DNA from: a virus
DNA: 64,000 nt
Virus record (IMG/VR): IMGVR_UViG_3300032242_001916
Coordinates: 1 to 64,000 of that record
Reading direction: 5' to 3' (one strand)
Below are positions 1-64,000 of this stretch, in pieces; position 1 is the first letter of the stretch, and each line of letters begins with the position of its first letter. Both the position numbers and the translations under genes were made by a program. Below the pieces are notes generated by a model that worked only from the letters and a program-made list of their open reading frames with translations, ran no database searches and was not told the DNA's origin.

Positions 1-3
1 ATA

Positions 4-120
4 ATGTTTAAAAAAATAATGTTTAAGTTTGTTCATAAATTTTGTAATTGGGCAATGAATGTAAAAGATGGCGAAGATGCCACATGGGTTGGCGTTTACC
101 ACATACAGGAATGGGAATAA
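4..120 (+). CDS. Small hypothetical protein, possibly 5'-truncated
   Basis: An open frame of 38 codons runs from an ATG at 4 (a second ATG lies at 19) to a TAA whose last base is the A of the next start codon. This TAATG coupling is common in this genome. The product is rich in aromatic residues and ends in HIQEWE. It lies at the window edge, so the true start may be further upstream. Family not recognised. Confidence 0.5.
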   Translation: MFKKIMFKFVHKFCNWAMNVKDGEDATWVGVYHIQEWE

Positions 121-599
121 TGAATAACAGTTCACACGCATTAAATGCGTTAACTAAAAAAGGCTTTAAGATACCAAACCAGCCAGCATATGAAATACCA
201 GCGCTACCTGTGGATATCACAGAGTTGCATGACGAAGATCTCATGGAGCTGTTTGTTACCTTGACTAGTTGGACTGACTACGTAGCACCCCAGGTTGCTG
301 TTGCAGCAATTGACGAGCGTGAATGCGATCGTTATGTTTCTGTATTAGAAGCCACAGCTATGGTAAACAACTGGAAAGGTGGCAGTGGCGATCGTGTAAC
401 TATCGCTAAAGCCAATATCCTTCTAGACCCAAAGGTCATAGAAGCTAAGCAAGAATTAGACGAGAAGCACGCTTACCGTAAATTGGTAGAAGTATTGCTG
501 CAAAATCTAGAGCGAGATGCTGCATTGGTATCTCGTGAATTAACTCGTCGTACGTCAGATAGTGGTGTAAAAGCCCGTTCACGGAGGTACTCAGTATAA
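120..599 (+). CDS. Helical hypothetical protein, possible recombination accessory factor
   Basis: The start at 120 is preferred over an upstream TTG at 48 because AGGAATGGGAATA precedes it and it overlaps the previous stop. The 159-residue product is mostly charged and helical, with a C-terminal segment ending in SRELTRR and a basic tail. The gene is coupled to the next ORF by TAATG and lies in the resolvase operon. A role as a small UvsY-type recombination mediator is conceivable from size, helicity and context only. The family is not recognised with certainty. Confidence 0.6.
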   Translation: MNNSSHALNALTKKGFKIPNQPAYEIPALPVDITELHDEDLMELFVTLTSWTDYVAPQVAVAAIDERECDRYVSVLEATAMVNNWKGGSGDRVTIAKANILLDPKVIEAKQELDEKHAYRKLVEVLLQNLERDAALVSRELTRRTSDSGVKARSRRYSV

Positions 600-1045
600 T
601 GGGATACTTTAAAAAGTTAGCAGCAACAAATCGTATAGGCGAAAATTTACAGCGATTTGATATTAGTGTACTAGAAGAAAATATAAGGGCTACTCTTCCA
701 CAGGTACTAGAAAATGTACTTCAAGACTACATTTTAGTGTGTGAAGAAGATTGCTGCGAAGACCAAGCTCAAATAAACATACGAGAAATAGCAGATGCCG
801 TTATCAATGCCTTGCTAGTAGATTTTATTGACACAATTAAAACCGAAATTGTAGACGTATATGAAGAGCAATTAGTAAGCATGCGTAAAGAACTTTCTTG
901 GGGTAGGGACAAGCACGATCCTTACACTCCATCAACCACTGTTTCAAAAGCAAAAACTTATATTAGTCAGACAAAGCCAGGGGGGCATTCTACATCATGG
1001 GACAAGAACAGCAAAATATATTACGACAAGCCGAAGCACTCGTAA
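599..1045 (+). CDS. Hypothetical protein
   Basis: The 148-residue product begins at the ATG sharing its A with the previous stop. It has an acidic helical core with a CEEDCCED cluster near residue 50 and a polar C-terminal tail containing SKAKTYISQTKPGG. The last 49 bases overlap the next gene in another frame. No family recognised. The position between small proteins and a RuvC-like nuclease suggests a role in DNA metabolism, but this is inference. Confidence 0.6.
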   Translation: MGYFKKLAATNRIGENLQRFDISVLEENIRATLPQVLENVLQDYILVCEEDCCEDQAQINIREIADAVINALLVDFIDTIKTEIVDVYEEQLVSMRKELSWGRDKHDPYTPSTTVSKAKTYISQTKPGGHSTSWDKNSKIYYDKPKHS

Positions 1046-1299
1046 GTGGAGCTAGGCAAGCAGCCTATGACCATCCGTTAGATAACTTCAACCGTACTGC
1101 AAAGATCTGGGAAGTAATTTTAGGTGTAGAGGTCACTGCAGAACAGGTAGGACTTTGCATGGTTGGCTTAAAGCTAGCACGCGAGGCCTACACACATAAA
1201 GAAGATAACCTAGTAGATGCTGCAGGATACTTACACACAACTGATTTAGTAATCAAAGAACGGGAGATACGAAATGGCGACAAACCCAAAAATCTTTGA
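997..1299 (+). CDS. DUF6378-like phage protein
   Basis: The 100-residue product carries the pattern typical of DUF6378 phage proteins: an N-terminal helix ending in an R-x-x-x-Y-D-H-P motif, a central NFNRTAKIWEVIL segment, a KLAREAY motif, and a C-terminal Asp-rich DAAGYLHT segment. Family function is unknown. A GGGGG run lies upstream as a ribosome site. The gene overlaps both neighbours, which indicates translational coupling within the operon. Confidence 0.75.
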   Translation: MGQEQQNILRQAEALVSGARQAAYDHPLDNFNRTAKIWEVILGVEVTAEQVGLCMVGLKLAREAYTHKEDNLVDAAGYLHTTDLVIKEREIRNGDKPKNL

Positions 1300-1837
1300 T
1301 GGTGGGTTAAAAAATGGGGCAAAATGCTGGATGGGGATAGATCAATCCCTAACCGGCTTTGCCGTTACCTTTATAGACAAAGACGACAAGTATATGACTT
1401 ATGTCTACAAGGCAGAGGATACCGGGATTAAACGGCTGTTTAATATCGAAACCTGGCTTTGTGACTTACTAAAAAAGTATAAGATCATAGACATTGCTTT
1501 AGAGTCTCCAGTTAAGATGTCTCATGCAGCTATTATCTCCGGAGAACTTTACGCCACAGTGCGCCTAGCGTTGTATAAGAACTGCAAAGAGCCTGGACGT
1601 GCTCCTTTACAAGTTGCTCCCCCCGTACTAAAGAAGTATGTAGCCGGTAAAGGAACTGGAGTTCAAAAAAACCAAATGCTTTTACAGGTATATAAAAAGT
1701 GGGGCGTAGAGTTCAATGACGATAATGCCGCAGACTCCTATGGGTTGGCACGTATTGTTAGGGGCAACTATGACCACAAATACGAAGAAGACATAATAAA
1801 TAGCCTTAAGGACCCTAAGTTCCGGGATATAGTGTAA
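1274..1837 (+). CDS. RuvC-like Holliday junction resolvase
   Basis: The 187-residue protein shows the RuvC/RNase H fold acidic residues in order: Asp23 in MGIDQSLTG, Glu77 in ALESP, and Asp149/Asp150 with Asp154 in the DDNAADSYGLAR helix. Such enzymes cut four-way DNA junctions in the infected cell. In phages they resolve branched replication or recombination intermediates before packaging. Length is close to that of bacterial RuvC. The start at 1274 overlaps the preceding gene and has GGGAGA upstream. Substrate preference cannot be read from sequence. Confidence 0.85.
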   Translation: MATNPKIFDGGLKNGAKCWMGIDQSLTGFAVTFIDKDDKYMTYVYKAEDTGIKRLFNIETWLCDLLKKYKIIDIALESPVKMSHAAIISGELYATVRLALYKNCKEPGRAPLQVAPPVLKKYVAGKGTGVQKNQMLLQVYKKWGVEFNDDNAADSYGLARIVRGNYDHKYEEDIINSLKDPKFRDIV

Positions 1838-1886
1838 AGTTTTCTTAGAGGGCGCTCAATAATCGGAAAACTAAGGAATAATAATC

Positions 1887-2168
1887 GTGAGCGAAACACA
1901 AGAAGACGACAAATTCTTACGGGTTGGTGGCGGTTCAAACGCACAGTCCGTAGGATCAGCTATAGCGCATGCGCTATACGAAACCCCGGTCGTAAAGATC
2001 AGAGCAGTTGGGGCTTCAGCAGTTAATCAGGCTGTTAAAGCAATAGCAATTGCACGAGGCTACGTAGCCCCAAGAGGTCTTGATCTGGTTTGCAAGCCCG
2101 GCTTTACTACTGTAGAGTCTAGGGAAGGCAAGATTTCAGCAATTGTTTTTACAATTACTGCCAGTTAA
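1887..2168 (+). CDS. SpoVS/Alba-like nucleic-acid-binding protein
   Basis: The start is a GTG at 1887 with AAGGA upstream. The 93-residue product matches the stage V sporulation protein S pattern along most of its length: NAQSVGSAIAHAL, then KIRAVGASAVNQAVKAIAI, then ARGYVAPRGLDLVCKPGF, then a closing beta strand. SpoVS proteins are small Alba-fold proteins that bind nucleic acid and act in sporulation or septation in bacteria. The phage is not expected to sporulate, so a chromatin-like or regulatory role is more likely. It follows the resolvase in the same direction. Confidence 0.85.
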   Translation: MSETQEDDKFLRVGGGSNAQSVGSAIAHALYETPVVKIRAVGASAVNQAVKAIAIARGYVAPRGLDLVCKPGFTTVESREGKISAIVFTITAS

Positions 2169-2179
2169 CACTGATAAAT

Positions 2180-2202
2180 TAAGCCGTAAAGCTTACGGTT
2201 TA
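2180..2202 (+). terminator. Hairpin between SpoVS-like gene and next gene
   Basis: A 10-base stem (one G-T pair) with an AGC loop, TAAGCCGTAA paired with TTACGGTTTA. No long T-tract follows, so it may be a weak terminator or a processing site. Confidence 0.4.
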
Positions 2203-2233
2203 CATATAAACTCTATTCTAGAATGAGGTAAAA

Positions 2234-2605
2234 ATGGCTAATTCGTCAGAAGACGTAGATGCAGCCCTAGCCGGTATGGCAAAAGTCGGTGCACCACGCG
2301 TTCCTATGGGTACTTCGGCAATTGATGAAACCTACTATGCTTCGGCAAACACAGGTAATCAGCATCTGATGCCCCGTGGAAACGTACAGGCAGGAGACCC
2401 AACCGCAGGAGAAATGCCCGCTCATCGTACAAACGTACAGCTCGGTGCAGATCGCCTTGGTGCAAAGTACACAGTTGTTACTAACACTGTGATTCCTACT
2501 GCTCCAGAAGCTGGCGCTACACAGGCAAGTGGACGTATCGTTCCACCTAAGACTATCCGCAGCCGTGAGTCATTTGACGACGGTATGGGATCGTCTTACA
2601 ATTAA
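2234..2605 (+). CDS. Hypothetical protein, possible virion-associated
   Basis: The 123-residue product is preceded by GAGGTAAAA. It is low in secondary-structure signals and rich in Ala, Gly, Thr and Pro, with RGNVQAG and RTNVQLG segments that resemble each other. It has its own downstream terminator and a hairpin upstream, so it may be expressed separately. Composition is like small structural proteins. No family recognised. Confidence 0.55.
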   Translation: MANSSEDVDAALAGMAKVGAPRVPMGTSAIDETYYASANTGNQHLMPRGNVQAGDPTAGEMPAHRTNVQLGADRLGAKYTVVTNTVIPTAPEAGATQASGRIVPPKTIRSRESFDDGMGSSYN

Positions 2606-2641
2606 TATATAATTAAATAATAACTAAATAGCTTGTATCGT

Positions 2642-2661
2642 GGTGGCCCGCAAGGGCCACC
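2642..2661 (+). terminator. Intrinsic terminator with GCAA tetraloop
   Basis: Perfect 8-base stem GGTGGCCC/GGGCCACC closed by a GCAA loop and followed by CTTTAATT. The sequence around it recurs in modified form near 25,497. Confidence 0.7.
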
Positions 2662-2691
2662 CTTTAATTGGGATAACACACGGAGGTCACT

Positions 2692-2931
2692 GTGCTAGCA
2701 GAAGCACTAAACGAATTTAAAACCAAGCGGTTAATGGAAGTTAAGCGCTGTATTGTAGGGGAATGGTCAGAAGCATTATCTGACGATGACCAGCAAGTAT
2801 TGAGCGAAGCTATGATGGATTATTCCATCTCTAATCGCCAACTATTAATGATTTTACGTAATGCAGGGGCATCTTTTAGCCTAGAAGCAATCCGTCGTCA
2901 TCGTAACGAGGAGTGCCCATGTCGAGTTTAG
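2692..2931 (+). CDS. Small helix-turn-helix-like protein
   Basis: The start is a GTG with GGAGGT nine bases upstream. The 79-residue product is helical. Its C-terminal half, SISNRQLLMILRNAGASF followed by SLEAIRRHRNEECPC, looks like a helix-turn-helix of the kind found in phage DNA-binding proteins, ending in a short Cys pair. It overlaps the phosphoesterase gene by 13 bases and probably works with it. In actinophages a helix-turn-helix segment often sits beside a metallophosphoesterase, so a DNA-directing partner role is plausible. Confidence 0.6.
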   Translation: MLAEALNEFKTKRLMEVKRCIVGEWSEALSDDDQQVLSEAMMDYSISNRQLLMILRNAGASFSLEAIRRHRNEECPCRV

Positions 2932-3941
2932 GTGATGAATTAACAAAGCTACGCCTAGACATTAACTTGGCAAAGCCACAACCTGCTCCCTCCTGGCCTG
3001 TAATTCAGCCAGCAAAGCCAATAGTAATCAAGCAACAGCCAAAGCCTAAAAAAGCCCCTGCCCTTGTAGGTGGCTGGAAGACCGCAGTTGTATTGCCCGA
3101 TCCACAGATAGGCTATCGCCAGTTTGAAGATACTGGCCTGGATCCTTTTCACGATGAAGCAGCTATGGACGTAGCTATTCAAATTCTTAGTGCTGAGAAT
3201 CATGATAGTGGGGTGCATCAGGTTGTAAATCTTGGAGATTACATTGATCTTCCAGCACAAGGTAAGTACGAGCAGGAAGCTTCGTTTGCTTTTACCACTC
3301 AGCATGCAATAGACCGGGGCAGCCTATTTGCCGCAGAGCAGCGTGCTGCAGCCCCAAATGCAAAAATTGTTATCCTTGAGGGTAACCATGACCGCCGTAT
3401 GCAAAAATTTGTACAGGCAAATGCCTTATCTGCTTTTGGATTACGTCGTGCCAACCTGCCAGACTCTTGGCCAGTAATGTCAATGCCATATCTTCTTCGT
3501 CTAGACGAGTTTGATATTGAATATATCGATGCTTACCCAGCAGGGGTTTGGTGGATTAACGACAAACTTCGGGCTATTCATGGAGATAAGGTTCGTAGCA
3601 ATGGCTCAACTGCCAATGCTTACACAGCCGATATGCCGCATATCTCAACAGTCTTTGGCCATATTCATCGCCAAGAAATTCAGTCTAAAACTACTTTTGA
3701 CCGCCAGGGCAAGATCAAGGCTATGGCAATTAGTCCAGGGTGTCTATGCCGTGTAGACGGTCATGTACCTAGTGTCAAGGGTTCTGTAGACTCCGCAGGT
3801 AAGCCAGTAACCTATTGGGAAAACTGGCAACAGGGAGTCGCAGTCATTCGTTATAAGGATGAAGGCTCATTCCATGTGGATCTAGTTCATATTGATGAGG
3901 GCAAAACTCTTTATAAAGGTCAAGAATTTATCGCCAAGTAA
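2919..3941 (+). CDS. Calcineurin-like metallophosphoesterase
   Basis: The 340-residue protein has a Pro/Lys-rich N-terminus (residues 18-48) followed by the motif series of binuclear metallophosphoesterases: D61-P-Q, G106-D107-Y-I-D, G-N156-H157-D158-R-R, a later H-G-D, and GHIH near the C-terminus. The first motif has DPQ in place of the usual D-x-H, which may alter metal binding. Members cut phosphodiesters or phosphomonoesters, and Mre11-like ones act on DNA ends. The ATG at 2919 is chosen over the GTG at 2913 because GAGGAG lies five bases before it. Confidence 0.8.
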   Translation: MSSLGDELTKLRLDINLAKPQPAPSWPVIQPAKPIVIKQQPKPKKAPALVGGWKTAVVLPDPQIGYRQFEDTGLDPFHDEAAMDVAIQILSAENHDSGVHQVVNLGDYIDLPAQGKYEQEASFAFTTQHAIDRGSLFAAEQRAAAPNAKIVILEGNHDRRMQKFVQANALSAFGLRRANLPDSWPVMSMPYLLRLDEFDIEYIDAYPAGVWWINDKLRAIHGDKVRSNGSTANAYTADMPHISTVFGHIHRQEIQSKTTFDRQGKIKAMAISPGCLCRVDGHVPSVKGSVDSAGKPVTYWENWQQGVAVIRYKDEGSFHVDLVHIDEGKTLYKGQEFIAK

Positions 3942-3955
3942 GTTGCATCGAACAG

Positions 3956-3981
3956 AGGGCTCACCAGAAATGGTGGGCCCT
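3956..3981 (+). terminator. Intrinsic terminator after phosphoesterase
   Basis: An 11-base stem AGGGCTCACCA/TGGTGGGCCCT with one G-T pair and a GAAA loop, followed by TTTGG. It closes the first plus-strand gene group. Confidence 0.75.
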
Positions 3982-4021
3982 TTGGCATTACAACTCTTAA
4001 TAATTAAAGGAAAATAAGAAC

Positions 4022-4237
4022 ATGGGAATTCCAGTAGATCCACGAGCTGATAGAGCCGGGAAAAATAAAGTAGAAGGCCTTAGATTTGCTCATAGAATGG
4101 GTCTTCACCAAGGTAATCCTGATCCATCACAGGGTGGGTGTATTACTTGTTTTACTGACCAAAATTCACATATAATGAATAATCATAAGAAAAACCCAAA
4201 CCCTAAATGTGCTTATTGCCCACCTAAACGCGGATAG
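4022..4237 (+). CDS. Small Cys-pair protein
   Basis: The 71-residue basic product starts at an ATG preceded by AAAGGAAAATAA. It carries two CxxC pairs (CITC around residue 41 and CAYC near the C-terminus) that could form one zinc-binding site. Many small proteins with such pairs occur in this genome. No family recognised. Confidence 0.55.
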   Translation: MGIPVDPRADRAGKNKVEGLRFAHRMGLHQGNPDPSQGGCITCFTDQNSHIMNNHKKNPNPKCAYCPPKRG

Positions 4238-4252
4238 TAAAAGGAAAATAAC

Positions 4253-4879
4253 ATGATTGAAAATACTGTAACCCCAGAAGAACATGCCAAAATGGCAAAA
4301 GAAGTAATAGATCGTATGGAATCTAAAGAAGGTACCAAGGTCTTTACCAAAGCTCATTCAGATGAATTAAACGCTATGCTTGCAGCTGATAAAGCTAAAG
4401 GTAAGGGTAAAGGTAAGAAAAACTCTGCACCTGCTGCAGAAGCAGAGCCAAAAGCAGAGCCAAAAACAGAACCAGAGGAAGAGCCTACGGGTAAGCCAAA
4501 GCCTGAAAGGGAATTTGTCAACGTTGGCGCTGCAACCGCCCCTATTCCAGAGCCACAATCTAATCCTGAAATGGATTCAGATACTAGGAGTGAAGTATTC
4601 CACCAAGCAACTAAAGCTCATAAAGCTCCTGCACGTGCTGGACGTGAAATACTTTTTGGTAAGCCACTAGGACCAAATGCTACGGTTTTTGATCATATTC
4701 GTAATGATCAGGGATATAACCATACTGAAGAAGATTTAACAGATCTTCAGCATAAGAACCAATTAAACGATTTTTATGGGCATTTAGATAAGGATCATGC
4801 TAGAGGAGACCACGAAGAGTCATCTCTGGGTAATCACCCACATTGTTCTGCATGTATAGTAAAGGCAGCGATTAGTTAA
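4253..4879 (+). CDS. Low-complexity hypothetical protein with Lys/Glu/Pro repeats
   Basis: The 208-residue product has an N-terminal helix, a Lys/Gly-rich stretch, and a linker of repeated KAEP/KTEPEEEP units around residues 60-85. A His-rich C-terminal part ends in HPHCSACIV. The central linker is probably disordered. It begins the block of unrecognised genes at 4-10 kb and is coupled to the next gene by TAATG. No family recognised. Confidence 0.55.
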   Translation: MIENTVTPEEHAKMAKEVIDRMESKEGTKVFTKAHSDELNAMLAADKAKGKGKGKKNSAPAAEAEPKAEPKTEPEEEPTGKPKPEREFVNVGAATAPIPEPQSNPEMDSDTRSEVFHQATKAHKAPARAGREILFGKPLGPNATVFDHIRNDQGYNHTEEDLTDLQHKNQLNDFYGHLDKDHARGDHEESSLGNHPHCSACIVKAAIS

Positions 4880-5412
4880 TGCCTAGTTCACATCAAAACT
4901 GGCAATACCTGGGTGGTAATGGGTTTGTAGGCTCATACACTACCACAGGTGGAGGCGGCACGCCTGTAACCGGACGTAGTGAAATGGACTTTGCCCGTAT
5001 GGGTGTTGGCAAAGTACCCTCTGCAGAATACCCAGATGGTTATTTAGGTACAATTCGTTCACGTCGTGACGATAAAGGTAATGGTACAGACACTGTTTTG
5101 GACTCTCTTAAGAGTCGCAGCAATCAAAGAGCTTATCAGCGCGGTGTTCACAAGGGTGAGCGTATTGACCCCGGTCAGTACTATTGGCCAGGTGGATTAG
5201 AAGCAGAGCGTCGAGTAATGCTTAAACCAAAAATTGTAAATAACGACGGTGCAACAAATATGCTAGTACCTAGATACACTCCAAATACAATTATGGCTCC
5301 CCCTCCAGCTCTTATCAATGATGGTAAAGCGGATATAACAGCCGATCAGCCAATAGATATTAACTATGTTCGTAATCATAGGCTGCAAAATCTAGTCCCT
5401 AGGTGGAACTAA
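4879..5412 (+). CDS. Hypothetical protein, possible minor virion protein
   Basis: The 177-residue product shares its first base with the previous stop. It is rich in Gly, Arg, Asp and Pro with no membrane segment or Cys pairs. Composition and the tightly coupled operon are like those of minor structural proteins, but there is no direct evidence. No family recognised. Confidence 0.5.
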   Translation: MPSSHQNWQYLGGNGFVGSYTTTGGGGTPVTGRSEMDFARMGVGKVPSAEYPDGYLGTIRSRRDDKGNGTDTVLDSLKSRSNQRAYQRGVHKGERIDPGQYYWPGGLEAERRVMLKPKIVNNDGATNMLVPRYTPNTIMAPPPALINDGKADITADQPIDINYVRNHRLQNLVPRWN

Positions 5413-5792
5413 TGCCAAATACTCCAGACGGTAGATATGATACAACTAAGCCATGGCAAAATAAACCTGGCATGGTTCGAGATGATGAAGCAGATCCCTA
5501 TAATCTTAGGTACGACTACTTAGGTCCTCATGGTAGTAGGGATGAAGCTGTTATCTCCCAGGCTATTGCCTCGGTAACTACCCCAGCACAGTTTCTGCAG
5601 GACATTGTGCGACCTCCTTTACCACAAGTTCAGTTATTTAGGTCTAGATTTGGGTATAGGTCACGTCAAATAGGTATTGCAGATATCATGGATGTTGACG
5701 AGATATATGCAGAGCCTAGAACAGATCTAAGCGGTGGCATAGGTGGATACGAAGGAACAAGCCGAAATTCCTCGGGGAATGCCTCATATTAA
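5412..5792 (+). CDS. Hypothetical protein
   Basis: The ATG at 5412 overlaps the previous stop and has AGGTGG upstream, so it is preferred to a GTG at 5403. The 126-residue product is acidic in its first third and Arg/Gln-rich in the middle (LFRSRFGYRSRQIGIAD), with a Gly/Ser tail. No family recognised. Confidence 0.5.
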   Translation: MPNTPDGRYDTTKPWQNKPGMVRDDEADPYNLRYDYLGPHGSRDEAVISQAIASVTTPAQFLQDIVRPPLPQVQLFRSRFGYRSRQIGIADIMDVDEIYAEPRTDLSGGIGGYEGTSRNSSGNASY

Positions 5793-5801
5793 GGAGAACT
5801 A

Positions 5802-6224
5802 ATGGGTAGCTTTCAAGATGCTGTCAATTCCGAACTAAGACGGCGTAAGGGTTTGGGCAATTGCCCTACCTGTGGATACACCATGTACCCTTCAACTGAG
5901 CCTGTAAAAAATGAAGGCGGAAAAGTAACCGTTCCACCACCAGTTTGTGAAAACCCAAAGTGTGGCGACAACAGCACGGCTAATAAAATGTCACTTGCCA
6001 TAAGATTAATCAAAGAACGCGCAGCAAAAGACCCTTCAGTAGTAATCCATCATATTGACGATGATTGTTCAGCTGGTCTTTGTGAGCCCGGAGTTGGAAT
6101 ACAGGGTAAACCCGGCAATACTGTGGTTCATATTGATCAAAGGACCGCTGAGGAAAGAGACCCCAGCAGTCGTAAACACATCCCTAAACCATTGAATTCA
6201 ACCCATGTCTTCTTCGATAAGTAA
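5802..6224 (+). CDS. Zinc-ribbon hypothetical protein
   Basis: AAGGAG precedes the start. The 140-residue product has a four-Cys ribbon: CPTC near residue 20 and CENPKC near residue 50. A second Cys pair, CSAGLC, lies in an Asp-rich segment. It probably binds zinc. Function unknown. Confidence 0.6.
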   Translation: MGSFQDAVNSELRRRKGLGNCPTCGYTMYPSTEPVKNEGGKVTVPPPVCENPKCGDNSTANKMSLAIRLIKERAAKDPSVVIHHIDDDCSAGLCEPGVGIQGKPGNTVVHIDQRTAEERDPSSRKHIPKPLNSTHVFFDK

Positions 6225-6372
6225 CCAAACCGAGTATAACTATTCCGACACTTGCGATAAGTGCGGCAAAATGATTCAGCCTGTGGAAAGATTATATTCA
6301 AGAGATAATGGTAAGTGTAAGGACTGCGAAGTCCGAGACTTTAGTGCGATAATACAGGCAGGTTTTAAATGA
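6205..6372 (+). CDS. 55-residue zinc-ribbon protein
   Basis: An ATG at 6205, inside the end of the previous gene, opens a 55-codon frame with CDKC and CKDC pairs 22 residues apart, a compact zinc-ribbon spacing. Its TGA overlaps the next ATG (ATGA). No clear ribosome site is visible, so translation probably depends on coupling with the upstream gene. Confidence 0.55.
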   Translation: MSSSISNQTEYNYSDTCDKCGKMIQPVERLYSRDNGKCKDCEVRDFSAIIQAGFK

Positions 6373-6545
6373 AATCTCAGACTTCAGAGTTTGAAGAGAA
6401 TGACAACTGCCCACGTTGTGGGGAGAAGTCATGCAACCACTGGACTCCTAGAGAACCAGTAATGCCGAGCTACTTACGTGGCAAGGAAGAGGCTCCAAAA
6501 GATGGGGTTGACGTATCAAAAGCTAAGAAGAATCTTGGAATATAG
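6369..6545 (+). CDS. 58-residue Cys-pair protein
   Basis: Begins with an ATGA overlap. The product has CPRC followed shortly by a single Cys and CNHW, then a basic tail ending in KAKKNLGI. It is the second of two tandem mini-proteins with possible zinc-binding Cys residues. Function unknown. Confidence 0.5.
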   Translation: MKSQTSEFEENDNCPRCGEKSCNHWTPREPVMPSYLRGKEEAPKDGVDVSKAKKNLGI

Positions 6546-6553
6546 GAGAAACA

Positions 6554-6835
6554 ATGTCAAACAGATCTCATAATGGTGAACTTCATGAAGGTGCAACCGA
6601 TGGCAAGTACCGCAAGGTTCGTCCAAACACCCATGTAGCTCCAGGACTAGGCGATGAGCTTGTAAGAGCTAACCGCGCAAGTCTTCACCCATTCTTTAAC
6701 TATGGTTTTATTGACACTGAAGAAACAAAGATGGTTTCTCCAGGCGAAGCAAATGTAAAAGCCTCTCGCGTACCTTCTTTTAGCAGCACTCCGGTAGCTG
6801 ACATCGATAACAATATGATGGGACAGACACACTAA
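6554..6835 (+). CDS. Hypothetical protein
   Basis: TAGGAGAAACA precedes the start. The 93-residue product has no Cys pairs or membrane segment and contains a LHPFFNYGFID segment. It is coupled to the next gene through TAATG. No family recognised. Confidence 0.5.
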   Translation: MSNRSHNGELHEGATDGKYRKVRPNTHVAPGLGDELVRANRASLHPFFNYGFIDTEETKMVSPGEANVKASRVPSFSSTPVADIDNNMMGQTH

Positions 6836-7047
6836 TGGGACTATTTAGCAGAGAAGGCAAAAGCTCCGGCGTATGCCGTGATTGCAAAATGCTAAAAAAC
6901 TCTAATAATGATTGTAAATGTACTGCCAATGATGGCAAAGCTAGTTGCACTGGTTGTGGGGCAAAAGGATACGTTCCAAATAGAGACGCACATCCAGATG
7001 AAATTCGATCACAAATTGGCTGCAGCTGCGGCAGTGAAGAAAATTAG
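6835..7047 (+). CDS. Cys-rich small protein, paralogue of the next gene
   Basis: The 70-residue product has four Cys pairs or near-pairs (CRDC, CKC, CTGC, CSC). Its N-terminus SREGKSSGVCRDC is nearly identical to that of the next gene, SREGQSSGVCRDC. The two reading frames therefore arose by duplication of at least the first 30 residues. Probable zinc binding, function unknown. Confidence 0.6.
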   Translation: MGLFSREGKSSGVCRDCKMLKNSNNDCKCTANDGKASCTGCGAKGYVPNRDAHPDEIRSQIGCSCGSEEN

Positions 7048-7056
7048 GAAAGTAAA

Positions 7057-7677
7057 ATGGCATTTGAATCAAGAGAAGGTCAGTCTTCCGGCGTATGTCG
7101 TGATTGCTCAACTTTAAGAAGCCCACATGACGGAAGTTGTGCATGCACCCATTGGAAAGAAATTGCAAACTCAGTGGGCCCAGATTTAGATGAAGGTTCT
7201 ACATCAGGGTACAATTCTTCTAAAGATGATGCTGAGCCCGATATTGATAAAGAACCGCATAGTGCTGGGCTTTGGACCTGCAGCAATTGTGACAAATCTT
7301 TTAATCCTTCAACAGAGCTTTATGAAAGACAACCAGGAACCGATCTTAAGTTTTTATGCTCTAATTGCTCAGATAAAAATTTTGGGGCAAATTCTGCAGA
7401 AGATTCATCTAGCAAAGAGCATAAAATGATGGAGCATGCTGCACATCATTTTGAAGTAAACGGGTATCATGAAGGAGACCCAGGAGAATTAGAAGAAGAT
7501 TTTGAAAAAGTGGGTAAAAATACCCAAGCAATTGCACATGAATACTTTAAGCCTCTTCATGCAGCTTTTTCAAAGATATGGGACCACAAAGGTCCTAAAA
7601 TAAATGCACAGCATCACACCGACATTCATCGTGAATTACTTGCTAATGCTGCTGCTAAAGTAAATCGTTATCAATAG
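7057..7677 (+). CDS. Zinc-ribbon protein with duplicated N-terminal module
   Basis: The 206-residue product starts with the same SREG-SSGVCRDC module as its upstream neighbour (residues 5-30). A second zinc ribbon follows (CSNC near residue 76 and CSNC near residue 100), then a His-rich helical C-terminal half. AGGAAAGTAAA precedes the start. The His-rich part lacks a recognisable catalytic motif. Function unknown. Confidence 0.6.
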   Translation: MAFESREGQSSGVCRDCSTLRSPHDGSCACTHWKEIANSVGPDLDEGSTSGYNSSKDDAEPDIDKEPHSAGLWTCSNCDKSFNPSTELYERQPGTDLKFLCSNCSDKNFGANSAEDSSSKEHKMMEHAAHHFEVNGYHEGDPGELEEDFEKVGKNTQAIAHEYFKPLHAAFSKIWDHKGPKINAQHHTDIHRELLANAAAKVNRYQ

Positions 7678-7696
7678 GACTAATCTAAGGAAATAA

Positions 7697-7879
7697 ATGA
7701 ATCACGAAGATGAGGAATTTGAAGAGGGCTTAACTCATAAAGAAAGAATGATGAGAGAGTTCCTACTTCGTAGAACTGAAGAAGAAGCGTCACAAAACTT
7801 TGTAAATATGCTGCGTAAGCATAAGAGCAAAGAAACTTTTAAGGACTTTGATTACTATGGAGAACGTCGACTGGGATAA
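7697..7879 (+). CDS. Small acidic/helical protein
   Basis: The 60-residue product is predicted to be one or two charged helices (HKERMMREFLLRRTEEEASQ). TAAGGAAATAA precedes the ATG. Its end overlaps the next large gene by 23 bases. No family recognised. Confidence 0.5.
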   Translation: MNHEDEEFEEGLTHKERMMREFLLRRTEEEASQNFVNMLRKHKSKETFKDFDYYGERRLG

Positions 7880-10103
7880 GTGGGATAAACTTGCGGATAC
7901 CTCCGATGTCGAAGCCCATGTAGACCCAAGTATTTATTCAGAAGCTGCTGAAGAGGCTGAGCAATTTGAGCCTGAAAGCAATAGGCAAATGGCTGCCTCC
8001 TGTGAATACCCACATGTAAATGAATTTGGGCGTAAAGTTCCATGCCCTAACCCAGCTACTCGCATAGCGTTCAGAGTAGACCATAGTGACCCAGAAAACC
8101 CAGAATTACATCAATCTGGTATTGGGTTTGTATGTGATCAGCACGCTCAGCAAACTCACCTTACACATGAGGCCCTTAAACAATCTGCCGTTGCTAGAGC
8201 AGCAGAAACAGGGGCTAGTATTAATTTAAATCGTACTACTTTGCACACTCCAGAACTTAATTCTGTTCAGGATGGATTAACTGAAGCGGGTATACGAAAA
8301 GGCAGCACAGAAGAGCTAGAAGCTCAAACTTTAATGGCTCACCGTTTAGCAAATAACCTTGTTACCCATCAAGGACAGCCAGTTCCTGCAGACTATGGTC
8401 TTAGTTCGGGTCGTGCAATAACCAGTGGTTTAGGCACTGATTTATCTCAGTTCCAAGAAGTAGAGCAACCTAAAGAACTTAGTGCTCATGGAAAATTTTT
8501 ACAGCATGAGGCTGATAAAACTCGTTATCAAAAACAAATTACTGATCATAATGCGGGTAAGCACACCGTAGAAAGCTATGGTCAGACTGTTGATAACGCA
8601 AGATCTGGAAATATTAGCCAAGTATGCCCATCATGTTTGATGAAGGGTAATACAAACATGGCTATTCGTTTAGCTAAAAGATTTGGGTTAAATTTTGGTC
8701 CATTAGGCATTCATACTCCACACCCTGCAGATACAGCTAAAGAAGCTGAAGATAAACGTCAAGCATTAGCTACAAGAAACATAGTTAGAAAATCTTATGG
8801 ATTAGATCCCATTACTGATGAAAGAGGCGTAGGTCGACCATCTACTCTTGAGTCCGGAGATACTGGGCACTTTACAGTGCCCGTAACCCCTTGGTCTATA
8901 AACCAAGCTCTTCCATCGGGAATTACTGGTTCGGGGGATCCTATCTCCTATGCTGCAAGATCTAGAGAATTTGATGAAAATGGTAATTTAAGAACAACTA
9001 AAATTGTAAACGGAAAAGAAGTTGAGATTAAATCCCCTAGAGTTAACATAGTTAATGCTAGACAACCGTACCCCGCTAAATCAGTTGCCCCTACTGGAAG
9101 AATTTGGACACCTGAAGTTTCTCCAAAGCGTATTGAAAGATTACAATTATCTGCGGCTGCTCCAGAAACGGGGGTTGTTGCATTTCCAATGGCTAGTGAT
9201 TACCAAGGAACTGAGGAATACGCAGATTTGGATGTAAGACAGCATCCCTACGCTGATCCAAATCTTGGTACCCCTATTGCTTGGCATAACGGCCGTGCAG
9301 TGCACGTATTGCGTGAAGAAAGCCGGGGCGGAGGCACTGTTTGGCTTCCTAGTGAAGATGTTGCAATGCATCACACGTCTGACTGCCCAAATAAAGATAC
9401 TTATCCATATAGAAATGCGTGTAAGGCAGGGTGTAAAAATTTAACCCATGCAGAAGTACGCGGTGCTACACAGGCTAGCCATATTCAAGCTGCTGAGTCA
9501 CGTAGAACAGCTAATGAACAACTAGAAGACTTAGGCGGTGCTTTAAGAAGCAGGAGAGCTAATTTACAGGCTAAAGGTTTAATAAGAACTCTAAGGGAAA
9601 TGGGAGTAGAAAACGTTAATGACAAAGAAGCTGTTGCAGCCCATCTTAACTCTCTTGGTCATGACGTAACTCCTGAAGATATACCGGATAACTTGGGGGA
9701 TGCTCTTGAACCAACTTATGCGGGTGAAGATATACGTGATGAAAACGCTAGAATTTTGGCAGCATTGGCAACTAGAACTGCGGCTATGAGTGCCGATGAA
9801 CTAGAGGCGGAATTCAGTAGAGTTAGTTATCCACAGACATTTAGGCCAACTTTTGAAAGAGGTAAAGGGTTACCCCCTAATTCAACCTTCTTTACGGATA
9901 TTCAAGCTGCTAAAGCAAAAGCCCAGGCTGATGCCGAAGCCGCTAAAGCTGCTAAAAAGTCTATTAAAAAGAAGGTTAAGAAAAGGTCTGTCAGTGGTAG
10001 GGTTAAGACTAGAACAGCTAGCGCTGAAGAGCTTGATTCTGCAAGAGATGCAGCCACCGGTCGTAGGGTGGCTCGAGAAGTCATTACCAGAGACGATAAC
10101 TAG
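7857..10103 (+). CDS. Large multi-Cys hypothetical protein
   Basis: The 748-residue protein is the largest unrecognised product here. The ATG at 7857 is preferred to a TTG at 7848. It holds a Cys/His cluster near residues 45-105 (CEYPHVNEFGRKVPCPNP and CDQH), a CPSC pair in the middle, and another cluster HTSDCPNKD with CKAGCKN. The C-terminal Ala/Lys-rich helix contains KKSIKKKVKKR, possibly DNA-binding or a coiled coil. A 482-residue protein at 37,127 shows a similar style of isolated Cys clusters, but clear homology cannot be claimed. A virion or DNA-bound role is possible. Confidence 0.55.
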   Translation: MENVDWDKWDKLADTSDVEAHVDPSIYSEAAEEAEQFEPESNRQMAASCEYPHVNEFGRKVPCPNPATRIAFRVDHSDPENPELHQSGIGFVCDQHAQQTHLTHEALKQSAVARAAETGASINLNRTTLHTPELNSVQDGLTEAGIRKGSTEELEAQTLMAHRLANNLVTHQGQPVPADYGLSSGRAITSGLGTDLSQFQEVEQPKELSAHGKFLQHEADKTRYQKQITDHNAGKHTVESYGQTVDNARSGNISQVCPSCLMKGNTNMAIRLAKRFGLNFGPLGIHTPHPADTAKEAEDKRQALATRNIVRKSYGLDPITDERGVGRPSTLESGDTGHFTVPVTPWSINQALPSGITGSGDPISYAARSREFDENGNLRTTKIVNGKEVEIKSPRVNIVNARQPYPAKSVAPTGRIWTPEVSPKRIERLQLSAAAPETGVVAFPMASDYQGTEEYADLDVRQHPYADPNLGTPIAWHNGRAVHVLREESRGGGTVWLPSEDVAMHHTSDCPNKDTYPYRNACKAGCKNLTHAEVRGATQASHIQAAESRRTANEQLEDLGGALRSRRANLQAKGLIRTLREMGVENVNDKEAVAAHLNSLGHDVTPEDIPDNLGDALEPTYAGEDIRDENARILAALATRTAAMSADELEAEFSRVSYPQTFRPTFERGKGLPPNSTFFTDIQAAKAKAQADAEAAKAAKKSIKKKVKKRSVSGRVKTRTASAEELDSARDAATGRRVAREVITRDDN

Positions 10104-10175
10104 TAAAATACCCAAAATATTGGCAATAATTCTTGCCGTATCTGCGGATAATGGGGCCAAGTGCATGTACAGTAG

Positions 10176-10193
10176 TAGTTGTAACTACAACTA
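10176..10193. promoter_or_regulatory. Perfect palindrome upstream of gene at 10,203
   Basis: TAGTTGTA-AC-TACAACTA is an uninterrupted 18-base dyad ending just before the ribosome site (AGGAG) of the next gene. It could be an operator or a translation-blocking hairpin. It lies in the 99-base gap after the large gene. Confidence 0.4.
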
Positions 10194-10202
10194 GGAGCAC
10201 TT

Positions 10203-10784
10203 GTGGGCATTCCAATTATTGGGCAAGGAAATCGGCCTCCTGCCGATCAGGGCACTGTCACTGAGATCAAAGACAATGGCCCTAAAATTCGCATACTTTA
10301 TTGCTGGAATTGTAAAACTATTGAAGAACTTCCAGACTTTGAAGGAAATCCAGATGATGACGTCCTTCTCTCTATAATCATAGAGCCTCACCAGAGCGCA
10401 GGTGTTGCGCATGCCGGTACTTTATTTAAGATCGGCCTAAAGATCTGGGAAAATACTAAGTACCGTGAGCAAATTATTGATCAGATGCGTGACCAAGTTG
10501 GTGGAGGTCTTGACAACCTAGATAAAGGTTACTATGAGACTCGCGCTACTTTCCACGAAGATGCTATGGCATGCTACAGCCGTCACCTTCGCCCAACAGA
10601 TAGCTGCCCAGACTACGCAAGTGAAGGCAAGCGTCTAATCCCTAAGACTGACGAGCTTCGCAAAGATGCCGGTCTCGTTTCAGCAAGCAAATCTCAAAGC
10701 ACACGGGTTTACCTGTGTGATTTTTGTCCAGTTAAATCACTAGTAATGACAAAGCAGCGCAGTGCTGCTGGCATGTATAAATAG
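10203..10784 (+). CDS. Actinophage-type zinc-binding hypothetical protein
   Basis: GTG start with AGGAG upstream. The 193-residue protein has CWNC near residue 35 and a distant CDFC near residue 172, which could pair into a zinc site. Between them lies a charged helical region and a CYSRHLRPTDSCPDY segment. Proteins of this design recur in actinophages beside nucleotide genes, by recollection of family patterns. Function unknown. Confidence 0.6.
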   Translation: MGIPIIGQGNRPPADQGTVTEIKDNGPKIRILYCWNCKTIEELPDFEGNPDDDVLLSIIIEPHQSAGVAHAGTLFKIGLKIWENTKYREQIIDQMRDQVGGGLDNLDKGYYETRATFHEDAMACYSRHLRPTDSCPDYASEGKRLIPKTDELRKDAGLVSASKSQSTRVYLCDFCPVKSLVMTKQRSAAGMYK

Positions 10785-10794
10785 AAGGAAAATA

Positions 10795-11082
10795 ATGTCA
10801 GACGAAACAGTAGAAGAAACACCGGCCGTTGAAGTTGAAACCGCTTCAGAACCAGATTTAGTTGCAGCATTTGTTGTAGCAATTGGTAAGGATAGTCGAG
10901 TTTACTTAGAGCGTAATACCGAAGCAACCACCCTTAAAGTAGAGCGTGAAGCTTCTTTGATCGAAGTTCGCCGCTATCTTTCAGAGATCTTAATGGATCT
11001 ACAAGCACAGGCAGCTGGGGAATATACCATAACAGCCTTGATGGCAGCACAGTCTGCTAACGCACCACAAGAAGAAAATTAA
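10795..11082 (+). CDS. Acidic small protein
   Basis: The ATG at 10,795 has AAGGAAAAT upstream and is preferred to an upstream TTG-type start. The 95-residue product has an acidic N-terminal third (ETVEETPAVEVET) and a helical C-terminus. No family recognised. Confidence 0.55.
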   Translation: MSDETVEETPAVEVETASEPDLVAAFVVAIGKDSRVYLERNTEATTLKVEREASLIEVRRYLSEILMDLQAQAAGEYTITALMAAQSANAPQEEN

Positions 11083-11113
11083 ACTACGCCGATCGTTAGG
11101 AAAGGATGCAAAA

Positions 11114-11338
11114 ATGTATGTAGAAATGGTATGTGTGTGCACTGCTAGCTTCAGCATAGATTCAGACGAGGATAATTACGAACCCGTCTGGCATTTGACC
11201 TATCGATTTGCAAACGCTCACGTAAATTGTGGGTATCTAACTCCTGGGGTATCCCCAGAGTCAGAAGAAGAAAAGTCATTAGAAAAACGCATAGCGCGTA
11301 AAAATAAAGTTGATAACGAGACGGAGCTAGGAGAATAG
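11114..11338 (+). CDS. Small conserved actinophage protein
   Basis: The 74-residue product contains WHLTYRFANAHVNCGYLTP, a pattern seen in small actinophage proteins that usually sit next to the nucleotidyltransferase-like gene, as here. AGGAAAGGATGC precedes the start. The charged C-terminus is KRIARKNKV. Its stop overlaps the GTG of the next gene. Function unknown. Confidence 0.6.
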   Translation: MYVEMVCVCTASFSIDSDEDNYEPVWHLTYRFANAHVNCGYLTPGVSPESEEEKSLEKRIARKNKVDNETELGE

Positions 11339-12261
11339 TGTACCCAGATAACCCAAATGTATCTATAACTCCTAGCTCTACATCGTATTTTAGTGACCCA
11401 TCTTCCGGATTAGACCCCAAGTTGTTTGAAGGTAAACACCTTCGCTCTTGGGTAAGAAACAACATCTTAAGATTATTGTTTGATCATTTAGCCGTAATGT
11501 ATCAAGATCCTCACAAATGGGTCTTTGCTTGGCTTGCAGGGTCTGGCGTTTCATACCAATGGGAAAGTGAACGATTCCCAGGAGATTTGGACTGTCTTGT
11601 TGGCATTGATTACGTAGTTTTTCGCCGCTACAACTCTGATTATTCAGGGTTAAGTGATGACGAAATTGCCCACATGTTTAATGAGGATTTTTCTAAGAGC
11701 TTAATGCCCGAAACAGCTAACTGGGAAGGGTACGAGCTTACCTATTATGTAAACTCTCAGACAAATATCATAGATATTAATCCTTACGCAGCTTACGACT
11801 TGATTGAGGATGAATGGACTGTAGAGCCAAGCGAAACTCAAAATCCACCTTACTCACGTATGTGGGAACAGCGGGCTACTAAAGATGTAGAGCTTGCAAC
11901 AGACTATGTCAAACGTTATCACGCGGCAGTTGAAGAGTATCGTAACTCGGTTAACAGCCCTGCTAGCTTGGTAAACGCAGAGCGTAAGTTACGTATGGTC
12001 ATAGATCAAGCATCAGAGTTTTATGATGATATTCATAAGAGCCGTAAGATTGCTTTTAGTAAGACTGGTGCAGGCTACGCAGACTTTGCTAATTATAGGT
12101 GGCAGGCTGGAAAGAAGGCTGGAATTGTCCAGGCTCTTCGACAGATTAAAGATTACCGTGATAAATCTCGTGGGTCATCAGAACTAGAAACGTACGGGGT
12201 AGAGTTGCCAGATGCTAACACATTAGTACGACGGGCTGCGGTACATAGGCGGGGAATATGA
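11338..12261 (+). CDS. Nucleotidyltransferase-fold protein
   Basis: GTG start overlapping the previous stop. The 307-residue protein has the nucleotidyltransferase hallmark: AGSGVSYQW followed by GDLDCLVGIDY (a Gly-Ser turn, then Asp-Leu-Asp) near residues 65-95, and a further Asp pattern IIDINPYAAYDL near residue 142. Such enzymes transfer nucleotides to proteins, RNA or small molecules. The substrate cannot be read from sequence. The C-terminal half is helical and basic. It is coupled to the next gene by an ATGA overlap, so the two products may act together. Confidence 0.65.
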   Translation: MYPDNPNVSITPSSTSYFSDPSSGLDPKLFEGKHLRSWVRNNILRLLFDHLAVMYQDPHKWVFAWLAGSGVSYQWESERFPGDLDCLVGIDYVVFRRYNSDYSGLSDDEIAHMFNEDFSKSLMPETANWEGYELTYYVNSQTNIIDINPYAAYDLIEDEWTVEPSETQNPPYSRMWEQRATKDVELATDYVKRYHAAVEEYRNSVNSPASLVNAERKLRMVIDQASEFYDDIHKSRKIAFSKTGAGYADFANYRWQAGKKAGIVQALRQIKDYRDKSRGSSELETYGVELPDANTLVRRAAVHRRGI

Positions 12262-12728
12262 CAGCTTTGATGTCAGTAGAGGGCGTCCTAAGAAACGAAC
12301 TAGGCGAGCCTATTCAAGAAGGTTTTAAATTATTTAGAACCCTTGTAGTTGCATACAGAGTAGTTTTATCATCTACCATGAATGCTCAAGAGTTAGAGCA
12401 CTTTGTTAAAAGAAACTACCTGTTTGACTATGGTAACCTGCTTAGCTCAGAGGATTTTTACGAAGGTCAACCACTAAGAATGCGCCACTTAGACTTGTCA
12501 CGTCAAGAGGGTAAATTGGAGTTATTCATTGACTCAGACCCTGATATGTGCGCACAAGCACTTGCTCAAAGTGTCCCAGCTATATTATTCACAACCCCTA
12601 AATATTTTCAAGCTCACAGGCATATAAAGCCTTGGGATGTAATTACTGAAGAGCAGCAGCGGCAGAAAGAACTGGTTGCTGAAAAATATGTTCAATATAT
12701 AAATGGGGAAGGAAAAAGATGGGAATGA
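12258..12728 (+). CDS. Conserved actinophage protein, HAD-like partner
   Basis: The 156-residue product contains ELFIDSDPDMCAQALAQ followed by SVPAILFTTPKYF and a KPWDVI motif. This pattern is shared by a small actinophage family that resembles the second half of HAD-like phosphatases (an Asp-x-Asp and a later Lys/Arg-Pro-Trp). It overlaps the nucleotidyltransferase-like gene by ATGA. A catalytic assignment is not safe because the usual N-terminal HAD motif is not obvious. Confidence 0.5.
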   Translation: MTALMSVEGVLRNELGEPIQEGFKLFRTLVVAYRVVLSSTMNAQELEHFVKRNYLFDYGNLLSSEDFYEGQPLRMRHLDLSRQEGKLELFIDSDPDMCAQALAQSVPAILFTTPKYFQAHRHIKPWDVITEEQQRQKELVAEKYVQYINGEGKRWE

Positions 12729-12883
12729 GTAAAGGTCCATTAGGTTTTTCGCCAAGTAATGATGATGATATCAACTATGATGAGAACTGGGTTGAAGGGG
12801 AATCTATAGTCCCTTTGTATATCCAGGATATACCGGATCGCAGCGATGATGACTTAAGTGAAGGCTATGCTGAGGATATTTAA
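12719..12883 (+). CDS. 54-residue acidic protein
   Basis: The ATG at 12,719 has GGGAAGGAA upstream at good spacing. A second in-frame ATG at 12,725 overlaps the previous stop. The product is very acidic (SNDDDINYDENW) and ends in SEGYAEDI. Its TAA overlaps the next ATG. Function unknown. Confidence 0.55.
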   Translation: MGMSKGPLGFSPSNDDDINYDENWVEGESIVPLYIQDIPDRSDDDLSEGYAEDI

Positions 12884-14385
12884 TGAAAATTGTATACCTC
12901 GGTGGAGAGGTTCCTTCACACCGAGAACTTCTTACTAAATCTGGTGCTAAAGCTATAGGTGTCAATTACTGGGCCCTAAAACGACGTGGCTTACCAAAAA
13001 CCAAAGACTACATATTAGCAGAAAGATTTGACCCTACCGTAAAAATCTATGTAGATAGTGGGTCTGTTGCAGCTGCTAAATCTACTTTGTCCCGTATTGA
13101 GCTCGAAGAGTTTTGCGAAGAGTATCAAGACTGGGTATCTCTCAATGAGCCTAGAATTGCTGGAGCAACAGAGTTTGTTCACCCTGGCTTAGGACCAACC
13201 TGGGTTAAGACGCAGCGCAAAGACTTCTGGGCTTATACAGAAGAAGGCTTGTTCATGCCTGTGTGGCAAGGTGGACATATAGACTTAGTAGACCTAGTAA
13301 AGAACTACGATAATGTGGCTGTACCTGGCCACGTAATTGAAGAAGACAAAGCACTTGCTGCAAAAGTACGTGCCCTCAGTCACCAGTTCGATTTTAACTT
13401 ACACGGGCTGGCTTGTGCCAAGCCAGATAACCTACGCCAAGTCCATCTCGCAACTGCCAGTACTCTCTCCTGGTTGTCTCCCATGATGCGAGGAGAGACT
13501 ATTGTGTGGGATGGCACAAAGCTTATGAGATACCCCAAGAAAATGAAGGATCAAGCTCGTCCTAGGTATAAAAGGATTATTGAAGATGCTGGGTTAGACT
13601 TTAATAAGATACTTAATGATGACCCTAATGAAGTTACCAAACTAGCAATATGGTCTTACATACAATTGGAGAACACCTTGAACAACAACCCCTCAGACTA
13701 TGAATATTCAGATGAAGACTTTGACTCACTCCTATCTGATAACAGTGGTGACATAGATGACCCTGGTTCTGCGGAAACTGGGGGTAGCATACCTGATAAT
13801 AGCCTTGTTGAAGTGCGGAAAGAAATTACCGTTAGAGACTCTACAGAGGTCAGAACTTTACCTGTTTTTGGGGTAGAAAACCGCACTATAATCGACCGGG
13901 ATGAGAGTGGCAGAGACGTTATAAAAAACGTACCTGTGCTTAGTTCAAATACCCAATCTTTACGTCAATGCAATACCTGTTTTGTTGCATCAAACTGCCC
14001 TGCATTTAAGGCCGATAACTCCTGTGCATTCAACCTTCCAGTAGAGGTAAAAACCAAAGATCAGCTACGTGCATTACTTAATGCAATCATTGAAATGCAG
14101 GCACAAAGAGTAGCATTTGCAAGGTTTGCAGAGGAAATGAATGGCGGGTACCCTGACCCAAATACTGGCCAAGAAATCGACCGCTTATTTAAGGTAGTTG
14201 AACAGCTAAAGAAGCTGGAATCTAACAATGAATTTGTTAGAATGACTGTAGAGCGACAAACTAACGGGGGCATTCTAAGCAGCCTTTTTGGAGACAAAGC
14301 GGCCTCTTTAAAAGACCTTCCAAACGGTGGTTTGAAAGAGTCTGAGGTTACCGAAATTATCGTCGATGCAATAGAAGATAACTAG
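12883..14385 (+). CDS. TGT/DpdA-like transglycosylase candidate with Cys-rich C-terminal module
   Basis: The 500-residue protein has an N-terminal half that resembles tRNA-guanine transglycosylase (TGT) barrels: IYVDSG at residues 56-61 in place of the family DSGGF motif, a HGLACAK segment, and ATASTLSWL in the place where relatives have a V-D-S-x-S-W strand. Phage relatives (DpdA) insert 7-deazaguanine bases into DNA. No queuosine-precursor synthesis gene is seen in this window. A polar linker (residues 265-320) leads to a second module with CNTC and CPAF-type Cys residues and a helical tail. The assignment is tentative and rests on motif order only. Confidence 0.45.
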   Translation: MKIVYLGGEVPSHRELLTKSGAKAIGVNYWALKRRGLPKTKDYILAERFDPTVKIYVDSGSVAAAKSTLSRIELEEFCEEYQDWVSLNEPRIAGATEFVHPGLGPTWVKTQRKDFWAYTEEGLFMPVWQGGHIDLVDLVKNYDNVAVPGHVIEEDKALAAKVRALSHQFDFNLHGLACAKPDNLRQVHLATASTLSWLSPMMRGETIVWDGTKLMRYPKKMKDQARPRYKRIIEDAGLDFNKILNDDPNEVTKLAIWSYIQLENTLNNNPSDYEYSDEDFDSLLSDNSGDIDDPGSAETGGSIPDNSLVEVRKEITVRDSTEVRTLPVFGVENRTIIDRDESGRDVIKNVPVLSSNTQSLRQCNTCFVASNCPAFKADNSCAFNLPVEVKTKDQLRALLNAIIEMQAQRVAFARFAEEMNGGYPDPNTGQEIDRLFKVVEQLKKLESNNEFVRMTVERQTNGGILSSLFGDKAASLKDLPNGGLKESEVTEIIVDAIEDN

Positions 14386-14388
14386 TAA

Positions 14389-14405
14389 CTGTTACCTGAT
14401 AACAG
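14389..14405 (+). promoter_or_regulatory. Hairpin after TGT-like gene
   Basis: CTGTTA and TAACAG pair around a 5-base loop right after the stop. A second imperfect dyad, TTCAC-ATTAC-GTGAA, follows at about 14,408-14,422. They may form a terminator or operator ahead of the reductase promoter. Confidence 0.35.
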
Positions 14406-14437
14406 CGTTCACATTACGTGAATTCGCTCTGTGTAAA

Positions 14438-14465
14438 TTGACACTATAAAAACTAATGGTAGTGT
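14438..14465 (+). promoter_or_regulatory. Predicted promoter for ribonucleotide reductase
   Basis: A perfect -35 box TTGACA (14,438-14,443) is followed after 16 bases by TAGTGT, which fits the actinobacterial -10 pattern TANNNT. It lies about 30 bases ahead of the reductase start with AAGGAG at the ribosome site. No B12 riboswitch motif was recognised here. Confidence 0.5.
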
Positions 14466-14496
14466 TATGTCTGTAACTAACTAAATAAGGAGAAAC

Positions 14497-16527
14497 ATGT
14501 TTTCTTTTCATCTCAATGATGAATTTGTAAGCTCGTACAATGACCGTCTAGTTCCATGGGGATATACGGATGCTGGTGGAAACTCAGTAGGTGAAATAAC
14601 GTTTATGCGTACCTACTCCCGTCTTAAAGAAGATGGCTCAAAGGAAACATGGGTAGACGTATGTCGCCGTGTTATTGAGGGTATGTACTCAATTCAGAAA
14701 GATCATTGCTGGACCAACCGCCTTCCTTGGAACGGAGTGCAGGCTCAGGCATCAGCCCAAGAAGCATTTGATCGTCTGTTCAATCTTAAGTGGACACCTC
14801 CAGGTCGTGGACTATGGATGATGGGTACTGAGTATGTAATGGAAAAGAAGAACTCCGCTGCACTACAAAACTGTGCGTTTGTTTCTACCGACTCAATGAC
14901 TAAGAGTAACCCGGCTAAGCCTTTCCGGTTCTTAATGGAAGCCTCTATGCTCGGAATCGGGGTAGGTTTCGATACTAAGGGCAAGGACAAGGGATTCACT
15001 GTACATAAGCCAACAGAAAAGACTTACGAGGTTAAGATTTCTGATACTCGTGAAGGTTGGCGTGATTCCACAGCAGACTTAATTAATTCATACTTAAAAG
15101 CTGACCTGCCAACTAGTGTATTTGATTATAGTGCTATTCGTGAAGCTGGCCTTCCAATCAAGGGATTTGGTGGAACGTCATCAGGCCCTGAACCTCTAAT
15201 CAAGCTGCACACTCAGTTAAGGGAACTCTTTGATTCTCGTATTGGTGAGCCAGTAGACTCTATTCTAATTACTGATATTGCTAATCTAATTGGTGTATGT
15301 GTTGTTTCCGGTAACGTACGTCGCTCAGCTGAGCTAGCTCTTGGCCAGCCAGATGACGTCGATTTTATTAATGCTAAGAATGCAGAAGCATTTCCTGTGC
15401 GTAACTCTTACGACCCGGAGAAGCCGGGCTGGGGTTGGATGTCTAACAATTCGCTAGAAGCAACCGTGGGTATGGATTACACGCCATTTGTAGAGAACAT
15501 TGCGCTAAACGGTGAGCCAGGATTCATTTGGTTAGACGTGTCTCGTAAGTATGGGCGTCTGAATGACCCAATCAATAACAAGGACTACCGTGTCTCCGGA
15601 TACAACCCTTGTGCAGAACAAAGCCTTGAGTCATTTGAGTGCTGTACTCTGGTTGAAACTTACATCAACCGTCACGAATCATTAGAGGACTACAAGCGTA
15701 CGCTTAAGTTTGCGTACTTGTACGCCAAGACTGTAACCCTGATCCCAACGCACTGGGAAGAAACTAATGCAATCATGCAGCGTAATCGCCGCATTGGCTG
15801 CTCGGTATCAGGCCTTGCAGCGTTTGCAGACGTAAAGGGTCTACCGGTGTTGCGTGAGTGGTTAGATAAGGGGTATGAGACTGTCCAGAAGTGGGACACA
15901 ATGTATTCTGAGTGGTTATGTGTACGGGAGTCAGTAAAGACTACAACCGTAAAGCCATCGGGAACGGTGTCAATCCTTGCTGGAGAGACTCCTGGTGTTC
16001 ACTGGCCGGTGGGTGGAGAGTATGTTCTACGCTCTATTCGATTCTCTAAGATAGACCCAATGGTTCCACTATTTGAAAAGGCGGGGTATCTTATTGAGGA
16101 TTCAATCACTGACCCAGACAACACTGTAGTAGTGTATTTCCCAATTAAATCGGTACCTGTGCGTCCGGAGGGTCAGGTCTCTATCTTTGAGAAGGCTAAC
16201 CTGGCCGCCTTTGCTCAGCAATACTGGTCAGACAACTCGGTGTCAGTAACGCTCAGCTTTGATAAAGAGACTGAGTCAAAGCATGTGGGCACTATTTTAC
16301 ACATGTACGAAGGCCGGTTGAAGACGGTATCATTCTTGCCACAAGGTAAAGATGTATACCCACAGCAGCCGTACACCGAAATCTCAAAGGATGAGTACGA
16401 CGCTTACATCGGTAAGTTAAAGCGTATTAGCCTAAGGACAGTCTACAACAGCAAGTCTGCGGTGGACGCGGTGGGCGAGGCCTACTGCACAACGGACGCT
16501 TGTGAGATTCCGGTGCCTGCAAAATAG
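14497..16527 (+). CDS. nrdJ: Class II (adenosylcobalamin-dependent) ribonucleotide reductase
   Basis: The 676-residue enzyme converts ribonucleotides to deoxyribonucleotides for phage DNA synthesis. Visible signatures are C126 in QNCAFVSTDS, the thiyl-radical site NPC372-A-E374, the partner Cys in ESFECCTLVET, the VKPSGTVSILAGETPG loop, and a C-terminal redox pair C664-x4-C669. The same C-x4-C spacing occurs in the monomeric Lactobacillus-type triphosphate reductase. Those enzymes are about 60 residues longer. Class II enzymes need adenosylcobalamin and no oxygen or small subunit; none is encoded nearby. Codon use looks more GC-rich than its neighbours. It has its own promoter and terminator. 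Confidence 0.9.
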   Translation: MFSFHLNDEFVSSYNDRLVPWGYTDAGGNSVGEITFMRTYSRLKEDGSKETWVDVCRRVIEGMYSIQKDHCWTNRLPWNGVQAQASAQEAFDRLFNLKWTPPGRGLWMMGTEYVMEKKNSAALQNCAFVSTDSMTKSNPAKPFRFLMEASMLGIGVGFDTKGKDKGFTVHKPTEKTYEVKISDTREGWRDSTADLINSYLKADLPTSVFDYSAIREAGLPIKGFGGTSSGPEPLIKLHTQLRELFDSRIGEPVDSILITDIANLIGVCVVSGNVRRSAELALGQPDDVDFINAKNAEAFPVRNSYDPEKPGWGWMSNNSLEATVGMDYTPFVENIALNGEPGFIWLDVSRKYGRLNDPINNKDYRVSGYNPCAEQSLESFECCTLVETYINRHESLEDYKRTLKFAYLYAKTVTLIPTHWEETNAIMQRNRRIGCSVSGLAAFADVKGLPVLREWLDKGYETVQKWDTMYSEWLCVRESVKTTTVKPSGTVSILAGETPGVHWPVGGEYVLRSIRFSKIDPMVPLFEKAGYLIEDSITDPDNTVVVYFPIKSVPVRPEGQVSIFEKANLAAFAQQYWSDNSVSVTLSFDKETESKHVGTILHMYEGRLKTVSFLPQGKDVYPQQPYTEISKDEYDAYIGKLKRISLRTVYNSKSAVDAVGEAYCTTDACEIPVPAK

Positions 16528-16593
16528 CCAACACAAACAAACCCCTTTGTTAGGGGTCAAATCAGGCCTAGAAAAAAAAGCCAACACAAACAA
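16528..16593 (+). repeat. Two direct copies of the CCAACACAAACAAA motif after the reductase stop
   Basis: AGCCAACACAAACAAA occurs at 16,526 and again at 16,579. The first copy begins at the reductase stop codon and is followed by a small AACAAA-CCCC-TTTGTT hairpin. The motif recurs at six further places in the window (see findings). Confidence 0.8.
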
Positions 16594-16630
16594 AGTAACC
16601 CCCCAGCTAAATTAGCTGGGGGGTTACTTT
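16592..16630. terminator. Bidirectional terminator between convergent gene groups
   Basis: A 17-base perfect stem AAAGTAACCCCCCAGCT/AGCTGGGGGGTTACTTT with a 5-base loop. A-runs and T-runs flank it on both sides. It separates the plus-strand group from the minus-strand group. Confidence 0.9.
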
Positions 16631-16636
16631 ATTGTA

Positions 16637-16783
16637 TTAAGATGGGTTAATCTCTTTGACTATCCCATTATCCATTTGCTCACCAATTACAGCTTCCATG
16701 TAATTGTCACAGTCATGGCAATAGCCACCCCACTGATCTGTAGTGGGTTGGCTACATAGACTGCAGCTAATGTGTTCAGCCAT
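16637..16783 (-). CDS. 48-residue zinc-ribbon protein
   Basis: An AGGAGG ribosome site lies five bases before the ATG. The product has CSLC and CHDC pairs 12 residues apart, the spacing of a small zinc ribbon, and an acidic tail. It is the last gene of the minus-strand operon before the terminator. Function unknown. Confidence 0.65.
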   Translation of the reverse strand: MAEHISCSLCSQPTTDQWGGYCHDCDNYMEAVIGEQMDNGIVKEINPS

Positions 16784-16792
16784 AGTATCCTC

Positions 16793-17224
16793 CTAAGTTA
16801 CTGGCCATACATAAGGCAGGTTGTCTGTTACATCCCAGTTGTACTGGCCGTAAAAGACAGGGTCCTTACGCAATAGATTTGATTGATGTGATTCGTGTAC
16901 TGCATTGACACCAAACCAAGGTGGCAGTGTTTCTGTAACTCCGGCAACAAGGAACTGTGTTTGTAAGTCTACAATCTGTATTAGACAGTTATCTTTGTAG
17001 CCTCTGTTTGTCCACTCGGTACAGATAAACATGCCGTAGTCTGCCAGCGCAACCTCGTAACCCCGCCACATTACTGCAGCGGGGTGGTTGCGCCAGCCTT
17101 TGGTCATACCCATGTTAGCTTTGAGCAGTTGTATTACTTCTACTCGTTGCTTACCTAGGCGTTGCCGGTCTAGTATCTTAGCTGATTCTCTAAGATCAGC
17201 TACTGGCAGAAACGTGTTCACCAT
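16793..17224 (-). CDS. MSMEG_6728-like (pyrimidine-dimer DNA glycosylase-related) protein
   Basis: The 143-residue product matches an actinobacterial family related to T4 endonuclease V: NTFLPVADLRESAKILDRQRL, then GKQRVEVIQLL, then GWRNHPAAVMWRGYE with a central Tyr-Gly segment. Relatives are thought to repair UV lesions by base excision, but the enzymatic role of this branch is not firmly established. The ATG at 17,224 (preceded by AGGTGA) is preferred over a GTG at 17,236. It overlaps the next upstream gene by 29 bases. Confidence 0.75.
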   Translation of the reverse strand: MVNTFLPVADLRESAKILDRQRLGKQRVEVIQLLKANMGMTKGWRNHPAAVMWRGYEVALADYGMFICTEWTNRGYKDNCLIQIVDLQTQFLVAGVTETLPPWFGVNAVHESHQSNLLRKDPVFYGQYNWDVTDNLPYVWPVT

Positions 17225-17414
17225 GTGTGGTGTCACCTAATCCGCTTTTAGCCATTTCAATGATCTTACCTAACGCATCTACTGAAATTACAGCAGTGCC
17301 TTGGAAGTCAACGGCAACTTGTTCACAGTGTTGGTACACTAGGTCAAGGATAGAGTCGGTAAGTTCATTAGCACTTTGCATAATGTTCTTAACTAATTCC
17401 TCTTTGCTATCCAT
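17196..17414 (-). CDS. Small helical hypothetical protein
   Basis: The 72-residue product is helical and acidic (SILDLVYQHCEQVAVDF). AAAGGAGATAACAC precedes the ATG and lies inside the end of the HicA-like gene. It is sandwiched by overlaps in the same operon. No family recognised. Confidence 0.55.
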   Translation of the reverse strand: MDSKEELVKNIMQSANELTDSILDLVYQHCEQVAVDFQGTAVISVDALGKIIEMAKSGLGDTTHGEHVSASS

Positions 17415-17697
17415 GTGTTATCTCCTTTTTCTTTTGGTTGGTGCCCTTGAGGGCTGACACGTCAAAGCCTACTTGGCGTAGTGACATGTACATGTTTTGA
17501 CGCTGGCGACCATTGCCAGCTGGGGTTGATGGTATAGATATCTGTCGTCCGTCTTGAGGATTACGGACTTTGATATGCTTATTACCTTTCTTACTTACTT
17601 CAAAGCCAGCCTGTTCTAACTCACGAACAATCCGGCGTATCTCTTTGTCTGGAGATACCATTGCTAGTGCAAAGTATTTCCAATTGGTTTTAGGCAT
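17407..17697 (-). CDS. HicA-like RNA-binding/toxin-fold protein
   Basis: The 96-residue product has the HicA pattern: an N-terminal helix with RRIVRELEQAGFEVSKKG, then NKHIKVRNPQDGRQISIP with the conserved Lys-His, and a C-terminal helix. HicA toxins are double-stranded-RNA-binding-fold mRNA cleavers that need this His. A HicB antitoxin is not seen beside it. The adjacent 52-residue protein could be a partner but lacks HicB features. It may serve as a regulator or an orphan toxin. Confidence 0.65.
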   Translation of the reverse strand: MPKTNWKYFALAMVSPDKEIRRIVRELEQAGFEVSKKGNKHIKVRNPQDGRQISIPSTPAGNGRQRQNMYMSLRQVGFDVSALKGTNQKKKEITHG

Positions 17698-17855
17698 TAT
17701 GCATTTATCTCCACTTCTTCACCAATTAGTTCTATGTTGTCATCTTCCCACTCGATGATAGAAGTTTTTGGGTGTTCATTCCACAGCTTCATTGCTTCTC
17801 CAGGTGTCTCAGCTGTTACTAAGTAGCTGATGATCTGTGTTATTTCGTATTGCAT
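17697..17855 (-). CDS. 52-residue acidic hypothetical protein
   Basis: AGGAGGA lies eight bases before the ATG. The product begins MQYEITQIISYLVTA and has a Trp-rich acidic centre (KLWNEHPKTSIIEWEDDN). The stop overlaps the HicA-like start (TAATG), so expression is coupled. Function unknown. A partner role for the HicA-like protein is only suggested by position. Confidence 0.6.
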   Translation of the reverse strand: MQYEITQIISYLVTAETPGEAMKLWNEHPKTSIIEWEDDNIELIGEEVEINA

Positions 17856-17941
17856 TATTCCTCCTCATTGCATTTGCTGCAAGGTTCATTTAGTTCTGGT
17901 GTCTCACTTTGATAGCAGACACCACATATATAACTAATCAT
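17855..17941 (-). CDS. 28-residue zinc-knuckle peptide
   Basis: A very short frame with AGGAGA five bases before its ATG and a TAATG overlap with the next gene. The peptide carries CGVC and CSKC pairs 12 residues apart, so it could be a minimal zinc-binding fold. The strong ribosome site and coupling support translation. Confidence 0.55.
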   Translation of the reverse strand: MISYICGVCYQSETPELNEPCSKCNEEE

Positions 17942-17962
17942 TTGTCTCCTTATAAAAGATAA

Positions 17963-18063
17963 GTGGCAAAGCTCGTACAGAAATAAGACTTGTCACCAAA
18001 TCTACGGCCAGCGCATTACGTTTTGATAAAAGTTTTAAACTTATTTGTACGCAGCTTTGCCAC
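17963..18063 (-). ncRNA. 101-base element closed by a 16-base-pair stem
   Basis: GTGGCAAAGCT (17,963-17,973) pairs perfectly with AGCTTTGCCAC (18,053-18,063). The stem continues inward with CGTAC/GTACG after one bulged C. The remaining 69 bases include AAGTTTTAAACTT. There is no ORF. It lies between tRNA-Arg and the small zinc-knuckle gene, so it may be a structured RNA or a transcript-processing element. Strand is taken from the surrounding genes. Confidence 0.45.
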
Positions 18064-18161
18064 CTACATTTATTGCTAAAAGAAGAGTAAAGTCAGACGG
18101 AAATAAAGTTACTAGTGAGCACGCTCTCGTTTGCCCATATTCGCCTGTACCATACTCTTCG

Positions 18162-18234
18162 TACCCTCGGCTGGATTCGAACCAGCGACACGCAGGGTAG
18201 AAACCTGCTGCTCTATCCCCTGAGCTACGAGGGC
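18162..18234 (-). tRNA. tRNA-Arg (anticodon TCT)
   Basis: Cloverleaf on the minus strand: acceptor GCCCTCG/CGAGGGT (G-T at the first pair), D-arm with AGCTCAGGGGATAGAGC, anticodon stem GCAGG/CCTGC with loop TTTCTAC, T-arm GCTGG-TTCGAAT-CCAGC and discriminator A. No encoded CCA. The AGA codon read by this tRNA is used repeatedly in the phage genes. Confidence 0.9.
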
Positions 18235-18244
18235 TGGATAACAA

Positions 18245-18391
18245 CAGAGTTATCTGCAGTTACCCCTCCATTGTGACAAGTAATCACAAGTCATTTGCGC
18301 GGTAGATTATTAAGTTATGGGGGAGTCATACCTTAGGTCATATAGACTTAAAGTATACCTCAGTGGTAAGTAGTTATCCCCTAACAGGTAG
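18245..18391. other. Intergenic region upstream of tRNA-Arg
   Basis: No ORF is supported. It holds a dyad TTGTGA/TCACAA (around 18,274-18,292) that could be an operator ahead of the tRNA on the minus strand. No convincing promoter boxes with normal spacing were found. Confidence 0.3.
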
Positions 18392-18422
18392 GGCCCTAGG
18401 ACAACCGTGCAATCCTAGGGCC
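18392..18422 (-). terminator. Terminator-like hairpin after gene at 18,431
   Basis: A 10-base perfect stem GGCCCTAGGA/TCCTAGGGCC that continues with few mismatches into CAGGTA/TTACTG. It follows the stop codon of the minus-strand gene. It lacks a strong T-tract. Confidence 0.6.
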
Positions 18423-18430
18423 TTACTGTT

Positions 18431-18616
18431 CTAGTTTAGAAACCGTAGCTTTGGATTAAAAGACTGCTCGCCATATCGATCTAGGTCTACATCAAATATG
18501 AGAGCACCTGTCTTTATATCCAGTAACGCTACGTTCCAGTTACTAGTGTCGGTTAGGTCTATGTCCCTATCATCATCAATGTATAAGAGCATAGTCATCC
18601 TTACCTTTTTTATCAT
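18431..18616 (-). CDS. Small acidic hypothetical protein
   Basis: AGGAGGGG lies four bases before the ATG at 18,616, so this start is favoured over internal ATGs. The 61-residue product has a beta-rich, acidic pattern (LLYIDDDRDIDLTDTSN and ALIFDVDLDRYG). No family recognised. Confidence 0.6.
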   Translation of the reverse strand: MIKKVRMTMLLYIDDDRDIDLTDTSNWNVALLDIKTGALIFDVDLDRYGEQSFNPKLRFLN

Positions 18617-18639
18617 ATATCCCCTCCTCGTGGGGCTTT

Positions 18640-18744
18640 CTATTGTGAGTAGCGTATATCACACTGACTACAATAGAAACTTTGATCGCCCTCTGTACTG
18701 GTCGCTGGCTGCGACCCGCACCTAGGGCATAAATATCTACTCAC
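18640..18744 (-). CDS. 34-residue zinc-ribbon peptide
   Basis: A GTG start inside the end of the upstream gene opens a frame encoding CPRC and CSQC pairs 14 residues apart. The stop lies 23 bases before the next start, after which AGGAGGGG follows. The ribosome site is weak, so translation probably relies on coupling. Confidence 0.5.
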   Translation of the reverse strand: MSRYLCPRCGSQPATSTEGDQSFYCSQCDIRYSQ

Positions 18745-18925
18745 TGTTTTTAGCTTTCGATTTCTTCATGTGGCAATCACACGTACAGTTAGTAGGTGTG
18801 GTGTTGCCCTCCAATGACCAGAATGTTATGTGCACCCTGCATTGTTTGTGTTGGTCATCCAGGCACCAAGAGAACTTATGGTCCGAGGGAACCTTATAAG
18901 TCTCCGGCCTGATGGTCCTAGCCAT
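18737..18925 (-). CDS. Cys/His-rich small protein
   Basis: The ATG at 18,925 overlaps the end of the DUF4192-like gene. The 62-residue product contains WCLDDQHKQCRVHITFW and a C-terminal CTCDCH motif before a Lys-rich tail, so a metal site is likely. One copy of the CCAACACAAACA motif lies in its coding strand, read here as Gln-His-Lys. Function unknown. Confidence 0.55.
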   Translation of the reverse strand: MARTIRPETYKVPSDHKFSWCLDDQHKQCRVHITFWSLEGNTTPTNCTCDCHMKKSKAKNSE

Positions 18926-19910
18926 TATTAATTGACCAACCTTCTGGGGGACAGCAACCACTGTTCTCACACATTAGTGAACGAACATGGGTACCATCCT
19001 CACTGACCATCAATATGTCAGCAACCTTTGCAAAAGTTCCATTGAGTCCATTATATATTCCCTCACGGATGAGTTGAATAGTTTCTTCGTCAATGGTATC
19101 CAATGTAGATACGTAGGCAATGTAGTCCTCTTCATTCATTTTTGAAGCCAAGTCATTGTACTCGTCAGCAGCCGCTTGAATATTTGATGAGAAATCAATT
19201 GTAGCCATATCAAGTACCTCATCATCATCAGAAAGTGCAACAGCTATAAGTAGATGCTTGTTGTTAACTAACTCATCCCCCATGCTAAATGCTAACTGTT
19301 TCATCAGATCTTTTGGACCAAGTACAGTAGATCCTACGATAGATATTTTTTCAGGTAACTCTGGAATGTCTAAGTAATCTTCGGTGAAACCTTTACGACT
19401 TGCCTGCAAAGATTCATTGAAGATTATAGCAACCATTTCTTCATCACCCTTTTCTATGAATGATTTAGTACTTCGTATCAATAAGTTGGCTAGCCCAGCA
19501 TTGTATGCTTTTACAGAGTCAATGCTTAAATACCCAAAGGCACGCTCACTGGCAGCCAACGATTCTGGAACATCACCATTACTTAGAAGAGCTGCCCCCA
19601 TTACTGTAAGCATAATTGCTTTTTCTTTATGGGGTAAGTTCTTGAGCCTATCCTCATTGAGTTCCCACCACCTAAAGAAAGAAGAACGTATTCTACTTTC
19701 TGCAAAGTTACACAGGATTCTATCTCGTAGTTCTAGGGAGTCTAACAATGAACATACATCTTCTAGGTCCAACGTATGCTTAGAACAAAACATCTCATCT
19801 ACAACTTGTAGATAGTATGTTTTGAGTGCTTCCGGATCAGTCTTGATTGTTGTAACTACCTGTTCCTTAGCCTCCGGAGTACTGAACAGTTTTTCTATTG
19901 ATTGCGACAT
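18918..19910 (-). CDS. DUF4192-like protein
   Basis: The 330-residue protein is largely helical and ends in MCENSGCCPPEGWS, the C-terminal signature of the actinobacterial DUF4192 family. Family function is unknown, and its members are largely limited to Actinobacteria, which supports the host assignment. AAGGAGAACAC precedes the ATG. It is followed with an 8-base overlap by a Cys/His-rich small protein. Confidence 0.75.
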   Translation of the reverse strand: MSQSIEKLFSTPEAKEQVVTTIKTDPEALKTYYLQVVDEMFCSKHTLDLEDVCSLLDSLELRDRILCNFAESRIRSSFFRWWELNEDRLKNLPHKEKAIMLTVMGAALLSNGDVPESLAASERAFGYLSIDSVKAYNAGLANLLIRSTKSFIEKGDEEMVAIIFNESLQASRKGFTEDYLDIPELPEKISIVGSTVLGPKDLMKQLAFSMGDELVNNKHLLIAVALSDDDEVLDMATIDFSSNIQAAADEYNDLASKMNEEDYIAYVSTLDTIDEETIQLIREGIYNGLNGTFAKVADILMVSEDGTHVRSLMCENSGCCPPEGWSINNG

Positions 19911-19919
19911 GTGTTCTCC

Positions 19920-20120
19920 TTAACAACTTGCCATTATAAATGCGTCAATATTATCTTGGATCCATTCGTCCGGTTCCGTTAGATAATATACTTCTAGTGG
20001 AGACATGTTGTATTTAGCAACCTCCTCCACCTTAACCACAAAGCTTATTGCATCTTCGTGTTTTTCAAAAGGGCCAATCATTGACTGACTGTCCTCATCA
20101 TGAACTATGAACATCTTCAT
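19920..20120 (-). CDS. Small hypothetical protein
   Basis: The 66-residue product, MKMFIVHDEDSQSMIGPFEK onwards, is a compact alpha/beta design with a segment EDAISFVVKVEEVAKY. GAGGAGA lies directly before the ATG. It overlaps the preceding gene by 23 bases. No family recognised. Confidence 0.6.
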   Translation of the reverse strand: MKMFIVHDEDSQSMIGPFEKHEDAISFVVKVEEVAKYNMSPLEVYYLTEPDEWIQDNIDAFIMASC

Positions 20121-20820
20121 TCTCCTCTACGTATCCAATGTCTATATAATTTAGATCTTTGTCAAAACCAATAGGCTTGGCATCCCATAGCCTACCCCTA
20201 CGTTTGCTACCGTAATCTGCCTTGCCTAAACCTGCACACTTTGTACACATGTGCATACGCTTCTGGGTGTGTGGAGCTGATTTACCGTGTAAGCAACGTG
20301 TATGGTTTTTATGTGGGCTTACTCGGCTATCCCAAAATGGAACCTCACACTCGTTCATTAAACGATGACGCTCAATGTTTTCTTCACAGTCACCCTCTAA
20401 ACATAGACCTGGACCAGAGCAAAAACCTGACACTAAGCCGCAACCATCACAGGTCCTGCATCGCTTTATGTTAGGTGGACTAATTCCATCAGCTGGACTG
20501 CTGATGATTAGATTACCTTTTCTAATTAAAACTTGCACGCCGGGAACATATTTCATCCAAATCTTACGCATATATGGCCAATGGTTTCCTGTTGGAGTAC
20601 CAACAACCGTTGTGCCATCAGAACGATAGATTACAAAATACTTTGTAGAATTTTGCCATCTAGCGGTGATACCTATCTGGTCGCTATCTATTCTCTCAAG
20701 GTACAGGTAGTCATACAGTGTGCGAGATTTTGCATTGTTTTCTCTAGCCCCAGCTAACCATCTAACTGCTGAGTCATAGTCTTTCACGCCTGAGCGTGAT
20801 TTGTATTGATACTTTGGCAT
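20098..20820 (-). CDS. Cys-rich zinc-binding protein of unknown function
   Basis: The 240-residue product starts after AGGAGGCTAG. The first half is alpha/beta (ITARWQNSTKYFVIYRSDG). The second half holds CRTCDGCG, GFCSGPGLCLEGDC, a TRCLHG segment and CTKCAGLG, typical of proteins with two or three zinc sites. The CxxCxG style recalls DnaJ-type zinc fingers. A role as a chaperone-like or nucleic-acid-binding protein is only inferred. Confidence 0.6.
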   Translation of the reverse strand: MPKYQYKSRSGVKDYDSAVRWLAGARENNAKSRTLYDYLYLERIDSDQIGITARWQNSTKYFVIYRSDGTTVVGTPTGNHWPYMRKIWMKYVPGVQVLIRKGNLIISSPADGISPPNIKRCRTCDGCGLVSGFCSGPGLCLEGDCEENIERHRLMNECEVPFWDSRVSPHKNHTRCLHGKSAPHTQKRMHMCTKCAGLGKADYGSKRRGRLWDAKPIGFDKDLNYIDIGYVEENEDVHSS

Positions 20821-20837
20821 CTAGCCTCCTATAAAAA

Positions 20838-20879
20838 TGCGGGCTACACCAAGGAGGGAAGTCCCTGATGTAGCCCGCA
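20838..20879 (-). terminator. Intrinsic terminator after vWA gene
   Basis: An 11-base perfect stem TGCGGGCTACA/TGTAGCCCGCA. On the minus strand it is followed by ATTTTTAT. It separates the vWA gene from the downstream Cys-rich gene. Confidence 0.85.
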
Positions 20880-20887
20880 GTAATTAA

Positions 20888-22846
20888 CTAGTGACGGCCC
20901 GCCATACGAATGGCGTTAGTTACTATTGGTTTAGTGAATGGAATCAAATCCGCAGCAGTTTCTACTATGCCGTGGATTTGAGTCTTATGGTAAAGCTCTT
21001 CAAGAGTACCGTTAGTCTGTTTTGCATAGTACTCCATTTCAGATGGAGTAGCAATCATAACAAGCACGGTAATAACACCTTTACCATTTAAACGTTCAAT
21101 GATTTCATCGTTAACGTCTGTGTCAAACTGACCGTCGGTAATAATGAACATCATCTTAGTTTTGCGCTTACTGGATGCAAGTAATCGCTCTGCAGCAATC
21201 AATGCATTTTGGGGATCGGTACCACCACTGCCATAGATAAACGGTAGTTCAGTACGACTCGCTTTTTGATCGCGACCGTACACCAACTCAGTTTTACCAT
21301 CAAAGGCATACACGGTTACAGGTACATCAATCTGTTCCATTGCTCGTTTAATAACCCACGATGCTTCGGAAGCACGCATGTCGTTATGGTTAGAGCACAT
21401 AGAGCCTGAGCGATCGACAAGGAGTACTACTTCCATGTCTGTACCATCTCCACCCTCATCCCAACGATCGAATGCATCATCAATGTCACAACCTTTAATG
21501 ACACGCTGAACATTTATACGTCCGGAGGGTTGTTCACGCTGCCAAGTAGGTTCCAGATCTTGTTTGATCCGTTCCAGTTCCCTAGAGAACCTACGAGCAG
21601 TTAGTAGAACATCATTGGGCACTTGAACGTTGCTGTACCTGCCGTAAGATAAGCTATCTTGATGCTTACCATCACCGCCGATAATAACACGCTGCTTAGC
21701 CTTAACATCCTGCAAGACATCCTTGCGAGAATAGATTTCATTCTCAATTTCAGCAATGATGTCTGCGATGTTTTCAGGGATACCGCCCGCGCTTTTAACG
21801 TGAGCATTGGCACCCGTTGTATGCGTTACTTCAGAACTAGGATCACGACGACGAAGGGCTTCTTCGGCGCTGATTTCATGCACTGAATCATCGGGAGCAA
21901 CACGGCCAGGCGCATTGCCTGTGCCAGGAGTGTTGTTTGTGTTGGACGTATCTCCACCCTCAGTTGGGTTGTCTTTCGACTGTTCACCATCTGTTGGTTT
22001 AGATACGTTGTACACAGGCTCCTTTTGCCCAATACCACTGGCACGCTCAGAGTCTCTAATCTGAGCCTTGCCTGGTTCGGGACGGCCTTTACGACTGGGG
22101 TCACGATGCTCACAGTCATTGGGGCCACCCTTGGGCTTTGGGTTATTGCGGTTTTGCCCAAGAACATCTAGCACTTCAGTCTTGAAGCGTTCAATAAGCT
22201 CTTGTGCTTTTGCATAGTCTCTCGGGAATGCAAGTAACCGGTATTCATCTACAATCTCTGCAATGACCGGAATCAGTTCAGGTTTAATAAACTGATCTCG
22301 GAATGCAAGACGTAGTTCTAAGGGCAAATACTGACGGCCACGAATCGATAGGTAGTTAACCTGAAAAGACTCGGGGCTGTCAGCAAGCCAGCGGACAGTT
22401 GTCTTGGTTAGATACGGAACAATAGCAGGGTATCGACCAATCAATAAAGTCTCAATCCGTTGATCTTCCAGAATATTTGCTGCTGAAAGATAGCCGGATG
22501 TAAAGTCTTCTTGACTTCGAATCCACTGCATTAGTGTAGTACCTTTGCGTGGTGAGTACAAGTGATGGGCCAGCTCATGATAGTTGAGGCCAGTAATCTG
22601 CACCAACTCTTCAATGTCGAATTGCTCGATCATATCCGCGTTGATGTAGATGTCTTCGCCATCAGACCATGCAGGAGCATCGCCTTCGTTGACTACGTGA
22701 ACTGTAACTGGGTCACCAGTAAGAACACGGTCAGCCTGCTCATACACACGACAAAGGGCATTTAGGCGTACCGCACGCTGCTGAGCATCTTCTGATGCGT
22801 CAGGGCGATTGTAGTACCCCGTATCCCCTAGTTTGTCGTCATACAT
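20888..22846 (-). CDS. CobT-like vWA protein with N-terminal HExxH motif
   Basis: The 652-residue protein pairs with the AAA+ ATPase encoded just upstream. Residues 88-100 contain NYH90-E-L-A-H94-H, a zinc-peptidase-type HExxH. A disordered, Asn/Pro/Gly-rich linker spans about residues 235-330. The C-terminal vWA domain has the MIDAS residues D478-R-S-G-S, T543 and D571 in ITDG. The arrangement resembles CobT of cobalt chelatase and other MoxR-partner vWA proteins, and also the DUF2201-type metallopeptidase-vWA architecture. Such pairs remodel or load metal into target complexes. The target is unknown. AGGAGGTTAAG precedes the start. Confidence 0.75.
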   Translation of the reverse strand: MYDDKLGDTGYYNRPDASEDAQQRAVRLNALCRVYEQADRVLTGDPVTVHVVNEGDAPAWSDGEDIYINADMIEQFDIEELVQITGLNYHELAHHLYSPRKGTTLMQWIRSQEDFTSGYLSAANILEDQRIETLLIGRYPAIVPYLTKTTVRWLADSPESFQVNYLSIRGRQYLPLELRLAFRDQFIKPELIPVIAEIVDEYRLLAFPRDYAKAQELIERFKTEVLDVLGQNRNNPKPKGGPNDCEHRDPSRKGRPEPGKAQIRDSERASGIGQKEPVYNVSKPTDGEQSKDNPTEGGDTSNTNNTPGTGNAPGRVAPDDSVHEISAEEALRRRDPSSEVTHTTGANAHVKSAGGIPENIADIIAEIENEIYSRKDVLQDVKAKQRVIIGGDGKHQDSLSYGRYSNVQVPNDVLLTARRFSRELERIKQDLEPTWQREQPSGRINVQRVIKGCDIDDAFDRWDEGGDGTDMEVVLLVDRSGSMCSNHNDMRASEASWVIKRAMEQIDVPVTVYAFDGKTELVYGRDQKASRTELPFIYGSGGTDPQNALIAAERLLASSKRKTKMMFIITDGQFDTDVNDEIIERLNGKGVITVLVMIATPSEMEYYAKQTNGTLEELYHKTQIHGIVETAADLIPFTKPIVTNAIRMAGRH

Positions 22847-22855
22847 CTTAACCTC

Positions 22856-24289
22856 CTAGATGTTGAAGATAGTTGGAGCAGTAACAGTATTAGTATTACT
22901 TGTCGGGCCGCCGACAAAATTATTTGTATCTGTTACTACGGGCGCTGTTGCATCTTCTACAACAGCTGTCTCAGCTTGCACAATATCAATGCCAAAATCA
23001 GGCTTGAGATTGTACTCGTGAGTTTGGAACACGAGACGTACAGATGCTTGCTCTTCGTAAGCAAAGTGAGCAATGAAGTTCTCAACTGCAAATTCATAGC
23101 CGAGTTCCTGTACTAAATCACCAAACTCAATCAACATGTTGGTTGCAATTGGTGTCTCGTACTGTCCCTTTGCTGCCTCAGTACGAAGCTGCTTAGCAAG
23201 TGCTAATAAGTTCTTAGACTTGACAAGTTTAGCCTCGACCTTATCATCGTAATCCCATTGGATTTGAATACCAAAGCGGTTACGCATTGCAGCATTTAGA
23301 CCAGCAGTGCCGATGTAATCTGGATTCATCGTGGCAAAGATAGTTAAGTCTGGATGCGCATGCACTACCTCACCCTTGTGGTCAAGCAGCGTGATCATAC
23401 GCTGACCAGTTAGCAATGTGAACAGAACGGTGTAAATCTTAGGTGAGATAAAGTTAAGCTCATCTAAGTTGAGTGCACCGCCATTACGTACAACATCAGT
23501 AACTGGGCCGTCAATCCATACAAAGTTACCTGCGCCTTCACTGATGATCTTACCGAACAAGTGACTAGGCTCAAGCGCAGCATTACCTGATACCTGAGCT
23601 AGACGCAAGCCGCGTGCAGCACACCATGCTTCGATTGATGTAGTCTTACCGGGACCGGTAGGACCGTAGATCAATACGTTACGATGATTAGCACGAGCAT
23701 TGTCAAAGATAGCAAAATCTTCCTTGCCACTGATTGTGCGGTGAACGTAACGTTCTGCAAGCTCAATCGGTGGGACAGATGCTAGTGAGAAGTGACCAGC
23801 AGGTTCTAGCTCAGGAGCCGTTGGGGCTACTGGAGCTGCAACTCTATTGATAACCGGTGGAGCAACAACAGCCATCTGACGACGACCATCAATTACTCGG
23901 GCATGCAATAAGTCAGAGCCACTAGATACGCTTGCAAATAGCTCGCAGATAACTTCAATAGGATCACTATTGCTTGGTAGTTCTGCGCTCTTATGTGCAT
24001 GTGTTGCCTTGGTGGTCAACACTGGTGAATAGCCCTTCTCACGAATTGCTTCTTCATCAGCATTGGTTACGTACACGCCAACTGGTTCTTTTGTAACCAA
24101 TTCGGTTGGGTCGATATCACCAATCACGCCATCAAGATCAGATTCAGTCCACTTATTGCGTGGACCTTTCTGACCGTCAGTTACTCGTGAGTAAAGGCGG
24201 ACATCATTACCAACTGGTACGATTAACACCTGGCGACGGTCATTACCCATCGATTCAGTGTAGGACTCGATAAAAACGGAAATACCCAT
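22856..24289 (-). CDS. CobS/MoxR-like AAA+ ATPase
   Basis: The 477-residue protein has an N-terminal region of about 190 residues followed by a AAA+ core: Walker A GPTGPGKTT (209-217), Walker B LNLDE (273-277), sensor N322 in ATMNPDYIG and an arginine-finger segment AMRNRF (334-339). MoxR/CobS ATPases work with a vWA partner, here the next gene, 9 bases downstream. CobS-like proteins are known from aquatic phages. The ATG at 24,289 is chosen over an upstream one because the added N-terminus is low-complexity Gln/Lys. The chelatase role is inference. Confidence 0.8.
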   Translation of the reverse strand: MGISVFIESYTESMGNDRRQVLIVPVGNDVRLYSRVTDGQKGPRNKWTESDLDGVIGDIDPTELVTKEPVGVYVTNADEEAIREKGYSPVLTTKATHAHKSAELPSNSDPIEVICELFASVSSGSDLLHARVIDGRRQMAVVAPPVINRVAAPVAPTAPELEPAGHFSLASVPPIELAERYVHRTISGKEDFAIFDNARANHRNVLIYGPTGPGKTTSIEAWCAARGLRLAQVSGNAALEPSHLFGKIISEGAGNFVWIDGPVTDVVRNGGALNLDELNFISPKIYTVLFTLLTGQRMITLLDHKGEVVHAHPDLTIFATMNPDYIGTAGLNAAMRNRFGIQIQWDYDDKVEAKLVKSKNLLALAKQLRTEAAKGQYETPIATNMLIEFGDLVQELGYEFAVENFIAHFAYEEQASVRLVFQTHEYNLKPDFGIDIVQAETAVVEDATAPVVTDTNNFVGGPTSNTNTVTAPTIFNI

Positions 24290-24320
24290 TTTTATTTCTC
24301 TCTCTTTCTGTTGTTGTTGT

Positions 24321-24572
24321 TTAAATCTCGAACCATTTTGGTTCGGGATCGTCTTTCCTTTTGAACATCTCGTGCATTTTGTGAGCAATGTTATACATTA
24401 AGAACGCTTGCTCGTATGCTATGACCTTTTCTTTAGGCCATTGAGTGATCATTTCAAACAGAAGATCATCTTCTTCTGCCTGGTCTATAACCGCTACCGA
24501 GAACTCTGCCAGATCGTCTATTTCTTCATCTGACAGAGGTTCGTTTAACGGTTCATCCATTGGATCGAACAT
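24321..24572 (-). CDS. Small acidic protein upstream of ATPase
   Basis: GGAGGTAGC precedes the ATG. The 83-residue product is very acidic at the N-terminus (DEPLNEPLSDEEIDDL) and helical to the end. It is the first gene of the operon with the AAA+ and vWA genes, so it may be a small accessory factor. No family recognised. Confidence 0.6.
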   Translation of the reverse strand: MFDPMDEPLNEPLSDEEIDDLAEFSVAVIDQAEEDDLLFEMITQWPKEKVIAYEQAFLMYNIAHKMHEMFKRKDDPEPKWFEI

Positions 24573-24600
24573 GCTACCTCCAGCATTTTGTTAATTGAAA

Positions 24601-24639
24601 AACCCCGTACTAGCTCCAGCACGGTTCTAGTACGGGGTT
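24601..24639 (-). terminator. Intrinsic terminator upstream of the ATPase operon
   Basis: A 13-base perfect stem AACCCCGTACTAG/CTAGTACGGGGTT. On the minus strand it is followed by TTTTTC. It insulates the ATPase operon from the region upstream. Confidence 0.85.
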
Positions 24640-24719
24640 GTAAAGAAAGAGTTATTTCTGAATTCAGCGTGAACCCAATCCATTCGCTCAGACAGCCTGT
24701 CCAGCAGACACGCTCTCAT
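24627..24719 (-). CDS. Candidate 30-residue micro-protein
   Basis: An ATG at 24,719 opens a 30-codon frame whose stop lies in the terminator stem. The peptide looks helical and amphipathic (LLDRLSERMDWVHAEF). No well-spaced ribosome site is visible. A second short frame (24,723-24,791) ends four bases before it. Evidence is weak. Confidence 0.25.
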   Translation of the reverse strand: MRACLLDRLSERMDWVHAEFRNNSFFTTPY

Positions 24720-25010
24720 ACCCTAGAATTCAAAAAATATGCTTTGAGATGTAGTTATCTCCGAATTGAATTCCCGGTAGTATTGAAACATATGCTGCCA
24801 CCACCTACTGCCACTCTTGCCTCGCCATCACGGGGTTCTCATGCCATTGAGAACCTTGCGCTAGACTACGGTGAATGATACCAGAATAGAAGCCTACTCT
24901 TTCTTTCCGACAGGCAAATACGTACCCTTGAACCCCTTTGGGGCGGATATGTAAATGGACCTCCTGCCAAATCTATGTGTGTGAGCGCGGTTTGTTTGTG
25001 TTGGCCGCAC
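24640..25010. other. 370-base region with little coding evidence
   Basis: Two micro-ORFs of 30 and 22 codons are the only coding candidates. A perfect 8-base hairpin GGTTCTCA/TGAGAACC lies at 24,834-24,855, several GAATTC-type dyads occur at 24,725-24,775, and a copy of the CCAACACAAACAA motif lies at 24,992-25,004 just after the next gene's stop, itself closed by GCGG/CCGC. A plus-strand ORF across the terminator is judged spurious. Confidence 0.35.
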
Positions 25011-25295
25011 TCACTTGCGAAGACGCAAGGGAGCTATGTCAAAGTCCTCGTCTTCTTCGCTTAGCACGCCTTGGTCAATCAAATCATTGATTAACTTTTT
25101 TGTGGCAACCATAGCGTCAATACGTACATTGAGAAGAAGAACATACGTAGCTGTATCTTCCCATGTATATACGTAAAATGGGTCTAGATCAATATACGAG
25201 AGTGGGGCCCTGTTGCCGTCAACAAATCTAAAGTTATCTTTGTCTTGTCCGGCATCATCCCATCTCATATCGTTTGGTATTAATGATTCTGACAT
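25011..25295 (-). CDS. Hypothetical protein
   Basis: AAGGAGACGCT precedes the ATG. The 94-residue product is acidic, with an aromatic centre YIDLDPFYVYTWEDTATYV and a helical C-terminus. It is transcribed in line with tRNA-Met. No family recognised. Confidence 0.6.
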   Translation of the reverse strand: MSESLIPNDMRWDDAGQDKDNFRFVDGNRAPLSYIDLDPFYVYTWEDTATYVLLLNVRIDAMVATKKLINDLIDQGVLSEEDEDFDIAPLRLRK

Positions 25296-25343
25296 AGCGT
25301 CTCCTTGCTTAAACTATATACACACCGGTTGTGTAAATAGTAG

Positions 25344-25417
25344 TGGGGCGTGTGGGACTTGAACCCACGACGGGCAGATTATGAGTCTGCTGCTCTAACC
25401 AACTGAGCTAACGCCCC
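25344..25417 (-). tRNA. tRNA-Met (anticodon CAT)
   Basis: Cloverleaf on the minus strand: acceptor GGGGCGT/ACGCCCC, D-arm AGCTCAGTTGGTTAGAGC, anticodon stem GCAGA/TCTGC with loop CTCATAA, T-arm GTGGG-TTCAAGT-CCCAC, discriminator A. The CAT anticodon fits elongator Met. A lysidine-modified Ile tRNA cannot be excluded from sequence. Confidence 0.9.
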
Positions 25418-25478
25418 TAACCCTACACGAAATGCTTCATAGTTGAGTTCATCACCGACAGTATGCATTGTGTAGGGA

Positions 25479-25548
25479 TTTTACGTGGAAGTTTGGTATC
25501 GTGGTCGCCCGCAAGGGTTGGACAGTATTACCGGTTGTCACGTAAAAT
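25479..25548 (-). ncRNA. Stem-closed element with inner GCAA tetraloop
   Basis: ATTTTACGTG and CACGTAAAAT form a perfect 10-base outer stem around about 50 bases. Inside lies GTATCGTGGTCGCCCGCAAGGG, almost the same as the terminator near 2,635. It follows the gene ending at 25,554 on the minus strand, so it may be an elaborate terminator or a small structured RNA. Confidence 0.45.
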
Positions 25549-25553
25549 TTTGT

Positions 25554-25856
25554 TTAATCAACCCACGACAAAGTAAGAGGTTGATCTAAGTCGTATACAA
25601 CCTCGTTTTCGTGGTATTTGCGAAGCTCTATCTTGCTACCACGATCAATGATCGAGTAGAGAGAAGGTTCAGCATCTGGATCAATTAGTCTCAGCGCAGC
25701 ACGTAATCCATGTGATGTACCGCGGTGATAATCAGACAAGCCTAGGCTTGCATCTTCAAACTCAGCCAAGTCAGCCAACTCAATGAGTCCAACTAACCGG
25801 TCTGAAATCTTTTTGATCTTGAGCTTCTTGAGCTTCTTATTGGATTTTTTACCCAA
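25554..25856 (-). CDS. Basic hypothetical protein
   Basis: The start is a TTG with GGAGGT about 10 bases before it. The first 18 residues are Lys-rich (GKKSNKKLKKLKIKKI), then the 100-residue protein becomes alpha/beta, with a YHRGTSHGLRAALRL helix. Possibly nucleic-acid-binding. No family recognised. Confidence 0.6.
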   Translation of the reverse strand: MGKKSNKKLKKLKIKKISDRLVGLIELADLAEFEDASLGLSDYHRGTSHGLRAALRLIDPDAEPSLYSIIDRGSKIELRKYHENEVVYDLDQPLTLSWVD

Positions 25857-25857
25857 T

Positions 25858-25938
25858 TTACTTACCTCCCTTTTTCTTAGGTTCGACTGGTCGTCTTTTA
25901 TTGGCGACCACTAACGATAGGACAATCTTTTTGTCCAT
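25858..25938 (-). CDS. 26-residue basic peptide
   Basis: AAGGGG lies upstream of an ATG that opens a 26-codon frame (MDKKIVLSLVV then a Lys/Arg-rich tail). Its stop sits two bases from the TTG of the next gene and its last codons overlap that gene's ribosome site. It could be a coupling leader for translation of the downstream gene. Confidence 0.45.
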   Translation of the reverse strand: MDKKIVLSLVVANKRRPVEPKKKGGK

Positions 25939-25961
25939 AAGCACCCCTTTACTATGCTAGT

Positions 25962-25982
25962 GAGCAGTTTATACACATGCTC
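25962..25982 (-). repeat. Hairpin repeat copy A
   Basis: GAGC-ATGTGTATAAACT-GCTC on the minus strand. The 13-base loop is shared with copies B and C. AAGGGG and the ATG of the 26-residue peptide follow. Confidence 0.55.
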
Positions 25983-26226
25983 AGGTGTTACCTATACTTC
26001 GACATCCTTTGGTGATAGGTAACCAGTCAGTCTTTTATAGTCATCCTTAGGACTATGCTTATTAAGTGCGGAATCGATTGGTACTTTCGCGCCCCGTCCG
26101 ACGTTGGGTTGGGTTTTTACGGCCAACCTGCAACTCTAACTCGCCTATTCATCATCATGGTATACCTAGTAAACTTTCACAACTAGTAGTGACACCGGTG
26201 ATCGCTCTCCTATAAGCAAAACTAAT

Positions 26227-26249
26227 GAGCCAGTTTATAGTCATGGCTC
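26227..26249 (-). repeat. Hairpin repeat copy B
   Basis: GAGCC-ATGACTATAAACT-GGCTC on the minus strand, with one more stem pair than copy A. It is followed by CTTATAGGAGAGCGAT, close to the sequence after copy C. Confidence 0.55.
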
Positions 26250-26427
26250 AGGACTCTTATTAGGAACGGAATCGTTGTAGGCTTTCGACGTAGCCGGGCA
26301 CGTTGTGGAGGGTAAAACCATTGCACATATACCACGGTCTAGCTACTTGCTCGCGTTTCCAGCATGCTCGTTGTTAGTTTTACCCGTAAGAACAGAGGCA
26401 CTACGTAATCGCTCCCCTATAAGTCTG

Positions 26428-26446
26428 TGCAGTTTAGAGACATGCA
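26428..26446 (-). repeat. Hairpin repeat copy C
   Basis: TGC-ATGTCTCTAAACT-GCA on the minus strand. The stem is short but the loop is almost the same as in copies A and B. It is followed by CTTATAGGGGAGCGAT. Confidence 0.45.
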
Positions 26447-26574
26447 GGTCATCAGCTTTTGATTACTTGAGCGCCTAATCAAGTTGCCTCCGTTATTTAT
26501 ACTCGCTGAGGCTCATGCCCTAGCATTTGTACGAGTCTTCTACCGTTCGACATTGCGGCTACTAGGCGAAGTTT

Positions 26575-26802
26575 TTAATGTATTTTGTTATAGTTTGTAT
26601 ATTTAATTGGGGTTGGATTAGTTTCATCAATCATAATCAAACTATTACCATTACGAAGTAAGTCCATAGTTGGACCATCAAGCCACGTAAGGTCTTCAAT
26701 TGGCACGTAATGTTCCTTATCCCACTTAGCAGCGTACCTTTTGCTGGTAGTGTAACGGAATACACGGTAATTGATTTTTATCTTAAAAAGGAAATCTTTC
26801 AT
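26575..26802 (-). pseudogene. Fragment resembling the Walker B region of the MoxR/CobS-like ATPase
   Basis: Residues 39-68 of this 75-residue product (LTWLDGPTMDLLRNGNSLIM then IDETNPTPIKY) align with VWIDGPVTDVVRNGGALNL then DELNFISPKIY of the ATPase at 22,856. There is no Walker A, sensor or arginine finger. It is therefore a fragment or a domain co-opted from a paralogue. GGAGGACTA precedes the start and it is coupled to the upstream small gene by TAATG, so it is probably still translated. Confidence 0.55.
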
Positions 26803-26954
26803 TAGTCCTCCAACTGTTTTAGTAGTTTTTCTTTTCTGTCACAAATTACATCGTGCAAAGGGTAAAATACCCACACGAATGGTCGTCGCCACCAAATGGT
26901 ATACCACTTGTATTTGTTATACAGTCTGCATAGCAAGGGCGTCTTCCGTATCAT
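26802..26954 (-). CDS. 50-residue aromatic-rich protein
   Basis: AGGAGGTAAGTG directly precedes the ATG. The product has an aromatic hydrophobic core (WYTIWWRRPFVWVFYP), which may be a short membrane-associated segment, and a charged C-terminus. Its stop overlaps the next ATG. Function unknown. Confidence 0.55.
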   Translation of the reverse strand: MIRKTPLLCRLYNKYKWYTIWWRRPFVWVFYPLHDVICDRKEKLLKQLED

Positions 26955-26964
26955 CACTTACCTC

Positions 26965-27138
26965 CTAGTAACATTTGCACTTCTTTTTAGTGCAACCCTC
27001 ATAAATGTATGCGAAGCACTGTTCTTGCCTCCATTTATGGGAGAGTTTAAATAAAAACTCTTCAATGTTAGGCAAAGTAGTGTTGTTAAACTCCACAACT
27101 TTGACATAGAACCAAAAAACAATTTTGTAGAGCCACAT
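26965..27138 (-). CDS. 57-residue Cys-rich C-terminal protein
   Basis: The ATG is preceded by GGGGGAC. The product begins MWLYKIVFWFYVKVV, a possible membrane-associated helix, and ends in CTKKKCKCY. It sits just upstream of the 50-residue aromatic protein, and both have similar hydrophobic, aromatic character. Function unknown. Confidence 0.5.
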   Translation of the reverse strand: MWLYKIVFWFYVKVVEFNNTTLPNIEEFLFKLSHKWRQEQCFAYIYEGCTKKKCKCY

Positions 27139-27141
27139 AAT

Positions 27142-27303
27142 TTAGTCCCCCAACTGTTCGTTGATCCATTGCTTATTTTCACGACGCTCACGACGGTGAG
27201 TGCGCTTCTTTATTTTCTTTATTTCACCAGATCTCCAGATGAACATGTTACGCCATTTGGTGTAAGCATCCTGCTCATCCCCTGTTTTGATTAGGCGTTT
27301 CAT
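27142..27303 (-). CDS. Small basic protein
   Basis: The ATG at 27,303 lies in the end of the upstream gene. Earlier in-frame starts (27,327 and a TTG at 27,336) are possible. The 53-residue product has a strongly basic segment (KKIKKRTHRRERRENKQW) and may bind nucleic acid. No family recognised. Confidence 0.5.
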   Translation of the reverse strand: MKRLIKTGDEQDAYTKWRNMFIWRSGEIKKIKKRTHRRERRENKQWINEQLGD

Positions 27304-27457
27304 AGCTTTCACCCGTTTCTTTTTCATATTCGGCAATCATCTGATCTATAAGATCAGAAATGTCTGCATCTGCAGGAATCTGAACAATCCTGCCCTCAGC
27401 ACGTGCCTTTTCTATTTCTTTATCTGCCGGTGATCCTGGGGTTACTATACAACCCAT
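27275..27457 (-). CDS. 60-residue hypothetical protein
   Basis: The product is acidic and helical in its C-terminal half (DISDLIDQMIAEYEKET). The ATG overlaps the previous stop (TGATG) and AGGAGAGG precedes it. No family recognised. Confidence 0.55.
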   Translation of the reverse strand: MGCIVTPGSPADKEIEKARAEGRIVQIPADADISDLIDQMIAEYEKETGESYETPNQNRG

Positions 27458-27642
27458 CAGTTTTCCTCTCCTGGTTGTCTAAACTGAGATAAGTCCATGC
27501 CCATTTCAAGGGCTAACTTATCACCAATTGGGTTTTCACTCGGTGGCACTTCTATAATGCGTCCGCCATACTTCCATGCAATAGTCATAAGAAAACAGCA
27601 AAGCACAAATAAAAACACCTCAATTACATCAGTCTTCGTCAT
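27457..27642 (-). CDS. Small single-pass membrane protein
   Basis: The 61-residue product begins with a hydrophobic helix (VIEVFLFVLCCFLMTIAW) likely to span the membrane, then a cytoplasmic or external tail rich in Glu/Pro. It overlaps the previous gene by 14 bases. Its role may be in host-membrane takeover, but this is inference. Confidence 0.6.
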   Translation of the reverse strand: MTKTDVIEVFLFVLCCFLMTIAWKYGGRIIEVPPSENPIGDKLALEMGMDLSQFRQPGEEN

Positions 27643-27934
27643 CTAACTCTCCGTTCTTCTTGCGATTATGTGGTCGCGGTGGTACTGCAACCACGGGTTG
27701 AGCAAACCTAGCACGACGTTCTTCAGTCGTGCGAAGTTCTTTACCATTACGCTCATTAATACAAGCAAAACATACGCAATCTTGCGCATCCTGTATTTTA
27801 AGCACCATCATCTTACTGTCAGATACGATAGGGTCTAGAAGTTTTCTATTCCCTACCATATGCTTGACGTAAGTATGGCCTTTCATCCTGTACCATATTT
27901 CGTATTTATGGTTACTAACCATGATCTTACTCAT
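27629..27934 (-). CDS. Hypothetical protein with Cys pair
   Basis: The 101-residue product has an N-terminal alpha/beta part (EIWYRMKGHTYVKHMVG) and a CVCFAC pair near residue 55, then a basic Pro-rich tail ending in DDED. GGAGAGC precedes the start. No family recognised. Confidence 0.55.
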   Translation of the reverse strand: MSKIMVSNHKYEIWYRMKGHTYVKHMVGNRKLLDPIVSDSKMMVLKIQDAQDCVCFACINERNGKELRTTEERRARFAQPVVAVPPRPHNRKKNGELDDED

Positions 27935-27943
27935 ATGCTCTCC

Positions 27944-28150
27944 TTAACTTCTTCCTGATGACTTACCGCCACGTAATGCGGGGTCGGACTTATGTACAAG
28001 GGTAAAACCTTGCTTTGGGACTAGCATGATACGGTAATCAGCCGCCCAATCTCTGTCGTGCTGAGCAATACAACCCTCGGACATACAATAGTTCTTGCCG
28101 AGTTCTACACGCTCAGGAGCGACTGGTTGGTTGCAATAGAGACAATTCAT
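27944..28150 (-). CDS. Small zinc-ribbon protein
   Basis: CLYC near residue 3 and CMSEGC at residues 22-27 form a likely zinc ribbon in this 68-residue protein. The rest is basic. The gene overlaps the upstream regulator by 38 bases. Function unknown. Confidence 0.6.
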   Translation of the reverse strand: MNCLYCNQPVAPERVELGKNYCMSEGCIAQHDRDWAADYRIMLVPKQGFTLVHKSDPALRGGKSSGRS

Positions 28151-28388
28151 GTTCTCTTATCCTCATTCCTGCTTCAACTAATAGGTCAGCACTGTCAAAC
28201 AATAGCGCTTGGCACACGGAGCTGATTATCTCAGAAGATGGTTCTTTGACACCCCGCTCTATTTCTGATAAATAGCCAAGAGCAATGCCAGCATTCTGAG
28301 CGACTTCTCGCATAGACAACTTGCTTTGTTCCCGCTGTTCTCTCAGAATTTGACCAACAGCATCCCTAATTAATAGGTTATTCTTCAT
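28113..28388 (-). CDS. ClgR-like XRE-family transcription regulator
   Basis: The 91-residue product is a helix-turn-helix protein: REQREQSKLSMREVAQNAG, then IALGYLSEIERGVKEPSSEI. The YLSEIERG-KEPSSE recognition segment is typical of actinobacterial ClgR, which regulates clp protease genes. The ATG at 28,388 (AGAGAGAAAC upstream) is chosen over a longer start at 28,457. It may act on phage early promoters or on the host stress regulon. Unlike some ClgR proteins, no C-terminal Ala-Ala degradation tag is seen. Confidence 0.7.
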   Translation of the reverse strand: MKNNLLIRDAVGQILREQREQSKLSMREVAQNAGIALGYLSEIERGVKEPSSEIISSVCQALLFDSADLLVEAGMRIREHELSLLQPTSRS

Positions 28389-28470
28389 GTTTCTCTCTTT
28401 TCTAGGTTTCAACGGGAAACCCGCAAAACCCACATCTACGCACATAGATATGGGCAATGCGCACTACCTG

Positions 28471-28764
28471 TTAAAGTAATTCGAACTTGTCAACAGTAGG
28501 CTTTGGGCCATTTTCAGTTGACCATAGTGCGTGATGACTAGCAAGTATTTCTAATGCTCTGTCGTATGAATGGCACTCAAAGGTGTATGAAGTGCCGTTC
28601 ACTGTCAAAACTAGTGAATTGAACCGCTCATTGCGCTTGTACGCAATAAGGTCGGTTAGTTCCCTAATCTGACGGTGAAGTCTTCCACGATCACGGTCTG
28701 ACGCACTAAGCATGAATCCAAGTGCTGCACACATGCTCATTAGTAGTAATACGAATAGCCACAT
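28471..28764 (-). CDS. N-terminally anchored membrane protein
   Basis: The ATG at 28,764 has GAGGAGA upstream and is preferred over an earlier start. The 97-residue product begins with a hydrophobic helix (LFVLLLMSMCAALGFML), followed by a charged helix and a small soluble domain with a VNGTSYTFECHSYD segment. Possibly a membrane-associated regulator. No family recognised. Confidence 0.6.
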   Translation of the reverse strand: MWLFVLLLMSMCAALGFMLSASDRDRGRLHRQIRELTDLIAYKRNERFNSLVLTVNGTSYTFECHSYDRALEILASHHALWSTENGPKPTVDKFELL

Positions 28765-28843
28765 GGCTATCTCCTCTCGTTTAAGTGAGTTTGAGTAAAC
28801 TCCTCGGGGATACATTCACGCTAGTAGATGTATCCCCTGGGTG

Positions 28844-29125
28844 CTACTCAATAACACCTATCTTTTCTTTCATTTGCTCCTTATGTAACGCTAGGACTTG
28901 TCGAAGTTCAACGAGTTTGTCCCAGCAAGGACGACAACGCCAACCGTTCTCGATTCCTGCTTTGGACGCTAGTGAGTCTTCATATAGCTCTACTTGCGTA
29001 GCACGACATCGAGTGCAGTTACCCTGTCTTGAATCACCAAATACCACAGGGTTATCCTTTCTATGGTGTCTAATGACTTCCCACCGAAATTTTCGGGGGA
29101 AACTTACGGGTGCACAAAGGCACAC
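28844..29125 (-). CDS. Zinc-ribbon hypothetical protein
   Basis: CTRC around residue 37 and CRPC around residue 64 suggest a zinc ribbon, followed by a charged helix. The ATG at 29,125 gives 93 residues, but the first 20 may be excessive. No alternative in-frame ATG is evident. It lies directly downstream of a terminator, and a CCGAAA-T-TTTCGG dyad lies inside its 5' part. Confidence 0.5.
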   Translation of the reverse strand: MCLCAPVSFPRKFRWEVIRHHRKDNPVVFGDSRQGNCTRCRATQVELYEDSLASKAGIENGWRCRPCWDKLVELRQVLALHKEQMKEKIGVIE

Positions 29126-29158
29126 CCCTAGTGTGGGTAGAAAAAAAGAAATAAAAAA

Positions 29159-29192
29159 AAAGGGCTACCACCCTAATGGATGATAGCCCTTT
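29159..29192 (-). terminator. Intrinsic terminator after gene at 29,197
   Basis: A 9-base stem AAAGGGCTA/TAGCCCTTT, followed on the minus strand by nine T residues. Confidence 0.85.
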
Positions 29193-29196
29193 TTGG

Positions 29197-29379
29197 TTAG
29201 GCGTGGCAGTCGCACTCGCAAGGACCACACACGTGCTCACCTGCGGTGTGGCACTTATCACCACAGGCTAAAGCAACGTGCCCAGTCTTGCAAGGGCAAT
29301 TGTCCACTGCTCTCATTAGTTGGATCTTGAGACCCTCACCAATGACAGCACCTAATGTGTATGTCAATGTCTTTGACAT
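29197..29379 (-). CDS. Cys-rich small protein
   Basis: The 60-residue product carries CPC, CGDKC and CGPCECDCHA in its second half, so one or two metal sites are likely. GGAGAAACC precedes the ATG. It has its own terminators on both sides and is likely an independent unit. Function unknown. Confidence 0.6.
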   Translation of the reverse strand: MSKTLTYTLGAVIGEGLKIQLMRAVDNCPCKTGHVALACGDKCHTAGEHVCGPCECDCHA

Positions 29380-29416
29380 GGTTTCTCCTCTCTGCAGAGA
29401 AAACTAAAAAAAGGCG

Positions 29417-29452
29417 GGGGAACTAAAAGGCTGTACAACCTAATAGTTCCCC
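29417..29452 (-). terminator. Intrinsic terminator of the non-coding unit
   Basis: A 9-base stem GGGGAACTA/TAGTTCCCC followed on the minus strand by CGCCTTTTTTT. It closes the transcript that would contain the T-arm element at 29,594. Confidence 0.85.
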
Positions 29453-29783
29453 ACACCCTGATAGAGAGATACCGTAGACCTATGCCAACGATAGCCGAGT
29501 GTATTCTCCCCTATCCACACCAGTGCACTGGCTGGGAGTTTCCCTGTGGACAGATAAAGGGGATTGGAGTATCACTATCATTCTCCCACATCGTGCCCCC
29601 CTGTGGAATTGAACCACAGTAGTGAAGCCTTACACTTTAGGGGCTTGTTGGGAACTACCTGATAACAGATAGCCCCCACACTGTATAGCCTGGTTGCACT
29701 CTCAATGACCATAGTCATAGAGAAGCAGTAGCCCAGCCTTTCTTCTGTGACGAGCGAGGGGTGTCCCACACTAATCACAAAAA
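29453..29783 (-). ncRNA. Non-coding unit between two terminators
   Basis: About 330 bases without a supported ORF lie between two strong minus-strand terminators, which suggests a separate transcript. It contains a 12-base-pair hairpin at 29,650-29,677 and a tRNA-type T-arm at 29,602-29,618. A TATACA box at about 29,683 may be the -10 of its promoter. A short minus-strand ORF across it is judged spurious. Confidence 0.45.
29594..29644 (-). ncRNA. tRNA-like element with T-arm but no D-arm
   Basis: On the minus strand GCCCCT pairs with GGGGGC, then AGTG/CACT forms a short middle stem. TGTGG-TTCAATT-CCACA follows as a canonical T-arm, directly succeeded by the acceptor strand and A. No D-arm or normal anticodon arm fits. 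It may be a tRNA relic or tRNA mimic. Confidence 0.4.
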
Positions 29784-29815
29784 AAAGGCTGGAACACCGA
29801 AATGTCCCAGCCTTT
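29784..29815 (-). terminator. Intrinsic terminator after gene at 29,832
   Basis: A 9-base stem AAAGGCTGG/CCAGCCTTT with eight T residues following on the minus strand. Confidence 0.85.
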
Positions 29816-29831
29816 TTCTCTCCCTTGCGGG

Positions 29832-30419
29832 TTACGACTTGATAGCCGCTAGGATTGCATCTGCAATCTTTTGCGCACGAGCCTTGTCAGACTCGGTGTG
29901 AACGCCACGAGTGACGAACTCAAGTTCTGCTTCCATACGAAGCAACGCAGATGTTGAAGTCTGCTTGAGTGATGCTCGAATGTCGGCATTTTCCTGAGTC
30001 TTAGCCTTTTTATCGGCTAAGTCACGAACCAATGCGTCATAACCCGCACTGACCTTTTGCTTGAAGGCTAGTGGGCCGGCAGCACCTACTAGGAATGCAG
30101 ACGCGAAGTCTACACATTCCTGAGCGGTAGCGTCATCTTCCAACTGATTGAACGCCCAAGCAGACCACATAAGAAGGGTGGCGCTACGAGCGACTGACTT
30201 CTTACCCATAACGGCAAGGCGGTCAGACAGTCTTCCAGTAACCTGAGTAATCCACTGTTCACCCTGACCAGCAATAACGCTAGCAATACGAGGTACAGCA
30301 ACGACAATACCAAGACCGAGGACCTCAATAATGAGTTCCGCAGTTACTAGGTCTGCGTTAGTAGCGGTAGGGTTCACAACAGGTGCTGCTCCCTCTGTCT
30401 TTAAAGATGTGTTAGCCAC
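29832..30419 (-). CDS. Ala-rich hypothetical protein
   Basis: The GTG at 30,419 is chosen because AAAGGAG lies eight bases before it. A TTG at 30,440 would include the ribosome site. The 195-residue product has a long hydrophobic segment (LIIEVLGLGIVVAVPRIA) near residues 30-47 and helical, Ala-rich remainder. It is the first gene of the minus-strand region, with its own terminator, so it may be strongly and early expressed. No family recognised. Confidence 0.6.
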   Translation of the reverse strand: MANTSLKTEGAAPVVNPTATNADLVTAELIIEVLGLGIVVAVPRIASVIAGQGEQWITQVTGRLSDRLAVMGKKSVARSATLLMWSAWAFNQLEDDATAQECVDFASAFLVGAAGPLAFKQKVSAGYDALVRDLADKKAKTQENADIRASLKQTSTSALLRMEAELEFVTRGVHTESDKARAQKIADAILAAIKS

Positions 30420-30841
30420 GGCTAAACTCCTTTGTGACAACTACGCGCACAGTGTGTGAGCGTATGGTGATACGGACTGGACTTGAACCAGCCCGTACCG
30501 AGAGAGAGGTTATTGTGTGTTCTGGTGTAATGTAGAGACGGAACAGTTGTTCGGTCATACCCCCTGCCCAGTTATTTTTGGACAGCAAAAAGGGCAGACT
30601 ATTCCTAGCCTACCCAGAACAAGTTTTTCAACTTCGTAGTTGATAATAATTATTTATTACCCCCCCACCGTTAAATAACAATTTTTTATCATATTGGCCA
30701 GGTGAGACAAGTTACCAGGACCTTTTGGGCTGTACAGTGGCCCAATCTATGATCATAGAATGCACGGAGCACATTTTGCGGGTAGCTCAAATTTTTCAGG
30801 GTTTAGGCGTTTTTAGGCAGTGGCTACTTTAAGATAGGTGT
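30420..30841. other. Divergent intergenic region
   Basis: Separates minus-strand genes from plus-strand genes. It holds the minihelix (30,465-30,499), a CTGCCC/GGGCAG dyad around 30,565-30,600, an AT-rich tract near 30,645-30,690, and TTAAGAT shortly before the plus-strand ATG at 30,842. It must contain promoters for both directions, but boxes with ideal spacing were not identified. Confidence 0.45.
30465..30499 (-). ncRNA. Perfect tRNA minihelix ending in ACCA
   Basis: On the minus strand GGTACGG-GCTGG-TTCAAGT-CCAGT-CCGTATC-A-CCA gives a 7-base-pair acceptor stem, a 5-base-pair T-stem and a 7-base T-loop in the exact geometry of a tRNA top half, with discriminator A and encoded CCA. The D and anticodon arms are absent. 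It lies 46 bases ahead of the GTG of the Ala-rich gene, probably in its leader. Confidence 0.55.
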
Positions 30842-31084
30842 ATGAATCCTGAAAACCCACAGTTTCGGAAACCAACTGAAGCAGAAACCATCGCAAAGAT
30901 GTATTTGGATGTAAATGGTGGGAATTGCCCTGAAGGACATGATCCACATGACTTATCTAAGCAACCTGAGGGCGGTTGTAATAAGTGTGTTGGTATGAAC
31001 CAACTTCACCATCTTGCGGGTAACCATAGCGATTCTGTGTATTTAGATACATGTCCAGAGTGCAGAAAAGAGTTGTACAAGTAA
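30842..31084 (+). CDS. Zinc-binding small protein with MNPENPQF N-terminus
   Basis: The 80-residue product starts MNPENPQF, a peptide repeated at the start of the gene at 31,357. CNKC and CPEC pairs suggest a zinc site. No ribosome site precedes the ATG and TTAAGAT lies about 10 bases upstream, so the transcript could be leaderless. It is coupled to the next gene by TAATG. Function unknown. Confidence 0.55.
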   Translation: MNPENPQFRKPTEAETIAKMYLDVNGGNCPEGHDPHDLSKQPEGGCNKCVGMNQLHHLAGNHSDSVYLDTCPECRKELYK

Positions 31085-31299
31085 TGTCAAAGATACTAGA
31101 TAAAGGCAATGGCGGGTTTCGGCCATTCAAGCGTTCAGATAAAGAAGCCGTAGAAGGCAGCATGGCGGATGGCTCTCATCCTTCATGTAAGAACTGCTCC
31201 CCATGCCCGGATTGCAAGGGGCAGTCCAACTACAGGACAGATCCGTGTGAGACGTGTAACAGCACTCATTTCATACCTAATAGAGACTTCTACGGATAA
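31084..31299 (+). CDS. Small Cys-pair (zinc-ribbon) protein
   Basis: The ATG at 31,084 shares the A of the previous stop. The 71-residue product has CKNC, CPDC and CETC pairs, enough for one or two zinc sites, after a basic N-terminus. The arrangement recalls the CxxC repeats of chaperone zinc domains. Function unknown. Confidence 0.55.
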   Translation: MSKILDKGNGGFRPFKRSDKEAVEGSMADGSHPSCKNCSPCPDCKGQSNYRTDPCETCNSTHFIPNRDFYG

Positions 31300-31356
31300 T
31301 CCCTGGTGTGACTCTACAATACCCAGCCGCGATGGCGTTAAGGTTGTAAAAAAGAT

Positions 31357-31743
31357 ATGAACCCTGAAAATCCTCAATTTGATGAAGTGTCTGCTCGCAG
31401 AGTAAAAAAAGAGCATGACAACGGTGAGCATGAGTTTCATGGCCCCGCATTCCTAAATGCCCCCAAAGAGCATCAGGACGCTATGATGGCTAAAATTAAC
31501 AGCTGCCCACACTGCAAGGCAGAGAATGAGGAAAACGCCTCAGAGGGCTCTACAGAGGCTCCTATGGCCACTGTGACTAAATTACCCACTCCATCCTTTG
31601 GTAAACAACTATTTAACACTGTTAAAGGGTTAAACCTTGCAGTTATGCACGGCATAGGTGATCACGAGTACAAAGATGGTAAAAACAGAGAAGCAGGGTT
31701 TAATAAAGATTGTCCCGTTTGTAACGGAACATTTTGGGAATAG
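31357..31743 (+). CDS. Zinc-binding protein with MNPENPQF N-terminus
   Basis: The first eight residues match those of the gene at 30,842, although several codons differ. The 128-residue product has CPHC near residue 49 and a CPVC pair near its end, separated by a Thr/Pro-rich linker. No ribosome site is clear. The shared N-terminus may be a maturation or targeting signal. Function unknown. Confidence 0.55.
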   Translation: MNPENPQFDEVSARRVKKEHDNGEHEFHGPAFLNAPKEHQDAMMAKINSCPHCKAENEENASEGSTEAPMATVTKLPTPSFGKQLFNTVKGLNLAVMHGIGDHEYKDGKNREAGFNKDCPVCNGTFWE

Positions 31744-31808
31744 TTTAAACAGTCCGTTGACTAGTTTTTAGTAATAATAAAGTAAGTCCAATTAGATAAG
31801 GAAAAGTA

Positions 31809-32117
31809 ATGGCGGCACAAAACCCATTCAGTTTTGATGAAGATGATGATTTTAACAGCTTCACTCCTAGCAGTTCTCCGGAAGATAGAGGCGAGCATAA
31901 AGGTCGTAAAGTTCGCGCACGTGTAGCAGACTTTGTTGGGGGTGGCAGCGCCTACTCAGGTGACAAGCCAGCTAAAGAACCAAAGCCAGCTAAAGCGCCT
32001 CTGCGTGACCGTATTGCAGGTAAGATTGCGTCTAAGCCCAAAGATTCAGGCGAGGCTGCTAAACCGCCTCATGATCATGACTTTGACTGCGCTAACAACC
32101 CCTTCTGCGATAAGTAA
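31809..32117 (+). CDS. Low-complexity hypothetical protein
   Basis: AAGGAAAAG precedes the ATG. The 102-residue product has an acidic N-terminus (FDEDDDFNSF), a basic Lys/Ala/Pro middle part (AKEPKPAKAPLRDRI) and a C-terminal His/Cys tail (HDHDFDCANNPFC). Mostly disordered. No family recognised. Confidence 0.5.
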   Translation: MAAQNPFSFDEDDDFNSFTPSSSPEDRGEHKGRKVRARVADFVGGGSAYSGDKPAKEPKPAKAPLRDRIAGKIASKPKDSGEAAKPPHDHDFDCANNPFCDK

Positions 32118-32128
32118 GGATTTAAATA

Positions 32129-32500
32129 ATGGCTAACATGAGAACAAAAGCAAGAGTTATAAAGAGCAAGGTAAAAAAGGCTGTAAAAGGTTTAGAGCCT
32201 ATTAATACACTTAGTACAGATGATTCAGGCAATACTAAATCTTCATGGACTCTTCGTAAGAATATTCCAAATGATGACCAACCAGGTACAGGTCCAGGTA
32301 AAAGAGGCGTAACTAACTGGGAAACTCATATGAATGAAAAGCAATATGACCCTAATAGTTCGTTTGGCGGTAAGCAACCCAAATCAGAGGGTCGCCGTGT
32401 TGCCCCCGAGAGCAATCTTTCAAGGCACGATGCTAATATGGCTAACGCAGCTCGAAGTCGTAGTGACCATTTTAATGTTGGTCAGTCAGAAGGTAAGTAA
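32129..32500 (+). CDS. Basic hypothetical protein
   Basis: The 123-residue product begins with a Lys/Arg-rich helix (RTKARVIKSKVKKAVKG) and continues as a polar, Gly/Asn-rich chain. It could bind DNA or be a minor virion component. It precedes another disordered protein by two bases. No family recognised. Confidence 0.5.
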   Translation: MANMRTKARVIKSKVKKAVKGLEPINTLSTDDSGNTKSSWTLRKNIPNDDQPGTGPGKRGVTNWETHMNEKQYDPNSSFGGKQPKSEGRRVAPESNLSRHDANMANAARSRSDHFNVGQSEGK

Positions 32501-32502
32501 CC

Positions 32503-33300
32503 ATGGCAAAAAAAGCAAATAAATTTGTACCTAAGTATGTACCGTACGAATTGCAGCTAGAAAAGCATCCTGAAAAAGTAGATAGCTCTGGACTTACAAA
32601 TAAAAATATAGCTCCTCGCCTTTCTGGAGAAGCTAGAGACTTTGACCCTACACAGGGCTCTAATGATGTAAACAACGCAGTAGATGAAAAAGGTAACGCT
32701 GTTCCTGATATCCTTAAAAAAGGTCTTGCTCGTGGTTTAGAGGTTAGGGCTAGTAAAAAAGCTGCTGCCGCGGCAGCAGCTGAAAAAGAAGGTGTTCCAG
32801 TTACTGAAGAAGAAGGAAAAATAGCTGCAGAAGCTTTTGCTCCTAAAGATAGCCCCAAAGTAATTGACAAGATGGTAACAAGGCGTAAAAGTGAAAAGCC
32901 TCGTCCATTTGTTGGTTCTAAAGACAAAGAAGACTTTGTCACTCGTTCAAGAGACCTAAACCCAGACGCTTCTGAGGGAGGTCGCGTAGTTAATACTGCG
33001 TACGAACAGGGAGATATTGACGCTAGCGCTGCTACTACAGCTTTTGTAGACTACCCGGATACATTTGAAGAACTTCGCCGCTCAGCAACTAACCCAGGCG
33101 CTGGTCGTACTATTGGAGATATTCAAGAAGATTATAAAACACATGGAGATACCTTTGAAACTTCAGGTGCTGACGTAGCCAAAGCGCGTCATATGAATCC
33201 TCGCGCTGGTAATCCAACTGATGTTCCAAACCGTGCAAATGCTAGCAATCGCACAATTAGCATTGCTACTCCAAACAACCCTACAGAATCGACAATGTAA
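32503..33300 (+). CDS. Hypothetical polar protein
   Basis: The 265-residue product is rich in Lys, Asp, Ala and Asn, with a helical stretch SKKAAAAAAAEKEG near residue 87. No Cys pairs or membrane segment. It ends coupled to the next gene by TAATG. Composition resembles disordered virion or scaffold proteins. No family recognised. Confidence 0.5.
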   Translation: MAKKANKFVPKYVPYELQLEKHPEKVDSSGLTNKNIAPRLSGEARDFDPTQGSNDVNNAVDEKGNAVPDILKKGLARGLEVRASKKAAAAAAAEKEGVPVTEEEGKIAAEAFAPKDSPKVIDKMVTRRKSEKPRPFVGSKDKEDFVTRSRDLNPDASEGGRVVNTAYEQGDIDASAATTAFVDYPDTFEELRRSATNPGAGRTIGDIQEDYKTHGDTFETSGADVAKARHMNPRAGNPTDVPNRANASNRTISIATPNNPTESTM

Positions 33301-33578
33301 TGGAACTTAATAGAGTAACTGCATTAACCACTATCATAATCGGTATATGTATTTTTGCTGCAGCTGCTTGGGGTATACACCTAATAAGAAGCGAAGAAAA
33401 AAAAGAAAAAGAAGAATTAGCACGTATTGCAGCAAAACCGCCTGTTAAGACGGCAGTAGCTAAAAAAGCAGTGCCAGTAGCTAAAAAAGCAGTTAAGAAA
33501 GCTCCAGTTAAGAAATCAGCGGTTAAAGTTGCTGAAAAGAAAGCTGCTGCTAAGCGTAGTCCTAAAAAAGAAAAATAA
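33300..33578 (+). CDS. Membrane-anchored Lys/Ala-rich protein
   Basis: A hydrophobic helix (LTTIIIGICIFAAAAWGI) at residues 8-25 is followed by a charged helix and repeated AKKAVPVAKKAVKKAP units that resemble the tail of histone H1. The 92-residue protein may anchor at the membrane and bind DNA or cell-wall polymers. Its exact role is unknown. The stop lies seven bases before the next ATG. Confidence 0.55.
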   Translation: MELNRVTALTTIIIGICIFAAAAWGIHLIRSEEKKEKEELARIAAKPPVKTAVAKKAVPVAKKAVKKAPVKKSAVKVAEKKAAAKRSPKKEK

Positions 33579-33585
33579 ATAAATT

Positions 33586-33750
33586 ATGAATTTCTTAAAA
33601 CAAATGGGTCTTAAGAATACAATTAATGATTTAAAACCTAACGACTGGCATTCAGACGATAGAACCTCTTTACTAACTGCAAACCCTGAGCACGATAGTA
33701 TGAGCCGTTCAAGCCATTTTACAGATGGCATGAATAAATCTCGTAGCTAA
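33586..33750 (+). CDS. 54-residue hypothetical protein
   Basis: The ATG at 33,586 opens a 54-codon frame. The product is polar (LKPNDWHSDDRTSLL) and ends MNKSRS. No strong ribosome site is seen, but the gene follows its neighbour closely. No family recognised. Confidence 0.45.
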   Translation: MNFLKQMGLKNTINDLKPNDWHSDDRTSLLTANPEHDSMSRSSHFTDGMNKSRS

Positions 33751-33846
33751 AGTATACTTATAGAATTCCCTGGGCTTAGTCATTAGGGATCCGAGCAAGC
33801 GCGAAGACGTTGCCCAAAGCGCCCTCCCAAACTTTATAGGAAGATC
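33751..33846 (+). promoter_or_regulatory. Structured leader before the cell-wall cassette
   Basis: A TATACT box lies at about 33,753. The stretch that follows contains nested dyads (CTGGGC with GCCCAA, and GCAAGCG with CGTTGC) before AGGAAG and the ATG of the peptidase gene. It could be a promoter with a structured 5' leader. No known riboswitch was matched. Confidence 0.35.
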
Positions 33847-34308
33847 ATGCCAAAGCCAGGGGATTATGGGTGCGTAAGCACTAATGGGCGTATAGGCAGG
33901 ATAATTCGCCTATTTTTAAGAAGTAAAGTTAACCACGTCTTTATTTACATAGGTGGGGGCAAAATCATAGAAGCTAGGCCTTCTGGCGCAGCTGTATCCG
34001 ATATTCACTACTCAAGCATAACTTGGAGTACTGAAAAACTTACCCAACGCCAAAGAACTAAGATATCTGTTTCTGCAGCCCTTCTTGTAGGCACTCCGTA
34101 CGGCTTTTTAGATATTTTCTTTTTGTGGTTAAAAACTTTGGGAGTTACCCTACCTTATGTATCCAACTGGGTACTAAGAGATGATAGGATGATTTGTTCC
34201 CAACTAGTGGCACACTGCTATGCAAAAGCAGGTATAACACTAGTTGACAAGCCAGAGAATGAAGTAACCCCTAAGGATCTATACGAAAGGGCAAGAGATG
34301 CCATTTAA
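33847..34308 (+). CDS. YiiX/NlpC-P60-like papain-fold hydrolase
   Basis: The 153-residue product has the permuted papain-like pattern of YiiX/YebB proteins: an N-terminal GDYGCVST, H30 in VNHVFIYIG, E42 in KIIEARP, and the catalytic-type C117 in RMICSQLVAHCY. Such enzymes cleave amide bonds, often in cell-wall peptides or lipid-linked substrates. It has no signal peptide. Location in a cell-wall cassette supports a role in wall degradation or in remodelling at entry. The exact substrate is unknown. Confidence 0.65.
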   Translation: MPKPGDYGCVSTNGRIGRIIRLFLRSKVNHVFIYIGGGKIIEARPSGAAVSDIHYSSITWSTEKLTQRQRTKISVSAALLVGTPYGFLDIFFLWLKTLGVTLPYVSNWVLRDDRMICSQLVAHCYAKAGITLVDKPENEVTPKDLYERARDAI

Positions 34309-34429
34309 GTCACAAGCACAGCGTAAGTGGATGTATGCCCATGATCCTAAGATGGCAAGGCAGTGGCAAGAACATACACCAAAAGATGCAAAATTACCGG
34401 AAAAGGTAAAGAAAACAAAGAAAAAATGA
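34298..34429 (+). CDS. 43-residue conserved phage protein (PFKSxAQRKWMYA family)
   Basis: The product begins MPFKSQAQRKWMYAHDPKMA and matches a small family common in aquatic and actinobacterial phages with the pattern PFKS-AQR-MYA-HP. The Lys/Arg-rich tail is KVKKTKKK. It overlaps the preceding gene, and its stop overlaps the next ATG. Family function unknown. Confidence 0.7.
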   Translation: MPFKSQAQRKWMYAHDPKMARQWQEHTPKDAKLPEKVKKTKKK

Positions 34430-34491
34430 GCATATTAATAATGTGGGCACTTTTGTGCCTTTGGGCTTTTATGTCCTATCGCGGCAAATAA
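34426..34491 (+). CDS. 21-residue membrane peptide
   Basis: An ATGA overlap starts this very short frame. The peptide has a hydrophobic segment ILIMWALLCLWAFM and a basic end (SYRGK), which would fit a tiny membrane peptide. It lies between two cell-wall hydrolases, so a holin-like or spanin-like aid to lysis is conceivable. Translation is unproven. Confidence 0.4.
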   Translation: MSILIMWALLCLWAFMSYRGK

Positions 34492-34519
34492 TAGCCAAAT
34501 TTGTGTTACCCTAGAGGTA

Positions 34520-35005
34520 ATGCAATTCAAGATCAAAGCATTGGTCCCCGCTGCTGCGCTTCTTGCAGGTTTAATACTTGCACCGCTACCAGCAGCCCAG
34601 GCCCAATCTGAGAACGCGATACAAGCAGGGATACCCGCCAAAAATAGTAGATGCATTAATCATGCGTCTCGTTCTTCCGCAAGAGTGCCATTTGCATCTC
34701 CCGCTTTTAACAAGCGGTATGCATCTTGCCGAATGCAGGAGAAATATAAATGGGGATCAAAAGAGTACGGTTGTTTAGTAACCATGTGGAGCCGCGAAAG
34801 CGGTTGGCGTGTGGATGCTCACAATCGCTCTTCAGGTGCCCATGGTATACCCCAATCCCTTCCCGGGAACAAAATGGCAAGTGCCGGACCTAACTGGTAT
34901 ACAAACCCGTTTACGCAAGTAGACTGGGGATTAAAGTATATTAAGAGTCGGTATGGCACTCCATGTAACGCCTGGGGATTTTGGCAAAGTCACCATTGGT
35001 ACTAA
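34520..35005 (+). CDS. Secreted lytic transglycosylase-like protein
   Basis: A signal peptide (basic start, hydrophobic core, AQA cleavage motif near residue 28) precedes a 133-residue domain. E93 in WSRESGW is the candidate catalytic acid, followed by GAHGIPQSLPGNKMA and a terminal YGTPCNAWGFW-HHWY pattern typical of actinobacterial transglycosylases. It cleaves the glycan strand of peptidoglycan. Secretion implies it acts from outside or in the wall, so host-wall lysis is the likely task. GAGGTA precedes the ATG. Confidence 0.7.
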   Translation: MQFKIKALVPAAALLAGLILAPLPAAQAQSENAIQAGIPAKNSRCINHASRSSARVPFASPAFNKRYASCRMQEKYKWGSKEYGCLVTMWSRESGWRVDAHNRSSGAHGIPQSLPGNKMASAGPNWYTNPFTQVDWGLKYIKSRYGTPCNAWGFWQSHHWY

Positions 35006-35012
35006 TATAAAG

Positions 35013-35044
35013 CACAGGGTCTGGACAACTCTCCAGACCCTGTG
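35013..35044 (+). terminator. Intrinsic terminator after transglycosylase
   Basis: A 13-base perfect stem CACAGGGTCTGGA/TCCAGACCCTGTG with a 6-base loop, followed by TTACT. Confidence 0.85.
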
Positions 35045-35056
35045 TTACTATCTAGT

Positions 35057-35072
35057 GTTGTTACGTAACAAC
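35057..35072. promoter_or_regulatory. 16-base perfect palindrome
   Basis: GTTGTTACGTAACAAC has no spacer and lies 19 bases before the lipoprotein start, between the terminator and the gene. It is a likely operator for a dimeric repressor or host regulator. Confidence 0.5.
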
Positions 35073-35091
35073 CAATACAATAAGGAATAAC

Positions 35092-35505
35092 ATGAAAAAG
35101 ATTATTATAGTTGCTGCAGCTGCTATTTTACTAGGGATTGGTCTAGCATCTTGTGGCTCTTCCAACACAAACAATGATGCGACAAGTGTTTCTACTCCAG
35201 CACCTATTGATACCTATGTACCGCCTACACCTAAAGAGCAATTTTTATCTGATATTAATTCACTCAACGATCCAATAATTGCTCAGACCGCAGACTCTGA
35301 ACTTTGGTCTCTTGCAACTAGCACTTGTGATGCTTTAAACCAGGGCAATTCGGTAACTGATTTGATTACATATTTAGCTAACAGTGGGGCTATGACTAAC
35401 GATAACGCAACTTCAATTGGGGAAATAATTGGAGCTGCGGTTAAAGACGTATGCCCATCCCATATGCAGGAAGTTCAAGACTACATTAATGCAAACGCTA
35501 GTTAG
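35092..35505 (+). CDS. DUF732-like lipoprotein
   Basis: A signal peptide with lipobox LASC (C21) is followed by a Ser/Thr/Pro linker. The C-terminal domain (residues 50-135) holds paired Cys residues (TCDALNQG and DVCPSH) typical of actinobacterial DUF732. Mature protein would be lipid-anchored on the outer face of the membrane. In phages such proteins can block superinfection, but this is inference. AAGGAATAAC precedes the ATG, and the gene has an operator-like palindrome upstream. Confidence 0.7.
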   Translation: MKKIIIVAAAAILLGIGLASCGSSNTNNDATSVSTPAPIDTYVPPTPKEQFLSDINSLNDPIIAQTADSELWSLATSTCDALNQGNSVTDLITYLANSGAMTNDNATSIGEIIGAAVKDVCPSHMQEVQDYINANAS

Positions 35506-35513
35506 GTAAGAAT

Positions 35514-35585
35514 TCCCCCTTAGCTCAACGGCAGAGCACAGAGCTGTTAACTCTGGGGTTGGTGGTTCGAATCCATCAGGGGGAG
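35514..35585 (+). tRNA. tRNA-Asn (anticodon GTT)
   Basis: Acceptor TCCCCCT/AGGGGGA, D-arm with AGCTCAACGGCAGAGC, anticodon stem CAGAG/CTCTG with loop CTGTTAA, T-arm GGTGG-TTCGAAT-CCATC and discriminator G. No encoded CCA. AAC/AAT codons are frequent in the tail genes. Confidence 0.9.
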
Positions 35586-35657
35586 CGATAAACGTTTTAT
35601 AGATACAAATGTTTATTAATAAGAGAGAATAAAAACACAAACTCATAGGAGAAAAAA

Positions 35658-36068
35658 ATGGCATTGCCAATTAAAAATGGACACATTGGAACACCTTACG
35701 GTAAACCAGGTGCTATATGGATGGCAGGACACCACCAAGGCGTAGACTTCCCTACCCCTGTTGGAACACCTGTACTCGCGGCAGCAGATGGAACTGTTAT
35801 TGGCGTTGGACAGTGTTGGGGACCTAACTTTGGTAACCATCAGGTCATTGTTAAGCATGTAGTTGAAAAGCGTGCTTTTTACACAATTTACGCACATTGT
35901 TCGTCTGACTTTGTAAAAGTCGGAGACGAAGTAAAGAAGGGCCAAAAGATTGCTCTATCTGGTGCTGAAGGTCACGTAACTGGGCCGCACCTACACTTTG
36001 AAGCCCACACCGTATCTCATTGGGATACTAAGACCGATGTAAACCCACAACCATTGCTCGACGCATAA
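35658..36068 (+). CDS. M23-family peptidoglycan endopeptidase
   Basis: The 136-residue product is a bare M23 (LytM-type) domain: H26-x3-D30 in HHQGVDF, H80 in YAH, and H111-L-H113-F-E. These residues bind zinc and cut peptide cross-links in the wall. There is no signal peptide and no wall-binding domain. It may be delivered by a holin or act within the virion. It follows tRNA-Asn and has AGGAGAAAAAA upstream. Confidence 0.85.
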   Translation: MALPIKNGHIGTPYGKPGAIWMAGHHQGVDFPTPVGTPVLAAADGTVIGVGQCWGPNFGNHQVIVKHVVEKRAFYTIYAHCSSDFVKVGDEVKKGQKIALSGAEGHVTGPHLHFEAHTVSHWDTKTDVNPQPLLDA

Positions 36069-36107
36069 CTTAATAAACTTCACCCTGCGAGGGCAGGAGA
36101 GATAGCG

Positions 36108-36254
36108 ATGATCGTTATTAAAGAAGTGGTCACCAAAGAGCGCTGTGACTCCTGCCCCGCACGTGGTACTTTTAGAATTACCCTAAAAACAGGGAAACTA
36201 TACTTTTGTACGCATCACTTTAACGAACACAAAGATGCCTTAAATAAACTATAA
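36108..36254 (+). CDS. DUF7455-like zinc protein
   Basis: AGGAGAG precedes the ATG. The 48-residue product has CDSCPARG followed by a beta-strand and FCTHHFNEH, the pattern of the actinobacterial DUF7455 family. The Cys pair plus Cys and His residues probably bind zinc. Family function unknown. Confidence 0.75.
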   Translation: MIVIKEVVTKERCDSCPARGTFRITLKTGKLYFCTHHFNEHKDALNKL

Positions 36255-36295
36255 TTAAACCAGATTTATTATCTCATCCATAGGAAGATAGCTAT

Positions 36296-37102
36296 ATGTT
36301 AATGAACAATAACCAAAATGGGTCATTTAAACCGGGCGGATACTACGGAAGAAAAATGCGTAGAAACGCAGGCCGCGGTAGTTATGACTACACAGGTAAC
36401 TGGAATCCTTTTAAAGCTGCTAGTAAAGCGCTTGGTATGTTTAATACCGCAGATATGCAATTAAGAAATAATCTTCGAGTAGGGCTTATGAAGGGCATGG
36501 TTTCTGCTGAAGCAGCAAAAATGAAAACTGCGGCACAAGGCGAAGCCAGCGTAGATTTCTGGGAAAACTTAAATAAAGCACACTCAGGTATACAAGAAAA
36601 CGATCCAAGAATGGGCCCTATCACATCTGCTACACCGGGTGGAAAAGTTACCACATCTGGTCAGGCAAACATTATTGCAGCAGAAGAAAAGAATAAAAGA
36701 CTTAAAGACAAAGCTAAAGATCGTGCTGATGAGCCAAAGCCTGGTACTTCACAATCTGGCACTGGTACTCCGCCACCTGACACTAGTAAAAGAAAAGATT
36801 CTACAGTGGCTCAGGATCTTGGTACTACCGATGAAGACGGCGTTTATTCTGTAACCGTAAAAACTCCCGCACCACAAGCCGGTGGTGGAACTCCAAGACC
36901 TGTAAGAAACTTTCCTACTTTTACTCCTACAGAAGCTGAAGCTCCTAAAACTGATACCGAAGGTAAAGTAGGTAAAGCTGGCGGGGATGCACCACTAGGA
37001 CCAATGGTACCTATGGGACCGATAGATCCGTTGCACGAAGAAGACGACAAAGTAGTTAATAAAAAAAATAAAGCAGCTGCTCGTCCAGATGACGAAGCCT
37101 AG
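36296..37102 (+). CDS. Hypothetical low-complexity protein
   Basis: The 268-residue product has an N-terminal Gly/Arg/Asn-rich part, a helical Ala/Met-rich part (residues 40-85), and a long disordered Pro/Thr/Asp-rich tail. No Cys pairs or membrane segment. It precedes a gene of similar composition by 24 bases, so both may be virion or assembly components. No family recognised. Confidence 0.5.
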   Translation: MLMNNNQNGSFKPGGYYGRKMRRNAGRGSYDYTGNWNPFKAASKALGMFNTADMQLRNNLRVGLMKGMVSAEAAKMKTAAQGEASVDFWENLNKAHSGIQENDPRMGPITSATPGGKVTTSGQANIIAAEEKNKRLKDKAKDRADEPKPGTSQSGTGTPPPDTSKRKDSTVAQDLGTTDEDGVYSVTVKTPAPQAGGGTPRPVRNFPTFTPTEAEAPKTDTEGKVGKAGGDAPLGPMVPMGPIDPLHEEDDKVVNKKNKAAARPDDEA

Positions 37103-37126
37103 TATTAATAAACGATAAGGTAAAAC

Positions 37127-38575
37127 ATGTCAAACGTTGAAGATAATTTTAGTGATGTAAGTGCGGCTCCGTCCGCTCCAGCACCTAAAGCTCCAGCACG
37201 TAGTGCTGTAATGAAGGCCGCAGATGCGATGGAACCTTACATGGACGCAACAGCGGCAAATATTTCTGAAATTGACCGAAAACAAGATGAGGCTTTAGCT
37301 GAAAATAATAGAAGAATGCGAGATCTTAAGCTCCACGAGGGTGCTTATACCGCTGCGGATATTCCGTCTCCTCGCGGTGGTCGTGCAGGATTCCCAGCTT
37401 CTACTCCAATAAGTGGTGGAGAAATGTCCCGCCGTCTTGAAAGAGAGTCTAAAGGTGACACTGAAGCCTGGAAAGGTGGGGCTTCCCGTGTTGATGAGCA
37501 TTTAGATGAGCCCGAGCGTAGAGCTCTAGAAGCTCGCAATAAAGACTTGGCCGAAACCCACAGAAAAGGTGTAAACCTTCGGGTTGGTAAAGCAAGAATG
37601 AATGCAGTACGAGATTCATTTTTACGCCATGAAGCAGATCATGCAAAGGCAAATGCTAGCGGAGGAACAAATATTGCAGCTTGTGGAAATAGCGACTGTG
37701 CAGATAGACGCGCTCAACTAAAGGGTGTTGGAGCAGAGTATACATTGCCTAACTTTATGGAGCATCATGGTGGTGAAGGAACTCTTATTGGTGAAGCTGC
37801 ACAAAATGCGGAAGATGCTGAGCGTGCTCATCCAAGAAACGAAGAGCCTGCCCCAATTAGCCCAGAGCATTGGCACAATGACCGAAACTGCCAGTACTGG
37901 ACTCGACTATACCAACTTGCAGATATGACTTCTGATGATAAAGTAACTGTTTCTCCCCACGAAGTTAAATCTTTTATTTCTCAAGCTTCTGGAAGAACTA
38001 CAAGAGTTGGAGCTAGCAAGGGCGGTGTCGGAGGACGCGTTGTTGGAGTTAAAAAAGAGTCTCTTGCAGCAGATCAACCATGGTTCTGGAATGCAGGCCA
38101 TACTTCTACCGTAGAGGCGTCTAAAGGTCCTTGGGGACTAATGAGACAGGCACTTAATAAAATTCGCCTACATGATAAAGAGCATGCAGACGTAGATGCA
38201 TCAACTCTTAAGTACAGAACTCCTGAAGCTAAAGCTGCAAGAAAAGCGGAAATTACAGGCGCAAGAGACCATGCAATTAAGATTGCAGATCAAGTTAAGT
38301 CTGCTATTCAAGCACATGCACTTGCGCTTCGTGCATCAAAGAAAAGTGGCGCAGCAGATAGCGCTGCGGCAGTTTCGGCAACTGGGGCAGTACTCCGCGA
38401 ATCTATAGGTAAGGGTGAAACTCGTGCTAAGGGAAGCGCTTCTGGCACAATAGCAGATGATTTAGCCGCTAATGGTGATCAGACTGCTAAGGATTCTGGA
38501 ACAATTACTGATGCTGGAAGACTTGTACCAAAAGCTCGAGTAGGCCTTAAAAAAGATAGCCCAACCGCGGAATAA
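37127..38575 (+). CDS. Hypothetical protein with isolated Cys clusters
   Basis: The 482-residue product is Ala-, Glu- and Arg-rich, with a CGNSDCADRR segment near residue 185, HNDRNCQYWTR near residue 250, and many charged helices. Its style is like that of the 748-residue protein at 7,857, but clear similarity is not shown. A virion or DNA-binding role is possible. No family recognised. Confidence 0.5.
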   Translation: MSNVEDNFSDVSAAPSAPAPKAPARSAVMKAADAMEPYMDATAANISEIDRKQDEALAENNRRMRDLKLHEGAYTAADIPSPRGGRAGFPASTPISGGEMSRRLERESKGDTEAWKGGASRVDEHLDEPERRALEARNKDLAETHRKGVNLRVGKARMNAVRDSFLRHEADHAKANASGGTNIAACGNSDCADRRAQLKGVGAEYTLPNFMEHHGGEGTLIGEAAQNAEDAERAHPRNEEPAPISPEHWHNDRNCQYWTRLYQLADMTSDDKVTVSPHEVKSFISQASGRTTRVGASKGGVGGRVVGVKKESLAADQPWFWNAGHTSTVEASKGPWGLMRQALNKIRLHDKEHADVDASTLKYRTPEAKAARKAEITGARDHAIKIADQVKSAIQAHALALRASKKSGAADSAAAVSATGAVLRESIGKGETRAKGSASGTIADDLAANGDQTAKDSGTITDAGRLVPKARVGLKKDSPTAE

Positions 38576-38578
38576 ATT

Positions 38579-38785
38579 ATGAGTAGAAGTTTTAAAGACT
38601 TCCAAAACGCTAAAACTGACCGTTATCCTAAGAGAAAAAAGAATCTTAGGCACAACGGCAGAGAAGCCTATAATTTCTTTTCTGAGATTGATGAAGAAGA
38701 CTACACGCCTAAAAGTGAAGAAAACTCTAGTATTTTTACCTATCGTAGCGTAGGTAGAGGTGTTCAAGGAGAATCAAGTAACTAA
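38579..38785 (+). CDS. Small hypothetical protein
   Basis: The 68-residue product is charged (SFKDFQNAKTDRYPKRKKN) with no motif of known function. It follows the large gene by three bases and its stop overlaps the next ATG. No family recognised. Confidence 0.5.
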   Translation: MSRSFKDFQNAKTDRYPKRKKNLRHNGREAYNFFSEIDEEDYTPKSEENSSIFTYRSVGRGVQGESSN

Positions 38786-39078
38786 TGCCTAGAAGTAAAG
38801 CCCAATTTAAGCGGGGGAGCTCTATACTTCCTAAACTTACACAACCAGTAGCATTTAAGAATAAGTTCCCTACGCACTGCGATACCTGTGGAACTAAGCA
38901 GGGTATTGGTCAAGTAATGATGTCCGCAGATCCTGGGGACAAAAAATGGACTGCAGAATGCGATCAGTGTGCTACTATAAAAGAAGCTGCTCAAGAGCAG
39001 TCTGATAAAGAATGGAATAGCGTACCAGCTATGCGCATTCCAGAAGATTATGATGGAGATTATCATGGCCGCCGGTAA
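38785..39078 (+). CDS. Zinc-ribbon hypothetical protein
   Basis: The 97-residue product has CDTC at residues 33-36 and CDQC about 30 residues later, probably a zinc ribbon. It overlaps the HNH gene by 14 bases, so the two may be co-translated. Function unknown. Confidence 0.6.
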   Translation: MPRSKAQFKRGSSILPKLTQPVAFKNKFPTHCDTCGTKQGIGQVMMSADPGDKKWTAECDQCATIKEAAQEQSDKEWNSVPAMRIPEDYDGDYHGRR

Positions 39079-39379
39079 GAATGAAGATCATAAAGGCGCT
39101 AAGTCTTATACTTTAGGCCCATATAAAGGCAGTGATGCTAATGGTGGGCGTGCTATCTATGTTAAGAAATATAAAGGCAAAGATGGCAAATGGCATACAA
39201 CTTCTGAAAATAAAGCTCGTAAAGACTATGAAGATAAGAACGGCAAAGTCGGTAAGGGTAAAGAAGTTGACCATAAGGATAATAATAAGAAAAATGACTC
39301 GAAGAGCAATCTTCGTGTAATATCAAAGAGTGATAACGTCGCTAAAGAAAACAAGCGCCGTGCTACTAAGAAAAAGTAA
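39065..39379 (+). CDS. HNH-type nuclease-like protein
   Basis: The ATG at 39,065 (GGAGAT upstream) is preferred over an earlier start. The 104-residue product has GKEVDHKDNNKKNDSKSNLR and then VISKSDNVAKEN, the pattern of HNH endonucleases of phages, where the D-H, N and N-L-R residues build the beta-beta-alpha metal fold. It may cut DNA at packaging or act as a homing nuclease. No intron or intein is obvious. Confidence 0.7.
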   Translation: MAAGKNEDHKGAKSYTLGPYKGSDANGGRAIYVKKYKGKDGKWHTTSENKARKDYEDKNGKVGKGKEVDHKDNNKKNDSKSNLRVISKSDNVAKENKRRATKKK

Positions 39380-39389
39380 AGGAATATAA

Positions 39390-39593
39390 ATGCATAAAAT
39401 TCTAACCTGGTTAGCAACTAACCCGCTTGCTACCGCAGTAAAAATTGGTGCTGGTGCAGCACTAAGTTGGGTTCTAGAAAATATTGGGTCTTTCAATTTT
39501 GCCCCAGCTACCTCAGCGGTAGTTATTGCAGCTACAACAGTGGCTATTAATGCTCTTAATCCAGCTGATAAGCGCTATGGTGTAGGGAAGTAA
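39390..39593 (+). CDS. Small membrane protein, holin candidate
   Basis: The 67-residue product has two likely membrane segments, VKIGAGAALSWVLENIG and FAPATSAVVIAATTVAINAL, separated by a short polar loop. Size and layout fit small holins, which form pores for release of wall hydrolases. AAAGGAATATAA precedes the start. It lies a few genes downstream of the M23 peptidase. Holin function is inferred from topology only. Confidence 0.5.
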   Translation: MHKILTWLATNPLATAVKIGAGAALSWVLENIGSFNFAPATSAVVIAATTVAINALNPADKRYGVGK

Positions 39594-39597
39594 TATA

Positions 39598-39909
39598 ATG
39601 GGTGAATCTGCAGCATGGCAGCGTAAAGAGGGTAAAAACCCTAAAGGTGGTCTAAACGCCAAAGGTCGTGCTTCAGCAAAAGCTGAAGGTCATAATCTTA
39701 AAGCACCAGTAAAATCTGGAGATAATCCACGTCGTGCGTCTTTCTTAGCACGTATGGGTGGAATGCCAGGACCAGAATACGATAAAGATGGTAAGCCAAC
39801 CCGCTTGTTACTTTCATTGCAGGCTTGGGGCGCTTCAAGCAAAGCTGACGCTAAAAAGAAAGCAGCAGCTATTTCTAAGCGCAATGAGTCAAAAAAGAAG
39901 ACAAAATAA
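39598..39909 (+). CDS. DUF6321-like phage protein
   Basis: The 103-residue product contains AAWQRKEGKNPKGGLNAKGR and RRASFLARMGGMPGPEYDKD, the recognisable pattern of the phage DUF6321 family. It ends in a Lys-rich tail and is coupled to the next gene by TAATG. Family function unknown, often near lysis or structural genes. Confidence 0.7.
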   Translation: MGESAAWQRKEGKNPKGGLNAKGRASAKAEGHNLKAPVKSGDNPRRASFLARMGGMPGPEYDKDGKPTRLLLSLQAWGASSKADAKKKAAAISKRNESKKKTK

Positions 39910-40109
39910 TGGCTGAAAAGAAAAAGCCAGCAAAGGCTAAATCTAAAGTTAATGAAGCTGGTAATTACACCAAGCCGGCATTACGTGCGTCTTTGTTTAA
40001 AAAAATTAAGGCTGGCACAAAAGGCGGAGATGCAGGCCAATGGTCAGCACGTAAAGCACAGCTTCTTGCATCTGAATACAAGAAAGCTGGCGGAGGATAC
40101 AAAGACTAA
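39909..40109 (+). CDS. Small conserved phage protein (GTKGG-GQWSARKAQ)
   Basis: The 66-residue basic product contains GTKGGDAGQWSARKAQLLAS and YKKAGGGYKD, a segment found in small proteins of many aquatic phages beside DUF5872-like genes. It is coupled to both neighbours by TAATG. Function unknown. Confidence 0.7.
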   Translation: MAEKKKPAKAKSKVNEAGNYTKPALRASLFKKIKAGTKGGDAGQWSARKAQLLASEYKKAGGGYKD

Positions 40110-40351
40110 TGGCTAAGGCAAAACCTCAAAAGTCTCTAGATAAATGGACTAAAGAAAAATGGCGTACTTCAGATGGTAGCCCGTCTGAGGGTAAAAAACG
40201 CTATTTACCAGATAAAGCTTGGGACTCGCTTAGCGCTAAAGAAAAAGCTGCTACTAACAAAGCTAAAGCTGCTGGGGATAAAAAAGGTAAGCAATACGTA
40301 GATCAGCCTAAAAAGATTGCTAAGAAGACCGCAAAGTACAGGAGTAAGTAA
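40109..40351 (+). CDS. DUF5872-like small phage protein
   Basis: The 80-residue product has WTKEKWRTSDGSPS, GKKRYLPDKAWDSLS and KGKQYVDQPKKIA, the layout of the DUF5872 family. It is basic, and a nucleic-acid role is plausible. Family function unknown. Coupled to neighbours by TAATG. Confidence 0.7.
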   Translation: MAKAKPQKSLDKWTKEKWRTSDGSPSEGKKRYLPDKAWDSLSAKEKAATNKAKAAGDKKGKQYVDQPKKIAKKTAKYRSK

Positions 40352-40785
40352 TGAGTAAATTACCTGAAGAGTTAAAAGAACTTTTGGCTGATGTTACTGT
40401 CTTTTACTTCCGTACCCACGGTTATCATTGGAATGTTGAGGGCGAAGATTTTGCCGCTTACCATGAATTATTTGAAAATATCTACGAAGATGTGTATAGT
40501 AGTATAGATCCAATTGCGGAAAATATTCGTAAGTTAGACGAGTACGCTCCGTTCAAATTAGATACACTAATAAAGTTGGCCTCGCTAGAAGATAGCAAGG
40601 TTCCGACCAAACCGGTGGCAATGGCAAAAGATTTGCTTAGTGCCAACGGTGAGGTAATCGAAAAACTAAAATCGGTTTTTCATACCGCTAATGATGCTGA
40701 CGAGCAAGGAATTGCTAACTTCATCGCGGAGAGAATTGACATGCATCAGAAATGGGCATGGCAACTCAAGGCTAGCACAAAATAA
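40351..40785 (+). CDS. Dps-like ferritin-family protein
   Basis: The 144-residue product has the Dps pattern in one helix bundle: THGYH26WNVEG, H38 in AAYHELFE, D53-x3-E57 in IDPIAENI. These make the ferroxidase site at the dimer interface of 12-subunit Dps cages. Dps stores iron and protects DNA from oxidative damage. Here it could protect phage DNA or limit iron-driven damage, which is inference. It has no extended Lys-rich N-terminus, so DNA binding is not assured. Confidence 0.8.
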   Translation: MSKLPEELKELLADVTVFYFRTHGYHWNVEGEDFAAYHELFENIYEDVYSSIDPIAENIRKLDEYAPFKLDTLIKLASLEDSKVPTKPVAMAKDLLSANGEVIEKLKSVFHTANDADEQGIANFIAERIDMHQKWAWQLKASTK

Positions 40786-40812
40786 CCCTCTAGAGAAAAA
40801 GGTAATGATCAA

Positions 40813-41820
40813 ATGTCATTAAATCTTGACGCCGGTGCATTCGTTGTATCCGGAAATATTGCAAGTCCTTCTGCAGGTACAACTGTACTTATCCAGAATA
40901 CGCCTTGTGAACTAGATGTTGCAGGTTTCCAGTTGTACGCAGGTACCGTTGGCACAACCCCATCATCATTCAACATTAAGGTAACTCCTCCAACTGTAGC
41001 TCCAGTCTACGCACGTACCTACAATTACAACTACGCAACTGCTAAGAATGTAGCAGTTTCAAACATTGCAACTGATGGTACAACCCTAACCTTCACAACT
41101 GCTGCAGCACACAGCTTGAACACCGGCGATGTAATTTCCGTAACTGGTTCAACTCTTCCTGCTTGGAACCTGAAGGATGCTGTTGTTGCATCTGCAACTC
41201 CTGGTACAACCACTTTCACAGTTAAGTACCCAGAAGCTACCGCAACTTCAATCCACGCAACTGGTGTTCTATCAGTACCTTACGCTAACATGTCAAACAA
41301 TGGTTCAGGTGTTGGTACTTTCCAGACTTCTACCAATCATGGCTTGAAGACTGGCGATAAGGTAACTATCACTGGTATTTCAACCGCTACTGGCTACAAC
41401 ATCACAAACCAGGCTGTAACTGTAACTGGTGGAAACACCTTCACAGCTGCTGTATCAGGAACCCTAACCGGTGGTTCAGGTACCGGTGCAGTAGTCGTGA
41501 CCGTTGTGGCAAGCTCAATTAGCCCAATTGTTGTTACAAAGGGTAAGGTTGTAGACGCTGTTCAGCTAGTAACCGACGTTACCGATTACAATGTATCTCC
41601 TGATTTTACTCAGGGTACTGCGTACTACGGATACGTTTCTGACCAGGTTCTTCCGATCAACGCTAAGGGTGTAACCTTTGGTGCTGCTACCGCTCTTGGT
41701 AACGCAGATGCTCGTATTGCTGGCAAGATTCCTACAGGTTCAAAGATTGAACTTGAGATTCTTGTTGCAGGTAGTTCACTTGCTAACCTTGCTTACGGTG
41801 TAGAGTTCAAGAAGAAGTAA
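40813..41820 (+). CDS. Virion surface or decoration protein with HGL-TGD beta modules
   Basis: The 335-residue product begins with a beta-rich domain (residues 1-75). Two modules follow with the pattern AHSLNTGDVISVTG and NHGLKTGDKVTITG, each about 60 residues. Similar modules occur in the proteins at 50,779 and 58,887. They resemble the beta-barrel called FCCH in Pfam, by pattern. The C-terminal domain is beta-rich. A decoration or fibre-related role is inferred. High Thr/Ala/Gly content is typical of virion proteins. Confidence 0.6.
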   Translation: MSLNLDAGAFVVSGNIASPSAGTTVLIQNTPCELDVAGFQLYAGTVGTTPSSFNIKVTPPTVAPVYARTYNYNYATAKNVAVSNIATDGTTLTFTTAAAHSLNTGDVISVTGSTLPAWNLKDAVVASATPGTTTFTVKYPEATATSIHATGVLSVPYANMSNNGSGVGTFQTSTNHGLKTGDKVTITGISTATGYNITNQAVTVTGGNTFTAAVSGTLTGGSGTGAVVVTVVASSISPIVVTKGKVVDAVQLVTDVTDYNVSPDFTQGTAYYGYVSDQVLPINAKGVTFGAATALGNADARIAGKIPTGSKIELEILVAGSSLANLAYGVEFKKK

Positions 41821-41838
41821 TCTAAATTAACCCACAGG

Positions 41839-41877
41839 AACCCTACCTAGGCTGCTATAATCGGCTTAGGTAGGGTT
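41839..41877 (+). terminator. Intrinsic terminator after the decoration-type gene
   Basis: An 11-base perfect stem AACCCTACCTA/TAGGTAGGGTT with flanking GGA/TCC extension, followed by TTCCTACTT. Confidence 0.8.
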
Positions 41878-41906
41878 TCCTACTTATAAACAAAAAGGTA
41901 GAAATT

Positions 41907-42215
41907 ATGAAATGCAATAATTGTGATGCACAGGCTACTTACTTCTTTGCATCTTTTGGTGCAGCTACTCAGTACTTTTGTGAACCATGTGTTCCTTGGT
42001 CTTTGCAGGATCGTTTGAGTGCCGGAGAGCTTTCAAAAATTGAGGATATTACAGCTCCTTTTGAGCCTGCTCCATTAGAAGAGCCTGTTGTTGAAGAGGC
42101 CCCAGTTGAGCCTGCCCCAACACAAACAAAGTCAAAGAAGACAAAAACCGCAGTAGTAGAAGACGTATTACCTGATACGGCGGATACGGTCGATTCAAAT
42201 GTCCCGAATAACTAG
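41907..42215 (+). CDS. Zinc-ribbon protein with disordered tail
   Basis: The first 30 residues hold CNNC and CEPC pairs, a likely zinc site. The rest of the 102-residue product is a Pro/Glu-rich tail (PAPLEEPVVEEAPVEPAPTQ). One copy of the CCAACACAAACAA motif encodes Thr-Gln-Thr here. AAGGTAGAAATT precedes the start. Function unknown. Confidence 0.6.
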   Translation: MKCNNCDAQATYFFASFGAATQYFCEPCVPWSLQDRLSAGELSKIEDITAPFEPAPLEEPVVEEAPVEPAPTQTKSKKTKTAVVEDVLPDTADTVDSNVPNN

Positions 42216-42489
42216 GATTCAAACAAAACAAGGACACCCGGTACCTAGAACGGCATTGCCTCCTAGAGGACCATTTCCATCAGAACTATACACTTCTCAA
42301 CCTGTAGTTGAAACTTACGTGGGTATTAGTGGAAATGGTAGCCCAGAGGTGCCTGCAGAGGGCACGGCGCAAAATAACTTTACCCCGTACAAATGGTACC
42401 GGTGCAAGTTATGCTCCGACTTAGTACGTCAAGATGCTCTTGCAGATCATATCTGTGCAGAAGAGGAAGATGAAATAGATGAATTCTGA
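42199..42489 (+). CDS. C2HC-type zinc-finger protein
   Basis: The 96-residue product carries CKLCSDLVRQDALADHIC near its C-terminus, a zinc finger of the Cys-Cys-His-Cys kind, with an acidic tail. It overlaps the upstream gene by 17 bases and the next by 11. It may act in DNA packaging or regulation, since it precedes the terminase by a few genes. Function unknown. Confidence 0.55.
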   Translation: MSRITRIQTKQGHPVPRTALPPRGPFPSELYTSQPVVETYVGISGNGSPEVPAEGTAQNNFTPYKWYRCKLCSDLVRQDALADHICAEEEDEIDEF

Positions 42490-42664
42490 AATTGAAGAAG
42501 TACCAGAGCATTTGCACTTTACTGCTGATAATCATGTACATGAAAAAATGTGGACAGCTCAAATGACTGGCACTCATTTTTTGAAGCATGAGTACGTAGA
42601 GACTGACGATTACTTAGCAGAAGATCTAGAACGCATAGATTTTACGCTTACTGACACTTTTTAA
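42479..42664 (+). CDS. Small acidic protein
   Basis: The 61-residue product is acidic with several His residues (EHLHFTADNHVHEKM) and no motif. It overlaps the preceding gene. No family recognised. Confidence 0.5.
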   Translation: MNSEIEEVPEHLHFTADNHVHEKMWTAQMTGTHFLKHEYVETDDYLAEDLERIDFTLTDTF

Positions 42665-42673
42665 GGATAGGTT

Positions 42674-43501
42674 ATGGCTGCTGACGACAATATGGATGAT
42701 ATCTATACTCATATAGGCACACCAGACAGAGAAGCTTACGACCAAGTATTTCCTCGTAATACTACGATGAAAAATCTTAATAGGCCTCAAAACTTACCCC
42801 GTGGATACGGTATGACGTCGCATCTTGCTAGTCAGGTAGGGACTTATGGATTCCAGCTTCCTCCTGTTGGCAGTCGTGCTCAAATGCTGCAAAACGTAGA
42901 TTTTATTGAACATGTAGCACACCACGATTTTTACTACGATGACTCAAAAGGCAATACCACCGGTACAAGTTTTGAAAATCAATCACAAAGAGCTATTGAG
43001 CCTTATATAGGTGAAAAATACATTTACGGTGATACTGGCGAGGAAGTAAACCTTGCACCAGTATACTTTGGTCCTTCAAACATGAATACCGAAATTCCCA
43101 CAAGAACCAAGAACCCTATGCGCCCCCGTACAGTGGCCGCGGCTTTTGATCCTAAAAGACACATAATTACCATCATATTTAGAGATGGAACTATGTATAA
43201 TTATTATGAGTGCGATCGAGTTGACTGGAATGGCTTTGTTAGAGAGTCAACTAAGGGAGACTACATTGCTAGAGTATTGGATGCTAAGCCAAGAGGCATT
43301 GCTGACTCCTCCTCGGTAGACCCTCAGATTAGATTAGCAGCGGTAACTGCAGCAAGACTGCAGCAGTTTGATCGTTCACGCAAGGGCGGCAACTTTAAAC
43401 CAGCAGCTCCTAAACGGCCCTACACGCCTCGTGGAACGGCTAAGACAAATAACTTGTATACTAGTGGTAGAAAAGGCGGCTACCAAGGAAAGACTTTTTA
43501 A
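42674..43501 (+). CDS. KTSC-like domain protein upstream of terminase
   Basis: In the 275-residue product a beta-rich domain near residues 155-205 (VAAAFDPKRHIITIIFRDG then TMYNYYECDRVDWNGFV) has the order of a KTSC domain. The N-terminus is polar and the C-terminus basic. KTSC domains are small beta-rich units often fused to nucleases or virion proteins. It lies three genes before the terminase and could be a small-terminase partner or a capsid component, but this is not shown. Confidence 0.5.
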   Translation: MAADDNMDDIYTHIGTPDREAYDQVFPRNTTMKNLNRPQNLPRGYGMTSHLASQVGTYGFQLPPVGSRAQMLQNVDFIEHVAHHDFYYDDSKGNTTGTSFENQSQRAIEPYIGEKYIYGDTGEEVNLAPVYFGPSNMNTEIPTRTKNPMRPRTVAAAFDPKRHIITIIFRDGTMYNYYECDRVDWNGFVRESTKGDYIARVLDAKPRGIADSSSVDPQIRLAAVTAARLQQFDRSRKGGNFKPAAPKRPYTPRGTAKTNNLYTSGRKGGYQGKTF

Positions 43502-43504
43502 AAT

Positions 43505-43819
43505 ATGGCAACAGAACCTAAAGAATTTAAAAATATATATTGGCACCCTTTAAAATATGCGGTAAAGCCAAAAGAACTGTTTGAACGAGCAGAAACTCAA
43601 GAAATTGATCCACCTTTTAGAGGTGGCAAGGGATGGGCAATAAGACTCCCTTTTACTCGTCAAGCTCTTGTAATAGGCAAATGGACGGCGTCCTACTCTG
43701 AAAGCGAAGCATTAACTTACGCTATTAGAGGGAGATATGTCTCAGAAGATGAGTTAGACTGGGATATAGTTCGTTATGGAACCAGTGAGGCGGAAAATGA
43801 TACGGCGCAACAAGTCTGA
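43505..43819 (+). CDS. Hypothetical protein near terminase
   Basis: The 104-residue product has an alpha/beta pattern (WAIRLPFTRQALVIGKWTA) with no catalytic signature. It overlaps the next gene by 23 bases. Its position suggests a packaging role, for example part of a small terminase, but evidence is lacking. Confidence 0.5.
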   Translation: MATEPKEFKNIYWHPLKYAVKPKELFERAETQEIDPPFRGGKGWAIRLPFTRQALVIGKWTASYSESEALTYAIRGRYVSEDELDWDIVRYGTSEAENDTAQQV

Positions 43820-44039
43820 AAAAGAACAGACAAAACTAGAGAAGCGCATAGCTTCTATGGATACAGACCAACTTACTCGTTGGCTTGATCAAGCCCTATT
43901 TACTATTGGACGTAACGTATCTGATTGGGCATCTAGTCGTGAACCTGCGTATATTAATGAAGCACACTCAGGAGCTGAAGTACTACACCTAGCTGTAGCT
44001 GAGCTTAAGCGCCGTGCAGATGCAACAAGGAACTTATAA
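43797..44039 (+). CDS. Small helical protein, possible small-terminase candidate
   Basis: The ATG at 43,797 has GAGGCGG upstream and is preferred to 43,776. The 80-residue product is mostly helical (basic N-terminus, MDTDQLTRWLDQALFTIG, then HLAVAELKRRADA). It directly precedes the large terminase, a common location for the small subunit. A DNA-binding motif is not obvious. Confidence 0.45.
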   Translation: MIRRNKSEKEQTKLEKRIASMDTDQLTRWLDQALFTIGRNVSDWASSREPAYINEAHSGAEVLHLAVAELKRRADATRNL

Positions 44040-44040
44040 C

Positions 44041-45630
44041 ATGGCAAGTGAAGAAGAAGAATTATTTGAAGAATTATTCTTTGAAGACCCTGCAGCTTAT
44101 ATTGAAATTTCTGAAGGAGAAGAAGAGCAGGAAGATGGGCTCGATGAGCTCTCTAGAGAATTTGTAAGACAGCTTATTGATAAAATCATGGAGTTTATGA
44201 CTGTCCTTGTTGGACACGAACTCCATCCTTATCAGAAGCCACTAGCTAGAAGAATTATTGAATCCATTATTATTAATGATGGTGAAGAAATTACCGCTCT
44301 TGCGGCACGTCAGTCTGGTAAATCAGAGACGATTGCTAATACGGTAGCCACATTAATGGTTATTCTTCCACGACTAGCTAAGATATACCCTGAGCTTCTT
44401 GGAAAATTTGGAGATGGATTGTGGGTTGGAATGTTTGCCCCAATTCAGTCCCAGGCTGAAACTTTGTTCTCAAGAGTAGTCAGCCGCCTCACTAGTGAGA
44501 CGGCACTTGAGATCCTCAACGACGCGGAGATAGACGACGCGCTTGGCAAAAATGCGGGTGTAGTCAAAAACATCAAGCTAAAGAACTCTGGTTCTATAGC
44601 CATGATGATGACGGCAAACCCTAGAGCAAAGATCGAATCGAAATCCTTTCACCTTATGATTATTGACGAATGTCAGGAAGCAGATGATTTTGTTGTTGCC
44701 AAATCTATTAGCCCAATGGGTGCTTACTATAACGCTACAATGGTTAAAACGGGAACCCCAACCACATCAAAAAATAACTTCTACCGAGCCATACAGCTAA
44801 ACAAGAGGCGCCAAACAGGGCGCAACTCTAAACAAAACCACTACCAGTGGGACTGGCGAGATGTTGCTAAAGTAAACCCAAACTACGATAAGTTCATTAA
44901 AAAAGAAATGTTACGTATTGGTGAGGACTCTGATGAGTTCCAAATGTCTTATTTTTGCAAATGGTTGCTAGAACGAGGCATGTTTGTTACATCCAATGTT
45001 ATGGATGATTTAGGGGATACCTCACAGGAATTAGTCAAGAGCTGGCATCAATCCCCGGTAATTGTAGGTATTGACCCTGCCCGTAAAATGGACTCTACGA
45101 TTGTTACTGTAGTCTGGGTAGACTGGGATAGGCCAGATGAGTTTAATTATTATGATCATAGAGTACTTAACTGGTTAGAGATTCAAGGTGATGACTGGGA
45201 AGAGCAGTACTACCAGATTGTTAACTTTTTAAGTGCTTATGATGTTTTGGCTATTGGTATTGATGCTAACGGTGTTGGAGATGCTGTAGCACAGCGACTT
45301 AAAGTACTTATGCCTAGAGCACAGGTAGTTCCTCTAACTAGTAGCCCAACTGAACAATCTAAGCGATTTAAGCATTTACAAGCTCTTATTCAGCGCAGGA
45401 TGATTGCTTGGCCCGCCCACGCTAAAACTCGTCGTTTACGTATTTGGAAACGTTTCTACCAACAAATGGTTGATGCTGAAGTACAATATAAAGGACCAAA
45501 CTTTTTGGTCGCAGCTCCAGATGAAGCACATGCACATGATGACTTTGTGGATTCTTTAGCTATTGCCTGCTCTATGACCCAAGAACTAGTTATGCCAAGC
45601 GTAGAAGTTAGTTCAAATCCTTTTTTCTAA
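44041..45630 (+). CDS. Large terminase subunit
   Basis: The 529-residue protein drives DNA packaging. The ATPase half has Walker A AARQSGKSE (88-96) and Walker B LMIIDE (205-210). The nuclease half has acidic residues in VGIDPARKMD, IGIDANGVGD and HAHDDFVDSLAIA, the RNase H-like metal-binding order. Length is typical. The ATG at 44,041 has AAGGAAC upstream and is preferred to 44,014, which lies in the previous gene. Packaging strategy (headful or cos) cannot be inferred here. Confidence 0.9.
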   Translation: MASEEEELFEELFFEDPAAYIEISEGEEEQEDGLDELSREFVRQLIDKIMEFMTVLVGHELHPYQKPLARRIIESIIINDGEEITALAARQSGKSETIANTVATLMVILPRLAKIYPELLGKFGDGLWVGMFAPIQSQAETLFSRVVSRLTSETALEILNDAEIDDALGKNAGVVKNIKLKNSGSIAMMMTANPRAKIESKSFHLMIIDECQEADDFVVAKSISPMGAYYNATMVKTGTPTTSKNNFYRAIQLNKRRQTGRNSKQNHYQWDWRDVAKVNPNYDKFIKKEMLRIGEDSDEFQMSYFCKWLLERGMFVTSNVMDDLGDTSQELVKSWHQSPVIVGIDPARKMDSTIVTVVWVDWDRPDEFNYYDHRVLNWLEIQGDDWEEQYYQIVNFLSAYDVLAIGIDANGVGDAVAQRLKVLMPRAQVVPLTSSPTEQSKRFKHLQALIQRRMIAWPAHAKTRRLRIWKRFYQQMVDAEVQYKGPNFLVAAPDEAHAHDDFVDSLAIACSMTQELVMPSVEVSSNPFF

Positions 45631-45713
45631 TTCTTTAAGTTTAGGGCGACATTTAACCAAATTCGTAGGAAACTCAATATGAGGATCCTCAACTTCCTTT
45701 AGGAGAAAAAATT

Positions 45714-46118
45714 ATGGCAAGCACCCTTGGTCCGGCACCTCAGTTCCCTGAGCGTACTCCGGTTTCCTACGAGCGTAAGTTCAGCCCTGCAGCAGCAGGT
45801 CAGCGTGGCCCACTTCGTTTTGAAGAAGGCATCGCAACTGACACTGACGTCCCTCGTGAATTCGAAAATGGCGCGTCACAAGGCTACATTACGCCTCCAG
45901 GCCGTCCAAACCATAACCAGAATGTATTCGAGAAGCCGGCTGATGAGACCATGGCAGAAAGAGCACACGTTGGCTCAGCTGCTTGGGTTGAAGCACCAAC
46001 CTTCTTGGGCAACTTCTCAGAAGGCGCTTTCAGCAATGCTGCAGAGCAGAGCTTTGAAGAAGACATTCGTTCAGGCGGTCACTACACCCGCGTGAACCCA
46101 GCTACGGTTATAGACTAA
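45714..46118 (+). CDS. Hypothetical virion-module protein
   Basis: AGGAGAAAAAATT precedes the ATG. The 134-residue product is low in hydrophobic residues, rich in Pro/Glu/Ala (ITPPGRPNHNQNVFEKPADE) and has no motif. It is followed by a terminator and so is separately controlled. It lies between terminase and portal. No family recognised. Confidence 0.5.
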   Translation: MASTLGPAPQFPERTPVSYERKFSPAAAGQRGPLRFEEGIATDTDVPREFENGASQGYITPPGRPNHNQNVFEKPADETMAERAHVGSAAWVEAPTFLGNFSEGAFSNAAEQSFEEDIRSGGHYTRVNPATVID

Positions 46119-46136
46119 TATGTAAATAGTAACTCC

Positions 46137-46167
46137 CCTGCTCCATACCCCTTCTCTGGAGCAGGGT
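46137..46167 (+). terminator. Terminator-like hairpin before small gene
   Basis: CCCTGCTCCA/TGGAGCAGGG forms a 10-base stem, extended with TAACT/AGTTA across single mismatches, and ends TTACTC. Confidence 0.65.
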
Positions 46168-46188
46168 AGTTACTCTACTAGAGTAAAC

Positions 46189-46446
46189 ATGTATCCTGCT
46201 AACCCAATGCTGTATAACTCAATCTCACGTATTCAACGTGCGATGCATCACGCAACTCGTGGAAATAACTTTGCTGCGGCAAAGGGAATCCAACAGCAGT
46301 ATGCTAGTGAGGGTGGGCAATTTGTTGAGTCAAAGAACGATGTTGACCCACGATTTAGAGATACAATAAAAGAAGAAGAAGACGCTAAAAAGCGTAAAGA
46401 AAAAGAAAAGAAGAAGCCAGGCAAATCTGGCGTAGTCTTATTATAG
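46189..46446 (+). CDS. Small basic protein upstream of portal
   Basis: The 85-residue product begins MYPANPMLYNSISRIQRAM, then has a Lys-rich C-terminus (KKRKEKEKKKPGKSG). No ribosome site is clear. It may be a minor head component. The MYPxNP start recalls that of the nucleotidyltransferase-like gene, but this may be coincidence. Confidence 0.5.
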   Translation: MYPANPMLYNSISRIQRAMHHATRGNNFAAAKGIQQQYASEGGQFVESKNDVDPRFRDTIKEEEDAKKRKEKEKKKPGKSGVVLL

Positions 46447-46484
46447 AGGGCAATTATGATCATTAATATGGAAGGACGTGAAGC

Positions 46485-48179
46485 ATGAGCATTGACTTTT
46501 CGCCACCGTCCTATAGAGCGGCGTCGTCCGACTTAACTATTTCCATTTCCCCATTAGGTCTTGTAGAACTTGCTGACGAAGAGTTTGAAGTTCATGGTCC
46601 AAGACTTAACCGTTATTCTTTAAACTGGGCTATGTACCTAGGCCACCACTGGAGCTACCGACGTGAGATCGGTGAAGCCCAGATGGTTTACAACTACTTC
46701 AGAGCTTTTACTGATTACATCATCAACTTCAGCTTTAGCCGCGGTGTTTCATTCCGTAGCCCTAAAGAGACTGAAGCTATTGTTCCGGACATTCTTAAAA
46801 GAGTCTGGGAAGTAGATAACGACAAACACGCTGTTCTTTGGGAAATTGGTCAGCAGGGTGGCGTGTCAGGCGACTGTTTTATCAAGGTAGCTTACGAAGA
46901 GCCTTGGGAAGATAGCGCTGGTGGTTATCACCCAGGTCGTGTAAGAATTCTTCCACTTAACTCTTCTTTTTGTTTTCCAGAATTTCACCCGCATGATCGT
47001 AACCGATTGATGCGATTTAAACTTAAGTACCGTTTCTGGGGTACTTCCGTTGAGGGCACTCGTCAGGTATACACCTACACTGAAATCCTCACTGATGACA
47101 TGATTGAGGAGTATATTAATGACGAACTTATTGACTCGCGCCCGAATCCGCTTGGCGTTATTCCTATGGTCCATATCCCAAATGTTCTAGTTTCTGGATC
47201 ACCTTGGGGCCTATCTGACTGCCACGACATTATTGTTCTTAACCGTAACTATAATGAAGTAGCTACCGATGTTGCTGACATCATTAATTACCACGCTGCT
47301 CCTGTTACCGTTATTACTGGGGCTAAAGCATCTAACCTTGAAAAGGGCCCTAAAAAGGTCTGGGGTGGACTTCCTAAGGATGCACAGGTCTTTAACCTAG
47401 ATGGCGGCGGTTCTGGTCTACAAGGCGCTATAGAGTACTTAAAGGTCGTTAAAACGGCTATGCACGAAATGACGGGTGTTCCTGAAACTGCTTTGGGTCA
47501 GGTACAAGCTATTTCTAATACTTCTGGTGTTGCCCTTTCTATTCAGTACCAGCCTTTGATGAACCGTTACCAGCAGAAGATTGTGCAGTACGGTAGAGGC
47601 GTTGAAATGGTTAACAGCCTTGTCCTTCGCACTATTGCTTTTAAAGAACCAGAGATGTTCGTATGGAATCCTAACTTCAATGGTCCTATTAAGCCTGAGC
47701 AGTACCCACAGTTAGACCCGGCGGATCCTTTAACTTACCAAACTTTTATACACTTCCCACCACCACTTCCACTAGATAAGCTAATTGTTCTTAGCGAAAT
47801 GCAGCAGAAGATGGCTATGGGCTTGGAGAGCCGTGAAGGCGCTCTTCGTGCGCTTGGTGAAGAATTCCCGAATGAAAAGCTTGAAGAAATTAGAACAGAG
47901 CTTATTGAAGACGCTAAGTCTGATGGTGCTCTAAATCTTCTTAAGAGTCAAATTAACTCTGCAATCATGTCACTTACTGGTCTTTTGCCAGAAGGTGGTG
48001 GAGAAATGGCTCCAGGTCCTGATGGTCAACCACAGGCTCCTTCATCCGTTACTCCTGTTGATCCTAACGCATTCCAGTTCGATCAGATGAATGCAGTTAA
48101 GTTGCAGACAGATCTAGTTACAAAGGCGTATGGAACTAAAATTCCTCAGCGTAGAGGGCCCGACGACGACAGTAATTAG
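46485..48179 (+). CDS. Portal protein
   Basis: The 564-residue protein has the portal pattern of actinophage myophages: an N-terminal beta/alpha wing (YRREIGEAQMVYNYFRAFTD), a central domain with LPLNSSFCFPEFHP and PNPLGVIPMVHIPN, and a long C-terminal stem/clip helix region ending in a Pro/Asp-rich tail. It forms the ring through which DNA enters and docks terminase. Position after terminase supports the call. AAGGACGTGAAGC precedes the ATG. Confidence 0.85.
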   Translation: MSIDFSPPSYRAASSDLTISISPLGLVELADEEFEVHGPRLNRYSLNWAMYLGHHWSYRREIGEAQMVYNYFRAFTDYIINFSFSRGVSFRSPKETEAIVPDILKRVWEVDNDKHAVLWEIGQQGGVSGDCFIKVAYEEPWEDSAGGYHPGRVRILPLNSSFCFPEFHPHDRNRLMRFKLKYRFWGTSVEGTRQVYTYTEILTDDMIEEYINDELIDSRPNPLGVIPMVHIPNVLVSGSPWGLSDCHDIIVLNRNYNEVATDVADIINYHAAPVTVITGAKASNLEKGPKKVWGGLPKDAQVFNLDGGGSGLQGAIEYLKVVKTAMHEMTGVPETALGQVQAISNTSGVALSIQYQPLMNRYQQKIVQYGRGVEMVNSLVLRTIAFKEPEMFVWNPNFNGPIKPEQYPQLDPADPLTYQTFIHFPPPLPLDKLIVLSEMQQKMAMGLESREGALRALGEEFPNEKLEEIRTELIEDAKSDGALNLLKSQINSAIMSLTGLLPEGGGEMAPGPDGQPQAPSSVTPVDPNAFQFDQMNAVKLQTDLVTKAYGTKIPQRRGPDDDSN

Positions 48180-48201
48180 TTAAACTAGGTTTAGCATGAC
48201 A

Positions 48202-48229
48202 TTGAATAAAACATATGTTGTGCTATATA
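48202..48229 (+). promoter_or_regulatory. Predicted promoter of the capsid genes
   Basis: TTGAAT and TATATA are 16 bases apart, about 70 bases ahead of the scaffold gene start. Confidence 0.45.
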
Positions 48230-48302
48230 CATAATCAAACCGCAGGTCAATCGTGTTATTAATTTGGAAAACGACCTAATTCACACAAAGGAACAAATAA
48301 AT

Positions 48303-49061
48303 ATGTCTACATCCGACGTTGAAGTTGCAGATCAGTTTACTGAAGCAACTCAAGAAAATGTTGATCATTCTTTAGTACCGGTCTCAGAAGAGCCCGTGTC
48401 TAAGGCGTACTCAGAAGACGATCTTCGTAAAGTACGTGAGCAAGAAAAATCTAAGCTTTATCCTCAGATCGAATCACTGAAGGAAGAGTTAAACCTTCTA
48501 AAGCAGGACCGTGAGTCTCGTCTTGAAGAAGAGGCACGCTTAAGGGCAGAAGCTGAAGCTGAGGCCAAGCGTCGTGCAGAAGAAGAAATGGATGTTCGCG
48601 AACTACTTACAGCCAAAGAAGCCGAATGGCAGACCCGGTTAGAAGCAGAAAAGCAGGAACGTGAAAAAGCGTTTGCATTGCTAGAGCGTGAGCGCCATTT
48701 TAGTGAGATTCAAACTTACCGTAATGCTCGTCTTGAAGAAGAGCGGGAAAACATTATTCCTGAACTAGTTGACCTTATCTCAGGTAATACCGCCGAAGAA
48801 ATTGAGCAGAGTATTGCGGGACTAAAGGATCGTTCATCGCGTATCCTTGAATCAGCCCAGCAGGCAATGTCGTCTGCTAGGCGTGAAATGACTGGGAGCC
48901 GTGTCACGGTTCCCGCGTCTGGACCCCTGGACACCAATTCGGAGCAGCAAACGTTCACGGCAGAGCAAATCGCCGCCATGTCAGTGAGTGAGTACGCCAA
49001 ATACCGTGGGAAGCTCTTAGGTCAAGCAGCTTCTGATCGCGGCAAGGGTCTATTCAGCTAG
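48303..49061 (+). CDS. Capsid scaffolding protein
   Basis: The 252-residue product is a highly charged coiled coil (RLEEEARLRAEAEAEAKRRA) over residues 40-200 with a short C-terminal domain ending in a YRGKLLGQAASDRG segment. Scaffolds assemble the procapsid and are then removed or cleaved. The ATG at 48,303 has AGGAACAAATAA upstream. It directly precedes the major capsid gene, which fits. A fused protease domain is not visible. Confidence 0.8.
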   Translation: MSTSDVEVADQFTEATQENVDHSLVPVSEEPVSKAYSEDDLRKVREQEKSKLYPQIESLKEELNLLKQDRESRLEEEARLRAEAEAEAKRRAEEEMDVRELLTAKEAEWQTRLEAEKQEREKAFALLERERHFSEIQTYRNARLEEERENIIPELVDLISGNTAEEIEQSIAGLKDRSSRILESAQQAMSSARREMTGSRVTVPASGPLDTNSEQQTFTAEQIAAMSVSEYAKYRGKLLGQAASDRGKGLFS

Positions 49062-49107
49062 AAATAGCTTCTATCCACACCTAATATCTCTTTAAGGAGT
49101 AAATTAC

Positions 49108-50202
49108 ATGGCAGCGTCCATTACAGGAACTGGCAATCTCGCCGCTTCCCCAACAGCGTATTCTGGTGCTAACAGCCAGCTAACGCAATCAATTCAGACC
49201 ATCTGGTCAAAAGAAATCCTATTCCAGTCAATGCCTATTCTACGCTTTGAGCAGTTCGCTGTTAAGAAGACTGAACTTGGTGTTGCTCCTGGTCTTCAGA
49301 TCAACTTCATGCGTTACAACAACCTCGGCAGTGCATCAGCGCTTGTTGAAGGTGTTCGCATGTCAACCAACGCGCTTACCGCACAGCAGTTCTCAATCAC
49401 TGTTGCTGAGCACGGTTACGCAATTGCTGTTTCAGAACTTCTTCTGAACGCATCTTTCGACGATGTTATGGCTTCGGCTTCTCGCCTTCTTGGCCGTAAC
49501 ATGGCTCTGTACCTTGATGGTCAGGCTCGCGATACCCTTATGGCAGCTTCTTCTGTAATCTACGGTGAAGATGTTCTTAAGACTCCAGCCGGTGCATCAC
49601 GTACGGATAACAACATCAACAACTGGTACCAGGCTGGCTACGTTGCAACGCAGCGTTCAGAACTTGCTGGCACCAACTACTTGACTCCTCACACGATCAA
49701 GGACGCTGTTGAGACCCTTGCAACCAAGAACATTCCTAGACTAGGTGAAACCTACGTTGCATTCGTTCATCCACACCAGAGCCGTCGTCTACGCGACAAT
49801 CCTGAATTCATCGAAGTAACGAAGTATGCTGCTCCAGGTAACTTCATGCTTGGTGAAATCGGCCGTCTATACGACACTGTGTTCATTGAGACCACCCAGG
49901 TACAGAAGGTACCTAATGGTGCTGGTTCAGGTTACTCTGCTGATTCATCAGTCAACAACGTTGTTTACCCAACTGGTGGAGGTTACACCACCCCAGTAAC
50001 AAAGCAGGGTAATGGCTCTGCAGACCGCTACTCAGCGATCTTCATTGGTGACAACGCTTTCGGTCACGCTATCTCATTGCCAGTTGAACTGCGCGATGGT
50101 GGTATCCTAGACTTTGGTCGTGAGCATGCACTTGCATGGTACTCAATCTACGGCTTGGGTCTAATCACCGATCAGTCTGTAGTTATCGCAGAAACCAACT
50201 AA
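49108..50202 (+). CDS. Major capsid protein
   Basis: The 364-residue product starts after AAGGAGTAAATTAC. It has the HK97-like pattern: an N-terminal arm (ITGTGNLAASPTAYSG), an E-loop region, an RLLGRNMALYLDGQARDTL helix, and the A-domain region around residues 200-300. It follows the scaffold and is followed by a strong terminator, as expected for a highly expressed gene. Codon use is more GC-rich than the average neighbour. Confidence 0.85.
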   Translation: MAASITGTGNLAASPTAYSGANSQLTQSIQTIWSKEILFQSMPILRFEQFAVKKTELGVAPGLQINFMRYNNLGSASALVEGVRMSTNALTAQQFSITVAEHGYAIAVSELLLNASFDDVMASASRLLGRNMALYLDGQARDTLMAASSVIYGEDVLKTPAGASRTDNNINNWYQAGYVATQRSELAGTNYLTPHTIKDAVETLATKNIPRLGETYVAFVHPHQSRRLRDNPEFIEVTKYAAPGNFMLGEIGRLYDTVFIETTQVQKVPNGAGSGYSADSSVNNVVYPTGGGYTTPVTKQGNGSADRYSAIFIGDNAFGHAISLPVELRDGGILDFGREHALAWYSIYGLGLITDQSVVIAETN

Positions 50203-50211
50203 TCAAGTCCC

Positions 50212-50239
50212 TTGAGGGGGGCCTTCGGGCCCCTCTCAA
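50212..50239 (+). terminator. Terminator after major capsid gene
   Basis: A 12-base stem TTGAGGGGGGCC/GGCCCCTCTCAA with a TTCG loop and one G-T pair. Confidence 0.75.
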
Positions 50240-50283
50240 ATCTCTACAACAAATATCGAGCTATTCATTAGGAGAATACAATT

Positions 50284-50655
50284 ATGGCCACAAAGGCTAA
50301 GCCGACCGATGTTACTGGTCGCCAGCGCGAAGCGCTGATCAAAGAACAGGCCGCAGAACAGACTCGTCGTTCAGATGAAATGACAATGGCTTCTGCAGCT
50401 GAAGCAGCCCGCTTAGAAACAGAGATCCTAGATCTTTCGGAAAAAGCAGACAATCCAACCGTAATCGATGAGGTTGAAGACCTCGGTGTAGGTCTTGCAG
50501 ATGACACGACAGTTATTCGTGTTGCTGATGACCTAGACATGGTTACAATCGGCTCTGGAAACCACTACAGTTTTAAAGCCGGACAGAAGTACAAGGTTCC
50601 AACAAACGTAGCCCGTCATTTGACAGAAAAAGGTTACGTTTACGACCGCCTCTAG
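50284..50655 (+). CDS. Head-associated hypothetical protein
   Basis: The 123-residue product has a charged helical N-terminus (residues 12-60) and a small beta-rich C-terminal domain (NHYSFKAGQKYKVPTNVARH) ending in YVYDRL, a pattern typical of small actinophage head or head-tail proteins. AGGAGAATACAATT precedes the start. It is flanked by terminators, which suggests separate expression. Confidence 0.6.
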   Translation: MATKAKPTDVTGRQREALIKEQAAEQTRRSDEMTMASAAEAARLETEILDLSEKADNPTVIDEVEDLGVGLADDTTVIRVADDLDMVTIGSGNHYSFKAGQKYKVPTNVARHLTEKGYVYDRL

Positions 50656-50674
50656 ATCTGGCTTTTGTTAGACT

Positions 50675-50710
50675 GCTCGCGCCTATGACCGCCCTCCCAT
50701 AGGCGCGAGC
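50675..50710 (+). terminator. Intrinsic terminator
   Basis: A 13-base perfect stem GCTCGCGCCTATG/CATAGGCGCGAGC followed by TTTTTATA. Confidence 0.9.
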
Positions 50711-50778
50711 TTTTTATATAGAAATTTTTTCTTGTTAAGTGGATAATGGATTTAACAACTACCTTTAAGGATAAGTAA

Positions 50779-52203
50779 GTGGCAAATATTACCTCCTTGT
50801 CTAACAGCCTAAGAACAGAGTTAGGCGATCTAGGTAAAGTTTTCTTACAAACTTTTGTATCTGACGGTGTTACCACAAGATACCAGCTTGATTACTACAC
50901 TATTGCCGGAGCTACCTTAATTGTTAAGGCCGGAAACACAGATATCTCCAGTACAGTTACTGTTGAGGAACATACAGGGCTTTTAATTCTAGCCACAGCC
51001 CCCGCTGCCAACACAAACATTGTAGTATCTGGCACTTTTTACCGTTACTTTACAGACGCTGAAATTCAAAACTACGTAAATATGGCGTTTATGCAGCATG
51101 CAAACACCGAAACTAATGCCTACGGATCTAAAATTGCTATGTCTAACCTTCCAGCGGTCGAGGAATACCCCGTAGTGCTCCTAGCATCCACGCTGGCGCT
51201 TTATACACTCGCTACTGATGCCTCGTATGACATTGACATCCACACGCCTGACGGTGTCTCTATACCCCGTTCTGAGCGTTACAGACAGCTCATGGACATG
51301 GTACAGGCCCGTAAAGAGCAGTATCGCGAGTTGTGTAACATGCTCAACATTGGTCTGCACCGTATTGAGGTTGCTACCCTTCGCCGTAACTCTAACCGTA
51401 CAAACCGCTATGTACCTGTATACAAGCCTCAAGAACTTGATGACAGCAGCACTCCAAAGCGTCTACACGTGCCTTTAGCTAGTTACATGGATCAATCTAC
51501 AGATACTGTGCCTACTTACGATATTAACCTATACCGCGGAGATTCATTTGAAGTTGATTTGGACTTCCCATTCAGTTTGGCAGATTACGCTTTCTTGTCT
51601 CAGATTCGAGCATACTCAGGTGCCTCGCTGGTTCTTGCTACGTTTAACGTAACTATTACGGACATTGTTAATGGCACTGCGGTTCTATCTCTAACTTCAG
51701 ATCAAACTTCGCAGCTTCCTAGCCGTGCTCTTTGGGATGTTCAGATTATCAAGAAATCTACTAGAAGCCTTAATACCAATGCAGCTTTAGCGGTAAAGCC
51801 GGGCTATAAAGGCACAGTTGCTAAAACCGGGTACGTAACTTACACAACGGCATCAGCCCATGGATTTGTAACTGGTGAAACAGTAACTATTTCAAACGTA
51901 GCCGTGCTAGACAGTTCAGGCGCAAAGAGCCTAAAAAATGCCTACAATGGCGATTTTGTTATTACAGTCTTTGATACAACAAGTTTTTACGTTACTAACA
52001 CTTACACAGCTACCCCAGCAGATACTGATGGCTACAACATTACAGACCCAGATACAGGTATTGTTTTATCCACAGTAAGTGCTGCTACTGCAACTTACAC
52101 GGATCCAACCTACACAAAGACTTATTTACATGGCGCTGTAATTGTTCAGGATCAGATTTCAAATTACAACAACGATCCATATGCTCCAGGATGGCAGGGA
52201 TGA
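50779..52203 (+). CDS. Head-tail connector or adaptor protein with FCCH-like module
   Basis: GTG start after AAGGATAAGTAA. The 474-residue product has an N-terminal beta-rich domain, a helical central region (QLMDMVQARKEQYRELCNML) and a second half starting YDINLYRGDSFEVDLDF. That half includes an HGF-TGETVTISN module of the type also present in the sheath and the decoration-like protein. It lies between capsid and fibre genes, so a connector or baseplate-adaptor function is likely. One copy of the CCAACACAAACA motif lies near its 5' end. Confidence 0.6.
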   Translation: MANITSLSNSLRTELGDLGKVFLQTFVSDGVTTRYQLDYYTIAGATLIVKAGNTDISSTVTVEEHTGLLILATAPAANTNIVVSGTFYRYFTDAEIQNYVNMAFMQHANTETNAYGSKIAMSNLPAVEEYPVVLLASTLALYTLATDASYDIDIHTPDGVSIPRSERYRQLMDMVQARKEQYRELCNMLNIGLHRIEVATLRRNSNRTNRYVPVYKPQELDDSSTPKRLHVPLASYMDQSTDTVPTYDINLYRGDSFEVDLDFPFSLADYAFLSQIRAYSGASLVLATFNVTITDIVNGTAVLSLTSDQTSQLPSRALWDVQIIKKSTRSLNTNAALAVKPGYKGTVAKTGYVTYTTASAHGFVTGETVTISNVAVLDSSGAKSLKNAYNGDFVITVFDTTSFYVTNTYTATPADTDGYNITDPDTGIVLSTVSAATATYTDPTYTKTYLHGAVIVQDQISNYNNDPYAPGWQG

Positions 52204-52523
52204 CAGACATAATTCAAATTAACCCCGGTAATCCTGAAGTAGTTGTTGTTGGTTCAGGCCAAGGTGGGGCTGTAGGTCCAGCCGGTCCAACTGGTCCAGC
52301 TGGTAAGGATGGTAAAGATGGCGTTTCTGGAGGTTTCTTTACTTATACACAGAGCGCTCCTGCAACAGTTTGGACAATTAATCATAATCTTGGGTATAGA
52401 CCTCAAGTTACCGTAGTTGACTCAGCAAACAATGTGGTAGAAGGAGACCGCGTCTATACAGACGCTAACAACCTAGTTTTAACCTTTTCTGCTCCTTTTT
52501 CTGGTGTAGCGTATTTATCTTAA
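52200..52523 (+). CDS. Collagen-like fibre component
   Basis: The ATG at 52,200 overlaps the previous stop. The 107-residue product has a collagen-type repeat (GPAGPTGPAGKDGKDG) after a short N-terminus, then a C-terminal beta domain of about 60 residues with NHNLGYRPQVTVVDS. Collagen-like stalks with such caps occur in phage tail fibres, where they trimerise. Host-receptor recognition is possible. Confidence 0.7.
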   Translation: MTDIIQINPGNPEVVVVGSGQGGAVGPAGPTGPAGKDGKDGVSGGFFTYTQSAPATVWTINHNLGYRPQVTVVDSANNVVEGDRVYTDANNLVLTFSAPFSGVAYLS

Positions 52524-52535
52524 GGAGATATAATA

Positions 52536-53897
52536 ATGTCGCGTAAATTTTTAACTAATCTTGATTTGAATGCAAATCAGCTATTAAATGCTGTTATTCA
52601 AAACGTTAGTTCGGACCCTACTACTGGCACGTACCCAGTTGGTCAGATAATCTATAACACTACTAGCAATGTTCTTAAATATAATACTAGCTCTACACTT
52701 AATGCCCCTAGTTGGCAGACAATTAGTAATGGCGCTGGGTCTTTTACTCTCGGGAATACTTCTATTGCTTTAGGCTCAACTGTTACGTCAGTTAATAACT
52801 TAAGCATTACAGGTACCGGCTCATGGACTGCTACCAATATTGCTGTAGCCAACGGCGGTACCGGTACTTCTACTGGCTCAATTACTGGCACTGGCGCTCT
52901 TACTTTTACCGCAGGATCAGGTAACCTTAACATTAACCTTGTTCCTACGGGAACCGGCTCTGTAGATGTTGCAAGTAAAAAGATTACAAACCTTGCTGAT
53001 CCGGGCGCTGCTCAGGATGCCGCTACTAAAGCCTATGTTGATACTGTTGCTACTGGCATGAATGCTCATGATGCTGTGGCTTATGCCACTACTGGCGCCC
53101 TTGGTACAACCGGCAACCTTGTTGGCGGAACTATTACAACTACTCAAACTACTCCGTTTCTTACTTTAACTATTGCTACTTCTTCTAACTGGACCTCAAT
53201 TACTATTGACGGACAATCACTAACTGTTGGTGACCGAGTACTTATTAAAGATCAAGCAACTGCTACACAGAACGGCCTCTACACGGTAACTTCCGTAGGT
53301 GCGGTTGGAAATACAACTTCATTTGTATTTACTCGATCTGCAGACGCGGATCAGATTCCGGAACTTGGTGCAGGCGATTTTTGCTTTGTTCTTGCTGGAA
53401 CAACTAACGGCAAGTTTACCTACATTCAGACAGCAACAGTTGTAACTCTTGGAACTAGCCCAATTAACTATACGGTGCTATCTAACGGTAACCTGACTTC
53501 TCTTGTTAGCCCATCTCAAGGCGGAACTGGTTCAAACTTAACTGCTACAACAGGTACTTTCCTTGTAGGTAACGGAACGGTATTTACTAATCGTGCTTTA
53601 GCATTTACTGATCTTGTTACTACTTCAAGCGGAACTATTTCTTTGTCCACCGGACTAAGTAATGCAACTATTGTAGTTGCTCAAAGAATTACAGCAAAAA
53701 TTACGGGCGATGGTACTACTAAGACGTTTACAGTTACTCACACACTAAACACAGCTACTTCGTTTGCTACTGCTCAAGTGTTTGATTCTACAGGTCTTCA
53801 AGTAGAATGCGACGTAACTCATACATCCACAAGCACAAAATTTGATTTTGTTACAGCCCCAAGTTCAGGCACTATTTATTACGTTACAATTGTTTAA
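52536..53897 (+). CDS. Tail fibre protein
   Basis: The 453-residue product begins MSRKFLTNLDLNANQLLNA and continues with Thr/Asn/Gly-rich beta repeats, an ADPGAAQDAATKAYVDT segment common in phage fibres at residues 148-166, and a C-terminal domain. AAGGAGATATAATA precedes the ATG. It probably contributes to host adsorption. The next gene is a likely relative. Confidence 0.75.
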   Translation: MSRKFLTNLDLNANQLLNAVIQNVSSDPTTGTYPVGQIIYNTTSNVLKYNTSSTLNAPSWQTISNGAGSFTLGNTSIALGSTVTSVNNLSITGTGSWTATNIAVANGGTGTSTGSITGTGALTFTAGSGNLNINLVPTGTGSVDVASKKITNLADPGAAQDAATKAYVDTVATGMNAHDAVAYATTGALGTTGNLVGGTITTTQTTPFLTLTIATSSNWTSITIDGQSLTVGDRVLIKDQATATQNGLYTVTSVGAVGNTTSFVFTRSADADQIPELGAGDFCFVLAGTTNGKFTYIQTATVVTLGTSPINYTVLSNGNLTSLVSPSQGGTGSNLTATTGTFLVGNGTVFTNRALAFTDLVTTSSGTISLSTGLSNATIVVAQRITAKITGDGTTKTFTVTHTLNTATSFATAQVFDSTGLQVECDVTHTSTSTKFDFVTAPSSGTIYYVTIV

Positions 53898-53910
53898 TAA
53901 GGAATATTAA

Positions 53911-55137
53911 ATGTCAAGAGTATTTAACACAGACGTAAATTATAATGGAAACCTTGCAATTAACTCAGGTTCAACGTCTGTTGTACCATTAATAATAAAA
54001 CCAACGGGTACTATTACTTATAGTAGCTTATCTGTATCTCACTCTGGCGGTACTCCAGGAACAGATATTATTAGTGGTTTTAGTAGTGTATCTGGTCTAT
54101 ACGTAGGTCAATATTTTACTAGTACTACCCCATTTGTACAAGGCGGAATATATACTGTTGGCTATGGAGCAGGGTCACAAATTAAATCAATTGATAGTAC
54201 TAATCTTGCTATTTCTGTTGCTGGTTCAGGTCCGTTTACTCCGACAGGTTCATATAGTGGAGGTACTCTTGTATTTTCAGGTACTCCTCAAAACTTACAA
54301 GAATGGCGGGAATCAAACAGCACAGCAGTCGCATCAGTTAGCAATACTGGGGTACTTACTGCATCAAGTTTTGTAGGAAATGGTGCATCACTAACAAGCT
54401 TGAATGGCGCAAACATATCGTCAATACCTACATCAGCATTATCTTCTGTAACTGGTACTGGCACAGTTGTTGTTACTGATGTAAACCCAACACTTACGGG
54501 CATAACATTAGTCAGCCCTATATCTGTTACATCAAACGTAGGTTTTACGGCTTTTAGTGCTGCTAGCAGTTTAACTATTCATAACTCAACTTTTACTGGT
54601 ACTGCTAGCTATTCAAGCGGTACAACTACTGGCACTGCTGTTAAGACGGTTAACTTAGGCACTGGTGCTATTTCAGGTACTGGCACAGCTGGTACTTCAC
54701 CCAACATGACTATTAACATTGGCACTGGTAACAACACTTCGACAACAGGCGGAACTGCTGTCAACATTATGACTGGTACAATTTCTGGTGGTGCAACAGG
54801 TGCGGTTACAATTGGTAGCACGTCTGCTGGCACAACGGTAACTGTTGTTAACCCTACAAATGCGCCAAGCGTTCAGTCTGGAACAACTTATTCACTACCA
54901 GCAACTGCGCCAACACCGCATTTGGTTCTAACTAGCTCATCACAAGTCACTTTGACGTTGCCAACATCCGTTGCAGGTAAAGAAATTCGCATTTTGAACC
55001 AAGGCGCTGGCGGTGTTATTTCTGCCTCATCAAACGTTTACCCAAAAACTTCTAGAACACTGGGAACTGCAATCATTACCGGTGCTGGTTCAGCATTACT
55101 TGTTGGCGATGGAACTAACTGGCAGGTAATGAGTTAA
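53911..55137 (+). CDS. Second tail fibre protein
   Basis: The 408-residue product begins MSRVFNTDVNYNGNLAINSG, similar to the fibre upstream, and has Ser/Thr/Gly-rich beta repeats with TGTGAISGTGTAGTSP and a C-terminal domain of about 80 residues. Fibre pairs may bind different receptors or form a two-part fibre. Its stop overlaps the next ATG. Confidence 0.7.
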   Translation: MSRVFNTDVNYNGNLAINSGSTSVVPLIIKPTGTITYSSLSVSHSGGTPGTDIISGFSSVSGLYVGQYFTSTTPFVQGGIYTVGYGAGSQIKSIDSTNLAISVAGSGPFTPTGSYSGGTLVFSGTPQNLQEWRESNSTAVASVSNTGVLTASSFVGNGASLTSLNGANISSIPTSALSSVTGTGTVVVTDVNPTLTGITLVSPISVTSNVGFTAFSAASSLTIHNSTFTGTASYSSGTTTGTAVKTVNLGTGAISGTGTAGTSPNMTINIGTGNNTSTTGGTAVNIMTGTISGGATGAVTIGSTSAGTTVTVVNPTNAPSVQSGTTYSLPATAPTPHLVLTSSSQVTLTLPTSVAGKEIRILNQGAGGVISASSNVYPKTSRTLGTAIITGAGSALLVGDGTNWQVMS

Positions 55138-55250
55138 TGAACCCAAATTGTAGATCAGGCTGCAAAACCCAGGATCATGAGTCCTACGGGGATTGCTTAC
55201 AAGACGCAGCTATTAGCATAGATAGAACAAGTCTCCAGGTTAAAGGCTGA
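55137..55250 (+). CDS. 37-residue conserved small protein
   Basis: Begins MNPNCRSGCKTQDHESYGDC, a pattern recalled from small actinophage proteins in tail-fibre regions. The three Cys residues may bind a metal. It overlaps the fibre stop by TAATG. Function unknown. Confidence 0.65.
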   Translation: MNPNCRSGCKTQDHESYGDCLQDAAISIDRTSLQVKG

Positions 55251-55300
55251 CCCAAAAACTAAAAACCCTTACTATTTAAGAGAGAAGAAAGGCCCATTTA

Positions 55301-55702
55301 ATGGCTACATATTACAAGATTCTAGGTCAAGCAAAGAGCACTACTGCCCTTGCGTCAAAGCTGTACTACGCTGATCCCGCTGCTTCTACAGGGGTTCCAG
55401 CTGCTACTTCTGTACAGGCTATTGTTTCTACAATTACTGTTTGTAACATAACTTCAAGCACTCAAACTTACAACATTAATATTTACAAATCCGACTCAAT
55501 TGTTGCAGCTCCAGACACTTTTACATCTGTAGCCCCAGATAATGCAATTATTTACAATGGGTTTATCAATGCTAATGAGACTATTACTTTAACTTTAGGT
55601 ATAACTCTTGATACTTATGATAGAATTTCAGTTAATGCTTCTGGTGCCGCCTCTGGTCAATACGTTAATTTCTTTGCATTTGGTTCGGAGATTCGTCAAT
55701 GA
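55301..55702 (+). CDS. Virion structural protein (fibre region)
   Basis: The 133-residue product is beta-rich (VSTITVCNITSSTQTYNINIY) with no signal. The pattern is like small actinophage tail-associated beta proteins that cap or join fibres. Its last bases overlap the next gene. The role is inferred from location. Confidence 0.6.
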   Translation: MATYYKILGQAKSTTALASKLYYADPAASTGVPAATSVQAIVSTITVCNITSSTQTYNINIYKSDSIVAAPDTFTSVAPDNAIIYNGFINANETITLTLGITLDTYDRISVNASGAASGQYVNFFAFGSEIRQ

Positions 55703-56694
55703 CCGTAAGAGCAAATGGTGAAAGTACTAAAGGCGTAGGAATTTGGCACTCATATAGCCCGATAGTTAGTGGGGGCTACATCTCAGGCGGTAATCCGTTA
55801 TACACTTACTCTGGGGTTACCGCAAGAATTAATTTGGATGATAATAATGGCACTAAAGGAATTACAGCAACTTATTTGTACCAGGCAAGTAGTGTCACTA
55901 TTACTACAGGAATGGGCGTACAAATTACAGGAATGTCAAATAATCAGTTTACTGGAACGTATTTGGTTGGAGACACTGGGACTGCATACTCAAATTACAG
56001 GTTTTTTACAGTAAACCTTCAAACAACGGCTATAGATATTAAGCCTGGTACAGTAACTTCAGGTGCATTAAAAACCATTGTTTTACCCGCCTATCAACCT
56101 CTTTTAAGCTCTTTGGGTGTTGGCACTCTAATATCTGGAACAGGCGTAACTTCCGGAACAAAGATTACTGATGTTTCTTTGGATCGTTCAACCATAACTG
56201 TTGATACTAATATCACTGCAGGCGTAGATGTGCCCTTTACGTTTTATCCTCCTGAACCCACGGGAGGAACTGTTAGTGCGTATAACTCTGGCCTTTGGGA
56301 TATAGGAAATGGCAATTGTGTAGGCAAGTATTCTATTATTGGAGACACTGTAAACTTTAGTGGATCTTTAAAAATAGGAAGTACAACGGTTGTAGGGGAT
56401 AACTATCTAACTATTAGTTTACCTGTTCCATCTGCACAAGGAGACATTAATTCACGGTATCCAACTTTAGGTTCTGGTCGTACAGATCTTAGTAATTTTA
56501 AGGGTAATTCCTTTCCTTACTCTTCGCCAATGATATGTGCACAAATGAGCTCTACTACGTTTGAACCACAAATTTTGTATGTTTCATCAACTGGATCCAA
56601 TTACCCAATTGCCCGTGCAGGTTTGTATAGCGGAAATTACACCAGAACCACAAACGATCTTATTCTTTTCAGCGGTACATACGAAGCTCTTTAG
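55699..56694 (+). CDS. Virion beta-rich protein, possible fibre or receptor-binding protein
   Basis: The 331-residue product starts with an ATGA overlap. It is beta-rich, with repeated Thr/Gly turns, a segment ITGMSNNQFTGTYLVGD near residue 75, and a C-terminal domain of about 130 residues. Likely part of the fibre apparatus. No close family recognised. Confidence 0.55.
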   Translation: MTVRANGESTKGVGIWHSYSPIVSGGYISGGNPLYTYSGVTARINLDDNNGTKGITATYLYQASSVTITTGMGVQITGMSNNQFTGTYLVGDTGTAYSNYRFFTVNLQTTAIDIKPGTVTSGALKTIVLPAYQPLLSSLGVGTLISGTGVTSGTKITDVSLDRSTITVDTNITAGVDVPFTFYPPEPTGGTVSAYNSGLWDIGNGNCVGKYSIIGDTVNFSGSLKIGSTTVVGDNYLTISLPVPSAQGDINSRYPTLGSGRTDLSNFKGNSFPYSSPMICAQMSSTTFEPQILYVSSTGSNYPIARAGLYSGNYTRTTNDLILFSGTYEAL

Positions 56695-56717
56695 TATTTA
56701 ACGGTTGGGAGACCACA

Positions 56718-57227
56718 GTGATTCCTAATGAACCAGGCGGTAGATTTGGTATTACCTACGAAAGAAAGGCCATTCTTTCCGGCATTACTGCCGATTTACG
56801 TCGTCCGACGGGCCAATATGTAAATTGGTGGCGTTGGGACTCTGTTCATACGTCTGTTGATAATGTTTACGATGTAGGTTCTATAACTAGCGGTAGAACT
56901 TGGAAAACTCCTATTGTAATTCCTTGCGTTAATGCAGTTATTTACCAGGGCGTTACACTTCAAGATGAACGCGGTTTTTACAACACTGACGTTTTAAGAA
57001 TGACCATAAATATGGAGGATGTTGAAAGACTTCTGCCTACAATGCCTGACTCTCCCGATAGTTTTCTACGGGATCGGATTGTTTACAGAAATGAAGTGTT
57101 TAGACCAACCCACTTCTACCCACGTGGTTTAATTACGGATAAATACACATTGTTTACGTTGGACGCTTCTCAGATTAACCCTGAAGAAATGGTCAATGAC
57201 AGGCAATTTACAGCATATTCAAACTAA
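56718..57227 (+). CDS. Virion-region hypothetical protein
   Basis: GTG start with GGGAG upstream. The 169-residue product has an aromatic, beta-rich core (YVNWWRWDSVHTSVDNVYDV and IPCVNAVIYQGVTLQDERG). No motif of known function. It ends the fibre group before small Lys-rich proteins. Confidence 0.5.
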   Translation: MIPNEPGGRFGITYERKAILSGITADLRRPTGQYVNWWRWDSVHTSVDNVYDVGSITSGRTWKTPIVIPCVNAVIYQGVTLQDERGFYNTDVLRMTINMEDVERLLPTMPDSPDSFLRDRIVYRNEVFRPTHFYPRGLITDKYTLFTLDASQINPEEMVNDRQFTAYSN

Positions 57228-57237
57228 GAGAGCTATT

Positions 57238-57438
57238 ATGAACCCTAAATCTGCCCAAATTGACGGAGAAAAGCACGTAGCTTACAAGGCTAAAGATGGA
57301 GATATCCACGTCAATCATCCAGGTAAAAAATCTGGAAAATACAAGGATATAAACCTAACTAAAGAAACTCGTGGTAAAGTAAAGAATACCCAACAGGGTA
57401 TAAAAGCTGCCAAAAATTGGCATAAAAAGAACGGATAA
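57238..57438 (+). CDS. Small basic protein
   Basis: The ATG at 57,238 is preferred. The 66-residue product begins MNPKSAQIDGEKHVAYKAKD and is Lys-rich to the end. It may bind nucleic acid. A repeated MNP start is seen in several other genes here, without proof of relationship. Confidence 0.5.
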   Translation: MNPKSAQIDGEKHVAYKAKDGDIHVNHPGKKSGKYKDINLTKETRGKVKNTQQGIKAAKNWHKKNG

Positions 57439-57441
57439 AAT

Positions 57442-57657
57442 ATGTGTGCAACATGTGGCTGTGGACAGCCTAAAAATAAGCATGGAGAAAAAACAGTAGC
57501 AACAGCTAACAAAAAATTTGCTAAAAAAGAAGGTGAAAAAACAATGTGTAAAAAGTGCAAAAAAGCTAAGTGTGTGTGCAAGAACGCAAAATGCACTAAT
57601 TGCGGTAAAACTAACTGCTCTTGCAAGACTAAAAAAGCCCCTGCAAAAAAGAAATAG
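57442..57657 (+). CDS. Cys-rich metallothionein-like protein
   Basis: The 71-residue product has about 14 Cys residues in CxxC and CxC pairs (CATCGCG, CKKCKKAKCVC, CTNCGKTNCSC) and a Lys-rich tail. The pattern could bind several zinc or other metal ions. It lies between the fibre and tail genes. Function unknown. Confidence 0.55.
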   Translation: MCATCGCGQPKNKHGEKTVATANKKFAKKEGEKTMCKKCKKAKCVCKNAKCTNCGKTNCSCKTKKAPAKKK

Positions 57658-57702
57658 TTAATCAAGATATTTGTAGTCTTTAGCAGTATATTCATAGAGA
57701 CG

Positions 57703-57716
57703 CCGGATTTATCCGG
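57703..57716 (+). terminator. Small hairpin in an intergenic region
   Basis: CCGGAT-TT-ATCCGG is enclosed by AGCAGT/ACTGCT. It may be a weak terminator or processing site in the 99-base gap before the next small gene. Confidence 0.35.
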
Positions 57717-57756
57717 AAACTGCTGAAGTACTGCCCTCAAGAAGAGGAAATTTGCG

Positions 57757-57912
57757 ATGATATACACAGGTAAGCGCCTTGCAGAGATGCAATCAAACGC
57801 TGATCGTAGAGAGTTTGTAAAAGGATTAACAGACTCTGACAAAGTTCATTTAAGCGCCTTAGCAGCCGGGTTTATATCCACAAGGTTACTGCTAAAGGCG
57901 TTTAAAAAATGA
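57757..57912 (+). CDS. 51-residue basic protein
   Basis: An open frame from the ATG at 57,757 (AGAGGAAATTTGCG upstream) ends in an ATGA overlap with the next gene. The product is helical, with a hydrophobic C-terminus (LSALAAGFISTRLLLKAF). Coupling to the head-tail gene suggests it is real. Function unknown. Confidence 0.55.
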   Translation: MIYTGKRLAEMQSNADRREFVKGLTDSDKVHLSALAAGFISTRLLLKAFKK

Positions 57913-58241
57913 ATGATTCATCCAGTTTTGTAGCAGTATCAAGTGTAGCCGGTAAACTTTCGGCTAGAAAATTAACAGCTAAACTTCGTAAAAGCGCATA
58001 TAAAAATGGTTGGCCTACCGGTATATCCCGCCAACTAAAAGTAACTTACACGGGTAATGGTAATTTTACTGTAGATTTTCCTGAAAGCGTTCTTGAAGAT
58101 ATCTTAGATCTTGAGTACGGCACTCAAAATACTCCCCCAAACCCGGTTATTCGTAATTCTATGAATAATCTCAATGATCATAGTCACATTGCGGAGCTTG
58201 ATATGGCTCTAGGTGCTTTTTTAAACGGGGTGATTAAGTAA
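57909..58241 (+). CDS. Head-tail joining protein candidate
   Basis: The 110-residue product has a basic N-terminal helix (GKLSARKLTAKLRKSAYKNG) and a central segment LEYGTQNTPPNPVIR, a motif frequently seen in head-closure or tail-completion proteins just before the sheath gene. It is coupled to both neighbours. Function is inferred from size and position. Confidence 0.6.
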   Translation: MNDSSSFVAVSSVAGKLSARKLTAKLRKSAYKNGWPTGISRQLKVTYTGNGNFTVDFPESVLEDILDLEYGTQNTPPNPVIRNSMNNLNDHSHIAELDMALGAFLNGVIK

Positions 58242-58837
58242 TGCCGTTTCTATTAAATGAAGATAAAGCTTTAAAAACCTTACTACAAGGCGTTACTGTA
58301 AGCGATGCCAAAAGCTCTGCACGCCCTGTTGGCGTATGGTTTGGTCAACCTGATGTTGAAATCCGCGACCAGTCTTACCCATACGTAACTATAGACTTAA
58401 TTGATATTTCTGAAGATCCTACTCGAGCTCATCGAAGTGTAGTAACCCTTCCTTATACCCCTGAAGGCTCAAATTCTTCTGTTAAATACCAAACAGAATT
58501 CCCTATACCTGTTAGTATTGACTATCAGGTAACTTCGTATGCAAGGCAACCTATTCATGATCGTCAGATCATTTCTAGCATGCTATATACGAAACTTCCG
58601 TTTAGATTCGGAACCTTAGAAATTCCAGAAGACAACACTTTACGAAGAGTTGAACTTCTTGGATATGCAAAAAGAGACAGAACCGAACAAGGTAAACGCC
58701 TATTCGTTAATATGTTTACTATACGCGTTAGTGCAGAAATTCTTACTTCTGCACTAGTTGCTTTAGATAAAAATGTTTCTGCTGTCAATATCGGAACAAC
58801 TACCTTCTACAATACTAATGTCACACCACCCAGCTAA
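58241..58837 (+). CDS. Tail terminator or neck protein candidate
   Basis: The 198-residue product has the alpha/beta pattern common in tail-completion proteins (SYPYVTIDLIDISEDPTRAH and RVELLGYAKRDRTEQ). Its position directly before the sheath is typical of the tail terminator in myophages. No catalytic signature is present. Confidence 0.6.
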   Translation: MPFLLNEDKALKTLLQGVTVSDAKSSARPVGVWFGQPDVEIRDQSYPYVTIDLIDISEDPTRAHRSVVTLPYTPEGSNSSVKYQTEFPIPVSIDYQVTSYARQPIHDRQIISSMLYTKLPFRFGTLEIPEDNTLRRVELLGYAKRDRTEQGKRLFVNMFTIRVSAEILTSALVALDKNVSAVNIGTTTFYNTNVTPPS

Positions 58838-58886
58838 TACACGGACCCACTAGATTATAAAAACCTAACTATTAAGGAGTTAAAAG

Positions 58887-61010
58887 ATGGCTGCATTCGG
58901 TCGTCCCGGCGTATATGTACAGGAAACTGCTGTACCTCAAAATATCGCCATTCAAGACAGATCAGACGCTATTGCGGGCTTTATTGGTGCTCTTCCTAAG
59001 GGCCCAACAGTTCCAACGTTTGTAAATTCATGGTCTAACTTTGTCAAGCTTTATGGCAATCTAGACTACTCATTCCCAACAAGTGTTGCGGTTTACCAAT
59101 TTTTTACAAATGGTGGCCGCGATGCATACATTGACCGAGCTGTAAATTCAACCTCTGCTGCGGCAAGTATTCCTTTAACAAGCTCTGACGCTGCAACAGC
59201 TTTGACAGTTACTGCAAAGAGCGTAGGTTCTTGGGGTAATCAAATTTCGGTTGAAGCAATTGCTTATGGAAACCCAGTTAATAACCGTTTTTCCATTGTA
59301 GTATATGGTCAGCCATACACTACCGGTGCCGGCTTACGCTCAAACGTTTTGGAGCAATTCAATGATCTTAGTGCAACAAGCACCGATAGTCGCTATGCTG
59401 TAACATTAATTAATAACACCTCAGCATATATTACTGTAGCTGCTTCGGGTACAGGTCTTCCGGCTCCTGACGCTATTGTGCATAGTTTAGCTGGCGGTAC
59501 TGACGTAGCTATTGCAACTACCGACATTGTTTCTGCATTAACTGGGTTTGATAATATCAACACACCTTTGTTGCTTAACGCCCCTGATCTTGCTTACGTA
59601 GGCTCTACTTCAGTGCAGGGTAACTTTACACGTTCAAACGTAATTTCTGCAGTTGGTAGCATCCTTAAATACGCAGAATACCGCGGTGATGCATTTGCTA
59701 TAGTTGATACTCCAAATCTAGCTTCGGCATTTGATGCAATTAACTTTGCTACAGACGCTTCTTACTCAGCAGCTACTGCTGGAGCATCCACAATTAGTTC
59801 AAATATTTCTTCGGTTACCCCAGGTACTCAAGGATCTACCACAGCTGCTGGATACGTAACTTACACAACTACCTCGGCACATAGCTTTGTCCCGACTCAA
59901 CCAGTAACTATTACAAATGTAACTCGTGAACCTGCTCTAAATGCTAGTGCTACACTAGCCGTATTACCATCTACTCCTTCTACAGGACAGGTAAAATACG
60001 TTACTGCTGCTTCACATGGCTTTAAAACTGGTGATTTAGTAACAATCAGTGGTATTACAGGAACTGTTGGAACTACGTACAACTTTAGCACTGCTAAAGC
60101 AGTTACAGTTATTGATTCAACTTCGTTCTATGTAACCAGCGCTGTAACCGGCAGCCTAGCGTCAAACGCAGATACTTCAGCTGCTAAAGCAGTTAGCACT
60201 GGTTACAGTGGTACTTACACCATCTATTCAACTCCTACAAACTCACAGTTTGTAATTGCTAATGCTGAAACTGGTACCGCTACACTAACAGGTGCCTCTG
60301 CATCAGTTCCTACAAGCACCGGCTCTACTCCATGGACTGGTGTTTCTGCAACAGGTGCTAATGCAGCCATGTATTACCCGTGGTTGGTTGTTCCTGATAC
60401 ACGAGGTACTCCTGGCAATACAATTACTATACCTACTGGTGGAGCTATTATAGGTAAATTCCAGGCAACAGATGCTTCTCGTGGAGTATTTAAGACTCCG
60501 GCAGGTTACCAGACCAGTATTGCTGGTGCTGTTAGCCTTGGTGCATCACTATCTAATAGTGATCTTGATGCTCTTAATTCTTCAACAGTGCCTGTAAATG
60601 CGCTTCGTACATATCCAGGAGCAGGAATTGTTGTAATGGGTGGACGCACAATGTCTACTTTGGCAGCAAACCGCTACATTAACACACGACGTTCGTTAAT
60701 TTACTTAAAGAAGGAACTAAGACTGCGTACTTCATATGCAATCTTTGAGAACAATGATGCCTACTTATGGAATTCAATTACTAATGCATTGAACTCATTC
60801 TTAGGAAATTATTGGGCACAAGGAGGACTTCGTGGAAATTCTCCATTTAAAGCCTTCTACGTAAAGTGCGATTCAACTACTACTACAGATACTGACGTAG
60901 TAAACGGTCGTGTAAACGTACAAGTAGGTGTGGCTCTGGAATACCCTGCAGAGTTCATCGTCATCAACATTGGTCAGTTCACCGGCGGCACGTCTGTGAC
61001 TCAGGGTTAA
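58887..61010 (+). CDS. Contractile tail sheath protein
   Basis: The 707-residue protein begins AAFGRPGVYVQETAVPQN, typical of sheath proteins. The C-terminal half has the conserved VNALRTYPGAGIVVMGGRT, then RRSLIYLKKELRLRTSYAIF, then FIVINIGQFTGG pattern. The middle (about residues 300-500) is enlarged by modules such as AHSFVPTQPVTITN and SHGFKTGDLVTISGI that also occur in other virion proteins. The sheath contracts to drive the tube into the host. AAGGAGTTAAAAG precedes the ATG. Confidence 0.9.
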   Translation: MAAFGRPGVYVQETAVPQNIAIQDRSDAIAGFIGALPKGPTVPTFVNSWSNFVKLYGNLDYSFPTSVAVYQFFTNGGRDAYIDRAVNSTSAAASIPLTSSDAATALTVTAKSVGSWGNQISVEAIAYGNPVNNRFSIVVYGQPYTTGAGLRSNVLEQFNDLSATSTDSRYAVTLINNTSAYITVAASGTGLPAPDAIVHSLAGGTDVAIATTDIVSALTGFDNINTPLLLNAPDLAYVGSTSVQGNFTRSNVISAVGSILKYAEYRGDAFAIVDTPNLASAFDAINFATDASYSAATAGASTISSNISSVTPGTQGSTTAAGYVTYTTTSAHSFVPTQPVTITNVTREPALNASATLAVLPSTPSTGQVKYVTAASHGFKTGDLVTISGITGTVGTTYNFSTAKAVTVIDSTSFYVTSAVTGSLASNADTSAAKAVSTGYSGTYTIYSTPTNSQFVIANAETGTATLTGASASVPTSTGSTPWTGVSATGANAAMYYPWLVVPDTRGTPGNTITIPTGGAIIGKFQATDASRGVFKTPAGYQTSIAGAVSLGASLSNSDLDALNSSTVPVNALRTYPGAGIVVMGGRTMSTLAANRYINTRRSLIYLKKELRLRTSYAIFENNDAYLWNSITNALNSFLGNYWAQGGLRGNSPFKAFYVKCDSTTTTDTDVVNGRVNVQVGVALEYPAEFIVINIGQFTGGTSVTQG

Positions 61011-61028
61011 TTAAGGAGAATATAAAAA

Positions 61029-61652
61029 ATGGCTGATTCAGTACTTATTAACCCTAAGAGCCAACTGATTACGGATCCAATTCGTAATTTTAGGTTCTTG
61101 GTTCAATTCTCGCCGTATAACACTACAGGCGCAGGAAAAGTTACGCATTCCCCACAACTTGGATTCATGAACGTTTCCGGTTTTGGTATGACAACAGAGC
61201 CAATCCAGTACCGTGAAGGTGGTTATAACACCACTGTTCACCAGTTGCCAGGTCAAACAAGCTTTGAACCTATCAACTTTTCAAGAGGTCAAACTCTTGG
61301 TGGTAGCCAAAATCGTGACTGGATGAGACAATTATTTGCAATTACACAGGGAACTTCAAACCAACCCGTTGGTGACGATTTCCGGTGCACAATTGACGTT
61401 TCAGTTCTAAGCCATCCAAACCCTGGCACTACAAGTAGCCAAACTGGTGGATCCGTAGCTAATGCTCTAGATCTTCACACTTCAATGAGATTCCGCATTT
61501 ACAATGCGTGGATTGCTAACCTTTCATATGGAGACCTGTCCGCATCTGCGGCTACAGGCCTTATGATTGAAGGTATGACCATTGTTCATGAAGGTTTTGA
61601 CGTAATCTTTGCTAATGATTTCTCAGCAACTGCGGGTCAATTTAGCTACTAA
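61029..61652 (+). CDS. Tail tube protein (T4 gp19-like)
   Basis: The 207-residue protein has the gp19-type pattern: RNFRFLVQF near the N-terminus, GMTTEPIQYREGGYNTTVHQ, and LPGQTSFEPINFSRGQTLGG, followed by a beta-rich C-terminus. It builds the inner tube through which DNA passes. Position directly after the sheath is typical. AAGGAGAATATAAAAA precedes the ATG. Confidence 0.9.
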   Translation: MADSVLINPKSQLITDPIRNFRFLVQFSPYNTTGAGKVTHSPQLGFMNVSGFGMTTEPIQYREGGYNTTVHQLPGQTSFEPINFSRGQTLGGSQNRDWMRQLFAITQGTSNQPVGDDFRCTIDVSVLSHPNPGTTSSQTGGSVANALDLHTSMRFRIYNAWIANLSYGDLSASAATGLMIEGMTIVHEGFDVIFANDFSATAGQFSY

Positions 61653-61674
61653 AAACTAATATAAGGAAAATAAA

Positions 61675-62514
61675 ATGACAAACGAAACGATTAGTGCAGC
61701 AGAAAACCCTGCACTTGCCACACAGCTAGTACAAGCCGCCCTATCAATGTCTATGGCTGATGAGGGGGATCAGGTTGTTGAGCAAAAAGTTGCTGTTACA
61801 ACTGCCCCCTCTTCGCCAGGACATGTAGAGCTACTGGGAGGAATCTACAACTCTTTTACTGGAGAAGTAATCCGCACAGCAGAAATCCGTGAGCTAACGG
61901 GTGTTGATGAAGAGGCCTTGTCACGTATTAATGATTATGGTCGTACTCTTCTTGCCATATTAAGCCGTGGTACTGTCAAGATTGGTGAAGAAAAAGCAAC
62001 TCAGGAAGTTCTTGATAAGTTGCTCGCGGGAGATCGAGAATACTTAATTTTCCAGATTAGACTTGCTACTTTTGGCCCTGATCTTGAGCTTTCTGGTCCA
62101 TGCCCAAGCTGCCAAGTTGTTCAGACTTTCAATATAAATCTTTCTGAAGATGTAAAAATTGATAGTTTAGATGATCCTAGTGAGCGCAGTATTACTGTTG
62201 ATTGCAAAGTAGGCAAAGTAACTGTAGAGCTTCCTACAGGAGCAGTACAGCGCAAGTTAATCACTTCAACAGATAAAACAGCTGCAGAACTAGATAGCCT
62301 TTTGTTAAAAGATTGTGTGATCTTTATTAATGACAACCCAATTTTAGATCCAAGTTTAATTAAGAATTTAAGTATGGCCGATCGTCGTAAAATTCTTAAA
62401 GAATTAGGCGAAAAGAACCCAGGCCCAGACTTAAGCAGTATCAAGAAATCTTGTTCTGCTTGCGGGTCGGAGGTCCCGACACCGCTTACATTAGCGGATC
62501 TATTTCGGGTTTGA
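61675..62514 (+). CDS. Tail assembly chaperone / T4 gp26-like protein with likely frameshift
   Basis: The 279-residue product has a disordered start, a helical domain (ELTGVDEEALSRINDYGRTL), then a zinc-ribbon insertion, CPSC near residue 144 and CSAC near residue 263, as in T4 gp26-like or tail-chaperone proteins. It ends with LADLFRV and TGA. An ORF in the +1 frame overlaps its end and runs to the tape measure start without its own initiation codon. This is the classical site of a tail-chaperone frameshift. Assignment as chaperone or baseplate gp26 remains open. Confidence 0.7.
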   Translation: MTNETISAAENPALATQLVQAALSMSMADEGDQVVEQKVAVTTAPSSPGHVELLGGIYNSFTGEVIRTAEIRELTGVDEEALSRINDYGRTLLAILSRGTVKIGEEKATQEVLDKLLAGDREYLIFQIRLATFGPDLELSGPCPSCQVVQTFNINLSEDVKIDSLDDPSERSITVDCKVGKVTVELPTGAVQRKLITSTDKTAAELDSLLLKDCVIFINDNPILDPSLIKNLSMADRRKILKELGEKNPGPDLSSIKKSCSACGSEVPTPLTLADLFRV

Positions 62515-62677
62515 TAATAAAGAAATTTATAAATACTTATTGGATTCATATGAACTTATAAGTAGGGCCTTTGTAGGCTGGTCTCTTAAAGAGATTAGAG
62601 AGCTTAGCCACAGGGAACGTGAAAACTGGTTGCAAAGGGCAACCTTAAAACTAGGACTAGGAGACATAAATGGCTGA
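62495..62677 (+). CDS. +1-frame extension of the tail chaperone (frameshift product)
   Basis: This 60-codon frame has no ATG or GTG start. Entered at GTT-TGA (62,509-62,514) by a +1 shift it would add 54 residues, including EIYKYLLDSYELISRAFVGW and SLKEIRELSHRERENWLQRA, and end eight bases inside the tape measure gene. The helical, RER-W pattern matches chaperone extensions of other phages. The slip site GUU UGA resembles the CUU UGA site of RF2 genes. Confidence 0.6.
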   Translation, partial: RIYFGFDNKEIYKYLLDSYELISRAFVGWSLKEIRELSHRERENWLQRATLKLGLGDING

Positions 62678-64000
62678 TCCAACAGCAGGCCTTACTCCTC
62701 CTATGTCAGGATCTACAGGTTCGATTTCTCCCGTTAGTTCCGGAACTGCCGGTTCTAGCGGGAGTAAATCCCTGTATGTTAGAACCCTTGAACAGGGCTA
62801 CAACGTTATTGCAAAAACGTCTGCTATGTACGATCGTATTTTACGAACTACTAAAGAGATAAATAAAGAAAACGGTAAGCGCGGCGGAGTTGGTGGCGGC
62901 AGCACCAATATGTTTGCTAATTCAGGTGTTAATCAGCAAGCTGATGCAATGATGAATAAGCTCAACGAAATGATCCCAGCTTCTGGTATGAGTGCCGGAG
63001 GAAGAGCGGCTGTTGGGGCTGGTCAAACCGCTTTAGCCGCAGCTGGATTTATGTATTCTACACTTCCCAATGTACAAGATGCCGTATCTCAAAGAATTTC
63101 TGCACAAAGTGTTGCATCTTTGACAGGGCAAAGTGCACAAAGCGTAATAAATAGTAGTAATGCCCTTATAAAAGGTGGTATGACAGGTAACTACTCAGCG
63201 CAGTTGGCGGCACACTCTCTTGCAAGTGTAGGTGTTTATGGCACGGGTTACACTAATATTATGAGTCAAGTAGGCGGTCTTAGCGCTTTAACTGGTATGC
63301 AAAATGAGCAGGTAGCTGGAGCATACGGTGGCATTAACAGTATGAACTTTATGAGACTTGGAGTTCGTGCTCGTGATCGCCAGGGTAATATACGAGGCCC
63401 TAGTGATATCTCTAATGAACTTTACCAAAGATTAGTAGGTAAAAGAAAACTTACAATACAACAAGCAGGCAACACAATTCTTGCCCCACACTCTAGTGGT
63501 CAAATGGCAATTCAAGCAGCTGCGGGTGGAGATCAAGCATTAGCTGCAAGCTTGACAGAACAACTGTATTTTCAGGCACGCAATGGTGGAAAAAAGTTAC
63601 CACTAGGGGACCCTGAAAAAATTATGGGCAAAAAAGTTCTTAATCTTTCTGCAGACGACCCATTGCGTAAAATGTTTACTTACAATAAGCGTCAGTCTGA
63701 ATACTTACAGGCTGTGGGTGGGTCGGAAGTAGGCGGCTACGGTACTGCTTTAGATGCCAGCGGTAAGGTTGCTGAAGGAATGGCCGGACTAGCTAAAGTA
63801 ATGCCCGACGTTGTTGGTGGTATGGCTAGACTTGCAGGTCTTTTACAAACTCTTCCTGGAGCCGGTAATACAGGACTAGGATTAGCAAGTTTAGCTAGCG
63901 GAGTGGGCGGCTCTGGAACTAATATGCTTCAAATGGGTATGGAAGCCCGTGCAATAACCATGCTTGGGCGAGGAGGTGGCGGTACTCCTGGGGCAGTTGG
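62670..64000 (+). CDS. Tape measure protein (N-terminal part)
   Basis: An open frame runs from the ATG at 62,670 (AGGAGACATAA upstream) past the window end (more than 440 residues). The product is Gly/Ala/Ser-rich and helical, with SGMSAGGRAAVGAGQTALAA and further hydrophobic helical stretches such as VVGGMARLAGLLQTLPGAG. Such length, low complexity and position after the tail chaperone are characteristic of tape measure proteins, which set tail length and are ejected with the DNA. The C-terminus is outside the window. Confidence 0.8.
   Translation, partial: MADPTAGLTPPMSGSTGSISPVSSGTAGSSGSKSLYVRTLEQGYNVIAKTSAMYDRILRTTKEINKENGKRGGVGGGSTNMFANSGVNQQADAMMNKLNEMIPASGMSAGGRAAVGAGQTALAAAGFMYSTLPNVQDAVSQRISAQSVASLTGQSAQSVINSSNALIKGGMTGNYSAQLAAHSLASVGVYGTGYTNIMSQVGGLSALTGMQNEQVAGAYGGINSMNFMRLGVRARDRQGNIRGPSDISNELYQRLVGKRKLTIQQAGNTILAPHSSGQMAIQAAAGGDQALAASLTEQLYFQARNGGKKLPLGDPEKIMGKKVLNLSADDPLRKMFTYNKRQSEYLQAVGGSEVGGYGTALDASGKVAEGMAGLAKVMPDVVGGMARLAGLLQTLPGAGNTGLGLASLASGVGGSGTNMLQMGMEARAITMLGRGGGGTPGAV

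Follow-up and report, generated by a model that had tools for sequence, protein, structure and literature searches.

The gene-free stretch and its surroundings

The question raised by this locus is what a virus encodes in a stretch of DNA that carries no recognizable gene. The window, i.e. the whole stretch of DNA analyzed, comprises the first 64,000 bases of IMG/VR record IMGVR_UViG_3300032242_001916, which is 94,100 bases long; in a DNA-level search over 24 kb, no annotated phage was similar except for 57 bases of tRNA. The first-pass annotation had noted a region without supported genes (table 1), close to a tRNA-Met, and had suggested that its minus strand may encode a very large structured RNA, either of the GOLLD or ROOL kind or of a new class. 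The absence of a gene was borne out, as stop-to-stop stretches do not exceed 65 aa on the plus strand and 47 aa on the minus strand, and no reading frame across the region is conserved in the homologues described below (contigs L149, L047 and L163). Both flanking ORFs and the 100-aa ORF (orf100) that follows lie on the minus strand. The tRNA-Met was placed nearby as claimed, and this proximity recurs: in L047 the tRNA-Met, orf100 and the RNA adjoin one another, while in L163 orf100 and the tRNA-Met are found within ~2.5 kb of the RNA domain.

Table 1. Features of the locus, listed in the direction of the encoded RNA.
Feature	Position	Strand	Sequence	Remarks
75-aa ORF	26575-26802	minus		upstream flank of the gene-free stretch
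Gene-free stretch	25940-26574	minus (encoded RNA)		begins beside a stop codon; small ORF after its end
Domain A	26451..26571	minus	GCCUAGU...GAACGGUAGAAGACUCG...CAGCGAGUAUAAAUAACGGAG	includes hairpin ACUUGA/UCAAGU
Pseudoknot copy a	26429..26450	minus	GAC-CU-GCA-U-GUC-UCUAAAC-UGC	shortened
Domain M, first copy (M1)	26256..26423	minus	CUUAUAGGGGAGCGAU...CGAUUCCGUUCCUAAUAAG	closing helix CUUAUAGG/CCUAAUAAG
Pseudoknot copy b	26227..26255	minus	AGUC-CU-GAGCCA-U-GACU-AUAAAC-UGGCUC	descriptor score 20
Domain M, second copy (M2)	26057..26217	minus	GCUUAUAGGAGAGCGAU...AUCGAUUCCGCACUUAAUAAGC	palindrome GGUAUACC; aligned with M1, L149, L163 and L047
Degenerate pseudoknot-like stretch	26028..26056	minus	AUAGUCCUAAGGAUGACUAUAAAAGACUG	core identical in L149; usual S2 absent
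Hairpin	25987..26023	minus	GUUACCUAU/AUAGGUAAC	directly before the last pseudoknot, two bases common with its S1; unchanged in L149
Pseudoknot copy c	25962..25988	minus	ACAC-CU-GAGCA-U-GUGU-AUAAAC-UGCUC	3' end of the element
Small basic ORF, 26 aa	25858..25938	minus	MDKKIVLSLVVANKRRPVEPKKKGGK	after the last pseudoknot; leads into the 100-aa ORF
tRNA-Met	25343-25417	minus		near the gene-free stretch

The stems that had drawn attention to the region proved uninformative. All three dyads named in the first-pass annotation are present, and the number of stems is near that expected by chance: two 9-base dyads were observed against 0.8 in shuffled sequences (two were reached in 52 of 300 shuffles and in 102 of 312 genome windows), and 208 5-base dyad words against 190. 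Only the 7-base words were in mild excess (20 vs 11.8 in shuffles; 15/300). Loops resembling GNRA, which had been offered as a sign of RNA, occurred at chance level. Folding of either strand gave an MFE at the level of the shuffles (z-score of +0.08 for the minus strand and +0.97 for the plus strand). Since neither MFE nor dyad counts were better than in shuffled sequences, they are unusable as evidence for a structured RNA.

The individual dyads fared differently. The pair GTTACCTAT/ATAGGTAAC is identical in homologue L149, and GGGTAAAAC/GTTTTACCC lies in a portion that is absent from the other homologues. The pair TTGATTA/TAATCAA is lost in L047, where a different hairpin, helix P2 of domain A, is kept by compensatory changes (ACUUGA/UCAAGU to CCCUGA/UCAGGG). 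What had been overlooked is the true signal of the region, i.e. three copies of a pseudoknot and long domains that are repeated.

No known family accounted for the RNA. A cmscan search of the window against Rfam 15 at gathering scores returned tRNAs only, the region itself gave nothing at E<=10 apart from a meaningless miRNA match, and the homologues contained no ornate RNA. Thus GOLLD and ROOL had no covariance-model match in the window (gathering), the region (E<=10) or the homologues, and HEARO (HNH-associated RNA), whose model had also been proposed for the search, was without a match in window or region. The same was true of group I and group II introns; the region sits between complete ORFs.

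A probable modular RNA with shuffled domains

The region very likely encodes a structured RNA of ~610 nt with several domains, which would be transcribed from the minus strand. Its modules are arranged in the order A - pseudoknot - M - pseudoknot - M - hairpin - pseudoknot (table 1). Within domain A, the loop UAGGCG of the hairpin can pair with the 5' CGCCUA, forming an inner pseudoknot.

Homologues of the large element were found on three related phage contigs; with DNA patterns from domains A and M, only these gave real matches, and all other matches lacked the pseudoknot and the partner motifs. In L149 the modules run A - pseudoknot - M - hairpin - pseudoknot, with two blocks that are 93 and 92% identical. 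L047 contains the same modules in a different order, M - pseudoknot - spacer - pseudoknot - A - pseudoknot (78 and 85% identity), indicating that modules have been shuffled, and L163 has M - pseudoknot alone (95% identity over 59 nt). Domain A together with the following module is 93% identical over 169 nt in L149, and 78% identical in L047. The contigs are also related by their genes, in that L163 shares MoxR and VWA genes with the window, L163 and L047 share the 100-aa ORF and the tRNA-Met, and L047 has a 28-aa ORF (MPKKDTKLVLKLTTANSKRKPAPRAKSK) in a position equivalent to the 26-aa ORF of the window. A search for related phages with the VWA protein found none with a single sequence, and with an alignment only the L163 contig.

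Alignment of the homologues revealed the covariation that was expected of a structured RNA. In domain A, not only P2 but also helix P4 is maintained (AUGC/GCAU to GGAU/AUCU). The ends of M1 are the same in M2, L149, L163 and L047; the closing helix of domain M changes from AGGGG/UUCCU to AGAAA/UUUUU in L047, and its inner hairpin covaries (GGUUGG/CCAACC, GCUUGG/CCAAGC, GUUAG/CUAAC). Because there are only four examples of the large element, the covariation within A and M rests on few changes. Copies b and c of the pseudoknot differ in both helices by compensatory changes (in b, AGUC/GACU and GAGCCA/UGGCUC), and at the place of the shortened copy a, L047 has the full form GAC-CU-GAGCA-U-GUC-UGUAAAC-UGCUC. 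The proposal of a large structured minus-strand RNA, like the alternative of a new class, is supported by compensatory changes in the homologues and by covarying pseudoknots; an assignment to GOLLD, ROOL or HEARO is not.

The 8-nt palindrome GGUAUACC is kept in M2, L149 and L163 amid variable surroundings. It occurs just three times in the 94-kb genome.

Gene-free stretches are found in other phages as well. The crAss-like phage cr7_1 has a similar one of ~630 bases with two pseudoknots, in cr124_1 tRNAs follow, and Erwinia phage Berlingot has one of ~1.5 kb with a pseudoknot. The Berlingot stretch (L166:910-2428) also contains tRNA-like pieces, with the pseudoknot in the middle, and is a candidate large RNA; coliphage GJ1 (L168) has blocks (CTCGCAGTT...AACCTGCG) similar to those of Berlingot. 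A second gene-poor stretch of ~300 nt, possibly another structured RNA, lies on the minus strand of L047 (1510-1810) and L149 (580-860). Its long-range closing helix is of the GAGTAGAGA type in one case and of the ATGGGGAGT type in the other, with the partner ~275 nt downstream in both; this stretch was not found in the window. In L163, a type II hammerhead ribozyme (Rfam RF02276, 39.4 bits) was detected at 304-365 on the plus strand, ~3 kb upstream of the M domain.

A widespread 27-nt pseudoknot

The module present in three copies is a 27-nt H-type pseudoknot of the form NNNC-CY-GAGCA-W-GNNN-NUAAAC-UGCUC, in which NNNC pairs with GNNN (S1) and GAGCA with UGCUC (S2). A blastn search with the region yielded one short match of 27-35 bases in the roseophages SIO1, ICBM1-3 and P12053L, where the copies lie between the genes for ribonucleotide reductase and glutaredoxin. 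The shared piece, ACACCTGAGCATGTGTNTAAACTGCTC, forms a GAGCA/UGCUC hairpin whose loop GUGU pairs with the preceding ACAC.

The 21-nt core of copy c was found in at least 120 IMG/VR stretches, and slightly altered in the roseophages; a second pattern, in which S1 was left free, gave at least 120 further IMG/VR matches. A similar pattern was found in 27 contigs of bacterial assemblies, compared with ~0.5 expected by chance (20 fixed bases, 257 billion bases, two strands, equal base frequencies), and the plasmid collection searched was without a match. In Saprospira grandis (L303) and an Oscillatoriaceae assembly (L312), the pseudoknot is a CRISPR spacer, lying between the repeats.

Both helices covary. 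At 133 viral sites fetched without selecting S1, all four S1 pairs were formed in 106, with ~38 different S1 combinations. The covariation score was 0.317 for 58 distinct sequences, vs 0.078 in shuffles (reached in 0 of 500) and at most 0.056 in slid controls. A descriptor of the pseudoknot found 306 sites in 4 Mb of fetched phage DNA vs 7 in the reversed sequence; most of these loci had been fetched by the sequence pattern of the motif, which does not apply to the matches with other S2 helices (e.g. GGCCA/UGGCC, GGGUA/UACCC, AGGCA/UGCCU, GGUCA/UGACC). In the 33 further sequences with S2 variants, all nine pairs were altered on both sides in a compensating manner; as this set was selected for pairing, the fair test is the enrichment over reversed sequence. 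The descriptor fixed CY before S2 and AAAC before S2'. Positions left free were also nearly constant, the inner S1 pair being C-G in 122 of 128 sites and the last S2 pair A-U in 127 of 128.

Annotated phages with the pseudoknot include the crAss-like phages cr7_1 and cr124_1, Erwinia phage Berlingot, coliphage phiEcoM-GJ1, Lactobacillus phiEF-1.1, Vibrio D-phages, Mycobacterium phage Labelle, Synechococcus S-H35 and S-EIVl, Moorella MTATph1, the thermophilic phage D6E, Arthrobacter Molivia and Staphylococcus phietaviruses; a few copies among them depart from the perfect form, e.g. through a single mismatch in either helix or an extended loop. Mostly the pseudoknot is found without domains A or M. 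As a pattern of sequence and pairing, a widespread and uncatalogued phage pseudoknot is practically certain. Rfam 15 had no entry matching it or the large element at gathering or permissive thresholds, the literature open to search outside subscription journals gave no description of the motif, and a paper on cobaviruses that carry the pseudoknot mentions no such element under the terms searched. The folded RNA that the region very likely encodes, with the 27-nt pseudoknot as one of its building blocks, is a previously undescribed one.

Comparison with known RNAs

The closest known system is coremin (GUCCGAAGACGUUAAACUAC), a motif of RNA viruses that stalls Xrn1 and scanning ribosomes (PMC10520033). 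Both are ~20-30 nt long with a first helix of 4 bp and a loop that begins with Y and ends with A and then A/U; in the common phage form, which reads GUCC-UGAGCAU-GACGUUAAACU-GCUC, (G)UUAAACU follows, and in both the sites lie in 3' UTRs and intergenic regions. The coremin spacer UUAAACU, which follows hp1, has its counterpart in the phage sites, with U before AAAC in 101 of 128 and after it in 127 of 128 sites, AAAC itself being fixed by the descriptor.

The loop differs. The hp1 loop of coremin follows the consensus YGAD or YGNNAD, with G required at position 2 (PMC10520033), whereas the phage loop has 8 nt and U at this position: CU opens the loop at 125 of 128 unique sites and CC at the other 3, with a descriptor that required CY and to which CG loops are invisible. 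A separate scan for CG loops of 4-6 nt found none, nor was the canonical coremin motif present in the 4 Mb of fetched loci. In addition, the inner five bases of the phage loop pair with UGCUC after AAAC, the downstream hairpin hp2 of coremin was not seen by eye in the pseudoknot flanks inspected, and the phage pseudoknot belongs to DNA phages of bacteria. Owing to these differences in the loop and its pairing, the pseudoknot is not classed as coremin.

Like GOLLD, ROOL and OLE (Rfam; PMC12286853), the large element is a large phage RNA with multiple pseudoknots, and it shares a nearby tRNA with GOLLD and ROOL. Unlike these, it has no covariance-model match, its domains are modular and shuffled, and its pseudoknot also stands alone between genes. 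The lack of ORFs is shared with the long non-coding RNAs of ICP1 (gp139-gp140) and phage K, which are abundant transcripts (PMC7567579, PMC9241854), but no genuine copy of the pseudoknot was found in the segments searched: the descriptor gave nothing for ICP1 (78-100 kb), and its single match within the initial 50 kb of phage K was spurious and distant from the spacers linked to tRNAs. Type III antitoxin RNAs (ToxI) are likewise short pseudoknot RNAs. They are known in phage defence and form tandem 36-nt repeats, and their sequence differs from that of the phage pseudoknot. ToxI was rejected, since the pseudoknot copies are dispersed, ~90 nt to kilobases apart, and no named toxin occurs among the annotated neighbours, many of which are hypothetical.

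Position relative to genes and possible function

The pseudoknot is nearly always intercistronic. Of the 248 sites whose context was long enough to judge, only 2 fall within an open frame in the sense direction, while a gene on the same strand ends within 400 nt upstream at 242 and one starts within 400 nt downstream at 236. At 150 sites a gene ends no more than ~25 nt upstream; the spacer that separates S1 from the stop codon measures 5 nt in 33 of them and 6 nt in 25, with a practical minimum of 4 nt and almost never shorter. Genes ending just upstream include those for RNR, SSB, Hsp20 and DNA polymerase, and genes starting just downstream include those for thioredoxin or glutaredoxin, the RNR small subunit, SSB, PhoH and scaffold. 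Such neighbours are often highly expressed in phages. The next start codon is often 15-40 nt downstream, with a long tail of 100-300 nt.

A stimulator of readthrough or frameshifting was rejected, as open in-frame continuation was not in excess: extensions of at least 20 codons past the stop occurred at 40 of the 150 sites, compared with 44 and 60 in the other frames. An intrinsic terminator was rejected as well, because no consistent T run follows the pseudoknot (at least 6 T in the next 9 bases at 55 of 306 sites only).

The explanation that best accounts for the modules, the covariation of both helices, the intercistronic position and the breadth, all of which are observed directly, is a multi-domain minus-strand RNA whose pseudoknots belong to a phage-wide class and act as mechanical roadblocks; its probability is estimated at about 0.55. 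The roadblock function itself, taken separately, is given roughly even odds or somewhat less. According to this explanation, the region and its minus-strand neighbours would be read together, and the large RNA would be released as a separate molecule. The pseudoknot may fold tightly against a terminating ribosome or an oncoming exonuclease, so that the RNA beyond it would be insulated and processed phage mRNAs stabilized; at this locus, the pseudoknots would stabilize the non-coding RNA itself. The resemblance to coremin, with its stalling of Xrn1 and scanning ribosomes (PMC10520033), speaks for a roadblock. The fold of a flaviviral xrRNA blocks bacterial RNase J1 in vitro (PMC5760640), and such a block is therefore possible in bacteria. 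A broader and more tentative proposal is that the 27-nt pseudoknot, common to tailed phages of many phyla, may be the prokaryotic counterpart of viral exonuclease-resistant RNAs, placed at a fixed distance behind stop codons and dividing the decay of polycistronic mRNA into independent units, with some phages building ornate non-coding RNAs from it. E. coli is not known to possess RNase J, and as coliphages carry the pseudoknot, blocking 5'-3' decay cannot be all that it does.

The main rival is a translational role at the stop codon, by which the pseudoknot, at the mRNA entry of the terminating ribosome, would affect termination, recycling or re-initiation at the next gene. Judging from ribosome footprints, a ribosome with the stop codon in its A site would have S1 of a knot 5-6 nt beyond at its mRNA entry; the spacer with its sharp lower limit and the nearby start codons agree with this. 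The long tail of downstream distances does not, and neither do the copies within the non-coding RNA and before tRNAs or the missing sign of readthrough, and a mainly translational element is considered unlikely. Less likely again is that a protein of phage or host binds the pseudoknot, as an operator or a processing site, and reads its loops, which would leave S1 free to vary. S1 does vary freely amid kept sequence, part of the conservation having been fixed by the search pattern; against this, the phages concerned have hosts very distant from one another, no protein common to these phages could be identified, and multiple copies stand beside unrelated genes.

For the large element, a diverged cage RNA is improbable. 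GOLLD and ROOL form cages (PMC12286853), and a relative of theirs would function as an oligomer with the pseudoknots as mere scaffold; the size, the nearby tRNA and the several pseudoknots would fit, and the conserved palindrome could kiss. However, there is no Rfam match, the domains change order and may occur on their own, as in L163, which is unlike a cage monomer of fixed build, and most copies of the pseudoknot are found apart from A and M. Chance stems in an ordinary spacer combined with a DNA-level repeat, e.g. a recombination site, would suit the ordinary MFE and dyad counts, but the probability is very small, since the orientation follows gene sense, the spacing from the stop codon holds on the sense strand, and compensatory changes across the crossed pairing refute this for the pseudoknot.

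A short pseudoknot that covaries so clearly, lacks an Rfam entry and is found in phages from marine, lake, soil and human gut habitats would constitute a novel component of phage gene expression in general. If the roadblock includes a block of exonucleases, DNA phages of bacteria would share a strategy with flaviviruses and with RNA viruses of plants, and a ready tag for stabilizing mRNA in bacteria would be at hand. The precise spacing from stop codons makes the function directly testable, and the pseudoknot provides a way into the question of why large non-coding RNAs are present in phages.

In many phages (L012, L014, L017, L019, L037 and similar ones), a conserved hairpin structure of ~60 nt, one of a few types, precedes the pseudoknot; an example is AGTCTGCACCCCGTCACTGGGGAGTCGCAGACT...CGGGT...ACCCG. 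Such an arrangement is sometimes located upstream of FmdB-like genes.
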